IMG/VR virus record: IMGVR_UViG_3300005613_000455
Coordinates: 1 to 21,953 of that record
Origin: a virus
Length of the DNA: 21,953 bases
Strand: one strand, 5' to 3'
Shown: piece by piece, positions 1-21,953 of the stretch
How the letters are laid out: each line of letters starts with the position of its first letter
How positions within the stretch are numbered: position 1 is the first letter of the stretch
Made by a program: the position numbers and the translations under genes
The notes under the pieces: generated by a model
Told to the model about the DNA's origin: nothing
The model's input: the letters and a program-made list of their open reading frames with translations, nothing else
Database searches by the model: none

Positions 1-18
1 GGGAATTATGGCGGGAAG
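1..18. repeat. CGGGAAG repeat copy at the window edge
   Basis: The edge begins with GGGAA, and a CGGGAAG copy lies at 12-18, fused directly to an ATTATGGC motif at 5-12. Both motifs recur further right: CGGGAA in three clusters (1024-1083, 1966-2022, 2433-2484) and ATTATGGC in the promoter regions near 1850 and 2295. No gene is supported here; the open frame across this stretch looks like a chance frame. Confidence 0.6.
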
Positions 19-80
19 CACCCCAAGAAACAGGAGCTAGTATGAACTTGACGTGCTTTCCCATATTGATATCCATGAAC

Positions 81-116
81 AAATATAAACCCCCGCTCAC
101 AAATTGCAAGCGGGGA
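81..116 (-). terminator. Rho-independent terminator after the 130-726 gene
   Basis: On the minus strand a 7-bp perfect stem (arms 109-115 and 91-97, CCCCGCT paired with AGCGGGG) with an 11-nt loop is followed by GTTTATATTT. It starts about 15 nt after the stop codon of the minus-strand gene ending at 130, which is the usual place for an intrinsic terminator. Confidence 0.75.
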
Positions 117-129
117 TTTAGGTTGATGT

Positions 130-726
130 TTACTCTTTTGGAGCTTCGATCTGTAACAATGATTTCGGTATTTGATAGTTGATTTTGCAACCATTAAATA
201 CTTTACTCAATTCCGCTACAACCGAGTTGATAGAACTACCGCTGTATAAAATATTTTGCGCTAATTCTTTTTTATCTTTTAAGGCGTGGAATTCTTTTGC
301 CACGTCTTGTTTTTCAAGATAACGTCTTGCTTCAGTTCTACAAGCGTCTTTGATTTGTTTATCAAAGTCCGAAGCGTCAAGCATATCATCGTTGTAACAG
401 CTTATTCTTAAATCCCAGTCATTGATTTTAGATTTGTTTTCCAAAAACTCAATAACCTTATCTGCTGTAGCTTTCGCGGTACGCTTCAGTTCTGCTTCTT
501 TTATTTCTTTAGTTCGTTTAAAAGTCTCATAGTCCAATCTAGCTTTTTCGGACTTTTTGATTAACTCATCAACCTTGAGTTTTGACTTAAAAGACTTAAA
601 CGTCTTTTCGACAGTCTTATCAACTTCAGTATCAAACTTACGTCTTAAGCTGTCGCTTTGGTTAGAGAACTTTTTATCTATAAGTTTTTCTAGATATTCA
701 AGTTCATTTTTTCTTATTGGTTTCAT
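130..726 (-). CDS. Lysine/glutamate-rich coiled-coil phage protein of unknown function
   Basis: This 198-residue protein is not recognised. Residues 1-90 are strongly charged (K, E, D, R) with spaced hydrophobic residues, typical of a long helix or coiled coil. The C-terminal third (from about 150) is more mixed and contains a Ser-rich segment (YSGSSINS) followed by short hydrophobic stretches. There is no signal peptide or membrane segment. The ATG start at 726 is supported by an AGGAGT ribosome binding site at 732-737. The gene stands alone, with a terminator just after its stop and a 360-bp AT-rich gap before it. It may be a structural or scaffolding-type protein, but nothing in the sequence proves it. 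Confidence 0.75.
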   Translation of the reverse strand: MKPIRKNELEYLEKLIDKKFSNQSDSLRRKFDTEVDKTVEKTFKSFKSKLKVDELIKKSEKARLDYETFKRTKEIKEAELKRTAKATADKVIEFLENKSKINDWDLRISCYNDDMLDASDFDKQIKDACRTEARRYLEKQDVAKEFHALKDKKELAQNILYSGSSINSVVAELSKVFNGCKINYQIPKSLLQIEAPKE

Positions 727-1023
727 ATTTACTCCTATTGTTTTTTGTTTGTATGATTAGCTGTGTTTTATACCCAAAGTGTTAATTCACTGGGACAGGA
801 ACTCAATTTAATATTGCTATCCTGTACTTGACCGATGTTTACTGGGTGGTCTTTTCTAGTGCAATAACTAATCATAAGAAACTTATAATAAAACAATGTG
901 TCTAAATTAAGGCAAAAATAAAAATAATACAAAAAATGATAAAAATTTTTTCAATCCAACTCACAAAATATATTCCAGCGCATATTAATAAAATAAATAA
1001 AAAAAATAATTTTAAAATAATCA

Positions 1024-1083
1024 CGGGAATAACGGGAAGTTAAAACGGGAAGCCCTCGCGGGAACGCGAGAGCTTCACGGGAA
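1024..1083. repeat. CGGGAA repeat cluster 1
   Basis: Five copies of CGGGAA (starting 1024, 1033, 1046, 1059, 1078) lie within 60 bp just after the stop codon of the minus-strand gene at 1087. Read on the minus strand they are TTCCCG. One copy forms the loop side of the hairpin at 1049-1076. The G+C content of the cluster contrasts sharply with the A/T stretch beside it. Confidence 0.8.
1040..1076 (-). terminator. Hairpin terminator built from CGGGAA repeats
   Basis: On the minus strand GAAGC-T-CTCGCG pairs with CGCGAG-G-GCTTC around a TTCC tetraloop (1049-1076). The stem is 12 bp with one U-G wobble that exists only in minus-strand RNA; on the plus strand it is a C-A mismatch. CCCGTTTTAAC follows. 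It lies 11 nt after the stop at 1087, so it should terminate the 1805-1087 operon. Confidence 0.7.
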
Positions 1084-1086
1084 ATT

Positions 1087-1464
1087 TTACCACCAGCAAG
1101 TATAGACAACTTTGTCACCAAATTTTAAATGTTGCTCCGCCTTGTCGATAAATTCAAGATCATATTTTTTTTGCTCTTCATAATCTTTTTTATCTAGGTT
1201 GTAACTATCACCGCCGAAGAAGAAGCCTGTAGTTTCAGGTAGCTTGTCGTTTTTTATATCATCTTCAAGCTCCGCCAACATCTCAAGAGTTATAGGTAAA
1301 TCAACACAGTTGAAAAGATCGTCATTTTGAAGTCGCCACTCTTTTTCAAACCAACCATTTAAACGATTATGTTTTCTCCAATATGCTATTTCTTCTCTTT
1401 CTTCTGTTACTTTTTTACCCTTCTTCGTTTGTCTTATTCTATATGCGTATTGATCTAAGCCCAT
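1087..1464 (-). CDS. MGLDxYxY-family phage protein, function unknown
   Basis: The 125-residue protein begins MGLDQYAYRI and carries AYWRKHNRLNGWFEK at about residues 28-42. As I recall, this N-terminal signature followed by a YWRKxN..WF block defines a small family spread through phages and plasmids, sometimes labelled 'phosphoglycerate kinase' by transferred annotation. No kinase motif is visible here, so I do not adopt that label. The C-terminus ends in an aromatic YTCWW. The ATG at 1464 has GGAG (within ACGGAGCAATAATC) upstream and sits only 2 nt after the stop of the 112-residue gene, so the two are co-transcribed. A repeat-derived terminator follows. Confidence 0.8.
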   Translation of the reverse strand: MGLDQYAYRIRQTKKGKKVTEEREEIAYWRKHNRLNGWFEKEWRLQNDDLFNCVDLPITLEMLAELEDDIKNDKLPETTGFFFGGDSYNLDKKDYEEQKKYDLEFIDKAEQHLKFGDKVVYTCWW

Positions 1465-1466
1465 GA

Positions 1467-1805
1467 TTATTGCTCCGTAAAGATTACATCAAAACCATAA
1501 TGACACTCAAGATACCAGTCTTGCGGGTTTTTCTGCCAGTTATAACTTTTAGGAAACGCTCCCAAAGAATAGGCAACGCCCCAGTCATGAATAGGACATG
1601 CTTCATATCCAACCATGTCGCCTTCAAAGTTTCCGCCGTATTTTTTATAATCCGTTAAATAGGTCTCCCATTTAGGATCATGCCCAAACTCAACGGCTAT
1701 TTTGTCAAGAGCTTCTTTGAATTGTCTGCTTGCTTCTTTGAGCTCTACTTTTTTACTTGCAAAGTCTGGAAGATGCTTTGCAAATATTTTTTCTTCTTCG
1801 TTCAT
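1467..1805 (-). CDS. Hypothetical phage protein, 112 aa
   Basis: This protein is not recognised. The first 40 residues are charged and helix-like (MNEEEKIFAKHLPDF, then KELE-type spacing). Residues 45-112 are rich in Tyr, Trp, His and Cys (YEACPIHDWG, WYLECHYGFD), suggesting a small globular domain; C70/H73 and C102/H103 could bind metal, but the spacing matches no motif I know. The start at 1805 follows a strong AAGGAGTAAAAT site. It is the first gene of a two-gene operon with the MGLDQYAY protein, driven from the ATTATGGC promoter region at 1842-1863. Confidence 0.75.
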   Translation of the reverse strand: MNEEEKIFAKHLPDFASKKVELKEASRQFKEALDKIAVEFGHDPKWETYLTDYKKYGGNFEGDMVGYEACPIHDWGVAYSLGAFPKSYNWQKNPQDWYLECHYGFDVIFTEQ

Positions 1806-1841
1806 ATTTTACTCCTTGTTAAGTTTAATTTTACATAACAA

Positions 1842-1863
1842 CAAATTATGGCAACATTATGGC
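1842..1863 (-). promoter_or_regulatory. Extended -10 promoter / phased ATTATGGC motif
   Basis: Two ATTATGGC copies (1845-1852 and 1856-1863) are spaced 11 bp, one helical turn. The minus strand reads TGCCATAATTTG, an extended -10 look-alike (TG-N-CATAAT), and the same 12-mer recurs at 2290-2301 upstream of the next gene. The start codon at 1805 lies 39 nt downstream. No -35 consensus is present, which would fit an extended -10 promoter or activator-dependent transcription. Confidence 0.5.
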
Positions 1864-1965
1864 GTGATTAAAAAATTTTTTTATCAAAAATAATTTTGTA
1901 AAAAACAAACAACATCACGCCCAAACAAAACAAAGGATATAAATAAAAAATAATAGACATCATAA

Positions 1966-2022
1966 CGGGAAGCCATAACGGGAAGTCCCGCGGGAAACAC
2001 CGCGGGAGATCCAAAACGGGAA
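1966..2022. repeat. CGGGAA repeat cluster 2
   Basis: Four copies of CGGGAA (1966, 1979, 1991, 2017) lie within 57 bp, ending at the stop codon of the gene at 2023. The first two are spaced 13 bp and share AACGGGAAG. The cluster contains the hairpin at 1986-2007. Confidence 0.8.
1986..2007 (-). terminator. GC-rich hairpin after the 71-aa gene
   Basis: TCCCGCGG (1986-1993) and CCGCGGGA (2000-2007) form a perfect 8-bp stem with a 6-nt loop, 15 nt after the stop at 2023. Only a weak T-tract follows on the minus strand (CTTCCCGTTATGG), so it is either a leaky terminator or an mRNA 3'-end stabiliser. Confidence 0.55.
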
Positions 2023-2238
2023 TCAGTCCTCCTTCTTTGTTATTGAATTAGCATAGCACCCAAGTTCAAAAAGAATTTGCTCTACTGCAAATCTTTGAAG
2101 CGTCTTGCCTTTATGCTCCCTGACTTGTTTCCACCAAGTCCAGATCCCATCTCTTACTGATTGGATCTTGTCCTCTCTTGGTTGGTTGTGCCACTCTTCA
2201 GTGCCTACAATGTAGATTTTCTTTTTTTCTGTTTTCAT
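2023..2238 (-). CDS. Hypothetical small phage protein, 71 aa
   Basis: This protein is not recognised. It contains a tryptophan-rich helix-like segment (GIWTWWKQVREHKGK) and a hydrophobic patch (FAVEQILFELGCYAN) near the C-terminus, with a lysine-rich start. There is no membrane segment or known motif. The ATG at 2238 is preceded by AAGGAGTAACAA, nearly identical to the ribosome binding site of the 1805 gene. The promoter region upstream (2282-2301) also shares a 12-mer with that gene, so the two transcription units are probably co-regulated. A GC-rich hairpin made of CGGGAA repeats follows the stop. Confidence 0.7.
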   Translation of the reverse strand: MKTEKKKIYIVGTEEWHNQPREDKIQSVRDGIWTWWKQVREHKGKTLQRFAVEQILFELGCYANSITKKED

Positions 2239-2281
2239 TTGTTACTCCTTGTTTGTTGTTATGAAAACACAATACAAAACA

Positions 2282-2352
2282 ATTGTGGCCAAATTATGGC
2301 AGCAAAGAAAAAAAATTTATTGGTCTGTGGATTGTCGCATTGTTGCCACAAT
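2282..2352 (-). promoter_or_regulatory. Phased ATTRTGGC operator/promoter region
   Basis: ATTGTGGC (2282-2289) and ATTATGGC (2293-2300) are again spaced exactly 11 bp, and an inverted copy GCCACAAT lies at 2345-2352. The 12-mer at 2290-2301 is identical to 1842-1853. It lies 43-54 nt upstream of the start at 2238. A shared regulator binding one face of the helix is the simplest reading. Confidence 0.5.
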
Positions 2353-2356
2353 TTTT

Positions 2357-2794
2357 TTAATCAAATTTTCTATTTTGACGGTCTTTTATGAAATTAAATA
2401 TTTCTTCAAAAACATTTAATTGATTTTGACAACGGGAACGGGAAGTGGGAACGGGAAGTTCTAGTGCGGGAACCCATGCGGGAACGCTGCGTACCCCAGC
2501 GCCAACGAAAAGTTTCAACTGTTCTTCCTTCTGGGTTCTTTGCAAGATCCAACTATGTCCTCCAGCGTCTGCATGTTGCATATGCCATGCCATTTGATAC
2601 TTTGATAAAGGCGGTTTCTGTGCATTACTGACCTTCAATTCTAACCAAAATGAAGTGCAATAATAGGTGCAATGAAGATCAGGAACGCCCTGACCTACGA
2701 GGTTTTCTATTCTTACTAAATGTAGATTTTTTCTGTGTTTTTCTAGCGACTTTCTTAAGTCCAAGTACAGTTTTCTCTCTGGTTTGATTGGCAA
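2357..2794 (-). CDS. VRR-NUC domain nuclease (PD-(D/E)XK fold)
   Basis: The 145-residue protein is a stand-alone VRR-NUC nuclease. Residues 6-20 give the usual N-terminal helix (E6..LYLDL), RIENLVGQGVPD (28-39) holds Asp39, and FWLELK (49-54) supplies Glu52 and Lys54 of the E-x-K pair, followed by a conserved-looking Gln67. Such phage enzymes are thought to act as structure-specific nucleases in replication, recombination or packaging. The start is TTG at 2794; AGGAG at 2804-2808 with 9-nt spacing decides it. The first 39 codons overlap the metallopeptidase gene in another frame. The last third (from about residue 97) is encoded by CGGGAA repeats and looks like a read-through extension, not part of the domain. 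Confidence 0.85.
   Translation of the reverse strand: MPIKPERKLYLDLRKSLEKHRKNLHLVRIENLVGQGVPDLHCTYYCTSFWLELKVSNAQKPPLSKYQMAWHMQHADAGGHSWILQRTQKEEQLKLFVGAGVRSVPAWVPALELPVPTSRSRCQNQLNVFEEIFNFIKDRQNRKFD
2433..2484. repeat. CGGGAA repeat cluster 3, inside a coding region
   Basis: Five CGGGAA copies (2433, 2439, 2452, 2467, 2479) lie in 52 bp within the 3' part of the VRR-NUC gene. In that frame they encode Val-Pro, Leu-Pro and Ser-Arg runs (for example VPAWVPALELPVP). Unlike the other clusters, this one sits before a stop codon rather than after it. Confidence 0.8.
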
Positions 2795-3137
2795 TTTTAT
2801 CAGCTCCTAGTTGCTTATTTACATAGGCCAAAAAATTTGGATTGTCACGGATTATTTGTTGTAGTCCATTAGCCATTACAGCAACCACTTGTTCTTCAAC
2901 TTGGGTTTTTTTGAGAGGTCCAGCATCGTTATTTAGACCATAAATATAGGTTATCGCATGTAAAATTTCATGAATTAGAGTGTTTAGCTCTTCACTTGGA
3001 CGTTGATCTTTAGCAAGTTTTATTACACTTGTTTCAGGAACGAACTCACCATGATGGTCTCTGACCCATTTATTGTCTTCAGCTTTACTAATATATTCAA
3101 TCTTAACATCGGAATATCCAACTTTAATCTTTTTCAT
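2679..3137 (-). CDS. HExxH metallopeptidase-like protein (ImmA/IrrE or SprT-like)
   Basis: The 152-residue protein carries a zinc-protease signature HEILHAITYIYG at residues 56-67 (His56, Glu57, His60), preceded by a helix (SEELNTLI). EEQVVAVMANGLQQIIRDNP (about 81-100) follows, where Glu81 or Glu82 could be the third ligand. The pattern of HEILHA, then EE.V...ANGL, then RDNP is familiar from small phage proteins annotated as putative metallopeptidases; the substrate is unknown. The last 40 residues are very basic (KKVARKTQKKS...) and overlap the VRR-NUC gene by 116 bp. The ATG at 3137 has an AAAGGAA site and overlaps the end of the small lipoprotein gene. Confidence 0.8.
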   Translation of the reverse strand: MKKIKVGYSDVKIEYISKAEDNKWVRDHHGEFVPETSVIKLAKDQRPSEELNTLIHEILHAITYIYGLNNDAGPLKKTQVEEQVVAVMANGLQQIIRDNPNFLAYVNKQLGADKIANQTREKTVLGLKKVARKTQKKSTFSKNRKPRRSGRS

Positions 3138-3261
3138 TTTTTTCCTTTGTAAGATGATTGAATAAATGTTTTGCAGCGGTAGTATAAGGATTAAATTCTA
3201 AATTTTTTACACTACAACTTGTAAACAAAAATAAAATAAAAAATAAACTAATCTTTTTCAT
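3124..3261 (-). CDS. Small predicted lipoprotein, 45 aa
   Basis: This short gene encodes MKKISLFFILFLFTSCSVKN and then 25 mostly polar residues, ending in KEKNEKD. The N-terminus is a textbook short lipoprotein signal: two lysines, a run of Phe/Leu/Ile and a lipobox ending in Thr-Ser-Cys16. The mature peptide would be about 30 residues anchored in a membrane. It overlaps the gene before it (stop at 3248) and the metallopeptidase gene after it (start 3137), as expected for a coupled operon gene; no clear ribosome binding site is seen. A spanin outer-membrane subunit (Rz1-like) is one possibility, but no partner Rz-type gene is visible next to it, so the role is open. Confidence 0.65.
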   Translation of the reverse strand: MKKISLFFILFLFTSCSVKNLEFNPYTTAAKHLFNHLTKEKNEKD

Positions 3262-3451
3262 CAGTTTTAATTGCAACAATACCAACAGACATTTTTGCAT
3301 CCTTCAATCCATGAACCATGTGGAAGGCTTTCCAGAAATCAGTCTTAGCTATCTCTAGTGCTCGTTTCCTCAACGATTGTTGCTTCAATGATTGGCTGGT
3401 TGGTTGAGATTTTTTTCTCAAGCTCCCCAAGCCTTTTCTCAAGCTCATCAC
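3248..3451 (-). CDS. Hypothetical small protein, start uncertain
   Basis: This open frame encodes up to 67 residues from a GTG at 3451, but it overlaps the terminase small-subunit-like gene by 107 bp and the N-terminal part (Ser/Gln/Arg/Lys-rich) looks like read-through of the other frame. The C-terminal part (ALEIAKTDFWKAFHMVHGLK and on to DEKD) looks protein-like and is not covered by another gene. The real start may be a TTG or ATG nearer 3345-3390; no good ribosome binding site settles it. Its stop overlaps the lipoprotein start. Function unknown. Confidence 0.45.
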   Translation of the reverse strand: MMSLRKGLGSLRKKSQPTSQSLKQQSLRKRALEIAKTDFWKAFHMVHGLKDAKMSVGIVAIKTDEKD

Positions 3452-3872
3452 GTGACATGCCCTCCAGGTTGGTAGTTTTTAAATTTATATTTTTTTCATA
3501 AAAACCAGCAGCCTGACCTTTGTGGTATTCACCATTGATTGCAGCAGCAAATTGTTTTTTCTCTTCTGCGCCTTTGATGAGTCGGTCATAATTTTTGTAA
3601 TGGACGAGTTCGTCTTTGTATTTCTTTTTTTCTTTGTTGTATAAAAATTCTATGTACTTAACGACATGTGGAGCTCTATCTGCATTAGTTAATCTTGAAG
3701 CTCTGTTGCCCGCTGACTTTTCAGGATAACCCGCTAATACTGCAATCTCTTGTTTTTTCATCTGACCCCAGTGCTCTACATAAAGCTCTGCAAACTTTTT
3801 TTCTTTTGGGGTAAGATCAGAAAAGGATTTAAGCTCTCGTTGTTTCGTTCTACCTTTTAACAAGTAAGCCAT
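3345..3872 (-). CDS. Terminase small subunit-like DNA-binding protein
   Basis: Residues 20-80 of this 175-residue protein match the helix-turn-helix pattern of terminase small subunits (Terminase_2 type): LTPKEKKFAELYVEHW, then IAVLAGYPEKSAGNRASRL and APHVVKYIEF. Small subunits recognise the packaging site and present it to the large subunit. The remainder is helical and charged, consistent with an oligomerisation arm, ending in a loose tail. Its ATG (3872) overlaps the stop of the 128-aa gene by one base. No large-subunit gene follows in the window, which is unusual and makes the identification tentative; a different phage HTH protein is the alternative. Confidence 0.6.
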   Translation of the reverse strand: MAYLLKGRTKQRELKSFSDLTPKEKKFAELYVEHWGQMKKQEIAVLAGYPEKSAGNRASRLTNADRAPHVVKYIEFLYNKEKKKYKDELVHYKNYDRLIKGAEEKKQFAAAINGEYHKGQAAGFYEKNINLKTTNLEGMSRDELEKRLGELEKKISTNQPIIEATIVEETSTRDS

Positions 3873-4258
3873 TAGTTGTCTTTTTTGCCTTGAAGTTTAT
3901 AAAATTTTTTTAAATTCATTTCACCAGCTTGTCGCAACTTATCAAGGTCTTTATCAATCTTATCAATAGCCTTCCCGACTCTATTAAAATGTTGAAAATT
4001 TTTTTGTTTTTTTGCTACTTTAGATCCAGCAGCATTTCTGTACGAAGTCATGTTGTCACCAAGGTCATTTAATCTTTTATGTGCATGTTTTAAAATTTGT
4101 TGTTTTCTGTAAGTATGTCCCTTTTGTAATTCTTTGCCTTTTAAAGAAGGTTTTAAAATTGTAGGTGGAAACTTTTTGGCTCCCTCTTTCAAAAATTTTT
4201 TAGTAGCAAACGAAACCGCACCTCTAATCAAACCACCTAATAAATATTTTTTATACAT
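3872..4258 (-). CDS. Hypothetical basic protein, 128 aa
   Basis: This protein is not recognised. It starts MYKKYLLGGLIRGAVSFATK, a mildly hydrophobic Gly/Leu-rich stretch that could insert in or lie on a membrane or act as an amphipathic helix, and then becomes very basic (many Lys, with KLKGKELQKGH-type composition). The second half is predicted helical and ends KLQGKKDN. The protein's N-terminus resembles that of the 84-residue basic protein at 4491-4745 in style (short hydrophobic start followed by Lys-rich helices). It is coupled by one-base overlaps to the genes on either side. Confidence 0.7.
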   Translation of the reverse strand: MYKKYLLGGLIRGAVSFATKKFLKEGAKKFPPTILKPSLKGKELQKGHTYRKQQILKHAHKRLNDLGDNMTSYRNAAGSKVAKKQKNFQHFNRVGKAIDKIDKDLDKLRQAGEMNLKKFYKLQGKKDN

Positions 4259-4494
4259 TATTCAATTACCAATCCATTGTCTAAAACTATTTTATCTTCA
4301 GTCTCAATCCAAACCCTAGCTCCGCATCCTAATGGTTTAGTCGGACTGTACACTAATTTTGATTTACCAAGTATATCAACTTCGCTCGCATAATTATTTG
4401 ATTTAGATGTTTTAACGGTTAATACGGGTTCTGTTGTATTGTTTTTTAAATTGCTTCTAATTTTATGTTGATTGACATGAATTCTTTTTTTCAT
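4258..4494 (-). CDS. Conserved small phage protein (MKKRIHVNQHxI family), unknown function
   Basis: The 78-residue protein begins MKKRIHVNQHKIRSN and contains PVLTVKTSKSNNYASEV, YSPTKPLGCGARVWIETE and a short C-terminal strand. From memory this combination (IHVNQH at the start, PVLTxKT in the middle, YSPxKPLxCGAxVWxET near the end) recurs in marine phage genomes as a small protein with no assigned role, beside virion or packaging genes; a database search would confirm it. The composition suggests an all-beta fold. The start overlaps the stop of the upstream gene by 4 bp (ATGA). Confidence 0.75.
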   Translation of the reverse strand: MKKRIHVNQHKIRSNLKNNTTEPVLTVKTSKSNNYASEVDILGKSKLVYSPTKPLGCGARVWIETEDKIVLDNGLVIE

Positions 4495-4745
4495 TTTTTC
4501 TTTCCGAACAAAGTTGTGATATCTTTTTGTATCTTGTCTGCCATCTGTAGCATCGCTCTATCTCTTGCAGGTTTCTTTTCACGATAAGCTTTTGAAGCTT
4601 TGGCTTCATACTTGTTTGCAATATTAGTTAAATTTGTTTTTACAGCACGTTTAGTTGCTTCCTTACTTGCTCCTGGAACAACTTTGTTAAAACTTAATTT
4701 AACAAGTCTTTTAACAAGTAATTTACCTAATGGAACTACTGACAT
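4491..4745 (-). CDS. Hypothetical basic helical protein, 84 aa
   Basis: This protein is not recognised. It has a short hydrophobic start (MSVVPLGKLLVKRLVKLSF) and then Lys/Arg/Ala-rich helices (about 22 basic residues in 84), ending LFGKKK, so it probably binds nucleic acid or an acidic membrane surface. I chose the ATG at 4745 over the GTG at 4754 because GAG within GATGAG lies 8 nt before the ATG. The first codons overlap the Zn microprotein gene by 10 bp. Confidence 0.6.
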   Translation of the reverse strand: MSVVPLGKLLVKRLVKLSFNKVVPGASKEATKRAVKTNLTNIANKYEAKASKAYREKKPARDRAMLQMADKIQKDITTLFGKKK

Positions 4746-4873
4746 GATAAACACTCATCTGAACCGCGATCCAAGTTAGCTAATGCCTCTTGCTTACAAG
4801 ACTCACTACAAATGGTCTGGTGTTCGTTTTCAGTTTCAAATTGTTTTTTACAAATGCTGCACTCTTTTTTCAT
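4736..4873 (-). CDS. Cys-rich Zn-binding microprotein, 45 aa
   Basis: This short gene encodes a 45-residue protein with three cysteine groups: CSIC (5-8), CSESC (22-26) and CLSC (41-44). Charged residues lie between them and there is no hydrophobic core. Two CxxC knuckles plus a CxxxC suggest one or two zinc sites of the treble-clef or zinc-ribbon kind. The ATG at 4873 has an ideal AAGGAGATGAA site. It is the first gene of the minus-strand operon that runs to 2357, directly downstream of the iteron region, so it may be a regulator or adaptor. It is one of three small CxxC proteins in the window. Confidence 0.7.
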   Translation of the reverse strand: MKKECSICKKQFETENEHQTICSESCKQEALANLDRGSDECLSCQ

Positions 4874-4934
4874 TTCATCTCCTTTTTGAATTTTCATAAC
4901 TTAATAAGATATTTTTAAGTAAGTAACATACTTT

Positions 4935-4955
4935 ACCAGATTTAGGTAGTCTGGT
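4935..4955. promoter_or_regulatory. Dyad ACCAGA-N9-TCTGGT
   Basis: Perfect 6-bp arms (4935-4940, 4950-4955) lie about 65 bp upstream of the operon starting at 4873 and 24 bp from the GTACACTA array. The size and spacing suit a dimeric repressor site. Confidence 0.4.
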
Positions 4956-4978
4956 CAGTAAGAACATATGCCAATATG

Positions 4979-5069
4979 GTACACTAGGTACACTACTAGT
5001 ACACTACTAGTGTACAGCTATAATCGTTGGTATATAACAATAATAGATCAAAAGTACACTAGTACACTT
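4979..5069. repeat. GTACACTA iteron-like array
   Basis: GTACACTA occurs at 4979-4986, 4988-4995, 4999-5006 and 5054-5061, an inverted copy TAGTGTAC at 5008-5015, and a one-mismatch copy GTACACTT at 5062-5069. Starts in the first block are 9 and 11 bp apart, so copies lie on nearly the same face of the helix. The motif is itself half of the palindrome GTACACTAGTGTAC. Confidence 0.75.
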
Positions 5070-5159
5070 GTTTTAAGATATTTTTTTGAAAATATACTTT
5101 TAGGTAAATATATCTTAGTAGATACGAAAAATTCAGTAACCGTAGGTTGTAAATTAAAA

Positions 5160-5204
5160 CCCCCTGCAAAGGTATGAAAACAAAAAAAGGAACTTTGCAG
5201 GAGG
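5160..5204. other. Long inverted repeat (12-bp stem, one mismatch)
   Basis: CCCCCTGCAAAG (5160-5171) pairs with CTTTGCAGGAGG (5193-5204) with one mismatch and a 21-nt A-rich loop. Neither side is followed by a T-run, so an intrinsic terminator is unlikely. Confidence 0.5.
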
Positions 5205-5219
5205 AACAAAAAGAGCAGT

Positions 5220-5238
5220 AACATATGACTAGTATGTT
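5220..5238. promoter_or_regulatory. Dyad AACATA-N7-TATGTT
   Basis: Perfect 6-bp arms (5220-5225, 5233-5238) surround TGACTAG. It is a possible protein-binding site in the control region; only symmetry supports it. Confidence 0.3.
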
Positions 5239-5365
5239 CTACACATGATTGAATGTAATTATATATTGCAAAAAGTCAATGGTATGATATCTATTTAAGG
5301 GTAAAAATACTGTACTAAACACTGTGGTTTGGTACACAAAACTTTATGTTTTGGTTCATGAGAAC

Positions 5366-5410
5366 GGTAGCCCAGGGTAGATACATCTTGTGTTCTTTCC
5401 CTGGGCTATC
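5366..5410 (+). ncRNA. 12-bp stem-loop, possible structured RNA element
   Basis: GGTAGCCCAGGG (5366-5377) pairs with CCCTGGGCTATC (5399-5410) around a 21-nt loop. The single non-Watson-Crick pair is a G-U wobble in plus-strand RNA but an A-C mismatch in minus-strand RNA, which weakly favours function on the plus strand. No T-run follows and no good promoter was found. It lies 73 bp past the stop of the acidic-protein gene. Confidence 0.35.
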
Positions 5411-5482
5411 GCAAACATTACTTCATATCCATCGTAAAAGCTACTTTACAAGGCCGTAGAACCCCTAATTTTCGCTTTTCAA

Positions 5483-5695
5483 CTAATTATCGTCCTCTTC
5501 CTCATTCTCAGACTCTTCGTCCCCAGAATCTTCGTTTTCAGAATCTTCGTCATCCCAATCAGTGTCGTCTTCGCTTACGTTGATTCGTAAATCTTCAATT
5601 ACATTACCGTCTTCGTCCTCAATCACAAGTTTACTCTCTTCAATTAAGTCTTCTAACGCTTGTTTTACTATGTCTTTAATGGATTTATCTGCCAT
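5483..5695 (-). CDS. Highly acidic small protein, possible DNA mimic
   Basis: This 70-residue protein has 32 Asp/Glu and only 5 Lys/Arg, with none of the basic residues after position 37. Residues 1-25 look like an amphipathic helix (DIVKQALEDLIEES), 26-40 a short beta hairpin (VIEDEDGNVIEDLRINV), and 42-70 a disordered acid tail. Similar composition is seen in DNA-mimic inhibitors and in acidic tails of DNA-binding partners, but no family is recognised. Translation starts at ATG 5695 after a strong CAGGAGGG site, and that site is the 3' arm of a perfect hairpin (5699-5735), so expression is probably controlled at initiation. It follows Hsp20 in the same direction. Confidence 0.8.
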   Translation of the reverse strand: MADKSIKDIVKQALEDLIEESKLVIEDEDGNVIEDLRINVSEDDTDWDDEDSENEDSGDEESENEEEDDN

Positions 5696-5698
5696 ATT

Positions 5699-5735
5699 CC
5701 CTCCTGTTGTTGAACTGTTTCATACACCAGGAGGG
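5699..5735 (-). promoter_or_regulatory. Hairpin that hides the ribosome binding site of the acidic-protein gene
   Basis: In minus-strand RNA CCCUCCUG (from 5728-5735) pairs perfectly over 8 bp with CAGGAGGG (5699-5706), the Shine-Dalgarno sequence, across a 21-nt loop; the AUG follows 3 nt later. This is the geometry of an RNA switch (thermometer, protein-displaced or translation-coupled). On the plus strand the stem is followed by TATGTTTTTT, so a plus-strand terminator role is an alternative. Confidence 0.6.
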
Positions 5736-5759
5736 TATGTTTTTTAAATAGAGCTACAA

Positions 5760-5807
5760 TTATTTTTTATTAATGAATTCAAGCTCTTCTTTTGTGTAGG
5801 GCCACAT
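5760..5807 (-). CDS. Possible 15-residue micro-ORF after Hsp20
   Basis: ATG at 5807, 2 nt after the Hsp20 stop, opens MWPYTKEELEFINKK and then TAA. There is no Shine-Dalgarno site, so translation would depend on coupling to Hsp20. Its end lies 24 nt before the ribosome-binding-site hairpin of the acidic-protein gene, so ribosome passage could influence that hairpin. The sequence looks like an amphipathic peptide; the support is only position and composition. Confidence 0.3.
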   Translation of the reverse strand: MWPYTKEELEFINKK

Positions 5808-5809
5808 GA

Positions 5810-6232
5810 TTATTTTACTTTGATTTCTTGAGCTTTTATGTCTTCTGGTTCATTAACCCCTAATTTAATCGTTAATACACCATCTTCCATTTTCGCTTCG
5901 TCTACCAAAACATCGTTGCGTAATGAAAATTGTTTAAAAAATTTTCTGGCAGCTAAGCCCTTTTCAATGTATTCCTTTTCCTGATCATCGACTTGACCAG
6001 CAACCGTTAATACACCGTCTTTGTACTCCACTTTGATGTTTTTCTTATTGAAACCAGCAAGACCGAGTTCAATTCCGTATTCTCCTTTACCGTATTTGAC
6101 TACGTTGTAAAAAGGGAATGATTGCACTTTGGATAGATTCATGAACATTTCGTCAAACGAATCACCAAACAATGCAGTGGATTTGTTCCACATGTCTTTT
6201 TGGATTTTACTAATTATATCTAAACCTGTCAT
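5810..6232 (-). CDS. hsp20: Small heat shock protein, Hsp20/IbpA family
   Basis: This 140-residue protein is a class-A type small heat shock protein, an ATP-independent holdase that binds unfolding proteins. After a short N-terminal arm, residues 39-130 form the alpha-crystallin domain: FPFYNVVKYGKGEYGIELGL, AGFNKKNIKVEYKDGVLTV, then YIEKGLAARKFFKQFSL and the signature GVLTIKLG. The C-terminus ends with an I-K-V tripeptide, the I-x-I/V oligomerisation motif. Marine phages, notably cyanophages, often carry Hsp20, probably to protect virion assembly or host proteins. The ATG at 6232 has an ideal AAGGAGG site. The 106-aa gene lies upstream and the acidic-protein gene downstream, all in one direction. 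Confidence 0.92.
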   Translation of the reverse strand: MTGLDIISKIQKDMWNKSTALFGDSFDEMFMNLSKVQSFPFYNVVKYGKGEYGIELGLAGFNKKNIKVEYKDGVLTVAGQVDDQEKEYIEKGLAARKFFKQFSLRNDVLVDEAKMEDGVLTIKLGVNEPEDIKAQEIKVK

Positions 6233-6303
6233 ATAAACCTCCTTAGTTATTGTTAAGCAAGATTAGTGGGCCACCCAATTGTGCACCCGCAATAGAATAT
6301 AAT

Positions 6304-6624
6304 CTATTTTTTTCTTTTTTCAAGATCAGCCCAATATTTAAATATTAATTTAGACTGTTTATCACTAAATTTAACAGCTCGTTCTTTCATTAATTTTTCA
6401 TATTTACGTCTGACAAAAAGACCTGTGAAACCAGCTAGGTGACATACATCATCAAAGTCCCTACCCCCATATAAAAACCAACGATGCGCTTTGGATTTTA
6501 ATACGGAAGTGACCTTACTTTCATTTTGACATAAGGCATCGATGAACGCCAAGGATAATACGGCGCGCCATAGTTTTCTCTCTGGCGAAATGATTTCGCT
6601 CTCGTCTAGCTCCAGTTTAAACAC
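6304..6624 (-). CDS. Conserved phage protein of unknown function (PERKLW...DFDDVCHLAG family)
   Basis: The 106-residue protein contains PERKLWRAVLSLAFIDA (14-30), a Trp-containing helix (AHRWFLYGGRDFDDVCHLAG, about 46-65) and a VRRKYEKL helix. As I remember it, the pattern W.AVL...I.DA, then W....DF..VC.LAG....V recurs in small proteins of alphaproteobacterial phages with no known role; helical and basic at the end, it may bind DNA. The start is GTG at 6624. No Shine-Dalgarno site is present; instead a TTGATT-N16-TATTTC promoter ends exactly 7 nt before the GTG, so a leaderless mRNA is predicted. It is followed by Hsp20. Confidence 0.75.
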   Translation of the reverse strand: MFKLELDESEIISPERKLWRAVLSLAFIDALCQNESKVTSVLKSKAHRWFLYGGRDFDDVCHLAGFTGLFVRRKYEKLMKERAVKFSDKQSKLIFKYWADLEKRKK

Positions 6625-6631
6625 ATAAAAA

Positions 6632-6659
6632 GAAATAACAGAAAACGGTGCCTAATCAA
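6632..6659 (-). promoter_or_regulatory. Leaderless-type promoter for the 106-aa gene
   Basis: On the minus strand TTGATT (6654-6659), a 16-bp spacer and TATTTC (6632-6637) preceded by TG-T (extended -10). Seven nt separate the -10 from the GTG at 6624. The -35 overlaps the 3' arm of the terminator-like hairpin at 6647-6710. Confidence 0.5.
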
Positions 6660-6710
6660 GGGATATAAAGGGGAAGCACGAATCAAAAAATGATACGTCG
6701 ATTAAGCACC
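6647..6710 (-). terminator. Terminator-like hairpin ending the 8403-6743 operon
   Basis: Minus-strand GGTGCTTAATC (6700-6710) pairs with GATTAGGCACC (6647-6657): 11 bp including one U-G wobble that exists only in minus-strand RNA. The 42-nt loop contains a small inner hairpin (6679-6697). U-rich sequence (GTTTTCTGTTATTTCTTTTT) follows. It starts 33 nt after the stop at 6743. Confidence 0.55.
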
Positions 6711-6717
6711 AATTAGA

Positions 6718-6746
6718 CAAATAGTGGTTTATCCAACCCCTGTCAA
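6718..6746 (-). promoter_or_regulatory. Candidate TTGACA promoter overlapping a stop codon
   Basis: A perfect TTGACA (6741-6746) lies 17 bp from a weak TATTTG (6718-6723) on the minus strand. It overlaps the stop codon of the ribbon-helix-helix gene. If active, transcripts would begin near 6711, just before the hairpin 6647-6710, which would then work as an attenuator. Confidence 0.35.
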
Positions 6747-6964
6747 GATCGTTTTCTTCTTTTTGCTGTAACTTTTTTTGATTTAATGTTCTTTCGCTTC
6801 CAGGTCATTACGCTGATATTCTCTTGTTTTGCTTGTTTTACAATAGCTTGATCAACCAGTTTTTCGACGTAACTCGCAGGACCCATGTAGTCCCCGCACA
6901 AAACAAGTAATGCTTCATGCGTAGGTTTTCGAATAGCAATACTTTTCCATCGTGAAATATCCAT
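6743..6964 (-). CDS. Ribbon-helix-helix-like small DNA-binding protein
   Basis: Residues 5-50 of this 73-residue protein read as a short basic strand (RWKSIAIRKPTH), then helix 1 (EALLVLCGDY) and helix 2 beginning at a small-residue turn (GPASYVEKLVDQAIVKQAKQ), the usual order in ribbon-helix-helix repressors that dimerise and place the strand in the DNA major groove. The C-terminal 20 residues are almost all Lys/Arg (KRKNIKSKKVTAKRRKR). It is the best candidate in the window for an operator-binding regulator, perhaps acting on the perfect inverted repeat at 17731-17762 or the dyads at 4935-5238. SD AAGGA lies in the end of the preceding gene, 2 nt before. Confidence 0.6.
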   Translation of the reverse strand: MDISRWKSIAIRKPTHEALLVLCGDYMGPASYVEKLVDQAIVKQAKQENISVMTWKRKNIKSKKVTAKRRKRS

Positions 6965-6966
6965 AC

Positions 6967-7245
6967 TTAGTCCTTGTTCTCCATAAATAAATCACCGTTG
7001 CCTTCCACACAAAGTTCAATCAGTTTTGCAATTTTCTGACCTGACCAACCTTTGGATAATTTATAATTTAAAAAACCAAAAAATTTAATGAATCTTTTTT
7101 TGGGTAAATATGGTTTGATAGAGTGTGCTGCATCCACATCCTCCATGGTAAATTTATTACTTGTTCGTGAGTTTAACATGTTTGGTTTTACCCCTTTTGT
7201 TTTTATAAATAATTGTAATACCTGTAGAGTCGATATAATACCCAT
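6967..7245 (-). CDS. Hypothetical phage protein, 92 aa
   Basis: This protein is not recognised. It is basic, and the middle (PYLPKKRFIKFFGFLNYKLS) is rich in Phe, Lys and Pro, followed by GWSGQKIAKLIELCVEGNG, a helix that could be a DNA- or protein-contacting module. The ATG at 7245 is preceded closely by GAGGTAG; an internal ATG after residue 22 with AAAAGGGG upstream is an alternative start. It is the fourth gene in the 8403-6743 operon and lies 2 nt before the ribbon-helix-helix gene. Confidence 0.6.
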   Translation of the reverse strand: MGIISTLQVLQLFIKTKGVKPNMLNSRTSNKFTMEDVDAAHSIKPYLPKKRFIKFFGFLNYKLSKGWSGQKIAKLIELCVEGNGDLFMENKD

Positions 7246-7260
7246 CTACCTCATAACCTT

Positions 7261-7635
7261 TTATACTACGGTGTCGTACCATCGGTCCCTCATAATTTCT
7301 GCAAGTTTCTGATCAGGTGTAGTTGCTTCCATTAATTTTGCAGCCAACCGATCTGTCTTTTGCTTTTCTAAGATTTGTTTGAAAAAATCACCGTCCGTAA
7401 ATTGTATTGTGCACGGCCTATCTGCACTAGCACGAATACGAATCGGACTGATACGTCTTTTTTCCATAAATTTTTCTTTTAACTCTGGATACGTTTGTAC
7501 GTACTCACTTAAGAGATCTTTACCAAAATTAAAATAATCTTGAATAGCGATGTCCCACATATCAATAACATCTTTGGTGTCCTGGATACGTATCAACAAC
7601 GTTTTCATTTTAGTGTTTGGTTTGTGGTCGCTCAT
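7261..7635 (-). CDS. Hypothetical phage protein, 124 aa
   Basis: This protein is not recognised. The start ATG at 7635 was chosen over the ATG 18 nt upstream because AAAGGA lies 9 nt before it and nothing suitable precedes the other. The body is helical with alternating charge (TKDVIDMWDIAIQDYFNFGK, then LKEKFMEKRR), a short beta-like part (SPIRIRASADRPCTIQFTDG) and a C-terminal helix (LAEIMRDRWYD). The overlap with the preceding coiled-coil gene is 26 bp. Confidence 0.65.
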   Translation of the reverse strand: MSDHKPNTKMKTLLIRIQDTKDVIDMWDIAIQDYFNFGKDLLSEYVQTYPELKEKFMEKRRISPIRIRASADRPCTIQFTDGDFFKQILEKQKTDRLAAKLMEATTPDQKLAEIMRDRWYDTVV

Positions 7636-7831
7636 AGCTTTGCATCCTTTCATCTAATTGTTTTACGATCAGAGTAAGTTTGGAATTATCTTCTCGTAAC
7701 TCTATTATTTTTCTTGCCATCGCTTGTGTTAGATTCTGTAATTCCTCTAACCAATCTACTAGCTGTACCACCGATTGAGTACTCATCTTGTTATCAACCT
7801 TAGGTATTTTTTTCATTTTGACTGTTTTCAT
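7610..7831 (-). CDS. Small coiled-coil protein, 73 aa
   Basis: Residues 17-65 form a continuous heptad-like helix (VVQLVDWLEELQNLTQAMA, then ELREDNSKLTLIVKQLDERM), so a dimeric coiled coil is likely. The N-terminus is Lys-rich. No family is recognised. The ATG at 7831 has an AAGGAG site and overlaps the stop of the 191-aa gene by 4 bp (ATGA). Its own 3' end overlaps the next start. Confidence 0.7.
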   Translation of the reverse strand: MKTVKMKKIPKVDNKMSTQSVVQLVDWLEELQNLTQAMARKIIELREDNSKLTLIVKQLDERMQSYERPQTKH

Positions 7832-8403
7832 TTTTCTCCTTTATTGGTTTTGATCTTACTGATCATATTTAAGTTGTATGGCACTACACCATCAAACTTA
7901 TAATATTTGTCCTCAAATTTATGTTCTTTGATTACAAATTCTATTGTAGCTTTATCGCCAATTTTTCTAAAATTCCAAACTGCTTTTGCAGTTCCAAAAT
8001 ATTTAAATCGATTACCTTGTTCATCTTTTAAATACACCACTCGTGAAGGTCCCCATTCCGTTTGAATGTCATAGGTTAATGTACACTCTAATTCACAAAC
8101 TATTTTTTCATTCACAGAGCCAACAAATTGTCTGGATACACACTGAGCTGCATCTTTTGCATAATTTAATTTTGCAATGTATGCATAGTGATCCTCTACG
8201 TGTTGATCCTGCTGCGGCTTCCACTCACCCATTTTTTTTCTGTACCAAATATCAAGTGGAACTTCAAAACCAATAATGTTTTTTGCTTTTATTAAAGCAA
8301 CATCTAAATCGGTTGAAAGATTTTGAATATATTCCATGCCGTTATTTAAAATATAATAAATATCATCAGCGCCTTTAGATACATGGTAATAACTTGTTTT
8401 CAT
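7828..8403 (-). CDS. Hypothetical phage protein, 191 aa, leaderless
   Basis: This protein is not recognised. Residues 1-90 mix helices with many Tyr (SYYHVSKGADDIYYILNNG). The second half is beta-rich: ECTLTYDIQTEW, RVVYLKDEQGNRFKYFGT, then GDKATIEFVIKEHKFEDKYY, which resembles a small beta-barrel such as an OB-like fold, though no conserved signature confirms it. It begins the operon that ends with the ribbon-helix-helix gene. There is no Shine-Dalgarno site: TTGACA-N16-TATCTA ends exactly 7 nt before the ATG at 8403, so the mRNA should start at or next to the start codon. Confidence 0.7.
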   Translation of the reverse strand: MKTSYYHVSKGADDIYYILNNGMEYIQNLSTDLDVALIKAKNIIGFEVPLDIWYRKKMGEWKPQQDQHVEDHYAYIAKLNYAKDAAQCVSRQFVGSVNEKIVCELECTLTYDIQTEWGPSRVVYLKDEQGNRFKYFGTAKAVWNFRKIGDKATIEFVIKEHKFEDKYYKFDGVVPYNLNMISKIKTNKGEK

Positions 8404-8410
8404 ATTAGTA

Positions 8411-8438
8411 TAGATAAGATAAGATAGGAAAATGTCAA
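8411..8438 (-). promoter_or_regulatory. TTGACA-N16-TATCTA leaderless promoter
   Basis: On the minus strand TTGACA (8433-8438), a 16-bp spacer and TATCTA (8411-8416) within a GATAA tandem repeat (8412-8427). Seven nt separate the -10 from the ATG at 8403. The opposite strand carries the start of the 8476 gene, so this 72-bp gap is a divergent control region. Confidence 0.6.
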
Positions 8439-8460
8439 GGTATATTTATGATTCATTTAA

Positions 8461-8469
8461 TGGTAGCAT
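8461..8469 (+). promoter_or_regulatory. Extended -10, leaderless promoter for 8476
   Basis: TG-G-TAGCAT (TG 8461-8462, -10 at 8464-8469) lies 6 nt before the ATG at 8476. The gene has no Shine-Dalgarno site. No good -35 is seen, as is common with extended -10 promoters. This is the weakest of the five leaderless candidates. Confidence 0.35.
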
Positions 8470-8475
8470 GAACAC

Positions 8476-8706
8476 ATGAAATTATTTGCTTTATTCGGTT
8501 TAATCTGTTTCCTTGATAATAATCAATGGGGAGAATCCTGTGTTAATTTTTGGGAGGATCCTGTAGTTCATTATAGATCATTAGAAGCATGCGATGCAGC
8601 AGGTAAACGAAAAGGGCTTGAATTACGCGCTTATTTTGATAAAAATGGTCTTAAAATTACACAAGGGGAGCTTTGGTGCATTGAGTCAAAACAGAGAGAG
8701 TCTTGA
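8476..8706 (+). CDS. Hypothetical small Cys-containing protein, 76 aa
   Basis: This protein is not recognised. The N-terminus MKLFALFGLICFLD is hydrophobic but short, perhaps a weak signal sequence. Cys22, Cys39 and Cys68 occur in contexts (WGESCVNFW, SLEACDAAGKRKG, ELWCIES) that suggest a small disulfide-bonded export domain, because that pattern of Cys with Trp and an ITxGELWCIES-like end is typical of secreted microproteins. There is no Shine-Dalgarno site; an extended -10 lies 6 nt before the ATG. It is the first of three plus-strand genes. Confidence 0.6.
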   Translation: MKLFALFGLICFLDNNQWGESCVNFWEDPVVHYRSLEACDAAGKRKGLELRAYFDKNGLKITQGELWCIESKQRES

Positions 8707-8730
8707 TTATTTGCTTATCTTTGCTATATA
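8703..8730 (+). promoter_or_regulatory. TTGATT-N16-TATATA leaderless promoter
   Basis: TTGATT (8703-8708), a 16-bp spacer and TATATA (8725-8730), 6 nt before the ATG at 8737. A perfect TATAAT at 8727-8732 (spacer 18) is an alternative -10. Because the -10 overlaps the ATG at 8731, translation from that upstream ATG is unlikely. Confidence 0.55.
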
Positions 8731-8736
8731 ATGTCT

Positions 8737-8979
8737 ATGAAAACGTTTAAATGCCATGTTAGATATCTCGGTGTCTATCACAAGGGTACAGTCCCAGCAG
8801 AAACCGAAGATGAAGCCTGGACACGTTTTCTTAACTTGATAAAGTCTGGTCAAACGCAGACCTTTAAAGAAGATGCGTATCGAAAAGATCGACTTTATCT
8901 GTTTATAGAGGAGGTTGATAATGATGTCACCGTCTCAGTTAGTGGCGAGAAAAATGCGCTTAGAAGCAAAGTGGAATGA
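8737..8979 (+). CDS. Hypothetical small phage protein, 80 aa
   Basis: The protein starts MKTFKCHVRYLGVYHKGTV, followed by AETEDEAWTRFLNLIKS: a strand-strand-helix pattern (KCHVRYL..YHKGTV..A.TEDEAW..F) resembling small conserved marine phage proteins, with no function known to me. The second ATG (8737) was chosen over 8731 because the promoter's -10 overlaps the latter and no Shine-Dalgarno site exists for either. The last 20 codons overlap the next gene in another frame. Confidence 0.65.
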   Translation: MKTFKCHVRYLGVYHKGTVPAETEDEAWTRFLNLIKSGQTQTFKEDAYRKDRLYLFIEEVDNDVTVSVSGEKNALRSKVE

Positions 8980-9127
8980 ACTTTGGTTTGAAAACGAATA
9001 CGTTACAACTGAAATGAACGAAATCGGCCAAGAAGTGAAGAGAATCGTAAGAACTCTTCAATTGGAAGATCAAGTTCGACAACGCCTTGATGCAAATCAT
9101 TTAGAGAATCATTTGTTTGCATCGTAA
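8921..9127 (+). CDS. Hypothetical small helical protein, 68 aa
   Basis: This protein is not recognised. It is almost entirely charged helix (RKMRLEAKWNELWFENEYVT, then EIGQEVKRIVRTLQLEDQVR), suggesting a short coiled-coil dimer. The start is ATG 8921 (or 8924), 6-9 nt after GAGGAGG; the TTG at 8915 is too close to that site. It overlaps the end of the upstream gene by 59 bp. The minus-strand frame opposite it is a shadow. Confidence 0.65.
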   Translation: MMSPSQLVARKMRLEAKWNELWFENEYVTTEMNEIGQEVKRIVRTLQLEDQVRQRLDANHLENHLFAS

Positions 9128-9186
9128 GTAAACAAGGCAACTCACCGTAAAAGTGTTTTTCCTTTAAGGATATCTTTTGCTCTAAA

Positions 9187-9390
9187 TTATTCTTCCGTAC
9201 CCATTCTAGCAAAAAAATTCATGTCAACACTTTCGTACTTAACGCTACCGTTAATGTATTGCATGACTTCTTTTTTACAGAGTTCACATAACATAATGTT
9301 GGAGGACTGACTGATTCTTTTTAAAATATGAAAATGAGTATACTCATTACACTTGGGGCAAATACCTAAATTAAAATTTTTATTTTTCAT
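9187..9390 (-). CDS. Zinc-ribbon-like small protein, 67 aa
   Basis: Two CxxC knuckles (CPKC at 11-14 and CELC at 35-38), with aromatic and His residues between them (EYTHFHILKRI), fit a small zinc ribbon. The start overlaps the stop of the polymerase gene by 11 bp, so it is translationally coupled and ends the replication operon. No function can be assigned; possibilities are a transcription- or replication-factor accessory. The convergent plus-strand gene ends at 9127, and no strong terminator was found between (9128-9186). Confidence 0.7.
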   Translation of the reverse strand: MKNKNFNLGICPKCNEYTHFHILKRISQSSNIMLCELCKKEVMQYINGSVKYESVDMNFFARMGTEE

Positions 9391-11263
9391 TTACTTGTCT
9401 TAATTTTGTTTTACCCCAATTAGGTCCTATTTCGCAATCGACCTTTGAAGGTACACTCATCTTAACACAAGTTTCCATAATTTTCTTAATCTTTAATATA
9501 TCTTCGTCTGTATCTACTGAAAAACATAGTTCATCGTGTATTTGTATTAAAGGTAAAAAGCCTTCTTTATAACAATCTACCATCGCTTTTTTAACTTGAT
9601 CAGCTGCAGATCCCTGAATGAGTCTATTCAGAGCTTTGTACGTCATGGCTCTTTTGATGTTCTTACGACCGAACTGAGCGACAGCGTCTTCCTCCCGCAT
9701 CGGCTTATTAAGCCCGAACGTGTTAGGTTCCCAAAGATTAAAACGGCATTGTCTTCCCAACAACGTGTAGATATGACCTCTCGTGTCAGCAGTGCCCATA
9801 ACTTTTTCAGCGAGTTTTTTAACAAACGGAACTTTTTGATTGTATCGTAATATAATGTCTTGAGCATCTTCTTTTGCAATTCCTAATTCTCTGGATAGTT
9901 TATTCGTTCCCATACCGTAAAACAATCCTAAGTTTATGGTCTTCGCTTGGGACCTTGGTATGTTTGCCATATCAGCAACGGTTTGATGAAAGTCAGCATC
10001 TTCATTCTCATATGCTTTAATTAATGTTTCTGTTCCAGGATAACCACCTTCTACAAGCGATGAAAAATGAACTACAAGTCTTGGTTCCTGTTGAGAGTAA
10101 TCAAAACTACCCCAATGTGTTTTATCAGGTAAAAACAAACTTCTAATTCGTGGACCAAATTCTTTATTACGAGCTGGTATCTGTTGTAGGTTTGGGTTTC
10201 CATAACTTAATCGTCCTGATACTGTTCCTCCACCATTACCTCTTAATTGAAATATGTCTGAATGTATTCTGCCTTTGTGTTGGTGTTTTAAAATAGAATC
10301 AATAAAGGTTGAATGAAACTTTGATAATTCACGTGCCTGGCGGATATGTCCTGCAAGCTCATGTTGACAGTTCTGTAACCAATTAGCGGTGAAGCTAGGT
10401 TCTCCTGTTTTTTCGGTTTTAGGATAATCGACACCTTTACGATCAAACGCCTGGGCTACGCTCCTAGCAGCCCAAATGTCTACGTCAAGATTCGTTAGCT
10501 TTTTTATTTTCGCTAATTCCTGTTTCTCACGATCTATAAATTCTTTCTTTAAACCTTCTGCGCCTTCTAAATCTACGGCTACACCCTTCTCTTTCATTTC
10601 AATTAAGATAGGTAATAAATCCATCTCAATATCAAAAATATCATTTAACGATTGTTTATTAATCTCGTGTTGAAATCGTTGCCATAGCTCCCAGGTTAAT
10701 TGAGCATCTTGTTCTGCATAAAAACCAACATACTGCGCAGGTAATTTCCATAGTTCTGCTTTTGCATCCACACCCCACTCTGCTGCACGTTCATTTAATT
10801 CTGTCTCTGCTTTTAGTTTGCCTAGATATTCCTTGGCTAGCGCGTTCAAACTATAGCTAAATCGATTCTCATCAATTAACGCTCCAGCGATCATGGTATC
10901 AATAATACGTCCATTAATCTTAAATCCATAAGCTCTTAACCAACCCACGTCATAACTAGCGTTATGAAATAGTTTAATACCATCGCTTAACAGTTGTTTC
11001 TTCAACCATTTAAGGACCATATTTCGATCCATGTTACCACCTTGGGCATGCGCAATAGGAAAATAACCTTTAAAATCTGCTGTAGCGACTGCAATTCCTA
11101 CGATCTCTCCATCCATTCTAGGCCAGCCAGAACCTAGTTTTTTTAAATTAGGATCTCTAGTTTCTAAGTCGATAGCTAATGTCTTAGCACCTGTTAAATC
11201 AGGAAAGTGTTCAGGAGTTTTCCAATCTGAATGTTGAAATAAAAAATTAAGTTGATGGGACAT
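9380..11263 (-). CDS. polA: DNA polymerase I family A with 3'-5' exonuclease, Leu at the 762 position
   Basis: The 627-residue enzyme replicates phage DNA. The exonuclease domain (about 25-195) has all three motifs: Exo I IDLE (Asp32, Glu34), Exo II HNASYD (Asp105) and Exo III YAEQD (Asp186). The polymerase domain has motif A SFDYSQQEPR (Asp388), motif B RSQAKTINLGLFYG (Lys441) and motif C IHDE (Asp577). The 5' nuclease domain is absent, as in T7-type phage polymerases. In motif B the residue equivalent to E. coli Phe762 is Leu445; published work on marine virioplankton links Leu here with slower, possibly temperate-like phages, Phe and Tyr with lytic ones. The start overlaps the FkbM gene by 17 bp. 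Confidence 0.97.
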   Translation of the reverse strand: MSHQLNFLFQHSDWKTPEHFPDLTGAKTLAIDLETRDPNLKKLGSGWPRMDGEIVGIAVATADFKGYFPIAHAQGGNMDRNMVLKWLKKQLLSDGIKLFHNASYDVGWLRAYGFKINGRIIDTMIAGALIDENRFSYSLNALAKEYLGKLKAETELNERAAEWGVDAKAELWKLPAQYVGFYAEQDAQLTWELWQRFQHEINKQSLNDIFDIEMDLLPILIEMKEKGVAVDLEGAEGLKKEFIDREKQELAKIKKLTNLDVDIWAARSVAQAFDRKGVDYPKTEKTGEPSFTANWLQNCQHELAGHIRQARELSKFHSTFIDSILKHQHKGRIHSDIFQLRGNGGGTVSGRLSYGNPNLQQIPARNKEFGPRIRSLFLPDKTHWGSFDYSQQEPRLVVHFSSLVEGGYPGTETLIKAYENEDADFHQTVADMANIPRSQAKTINLGLFYGMGTNKLSRELGIAKEDAQDIILRYNQKVPFVKKLAEKVMGTADTRGHIYTLLGRQCRFNLWEPNTFGLNKPMREEDAVAQFGRKNIKRAMTYKALNRLIQGSAADQVKKAMVDCYKEGFLPLIQIHDELCFSVDTDEDILKIKKIMETCVKMSVPSKVDCEIGPNWGKTKLRQVNEK

Positions 11264-11927
11264 TGGCGTAGCTTTCGTAAATTATTTTTTCGTTTTCTAA
11301 CGGTGTAATTTTTGGTAATTTTTTATTAACAAAAATAAAATCAACTCCCATTAACTTTTTATTATAAAACATATTATCAATGTCAAATACTTTAAAATCA
11401 CAATTAGCCATAAAATTAATGTAATGTTCAAATCTTGGTGCATCCACATTATTGTGATGTACAGGACATTCTAATTGAACAAATTTAGTTTTACTAAATA
11501 AATCAAAGGACCCATCTATAATTTCTAACTCTGCACCCTGAACATCCATCTTAATTACATCGTACTTTTGATCAGGCAATAAGGCAGACAACGGTTTTGC
11601 TGTAACAACCTTTTCATAAGGTACTGCGTTAGATGTTTCTTTATACAAAGAATTACCTGTAGCAGAATGTTCTTCGTAGTAATAAAATTTTCTCTCCTCT
11701 TCTTTATATCCAACAGCAGCTTGTATAAAGGTTCCAAGCTTTTCACATTTATCTTTATGGTGATCGTTAGGATCTATTAAATAATAATTAGCATTTGGAT
11801 AAACTTTTTGAACACGTTCTGTCCAATCTCCTTTAAAACAACCAACATCAACGATGTTTTCAAATTTAACACCAAAATGTTTTAGTTTCCCATAAAAGTC
11901 AAATTTAAATTCTGTTGGTTTCATCAT
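11247..11927 (-). CDS. FkbM-family SAM methyltransferase (copy B)
   Basis: The 226-residue protein has a Rossmann methyltransferase core: motif I VDVGCFKGDW (26-35), an acidic loop YLIDPNDHH that would contact SAM, and IKMDVQGAELEII (125-137), the FkbM signature where Asp and Glu recur. FkbM enzymes O-methylate sugars, polyketides or protein glycans. Its substrate here is unknown; a host envelope glycan or a phage nucleotide or glycan modification is possible. It lies between a second FkbM gene (ATGA overlap) and polA (17-bp overlap), so it is co-expressed with replication genes. Despite equal length, little identity with copy A is apparent by eye, arguing against a recent tandem duplication. 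Confidence 0.9.
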   Translation of the reverse strand: MMKPTEFKFDFYGKLKHFGVKFENIVDVGCFKGDWTERVQKVYPNANYYLIDPNDHHKDKCEKLGTFIQAAVGYKEEERKFYYYEEHSATGNSLYKETSNAVPYEKVVTAKPLSALLPDQKYDVIKMDVQGAELEIIDGSFDLFSKTKFVQLECPVHHNNVDAPRFEHYINFMANCDFKVFDIDNMFYNKKLMGVDFIFVNKKLPKITPLENEKIIYESYANVPST

Positions 11928-12604
11928 GTTGCAGTTCCTAACATCATGTTATTAGGAATGTCCAAATAATGATCTATGACATCCTCCCATTGATATTCTG
12001 GAAGCATTTGTTTCATTTCGTTTTTATCGGGCTCACCATCAAACTCTACTAATATTTTTGGTTTGAAATTTCGTATGGTTTGCAATCCACCTTTAATGAT
12101 ATCTCTTTCCACACCCTCTGCATCAATTTTAAGTAAATCTAATCTATCTAAAAACCTATAATTAAATTTTGTATCTATTTTAGTAACCATGATTGGATAA
12201 CCCCATGGTTTATGTAAAGACTCAATGGTCAAAGCTCCTGTGTTAAACACTCTGGTGTAGTCAAGTTCTTCTACTTGTTTTACAGCATTGTAGTTATGGA
12301 CCCCCTCAAAAAAAGTTGTCACGTTATAACAACCGTTATTAATTACATTAAAATTTAATAATTGGTTTAAAAATCTTTGTATTTCAAAGGTATAGACATG
12401 CTTACATACTTTTGCCATTGCAACCGTATGAGTTCCAACATGAGCTCCTATTTCTATTACAACTGAATCTTTCGTAAGAAATGAAGAATAACATTCATAT
12501 ATTTTCTTCTCCCAACCACCCGTATTTTTAATAGATGATTGAATAAAATCATCACCAACAGGAATATAAATATTGTTACCAAAACAATTTACTTTATTAA
12601 TCAC
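11924..12604 (-). CDS. FkbM-family SAM methyltransferase (copy A)
   Basis: This 226-residue FkbM-type protein shows motif I VVIEIGAHVGTHTVAMAK (48-65), the SAM-binding YTFEIQ strand end and LLKIDAEGVERDII (157-170). The N-terminal part (DDFIQSSIKNTGGWEK) resembles the usual lead-in of phage FkbM proteins. The start is GTG at 12604, 1 nt after the DUF3310 stop; the AGAGAT sequence before it is a weak ribosome binding site, so coupling is likely. It is followed immediately by the second FkbM gene. As for copy B, the acceptor is unknown. Confidence 0.9.
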   Translation of the reverse strand: MINKVNCFGNNIYIPVGDDFIQSSIKNTGGWEKKIYECYSSFLTKDSVVIEIGAHVGTHTVAMAKVCKHVYTFEIQRFLNQLLNFNVINNGCYNVTTFFEGVHNYNAVKQVEELDYTRVFNTGALTIESLHKPWGYPIMVTKIDTKFNYRFLDRLDLLKIDAEGVERDIIKGGLQTIRNFKPKILVEFDGEPDKNEMKQMLPEYQWEDVIDHYLDIPNNMMLGTAT

Positions 12605-12605
12605 T

Positions 12606-12842
12606 TTATTTATCTCTTAAGTTTTCTATTTCTAACTCGCAGTAATGAATAATTTTTTTTAAATCTTCCACACCGTTCTTATCTTTGTAACGCATGACGT
12701 ATTTAATTATGTTGCCTTGAAAAAAAGATAAGTTATTTTTCGTAATAAATTTATAAGGTTGTATCAAATACTTTGTGTAATGATCTCCACCTTCTTGTTT
12801 TAAAGTTGGAAAGGAACGTTCCAACGCTTCTTTAATTGTCAT
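12606..12842 (-). CDS. DUF3310 family protein
   Basis: The 78-residue protein carries GGDHYTKYLIQP (18-29), KFITKNNLSFFQGNIIKYVM (31-50) and RYKDKNGVEDLKKIIHYCEL (51-70), the diagnostic blocks of DUF3310, a small family found in many phages next to nucleotide metabolism or replication genes. Its biochemical role is not established; annotations such as 'nucleotide kinase' come from fusions in other phages. It overlaps the HNH gene by 4 bp and is followed by the FkbM pair. Confidence 0.9.
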   Translation of the reverse strand: MTIKEALERSFPTLKQEGGDHYTKYLIQPYKFITKNNLSFFQGNIIKYVMRYKDKNGVEDLKKIIHYCELEIENLRDK

Positions 12843-13276
12843 ATTCTATCTTCCTCCTCTATGTAACCGATTCGTTCTTTATACACTTCTAAGATTTTTT
12901 GACAAGCCTCAATTGTCACCTGGCCTTTCAAATCATTAAATGCTGCAGTACAAAAAATAATGTTTTCTTTTGTGTAACCAATTTTGTTATTAATTCGATC
13001 CAAAGATATATTGGTTTTCACAATTCCTTTTCCTCTAACATGAGTCATAGGTGCACCTGTGTAAGCACAATAAATACCACCCAAGGTTTCTACTTGATTC
13101 CAAAAAACATAATAAAAATCATCAATCGCTAAATTAAAATATATTTTTTTTCTTTTTCTATAAGCGGAGTGTTTGCATCTACGTCTAGCTGCTGTAAATA
13201 AATTTTTTAAATAACCAGATAAAGTAGAATTATACCTGGCATCTGCTAATTTTTTTAACAATTTGTTTCTACCCAC
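12839..13276 (-). CDS. HNH endonuclease
   Basis: The 145-residue protein shows a zinc/HNH core at about 65-116: a Cys in IYCAYTGAP (Cys70), SLDRINNKIGYTKENIIFC (91-109) with Asp93 and Cys109, and AFNDLKG (Asn114). The N-terminal 45 residues are very basic (RRRCKHSAYRKRKK) and probably bind DNA. Phage HNH enzymes of this size act as free-standing homing-like, packaging or branched-DNA nucleases; its position within a tight replication operon favours a replication or recombination role over homing. The start overlaps the helicase stop by 8 bp and the stop overlaps DUF3310 by 4 bp. Confidence 0.85.
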   Translation of the reverse strand: MGRNKLLKKLADARYNSTLSGYLKNLFTAARRRCKHSAYRKRKKIYFNLAIDDFYYVFWNQVETLGGIYCAYTGAPMTHVRGKGIVKTNISLDRINNKIGYTKENIIFCTAAFNDLKGQVTIEACQKILEVYKERIGYIEEEDRI

Positions 13277-14849
13277 CGTGTTCCATCTCCATGTATTGAT
13301 TGTATACCCTTGTTAAAGGAAACGAATATTTATGTTTTGTTCCTAATAAAAATAAATTTTGTTTAGATCTGGTAGCTCCCGTGTACCAAACTCTTGCTTC
13401 ATTGGGTTTTAGTTTTGTTTTTTTATTGTCAAAGTCAGTAGGAAAGTTTGCGTATGCGAACAGCACTACGTTCTCTGCTTCTCCACCTTTGACTTGGTGA
13501 ATGGTATCTATGATAATGTTAGCTTTAGTAGTTAAGTCTACGTTTTGATTTTGCATTCTAAAAAAATATTTCTTTTGACGGTCGTTAAACTTTCTATTTA
13601 ATGCTTCCCACCAAGGTGTGCGTTCTTTAGCTGGATCCAATCCACCAAACACGGTTAGGTCTTCATAAGTCATTAACAGATTCGGATCAATATCTCTCCA
13701 AGCTTTTGTATCTAATTTTCTAAAACCGTATGCTATCTCTTCTATAAACATATATAAAATTTCAATATCTTCTTTTTTAATCTTTCCTCCTGTAATTAAA
13801 TCTTCCCATAACTGAATAGCTCTGTACTGGTTGATATCAAATGATTTTTTTCCTTTTTGATTTTGAAAATATATTCCATATTTTCTAGCTTCTTCTTCTA
13901 AAACTCTAACTCCCTCTCTTACTCTAGATAATAAAAACCATTTACCTGTAAATGCTTTAAAAGGTATTTCTTGAAAATTTTTAAAAGCAAGAATTTGTCC
14001 AGGTAACTTATTTGCTGGTTCAAATTCTTTTTCTTTTTTATCTGTGATTTTATTTTGTAGTAATTTACAAAAACTAAATATCTGTTTATTTAATCGGTGA
14101 GAGTATTTCAGGACCACATCCCGTCCAGGAAAGTCTTGAAAAGCCTGTACATCTGCACCATTCCAAGCATAGATTGCCTGGTCATCGTCTCCAGCTAAAA
14201 AGATCCTGTGTGCTTTTTCTCCTAGTTTGTAAACAAACTTCCATTGTAAAGGAGTTAAATCCTGCGCTTCGTCTATGATCATCACTTTAAAAGTAGGAGC
14301 TTGTCCATTATCTATAAAGTTAGATAACATATCGGTGAAGTCTACACGATGTTCTTGTTTAAACTCTTCGTACAAACGTATAATGTTTTTAAACTTGTCT
14401 ATACCAATTCGTTTAACATTCTCTCTACGATACACAAGCAAAGGATCTTTCATCATATTTCTTGCTTTATCATAAATACGTAAAGCCCAGTTTTTTCTTA
14501 CTCGATGTCCATCATAAGTATCATCAAATTCTAAAGAAATATTACCCATAGAGGTTTGAAACTCTCTAATATCTATGTCTTCGTCTAATACAGGTGTGGT
14601 TGAAAATTGTTGTCTACAAAAACTGTGTATGGTTCTAAAATTAGGTAAGTCATCATCTTGTAAATTAAATTTAATTTTAGCTCTTTCGATTCCTTCACTG
14701 ACTGCTTTTTTGGTAAAACTAAAATAAGCTATATCTTTTGGATCCATTCCTCTTTCAATATACTTCTCTATTCTATTTAATAGGGTAGTTGTTTTACCTG
14801 TTCCAGGTGGACCAAAAAGTTTAATTGTTTTAAAACGGTATGTTGTCAT
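13269..14849 (-). CDS. UvrD/Rep-like SF1A DNA helicase
   Basis: All helicase motifs of superfamily 1A are visible in this 526-residue protein: Q/I GPPGTGKTT (13-21), Ia FSFTKKAV (43-50), Ic TIHSFC, II MIIDEAQDLTP (190-200), III GDDDQAIYAWNG (220-231), IV KYSHRLNKQIF (248-258), V TIHQVKGGEAENVVLF (449-464) and VI VWYTGATRS (487-495). It is therefore a 3'-5' DNA unwinding motor, shorter than host UvrD (about 720 residues), without a C-terminal Tudor-like domain. It should serve replication or recombination-dependent replication with the neighbouring primase and polymerase. The start overlaps the primase stop by 20 bp. Confidence 0.95.
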   Translation of the reverse strand: MTTYRFKTIKLFGPPGTGKTTTLLNRIEKYIERGMDPKDIAYFSFTKKAVSEGIERAKIKFNLQDDDLPNFRTIHSFCRQQFSTTPVLDEDIDIREFQTSMGNISLEFDDTYDGHRVRKNWALRIYDKARNMMKDPLLVYRRENVKRIGIDKFKNIIRLYEEFKQEHRVDFTDMLSNFIDNGQAPTFKVMIIDEAQDLTPLQWKFVYKLGEKAHRIFLAGDDDQAIYAWNGADVQAFQDFPGRDVVLKYSHRLNKQIFSFCKLLQNKITDKKEKEFEPANKLPGQILAFKNFQEIPFKAFTGKWFLLSRVREGVRVLEEEARKYGIYFQNQKGKKSFDINQYRAIQLWEDLITGGKIKKEDIEILYMFIEEIAYGFRKLDTKAWRDIDPNLLMTYEDLTVFGGLDPAKERTPWWEALNRKFNDRQKKYFFRMQNQNVDLTTKANIIIDTIHQVKGGEAENVVLFAYANFPTDFDNKKTKLKPNEARVWYTGATRSKQNLFLLGTKHKYSFPLTRVYNQYMEMEHGG

Positions 14850-16371
14850 CAGTCGCGGTATGTTTTTTAAAATCTACTTTACGATCTTTAATTTGAATGG
14901 TTGATGGTTTCTTCACCCTCCACATCCGCGTATTATTCTTTTTAACATTCTGTGCACCACCTGTTCTCAAGTAATGAATCATTTCGTTACGCTTTTTGTT
15001 TTGACGGTTTTTAACCATGAAATCCATAAAGGTTTCTAATTTAAAATAAATCCAATCCTCTTCAAGAAAAATATAACCAGCTTCAATTTGTGAAATATCA
15101 TCTCCAGGTTCTTCGTCTTGAAAAAACTTTCTAACATAATATTCAAACTCATGTGCTTTAGAATCTTGTGTGTCTTCAATTACCTTTTGCATGTCTTTTA
15201 GTTTACGTAAAAATATTTTAAAATCTTTTGGTTTAATTGCATCCCAAACCATATCTGCTTGATCAAACAATGCTGTACCAAATAATTGTTGTTGAGTAAG
15301 TTGTTGGCCTGTAATCGTTACTTGTTTACCTTCAATCGTTAAATAGTAGATAGGTGGATCTGTATCTAATTTTTCAAACAACTCTACGCTAGGTTGATAC
15401 TGTTCTGGACCTATACCAAACTTACGTTGTCTACATAATTCTTTATTACAAAACTTTTTAGCAATAGGTGTATTGCACATGTAAAAATAACTTTGTTCTT
15501 TAATACCATTGATAATTTCTTCTAGTTCTGAATCGTTTTGAATAGGTGGCTTGCAAATAGTTTCGTTTCTCTTATATACTTCTTGTCTTAGATTTTTTGG
15601 GTTTTTAAGATGAGCTAACACAGCCATATTAAACAAAGCATTATTTCTATTTCCCTCACCTACACCTTCTTTAATGAAACCTTGAACACAAGGAGGATAT
15701 TGATCCCACTCTTCATCTGTATTACTGGGCTTCGCGATCTCAATCTTTTTAAATTGTTCTGGAGTAACTCTAAATTGTTTTACAAATTCTACGTAGTCTT
15801 CAAAGTCTAAAGCTTGTCCTGCATTATTTAATGCATAACGTGTAGTTGTATCAGAATTAAAATAAGGAATGTTTAAACATTTACCTGTACGCCATTCATT
15901 CTTTTGTGGATCCCATTTAATTTCATCCTCTGCTGGAAATTTATCTGCACCTTCACCACCAAAACCTAAATCAGATGCAAGTTCATTAATTTTTGCTCTC
16001 ATGTCTGCAGCTAATACAGAACCTTGAATATGTAATACTAAATGTAAACCACCCGTTTTAGAACGGTATGGCATCAATGGATATTTTTTTTCTCTAATCT
16101 TTTTTATAACTGGGGTTGGATCTTTGCCATAAATGATATTATCGACATCAATACAACCCCAAGAACAAGTCTTATCCCTACGAGTAGGGATAAGACCAAT
16201 GCTGATTTCTCCGCCGAGGTGTTTTGCAATTACTTCTTCGGTAACTGTTTCGTTAATCCGTCTGTATCGTCCTTCCGCCTTACCATCACGTTCTCTCTCA
16301 CCATTGTGAGAAAAGACGTAATAGTTTTCCCTTTGACAATCAAACAGATCTAGAAAATCAGCAGCTTTCAT
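14830..16371 (-). CDS. Archaeo-eukaryotic-type primase with SSB-like C-terminal tip
   Basis: The N-terminal half of this 513-residue protein is an AEP primase: catalytic CIDVDN (Asp75, Asp77), then RSKTGGLHLVLH (Ser104, His110) and NIPYF. A PriCT-like helical region follows (GVGEGNRNNALFNMAVLAHL, about 236-255) and a Cys cluster (C299, C308, C313 in YMCNTPIAKKFCNKELC), possibly a zinc or iron-sulfur site. Residues 340-513 are unassigned. The protein ends TATDDNIPF, strikingly like the acidic tip of bacterial SSB (DDDIPF) that recruits replication proteins. It should make primers for the polymerase encoded in the same operon. Start and stop overlap the neighbours by 1 and 20 bp. Confidence 0.88.
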   Translation of the reverse strand: MKAADFLDLFDCQRENYYVFSHNGERERDGKAEGRYRRINETVTEEVIAKHLGGEISIGLIPTRRDKTCSWGCIDVDNIIYGKDPTPVIKKIREKKYPLMPYRSKTGGLHLVLHIQGSVLAADMRAKINELASDLGFGGEGADKFPAEDEIKWDPQKNEWRTGKCLNIPYFNSDTTTRYALNNAGQALDFEDYVEFVKQFRVTPEQFKKIEIAKPSNTDEEWDQYPPCVQGFIKEGVGEGNRNNALFNMAVLAHLKNPKNLRQEVYKRNETICKPPIQNDSELEEIINGIKEQSYFYMCNTPIAKKFCNKELCRQRKFGIGPEQYQPSVELFEKLDTDPPIYYLTIEGKQVTITGQQLTQQQLFGTALFDQADMVWDAIKPKDFKIFLRKLKDMQKVIEDTQDSKAHEFEYYVRKFFQDEEPGDDISQIEAGYIFLEEDWIYFKLETFMDFMVKNRQNKKRNEMIHYLRTGGAQNVKKNNTRMWRVKKPSTIQIKDRKVDFKKHTATDDNIPF

Positions 16372-17177
16372 TAAAACGGAGTCTCTTCCTTACCTTGCGA
16401 GCTACTAGCTGTTACACTAGCTGCTTCCGTTTTAACCTCTGCCGACTCACCAGCATCACTGACATTCTGCATTCTGGAAGCTGATTCTCTGAACGCCACA
16501 GATCTTTGAATTGCTTCCGCAGGTGCCATCCCAGCGTAGTTTACTACCCAGCCGTACCAAGTACCGAGATTGTTTTTCTCCAACGTTGTGCTGAGTGTGT
16601 AAATTTGTGCGTGATTAGGAAGTTGCTGACGCTTACCATTAATCTCCTCATACTGAGCAAGTTGCATGGTATTCCATCTTTGCGACTTCTTATACTGAGT
16701 TCTAGACATTGTGATAATCCCATTGTCCAGTACATTGTTATTCTCATCAAGTCTAGTTACAAAATGATGAGCAGTTCTCTCAATATAATTACCGTTCTCT
16801 AATCGGTCCTTACCTCTTTCATCTTTATGCGTTTTAGCAATGATGTTTTCAGATATATCGTAGGATCCAACAGGTCTGTTTGTACCAGACTCTCTATCTG
16901 CCCACTCTAAATCTTTGACATAGAAGTAAGAAGGAATAACTCTAATAGATTGAAATACTTGATTCAATGCTGAGTTTAGAATCATTCCAGGTTTAGCTGA
17001 TTCAATATAATTTGCTGAACCAGGTTCTATTACATCAGATTGTTTAGCAACAATCTTGAAGTAAGGCATAGATACAGATTGAGCATCTATGTTATCAAAC
17101 GAATTCTTTAGTAATGCATTTAAATCTACATTAGCTACACTTGAACTCGTTGTCTTTTTTTCTACCGCTTTTGACAT
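16371..17177 (-). CDS. Phage SSB-like protein
   Basis: This 268-residue protein has a disordered, Ser/Thr-rich start, a beta-rich core at about 37-230 (SMPYFKIVAKQSDVIEPG, VIPSYFYVKDLEWADRE, TWYGWVVNYAGM) with many aromatic residues, and an acidic flexible C-terminus that ends EETPF, like the phenylalanine-ending tips of SSB proteins. Marine phage genomes carry this family beside primase genes, where it is thought to be single-stranded DNA binding; homology to a characterised SSB cannot be seen by eye. One-base overlaps join it to the genes on both sides, so it is made in step with the primase. Confidence 0.65.
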   Translation of the reverse strand: MSKAVEKKTTSSSVANVDLNALLKNSFDNIDAQSVSMPYFKIVAKQSDVIEPGSANYIESAKPGMILNSALNQVFQSIRVIPSYFYVKDLEWADRESGTNRPVGSYDISENIIAKTHKDERGKDRLENGNYIERTAHHFVTRLDENNNVLDNGIITMSRTQYKKSQRWNTMQLAQYEEINGKRQQLPNHAQIYTLSTTLEKNNLGTWYGWVVNYAGMAPAEAIQRSVAFRESASRMQNVSDAGESAEVKTEAASVTASSSQGKEETPF

Positions 17178-17713
17178 TATTTGTCCTCCTTTATTACGGT
17201 TTCAGTTTTTACATACGCGCCAAACAAAGTGTCTGGAATGTCTACACCTTTTTGCGTTTGTTCTTTTACAAACGCTTTCAGTTGCATAGCATTCACAGTT
17301 TGCTTTTTATTGACTACGATGTTTTGTAGTTGAGGTTGTGACTTGATCAGTTCCTCAAGCAGTCTTGCTTTATCGTCTTGTCCCTTCGTAAATGGAACAG
17401 CGATTTCGTTACGAATTAAGTCTTCGTGACCATTCGCACGTAACCACTCAAACGCTGCATCCTCATTTGATTTAGGTATGCGCGCAAAGTAGTTGGTTTT
17501 TAGTCCAACGTAACTGCCGTCTTCAAGTGTAAAGTCCCTCATACCAAGCGAAGATAGAAGTGCTGGTATTTCTTCTGTAGATATACGTTCTTCATCAATC
17601 TTCATTTGTTTAAGTTTTGCCTCCAACTCTTCGATATCACCACGAATCGATAGTAGTTGATTGCACTTAGCACTTAAAGAAGCAACGCCGTTGTCGTTTA
17701 TTTTAATCGACAT
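17177..17713 (-). CDS. Conserved phage replication-module protein, 178 aa
   Basis: The protein opens the replication operon. It starts at ATG 17713 (178 residues) because AAGGAGG lies just 5 nt before it; a further upstream ATG would lack a site. Residues 20-60 are a coiled coil (LLSIRGDIEELEAKLKQMK) and then a recurring phage pattern: LLSSLGMRDFTLEDGSYV, FARIPKSNEDAAFEWLRANG, HEDLIRNEIAVPF, and LKAFVKEQTQKG with DTLFGAYV at the end. This pattern occurs in many marine phages beside replication genes, with no established biochemistry. The one-base overlap with the SSB-like gene indicates tight coupling. Confidence 0.75.
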   Translation of the reverse strand: MSIKINDNGVASLSAKCNQLLSIRGDIEELEAKLKQMKIDEERISTEEIPALLSSLGMRDFTLEDGSYVGLKTNYFARIPKSNEDAAFEWLRANGHEDLIRNEIAVPFTKGQDDKARLLEELIKSQPQLQNIVVNKKQTVNAMQLKAFVKEQTQKGVDIPDTLFGAYVKTETVIKEDK

Positions 17714-17730
17714 ATGTGCCTCCTTATAGA

Positions 17731-17762
17731 TTGACATATAAACTTTATTAATTATATGTCAA
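17731..17762. promoter_or_regulatory. Perfect inverted-repeat divergent promoters (overlapping)
   Basis: TTGACATATAA (17731-17741) and TTATATGTCAA (17752-17762) form a perfect 11-bp inverted repeat with a 10-bp spacer. Each strand reads TTGACA-N16-TATATG, so the -35 of one promoter overlaps the -10 of the other. The plus -10 (17753-17758) ends 7 nt before the helicase ATG (17766), predicting a leaderless mRNA. The minus transcript would start near 17728 and still include the AAGGAGG site. Confidence 0.75.
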
Positions 17763-17765
17763 GCC

Positions 17766-19211
17766 ATGGGATATAAAAAATATAAATTCAAAACAAAACC
17801 GTACGAACATCAAATGAAAGCATTAGAAACTTCTTTTGATAAAGAATTCTATGCATTATTTATGGAGATGGGTACAGGAAAATCTAAAGTCCTACTAGAT
17901 ACAGTAGGTATATTATATGACAACCACAAGATAGAGGGGTTGTTAATTATTGCACCTAAATCTGTTTATTCTGTTTGGGCCAGGACAGAAATACCAACAC
18001 ACTTTCCTTTTTTACATACATCTGATGTTATCATGTGGAAAAACTCTGCAACTACAAAATTTAAATTAGAAATGAAACGTTTGATGAGTGATAATAAAAA
18101 ATTTAAAATTTTTATTATGAACATAGAAGCTTTGCAACAAGGTGGTAAAGCTATGGAAGCTGCTTATAAATTTTTAAAAAAATTTAAATCGTTAATGGTA
18201 ATAGATGAGTCTAGTAAAATTAAAAACCCTAATGCAAATAGAACGAAAAATATTCATATATTAGGAGAGTTAGCCCCGTACCGTAGAATACTAACAGGGA
18301 CCCCAGTAACCAATAATCCTTTAGACGTTTACTCACAGCTAGAGTTTTTAAATAAAAATATTTTAGGTTTTTCATCATTTTATTCTTTCCGTAATCGTTA
18401 TTGTGTTTTTCACGAAAGTGTTCAAAACGGTAGGATTGTTAAGTTTCCTAAGTTTTACACCAATCTAGCTGAGCTTGAACAAAAAGTGAAAAAGTTTTCT
18501 TATAGAGTAACCAAGGATGAATGTCTAGACCTACCAGAAAAGGTTTATTTAAAAAGACATTGTGAGCTTACGAAAGAACAGAAAAAAGTTTACGATGAAT
18601 TAAAGATACAAGCTATGGCTATCATTGAAGATGAAAGCGTAAGCTTTACCAATAAACTGACTGAAATACTTAGACTACATCAGCTGTGTAATGGCTTTGT
18701 TATGTCTGATGATGGAAACATTATTGAATATAAAAATAATGAGAAACTACAAAACTTAAAAGACATTATTGAAGAGTGCCAGGGTAAAGTTATTATCTGG
18801 GCTACTTACACTTATAACATTAAAATGATCGAACAGTTTTTAAAAGCAGAGTACGGATCCGAATCTGTTGTAACTTTTTATGGCCAGGACTCTAATGAAA
18901 AAAGAATTGAAGCTCGTGAGTCTTTTCAAAATAGTAAGAAGGTAAGATTTTTTGTAGGTAACACACAAACAGGTGGAATGGGTTTAACCTTAACTAACTG
19001 CAACACCATGGTTTATTATAATAATAATTATTCGTATGAACTTCGTGAACAATCAGAAGCAAGGATACATAGAATCAGTCAACAAAATAAATGTACTTAC
19101 ATAGACATCGTTGTCAAAGATACGATTGATGAAAAGGTAATAGATATTTTAAAAAATAAACTTAAGCTTTCGGCGAAGATTTTAGGCGAGCAAGCTCGGG
19201 AATGGATTTAA
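17766..19211 (+). CDS. SNF2-family helicase/ATPase
   Basis: The 481-residue protein has the SF2/SNF2 motifs in order: YEHQMKAL (13-20, Q-type), Walker A MGTGKSK (35-41), IIAPKSV, motif II IDESSKIKN (146-154), motif III LTGTPVTNN (176-184), then FYGQDSNEKR, motif V QTGGMGLTLT (401-410) and VI QSEARIHRISQQ (429-440). Such ATPases translocate on double-stranded DNA and in phages probably support replication or recombination. There is no Shine-Dalgarno site; the promoter's -10 lies 7 nt from the ATG, so the mRNA should be leaderless. It runs opposite to the replication operon, and its end overlaps the Zn microprotein on the other strand. Confidence 0.95.
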   Translation: MGYKKYKFKTKPYEHQMKALETSFDKEFYALFMEMGTGKSKVLLDTVGILYDNHKIEGLLIIAPKSVYSVWARTEIPTHFPFLHTSDVIMWKNSATTKFKLEMKRLMSDNKKFKIFIMNIEALQQGGKAMEAAYKFLKKFKSLMVIDESSKIKNPNANRTKNIHILGELAPYRRILTGTPVTNNPLDVYSQLEFLNKNILGFSSFYSFRNRYCVFHESVQNGRIVKFPKFYTNLAELEQKVKKFSYRVTKDECLDLPEKVYLKRHCELTKEQKKVYDELKIQAMAIIEDESVSFTNKLTEILRLHQLCNGFVMSDDGNIIEYKNNEKLQNLKDIIEECQGKVIIWATYTYNIKMIEQFLKAEYGSESVVTFYGQDSNEKRIEARESFQNSKKVRFFVGNTQTGGMGLTLTNCNTMVYYNNNYSYELREQSEARIHRISQQNKCTYIDIVVKDTIDEKVIDILKNKLKLSAKILGEQAREWI

Positions 19212-19290
19212 TTAAACAAGAAGCGCAGTAATAAAAATTCTCGTGAACGCTATCTGCTTTGGACTCGCATATCATACAGATTGGACGCAC
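19162..19290 (-). CDS. Small Zn-binding protein, 42 aa
   Basis: The open frame continues further upstream, but GTG at 19290, 7 nt after a GAGAG site, gives the likely start: VRPICMICESKADSVHENFY and then YCASC, two CxxC knuckles 14 residues apart, then a basic tail. It overlaps the nuclease gene end by 41 bp and the 3' end of the convergent SNF2 gene by 50 bp, so its mRNA is antisense to the helicase. Function unknown; similar CxxC microproteins occur twice more in the window. Confidence 0.55.
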   Translation of the reverse strand: MRPICMICESKADSVHENFYYCASCLIKSIPELARLKSSPKA

Positions 19291-19987
19291 TATCAACACT
19301 CTCTTTGTTTTTATAATAGAGCTCGACTCTGTCCAACCAGATTTTTTTGTATTTTTCATAGTTGAATTTATTTAGTTCAAATTCTTTAAATTGTAATTCA
19401 GGTGTTACCATAAATATTTTACCCTGTTCTACTTCGCCATACATTTCTGTGTGCGCCATGGAATAAGCTACAAGCTGACAATAATAGTTTGTAATGTATT
19501 CTTCCTTTTTCATTTTATTGGCTTGTTTAAAATCACCAATGGTTAATTGATTTTCATACAAACATACTAAATCAGTAGATCCAGCCCATTGATTTTTATA
19601 ATTTAAGGAAATTTCACATCCATAGACAAAATGTAGTCCAATCATGTTATCTAAAACCGTAGCACCCATTTTATGGGCCAAAGATGCCTGAGGATTAGCA
19701 GAGCTTGTTTGATGACCCATCAGTCGTTTCTCTATAAAGTCATGCATTAGCGTGCCTCTATCGGACGATTCTTTTCTAATTCTTTCTGCTTCTTCTTCAC
19801 CGACTCTTTTAATCCACTTTTGAAGTCCAGTTTTATCATCTGTCTGATCTAATATCGTTGTAACAGAAGGAACAGGTGTACCGTCACAATCATAGTGACG
19901 TTTACCATTAATAGATGAACGTGAGTAACTAACGTAAGGGTATTTTTCTAATTGCAGTCCCCAAGAAAATTTTCTAACAGATCCCAT
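19250..19987 (-). CDS. PD-(D/E)XK exonuclease, RecB/Cas4-like
   Basis: The 245-residue protein is a phage exonuclease of the RecB nuclease type. PSVTTIL (40-46) and RGTLMHDFIE (77-86, His82) precede the catalytic core: Glu125 in CEISLN, GSTDLVCLY (Asp139), IGDFKQANK (Asp152, Lys154) and YCQLVAY (Gln171, Tyr175). Such enzymes resect DNA ends for recombination. It lacks the cysteines of the Cas4 iron-sulfur cluster. Nine nt separate it from the XhlA-like gene, and its end is overlapped by the Zn microprotein gene. Confidence 0.9.
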   Translation of the reverse strand: MGSVRKFSWGLQLEKYPYVSYSRSSINGKRHYDCDGTPVPSVTTILDQTDDKTGLQKWIKRVGEEEAERIRKESSDRGTLMHDFIEKRLMGHQTSSANPQASLAHKMGATVLDNMIGLHFVYGCEISLNYKNQWAGSTDLVCLYENQLTIGDFKQANKMKKEEYITNYYCQLVAYSMAHTEMYGEVEQGKIFMVTPELQFKEFELNKFNYEKYKKIWLDRVELYYKNKESVDSASNLYDMRVQSR

Positions 19988-19996
19988 TCATACTTT

Positions 19997-20212
19997 TTAA
20001 CTTAAAATAATTTTAAGTAAAGTAGAAATTATACCTAATAAAAGAACAATAATAGTACCAGCAGAACCAATCATCCACTTCTTTAAACCACTTATTTCTT
20101 CAGCTAATTTGTCTATTTGTTTTTGTGTTTGTTTTTGCATGATTCGACATAGTTTCTCATGGTCATCAATTCTTTGATGAGCTATTTCTGTACTATTTCT
20201 ATGACGTGGCAT
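19997..20212 (-). CDS. XhlA-like small membrane protein (possible holin-associated)
   Basis: The 71-residue protein has a charged coiled coil (about 12-45: RIDDHEKLCRIMQKQ, LAEEISGLKKW) followed by one transmembrane helix (MIGSAGTIIVLLLGIISTLL, 47-66) ending KIILS. This order (helix with QKQ/EE heptads, a conserved Trp, single C-terminal membrane span) fits haemolysin XhlA-type proteins, which in phages work with holins at host lysis. The match is structural, by eye. The start overlaps the long virion gene by 14 bp, so lysis and structural genes are coupled. Confidence 0.65.
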   Translation of the reverse strand: MPRHRNSTEIAHQRIDDHEKLCRIMQKQTQKQIDKLAEEISGLKKWMIGSAGTIIVLLLGIISTLLKIILS

Positions 20213-21953
20213 TTTTCTGAGCTGCTATTGCAGACATTAAGTTATCGTTTGGAAACAATGCATCATAAACCATTTGTGTAGATTGAGGTATATTTGCAGT
20301 TATCTGGGCTGCGCCTTGTTTCGTCCCTTCAGGGATATCTATCTCAGGTTGTTCTTCTATAAACTGTTGTGTAGTTTGAGGTAATTGTTGTCCTGCAGGC
20401 AGCTTTGTAGACTGATCCATAAGAGCAGCTTTAACGTCCGCTACTTTAACACCGTTCGTATAATCTTGAATATCCTCTAATTCTTTTTGAGATAATTGTT
20501 TTAATCTTTTTAGATCTGGATTAAATCTTTCTTTAATCTCTTCGTTCATAGTATCAAAAAGACCACGTTTTGTAGGTCCTCTAGTGATAACAGGATTCTT
20601 TTGTAAGTATTCAATAATTTGTTGATCTTTAATATCGTTAGGATCTATAATTGGAGCATCTGGATCATCAGCAGTTATGTAATTAAACACATCTGCTAGG
20701 ATAGCTCTTTTTGGAGGTGCCATAGAACGTAATTCATTTACGTCTAATCTTTGTCCATCAGAATATAAGTCAATCCATTTTTGTAAAAGTTTAGGATTGT
20801 TTGCTAATTGAGATAAACCTCTTATTCCTAATGAAACCGCTACAGCTCCTACTATACCTCCTGTAAAACCACCTGCTAAGAAACCACCACCAAAACCACC
20901 TACTGCAATACCAATGGTCATTGATCTTGTTGCAAATGTAGATAAATCTCCCATAGCTGTAGTTGCATCTCTTTCTAAATATTGAATAGCAGTATCAATG
21001 TTATTTACATGTTTTTCTGCAGCTTCTTTTCCTAAACCTTGAGAAATTTCAAAACCCTTAGCAAGTTGTGCTCTACCTTCATTGGTTGTAATACCAAGCT
21101 CTCTTGCAAATTTGTTATAATTAAATCCTTGAAAACCTCTTAATCGAATACCAATTTCTTCTAATTCTTTTTGTGCAATTCTTCTTTCAGCTTTAGGTAT
21201 TTCTCTTATTATGTTTCCTGCTGCATCTCTTTCAAATATTTGCGTTGCTTTTTCCGTAATCTTAGAAATATCTTCAGTTAATGGTTTAGCTTTTATCCCG
21301 TATTGCATTTTCTCTTTAGTAAGGTATACTTTGTCAGATAAATCAATCTTACCTTCATCAATTACCTTTTTTAATAAATCAGGTGTAAACGCTTTTCTTG
21401 TATATTCTAAATCTTCGTATAATGATTTTGATACAGGGCCACTTAGCATATCAATTTTCATTAAGTCCTCCATACTTTTATCCAAATCTTTACCATAAAC
21501 TTTTTTTACTTCGTCTATTGCTTCGTCTAATGATTTACCAACTGTTTCAAAAGGTTTAATAGCTTCTTGTTTAACAGCTCCTCCTGGAGAAAACCTTGTG
21601 ATTGCAGATTGATTAAATGCATCAAAGAATTTTCTTTTCAATAATAGTCCCATTGTAAATCTTGCATTGTCTTGTACTTCTTGACTAAACCCTTTTTGAC
21701 CACCTAGTAATTTATATAGTTCTTCAACTGACTGAGCATTACCTCTTCGTGGATTGAACGCTGCTCTAAATAACAAATCAGTAGATTCTACATCTGATAA
21801 TCTTTCTCTTCCTCCTACGTTTAACACTTGATTTGGTGTTAACGCATATGCATCTACTCCTCTGTATAATCTAGGCATATTAGCGTTGTTATAAAAGTTA
21901 ACAGATCTACCAAACATAAAGTTTGCATCAATTTGATTTTGATTAGCAACTTT
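20199..21953 (-). CDS. Large virion-type protein, partial (5' end beyond the window)
   Basis: The frame has no stop before the right edge, so the gene starts outside the window; the ATG at 21917 is probably internal. The visible 584 residues are mostly helical and charged, with a glycine-rich hydrophobic segment (MTIGIAVGGFGGGFLAGGF and onward, about 230 residues before the end) able to form membrane-spanning helices. The tail is Gln- and Pro-rich. Long helical proteins with an internal Gly-rich membrane segment beside lysis genes suggest an internal virion (DNA-ejection) protein; no specific family is recognised. Confidence 0.7.
   Translation of the reverse strand, partial: KVANQNQIDANFMFGRSVNFYNNANMPRLYRGVDAYALTPNQVLNVGGRERLSDVESTDLLFRAAFNPRRGNAQSVEELYKLLGGQKGFSQEVQDNARFTMGLLLKRKFFDAFNQSAITRFSPGGAVKQEAIKPFETVGKSLDEAIDEVKKVYGKDLDKSMEDLMKIDMLSGPVSKSLYEDLEYTRKAFTPDLLKKVIDEGKIDLSDKVYLTKEKMQYGIKAKPLTEDISKITEKATQIFERDAAGNIIREIPKAERRIAQKELEEIGIRLRGFQGFNYNKFARELGITTNEGRAQLAKGFEISQGLGKEAAEKHVNNIDTAIQYLERDATTAMGDLSTFATRSMTIGIAVGGFGGGFLAGGFTGGIVGAVAVSLGIRGLSQLANNPKLLQKWIDLYSDGQRLDVNELRSMAPPKRAILADVFNYITADDPDAPIIDPNDIKDQQIIEYLQKNPVITRGPTKRGLFDTMNEEIKERFNPDLKRLKQLSQKELEDIQDYTNGVKVADVKAALMDQSTKLPAGQQLPQTTQQFIEEQPEIDIPEGTKQGAAQITANIPQSTQMVYDALFPNDNLMSAIAAQKNATS

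Follow-up and report, generated by a model that had tools for sequence, protein, structure and literature searches.

The cI gene of phage lambda encodes the lysogeny repressor. Like the candidates described here, it is a phage gene presumed to be translated by host ribosomes from an AUG at the 5' end of its mRNA (PMC9031893), whereas our candidates, predicted from sequence, are a helicase gene and genes of no assigned function; phage transcripts have been described as frequently leaderless (PMC5312081). In bacteria, a -10 element located 6-7 nt before an open reading frame is a recognised mark of leaderless genes, as in the TA-led genes (Zheng et al. 2011, PMC3160421) and the -10-adjacent ORFs of Deinococcus-Thermus (PMC12340547). 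Those genes and ours share a -10-like box about 6-7 bp before the start (its first base at about 10-12 bp) and the lack of a Shine-Dalgarno (SD) sequence, but they make up as much as a third of the genes in those bacteria and only a few genes in this phage, in whose family promoters lie mostly 21-28 nt upstream; the boxes here often read TATNNA, as against TANNNT in the bacterial systems. In the pelagiphage HTVC023P (MN698239), gp09-gp11 are likewise laid out divergently close to the DNA polymerase gene and all three show the same promoter-to-start geometry, although gp10 and gp11 have no demonstrated homology to genes 8476 and 8403 of our phage and gp09, unlike its counterpart, overlaps gp10. 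Searches of the open-access literature returned no account of leaderless genes in pelagiphages. The layout itself is known, if uncommon; what the present analysis contributes is a set of candidate leaderless genes in pelagiphage relatives, together with an alternation between leaderless and leadered forms at a fixed promoter.

The window, by which we mean the whole 21,953-base virus record that was analysed, is DNA of a tailed phage whose relatives HTVC023P and HTVC027P infect Pelagibacter. Its DNA polymerase shares 50-57% amino acid identity with those of HTVC023P, HTVC027P, 023Pt_psg01 and phage DSL-LC04, and the order of its replication genes (DNA polymerase A, primase, helicase and a divergent second helicase) resembles that of HTVC023P-type pelagiphages and places it among their relatives. 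An IMG/VR contig of 51 kb (G001, with loci L011 and L017) is 97-98% identical across most of window positions 5.7-20.4 kb. Because HTVC027P is reported to lack an RNA polymerase of its own and to rely on the host enzyme (PMC12753301), host-type promoters are expected. The DNA polymerase module of this phage, at 93% amino acid identity, is also carried by CAJWGK010000046.1 (L172), assigned to a 'Flavobacteriaceae' MAG; this is probably a phage contig that was binned with the MAG.

We put at about two in three the probability that 8737+, 8403- and 17766+ (genes are named by start position and strand) are transcribed as leaderless mRNAs; their transcription start points and leaderless translation are what we infer from the promoter sequences, their conservation, the alternation mentioned above and the absence of SD sequences. 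According to this proposal, a few sigma70 promoters would lie so close to a gene that transcription begins no more than about 2 nt from the start codon, and the ribosome would bind the 5'-terminal AUG of these three mRNAs. The layout would arise because promoters stay fixed and what changes is the first gene or the leader in front of it; some lineages would place different genes right at the start point of the 8403 promoter and others would retain a short SD leader. Genes 8737+ and 8403- belong to a single divergent promoter region next to the DNA polymerase gene.

Table 1. Positions of the promoters, genes and hairpin discussed in the text.
Feature	Position	Strand	Description
Promoter originally proposed for 6624-	6632..6659	-	TTGATT (6659-6654), N16, TATTTC (6637-6632)
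Conserved hairpin GGTGCTTAATC ... GATTAGGCACC	6647..6710	-	upstream of gene 6304-6624; z -3.8
Promoter TTGACA-N17-TATTTG	6718..6746	-	predicted start at the 5' end of the hairpin
Gene	7828..8403	-	191 aa; between promoter and SD of the next gene
Promoter of 8403-	8411..8438	-	TTGACA (8438-8433), N16, TATCTA (8416-8411), N7 to ATG 8403
TGGTAGCAT-N6 before ATG 8476 (proposed extended -10)	8461..8475	+	indistinguishable from chance
Gene	8476..8706	+	76 aa; small Cys-containing protein
Promoter of 8737+	8703..8736	+	TTGATT (8703-8708), N16, TATATA (8725-8730), N6
Gene	8737..8979	+	80 aa; best-supported leaderless geometry
Promoter of 17766+	17731..17765	+	TTGACA, N16, TATATG, N7
Helicase gene (phrog_62)	17766..19211	+	

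The original prediction held that five genes without an SD sequence share a -10 element ending 6-7 nt before the start, with a constant 16-bp spacer in four of them, and that this is more than chance would give. All five promoter strings are present in the window and no SD lies within reach of any of the five starts, but a missing SD is weak evidence by itself because an SD match of at least 4 nt precedes only some 50% of the genes of these phages. The pattern TTGAYW-N16-TATNNN-N6/7-RTG occurs four times in 22 kb, always at a gene start, whereas 500 dinucleotide shuffles of the window gave 0.09 on average; since it was derived from the very sites on which it was tested, this comparison overstates the significance, and the relatives provide the real test. 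Neither the broader sigma70 pattern TTGANN-N15-18-TANNNT-N5-8-RTG (3 found, 3.7 expected) nor a relaxed pattern (14 found, 11.2 expected) was enriched in the window. Scored site by site against about 12,000 non-start ATGs of matched AT content, the starts gave p values of 0.002 (17766), 0.007 (8403), 0.04 (8737), 0.09 (6624) and 0.35 (8476). A -10 element ending 5-8 nt before the start is therefore better placed than chance at 17766, at 8403 and, with the support of its orthologues, at 8737, while 6624 is marginal and 8476 drops out. It could still be that the whole pattern is a chance alignment in AT-rich intergenic DNA, selected by eye, as the lack of enrichment of the broader patterns near window starts and the non-significant values for 8476 and 6624 might suggest; the low p values for 17766 and 8403 speak against this, as does the fact that diverged phages have kept the 8737 and 8403 promoters, and we regard it as very unlikely.

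Gene 8737 is an orthologue of HTVC023P gp09 (profile E 4e-13), and further orthologues are present at L001, L011, L002, L003, L172, L154, L155, L156-159, L161 and L167. Across about eight lineages, a -10-like box lies 4-7 nt before the ATG, mostly without an SD, and a TTG-type -35 is located 16-18 nt upstream of that hexamer. The window and L002 have TTGATT-N16-TATATA-N6; L003 and L172 have TATATAAT, 5-7 nt before the ATG; L154 and L155 have TTGATT-N17-TAAAAT-N6; L156-159 have TTGACA-N17-TAAATT-N6; L161 and L167 have TTGCAA-N17-TATTTA-N6/7; and HTVC023P gp09 has TTGACC-N17-TATACT-N5. The combined Fisher p for this geometry is 2.5e-8, a value computed over lineages that are related rather than independent. 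The start codon itself is right, since M1-K2 is invariant in seven aligned orthologues. Where the 8476 gene lies directly upstream (window, L002, L154, L155 and L156-159), the -35 includes the stop codon of that gene, which in the window is the TGA within TTGATT. A perfect TATAAT at 8727-8732 (spacer 18, distance 4) overlaps the TATATA (spacer 16, distance 6) and, if used, would put the transcription start inside the 8737 ATG. Comparison with the relatives thus gives good support to the leaderless start originally proposed for 8737+.

These genes might instead be leadered, with transcription starting farther upstream or reading through from a neighbouring gene, and with translation beginning without an SD at an unstructured A/U-rich start or by coupling. 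The modest frequency of SD matches in these phages fits such a view, as does the position of 8737, which begins 30 nt past the 8476 stop; in HTVC023P, a 4-nt overlap with gp10 could allow gp09 to be translated by coupling, and some alternative upstream promoters exist, such as the competing promoter in L161 and L167 that would give the 8737 orthologue a leader of about 10 nt. However, 8403, 17766 and the 8737 orthologue of L161 and L167 all start divergently and have no same-strand upstream gene to which they could be coupled, and the core promoter elements are kept next to the start while the remainder diverges. We therefore consider leadered transcription unlikely, albeit with appreciable weight, and prefer leaderless transcription for the three genes.

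The promoter of 8403- shows how such a layout might come about. Its TTGACA-N16-TATCTA is common to L001, L011, L002, L003 and L172, and gene 7828-8403, which has a weak match to phrog_2319, is present in L001 and absent from L011 (G001), L002, L003 and L172; by parsimony, the gene was probably inserted between the promoter and the SD in the lineage of the window and L001. In L011, the promoter runs directly into AGTAAAGGAG and then the next gene, and in L011, L002 and L003 it leads into AAGGAG or GGGAGG leaders. At the 8403-type promoter of L154, L155 and L156-159, TTGAC-N16-TATNNN-N8-ATG starts another gene, and at the corresponding promoter of HTVC023P, gp11 is preceded by TTGACT-N17-TATGTA-N7-ATG. 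With an SD-led next gene in some relatives and different genes 7-8 nt after the -10 in others, leaderless and leadered forms would alternate at this promoter. On this comparison, leaderless expression of 8403- is plausible. The repeat ATGAAAACA occurs at 8403 and at 7831, and recombination between the two copies was rejected as an explanation of L011, which retains the SD leader. No homologue of the 8403 protein beyond L001 was found in viral contigs or phage records.

The geometry of the helicase gene 17766+ is kept in L018, where the region has 85% DNA identity, and no ATG other than its own precedes the conserved KFKTKP. In orthologues at 47-51% identity, the promoter as a rule lies farther upstream, and the leader, often containing AGAAAG, is then about 20-25 nt long. 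The original call of a leaderless gene is thus plausible for the lineage of the window, in which 17766+ is probably leaderless, and does not extend to its distant orthologues. The promoter of 17766+ lies in a perfect 11-bp inverted repeat (17731-17741 and 17752-17762, TTGACATATAA-N10-TTATATGTCAA), which spans two divergent promoters and is partly retained in L018. The divergent minus-strand gene beside 17766 has an ATG at 17713 with AAGGAGG just upstream and is SD-led; for this reason, the ORF start called at 17737 on the minus strand is probably wrong.

The remaining two genes of the original prediction fared less well. As a leaderless gene, 8476+ was rejected, its site being no better than random ATGs and the extended -10 lacking conservation in L154 and L155. 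Orthologues of 8476 are found in L154-L159 and L002, and HTVC023P gp10 and HTVC027P gp20 are possible distant counterparts. An Rfam match to AHBV_epsilon at 8433-8518 (E 0.84) falls below the family cutoff and was taken as chance. For 6624-, the TTGATT that had been read as a -35 overlaps the 3' arm of an RNA hairpin. This gene probably has a structured 5' leader or a small RNA in front of it: TTGACA-N17-TATTTG, the likelier promoter, would drive an RNA whose first 64 nt or so form the hairpin. The fold has z -3.8 in the window and -6.4 in L002, the promoter and stem are kept in L002 and L172, and hairpins with unrelated stem sequences occupy the same position upstream of the 6304-6624 orthologue in L161-163, L154 and L156-159. 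In addition, the window has GTG as the start codon where L002 has ATG, and leaderless mRNAs of E. coli and Caulobacter are reported to be translated far less efficiently from GTG (PMC9031893). Against the structured leader, a good TATAAT stands 8-9 nt ahead of the ATG in L002 and L172, possibly a second, leaderless promoter of the orthologue, and no Rfam family matches the hairpin. A degenerate hairpin pattern matched 93 stretches in viral contigs and was too loose. A structured leader or small RNA remains our reading of this locus, and owing to the hairpin, with its own upstream promoter, and to the GTG start, we judge the leaderless start of 6624- unlikely. Promoter-like boxes in such windows can be the arms of RNA stems, which calls for caution.

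To place these cases within the family, 196 intergenic starts in relatives were surveyed against a null of shuffled two-base blocks, with genes taken as longest-ORF calls, among which some starts will be wrong. High-scoring sigma70-like promoters peaked 21-28 nt upstream of starts (9 and 7 observed versus 0.8 each at a threshold of 9.5), and the excess at 5-8 nt was weak (3 versus 0.9 expected at 9.5, and 8 versus 6.3 at 8.5). Among starts with a gap below 25 nt, promoters at this distance numbered 6 versus 1.0 at 9.5, but the neighbouring distances of 0-4 nt were likewise raised. A family-wide leaderless class was rejected on this distribution, and the leaderless layout is a minority arrangement in the family. 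In HTVC027P, gp20 and gp21 are predicted to be leadered with an SD, and gp87 to have a leader of about 25 nt. Nor does a constant N16 spacer and start distance hold as a rule, since relatives show spacers of 16-17, distances of 5-8 and leadered forms at the 8403 and 17766 orthologues. The idea of a class with a single geometry that sets a gene subset apart is likewise unsupported, as the 8403 promoter drives SD-led genes in close relatives and distant 17766 orthologues are leadered; the early translation programme suggested for such a class is speculation.

A bolder version of our proposal would see a divergent promoter hub beside the DNA polymerase gene, at which first genes are repeatedly swapped in exactly at the transcription start, small phage proteins are produced from leaderless mRNAs and leaderless translation is selected for, working when SD-led initiation fails at some stage of infection; we hold this to be rather improbable. 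If leaderless expression of the three genes is true, it would concern a group of ocean phages of which one relative, HTVC023P, is in culture on HTCC1062, and would be directly testable. The alternation of leadered and leaderless forms at one promoter among close relatives would then amount to a natural experiment on the origin of leaderless genes.

Two short motifs recur in the intergenic DNA of these phages. The octamer TATCCCAT/ATGGGATA is over-represented (10 segments versus 1.4 expected), with sites at HTVC023P 7950, 13043, 15185 and 16568, in the module promoters of L003, L154 and L156 and at window 17766; it overlaps core promoters at varying positions and is a possible operator. The motif TTGCCATA(ATT), found in 12 segments versus 1.9 in the relatives, lies upstream of some SD-led starts, for example 1805(-) in the window and HTVC023P gp20, and possibly represents a second promoter type.

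Follow-up and report, generated by a model that had tools for sequence, protein, structure and literature searches.

The window, a 21,953-nt stretch of viral DNA (IMG/VR record IMGVR_UViG_3300005613_000455), contains at positions 17731 to 17762 a 32-bp inverted repeat that probably holds two interleaved, outward-firing promoters of the host σ70 type found in alphaproteobacteria, arranged face to face. The repeat is located in the 52-bp gap that separates a replication operon from an SNF2-type helicase gene pointing the other way. Many related marine phages have similar facing promoters at this junction, a recurrence that speaks for a function and against chance. The geometry of the pair, its recurrence at this junction, its variable spacing and the absence of the covariation expected of an operator are features of the sequences themselves.

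Palindrome and promoter motifs

The repeat (TTGACATATAAACTTTATTAATTATATGTCAA) has the form TTGACATATAA-N10-TTATATGTCAA, with perfect 11-bp arms and a 10-nt centre, and TTGACA-N16-TATATG can be read on each strand. Thus, the perfect arms and the identical promoter motifs on both strands described in the original prediction are exact in the sequence. The rightward (helicase) promoter has its -35 element, TTGACA, at 17731 to 17736 and its -10 element, TATATG (TTATAT in the alphaproteobacterial form), at 17753 to 17758 of the plus strand. The leftward (replication operon) promoter has the same two elements on the minus strand, at 17757 to 17762 and 17735 to 17740, respectively, and the spacer is 16 bp in both. 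The -10 element of each promoter and the opposing -35 element have 2 bp in common (17735 to 17736 and 17757 to 17758), so that the proposed location of each -35 within the opposing -10 holds as an overlap but not as full containment.

Allowing up to 3 mismatches, the palindrome matches nowhere else in the window and has no match in 100 dinucleotide shuffles. When the 52-bp gap alone is shuffled, an 11-bp inverted repeat appears in 0.045% of the shuffles, and 0.03% have TTGACA on both strands; any 11-bp inverted repeat of this kind is seen in 1 of 20 Markov-simulated windows. Another perfect inverted repeat, with 13-bp arms (GTCTTATCCCTAC/GTAGGGATAAGAC) and a 2-nt centre, is found at 16169 to 16196, inside the primase ORF, and is listed as terminator-like.

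TATATG matches the Escherichia coli -10 element in 4 of 6 positions and lacks the final T (the T at -7 that is favoured in E. coli), which is why a generic E. coli-type σ70 scan of the window, requiring this T, lists neither site. The missing T and the 16-bp spacer of the window count against the promoter reading. The motifs conform to the alphaproteobacterial promoter consensus CTTGAC-N17-CTATAT (PMC2873474): the window sequence, TTGAC-N16-TTATAT, is one base short of its spacing, and relatives with a 33-bp pair, which carry TTGAC-N17-(C/T)TATAT on both strands, match the spacing exactly. A promoter model trained on relatives with 36- to 38-bp pairs, with the window left out, gives +17731 and -17762 the shared top score in the window, 19.4 bits, against 16.4 bits for the site ranked after them; the training -10 elements were chosen as the best TATATA matches, so that the model favours such sites. 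The most common -10 elements in this class are TATATA and TATATG. The third-best match, at -6746, starts within the last bases of ORF 6743-6964, ahead of ORF 6304-6624. The fourth (TTGACATTTTCCTATCTTATCTTATCTATAC, at -8438 on the minus strand) is found in the divergent gap 8404 to 8475, upstream of ORF 7828-8403 and pointing away from ORF 8476-8706.

Helicase homologues with 43 to 51% identity are encoded by the HTVC023P-type phages (HTVC023P, HTVC027P, and 023Pt_psg01) and by Phage DSL-LC04. The host of HTVC023P and HTVC027P is Pelagibacter HTCC1062, and a SAR11-like host is likely for the window as well. No RNA polymerase gene is present in HTVC027P, which reportedly depends on the host enzyme (PMC12753301); a search of ten records for the phage RNA polymerase domain (PF00940) gave no match, but the control genomes gave none either, so that this search carries no weight by itself. 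The searched literature on HTVC023P-type phages does not mention promoters, and searches for the motif text led only to papers on unrelated subjects. The motifs described here provide a model of promoters for phages that infect SAR11-type hosts, about whose transcription little is known.

Recurrence of the facing pair and its unit of conservation

An identical copy of the palindrome is found in the 51-kb contig L001. The closest non-identical relative, L005, with a helicase 90% identical to that of the window, has TTGACATATAAACTTTTAAAAATATAAGTCAA at this place and retains 9 of the 11 arm pairs; L114 (70% identity) has a 33-bp facing pair. In more distant relatives, the facing promoters are often kept without the arms. 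Loss of the palindrome despite retained gene order, which the original prediction named as refuting it, is thus seen in part. Gene order is also retained without the facing pair. In the HTVC023P-type pelagiphages, the helicase gene and the replication operon likewise diverge from this junction, and 023Pt_psg01 has a 37-bp facing pair there; in contrast to the window, HTVC027P has TTGAC on the helicase side only, and HTVC023P has it on neither side and contains a different AT-rich inverted repeat. The lineages of HTVC023P and HTVC027P show that the pair is not required for the divergent order.

Recurrence was assessed in an unbiased set of helicase homologues, picked irrespective of motif, which gave 86 distinct upstream regions. 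A facing TTGAC...GTCAA pair is present in 41 of these, compared with 0.18% of shuffles. The pairs are 32 (two regions, including the window), 33 (seven), 34 (five), 36 (four), 37 (sixteen), 38 (five), 40 (one), or 41 bp (one) long, and none of the 86 regions has a pair of 22 to 31 bp. A scan of 80 loci shows 37 facing pairs within 160 bp of the helicase gene versus 7 in the remaining 378 kb, and a whole-record search of 14 records shows 0 to 3 pairs in each. A separate palindrome scan of viral contigs, with the pattern TTGACATAT-N8-20-ATATGTCAA, finds at least 119 loci, with a peak at 33 bp (at least 78 among the matches listed); at least 72 of the listed 33-bp matches, 37 of them distinct, adjoin a divergent helicase homologue. 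Many of the loci come from related contigs, so that these counts overstate their independence. The palindrome scan fixes the arms by design, and its listed matches give lower bounds; it was therefore the unbiased set that served to assess constraint. Together with the independently trained model, the recurrence at the junction supports the proposal of overlapping, outward-firing promoters face to face between the replication operon and the SNF2 helicase. As far as the searched literature shows, it is new for interleaved promoters to turn up repeatedly at a single junction in a group of phages.

Other arrangements were also seen. Upstream of the helicase gene in L212, the -35 elements are back to back (TTGACAATGTCAA), and the promoters point apart rather than facing each other. 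Four viral contigs with no helicase homologue near the site (L026, L029, L051, and L135) have a 32-bp TTGACATAT...ATATGTCAA element, the long centre of which, TTGACATATGGTAGTCATACCATATATGTCAA, is nearly palindromic.

The original prediction saw in the repeat an ideal operator for a dimeric repressor, such as a ribbon-helix-helix protein encoded at 6743 to 6964. In such an operator, the 11-bp arms would be half-sites, and repression would silence both promoters. The symmetry is perfect in the window and in many of the 33-bp relatives, and palindromic operators often overlap divergent promoters. However, an operator of this kind has a fixed half-site spacing and covarying half-sites, and neither is found here. 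The pairs range from 32 to 41 bp, with spacings that differ by 4 to 5 bp among relatives, and the difference of about 4 bp between the two length modes would rotate the half-sites relative to each other while leaving the two promoters intact. About 4 of the 12 unbiased 33- and 34-bp relatives, as counted by reading the listing, keep arms at least 10 bp long. Outside the core, mirror positions behave independently: in the 33-bp class (n = 37), the observed counts are 14, 24, 6, and 18, versus 12.8, 25.7, 6.1, and 17.9 expected under independence. The ORF at 6743 to 6964 has no ribbon-helix-helix match in Pfam, PHROGs, or NCBIfam, and searches for RHH_1 and HTH_3 in the window record and its 51-kb twin found no match. 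An operator thus appears improbable; its repressor, if there is one, would be of a kind that these profiles do not recognise.

Relatives of the 37-bp class retain both -10 cores at a distance of 16 or 17 bp from the respective -35 element, and the remainder of the sequence drifts. With varying spacing, usually lost long arms and independent mirror positions, selection appears to act on the two -35/-10 pairs and not on a dimer operator of fixed layout. In this view, the palindrome is a by-product: where TATA(T) is followed by TGTCAA, the two overlap into TATATGTCAA, and this is the case on either side. The flanking GAAAG was considered as an extension of the symmetry and rejected: on one side, it is mostly the beginning of the coding sequence (ATGAAAGAA), and on the other it is a leader element that alternates with AGGAG. 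In E. coli, the divergent units bioA/bioBFCD and argE/argCBH are separated by overlapping, outward-firing promoters that likewise face each other, and these carry operators for BirA or ArgR. The phage junction differs from them in having no match to a cognate repressor and no operator-like constraint.

It is also highly improbable that the repeat is a structural element, such as a hairpin or cruciform, or a replication origin at the junction of the replication genes. An AT-rich palindrome between divergent replication genes is what such an element might look like, and the GC skew shifts with gene direction at this point; nevertheless, most of the relatives with facing promoters lack a long stem, inner mirror positions show no covariation, and the skew change simply tracks gene orientation.

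A tree of 89 helicases, built by a quick method and with several forks open, shows 9 changes for the 32- to 34-bp class (mean of 14.1 in shuffles) and 12 for the 36- to 41-bp class (mean of 24.0). These numbers are lower than in the shuffles, yet still high, indicating that the arrangement is clustered but labile. The clade formed by the window, L005, and L114 belongs to a larger group, with HTVC023P among its members, in which the pair is mostly absent. The window's clade is separate from the other facing-promoter clades on the helicase tree, so that homology of the pairs is uncertain and an independent origin is possible.

Flanking genes and predicted starts

The rightward unit consists of a single gene (17766 to 19211, plus strand) for an SNF2-type superfamily II DNA helicase (PHROG 62; E value, 8e-127), the end of which abuts convergent genes. 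The leftward unit begins with a gene (17177 to 17713, minus strand) for a DUF7307 protein similar to Pam3 gp33 (PF23984; E value, 3.5e-29; phrog_2378). The remainder of the replication operon (9187 to 17177, minus strand), assigned from profile matches, encodes a Pam3 gp34-like protein, primase, a second helicase, an HNH nuclease, and a DUF3310 protein, as well as two methyltransferase-like ORFs (a label that comes from reading the sequence only), PolA, and a small zinc-ribbon-like ORF. In L158, L176, and L177, and in HTVC027P (gp01), the first leftward gene encodes a conserved protein of about 120 to 130 amino acids with a GDPAIIG motif (phrog_5888), which is absent from the corresponding place in the window.

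The leftward gene most likely starts at the ATG at 17713, judging from the AAGGAGG upstream of it (17719 to 17725). With initiation 7 nt beyond the -10 element, leftward transcription is predicted to start at 17727 to 17729 on the minus strand, which would give the replication operon a leader of about 15 nt carrying this AAGGAGG. On the other side, the helicase ATG at 17766 lies 3 nt past the palindrome and 8 nt after the -10 element, with no Shine-Dalgarno sequence upstream. The rightward start, placed by the same 7-nt rule at 17764 to 17766 of the plus strand, would fall at or next to this ATG, and the helicase mRNA is predicted to be leaderless.

L005 resembles the window in this respect. 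In the remaining unbiased 32- to 34-bp members, the ATG close to the pair is that of the leftward gene, 2 to 6 nt after the opposing -35 element; in the 36- to 38-bp class, the corresponding gaps are mostly larger. Provided that initiation takes place at the usual distance of 7 nt, one of the two mRNAs from such a pair is predicted to be leaderless or nearly so. Should the predicted starts be true, these would be leaderless phage mRNAs with the start codon directly against the opposing promoter.

Proposed polymerase competition and known systems

From this layout, we infer promoter activity, the transcription starts, leaderless translation, steric competition, and the use of the pair to set an expression ratio. 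Each -35 element lies in the discriminator and start region of the other promoter, so that one bound polymerase would exclude a second, and it follows from the geometry that RNA polymerase would occupy only one of the promoters at any instant. The rightward promoter would yield the predicted leaderless helicase mRNA and the leftward one the replication operon transcript; initiation would alternate between them, with their relative strength setting the ratio of the two outputs. In bidirectional promoters, polymerase cannot engage both directions simultaneously, and strong activity in one direction represses the opposing transcript by competition (PMC12825309). The phage promoters, being near consensus, should lie in the range where such competition matters. 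A tentative proposal is that abundant marine phages keep interleaved pairs, regained or lost several times, so that polymerase competition without a regulator fixes the ratio of helicase to replisome, often with one mRNA leaderless.

In its strict form, the either/or switch of the original prediction would have one promoter chosen and the other locked out, committing the phage to the helicase or the replisome. Double occupancy would be excluded by the overlap, competition in bidirectional promoters does repress the opposing transcript when one direction is strongly active (PMC12825309), and a real switch with such an overlap exists in the Bacillus subtilis plasmid pLS20 (PMC4207663). The pLS20 promoters Pr and Pc are the closest precedent for the geometry: they fire outward, and their proposed -10 and -35 boxes coincide exactly with the opposing -35 and -10 boxes (PMC4207663), whereas the elements overlap by 2 bp in the window and overlap or lie a few base pairs apart in its relatives. 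However, Pr is weak and activator dependent, and one of the pLS20 products is the regulator Rco (PMC4207663). The phage promoters are both near consensus, the arrangement recurs across a phage group, and neither the helicase nor the DUF7307/replication unit encodes anything recognisable as a regulator. An encoded regulator is a trait of the pLS20 switch, not of this geometry. A lasting choice needs feedback and would not follow from momentary exclusion alone. Moreover, exclusion would last no longer than one initiation event, replication functions are found in both units, and several related phages lack the facing pair. Taken together, this makes a strict switch unlikely.

Competition between the promoters also has to be weighed against simple space saving, with interleaving imposed by the short gap and of no regulatory consequence, which is possible but doubtful as the whole explanation. 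The intergenic gaps in divergent relatives are mostly about 45 to 75 bp whatever the promoter arrangement (lengths below 33 bp were left out as over-extended start codons), which makes compaction a serious partial explanation. In the 32- to 34-bp class, one gene starts 2 to 6 nt past the opposing -35 element, and weak bidirectional promoters barely compete (PMC12825309). On the other hand, relatives with similarly short gaps do without facing pairs, and between two near-consensus promoters competition is to be expected. Interleaving would save space in any case, and compaction is probably part of the reason for its retention. Promoter overlap is known from single examples; one junction with many natural variants and two spacing modes provides a comparative set for asking if selection favours polymerase competition or if competition only comes along with tight packing of the genome.

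The bidirectional promoters described by Warman, Grainger, and colleagues (PMC12825309) likewise combine two mutually exclusive polymerase orientations in a short segment that yields divergent mRNAs. These promoters share one -10 element, and their starts are usually 18 bp (also 10 or 23 bp) apart (PMC12825309). In contrast, the phage -10 elements are separate and located at opposite ends of the repeat (17735 to 17740 and 17753 to 17758), and the predicted starts are about 37 bp apart, which rules out a bidirectional promoter with a shared -10 element.
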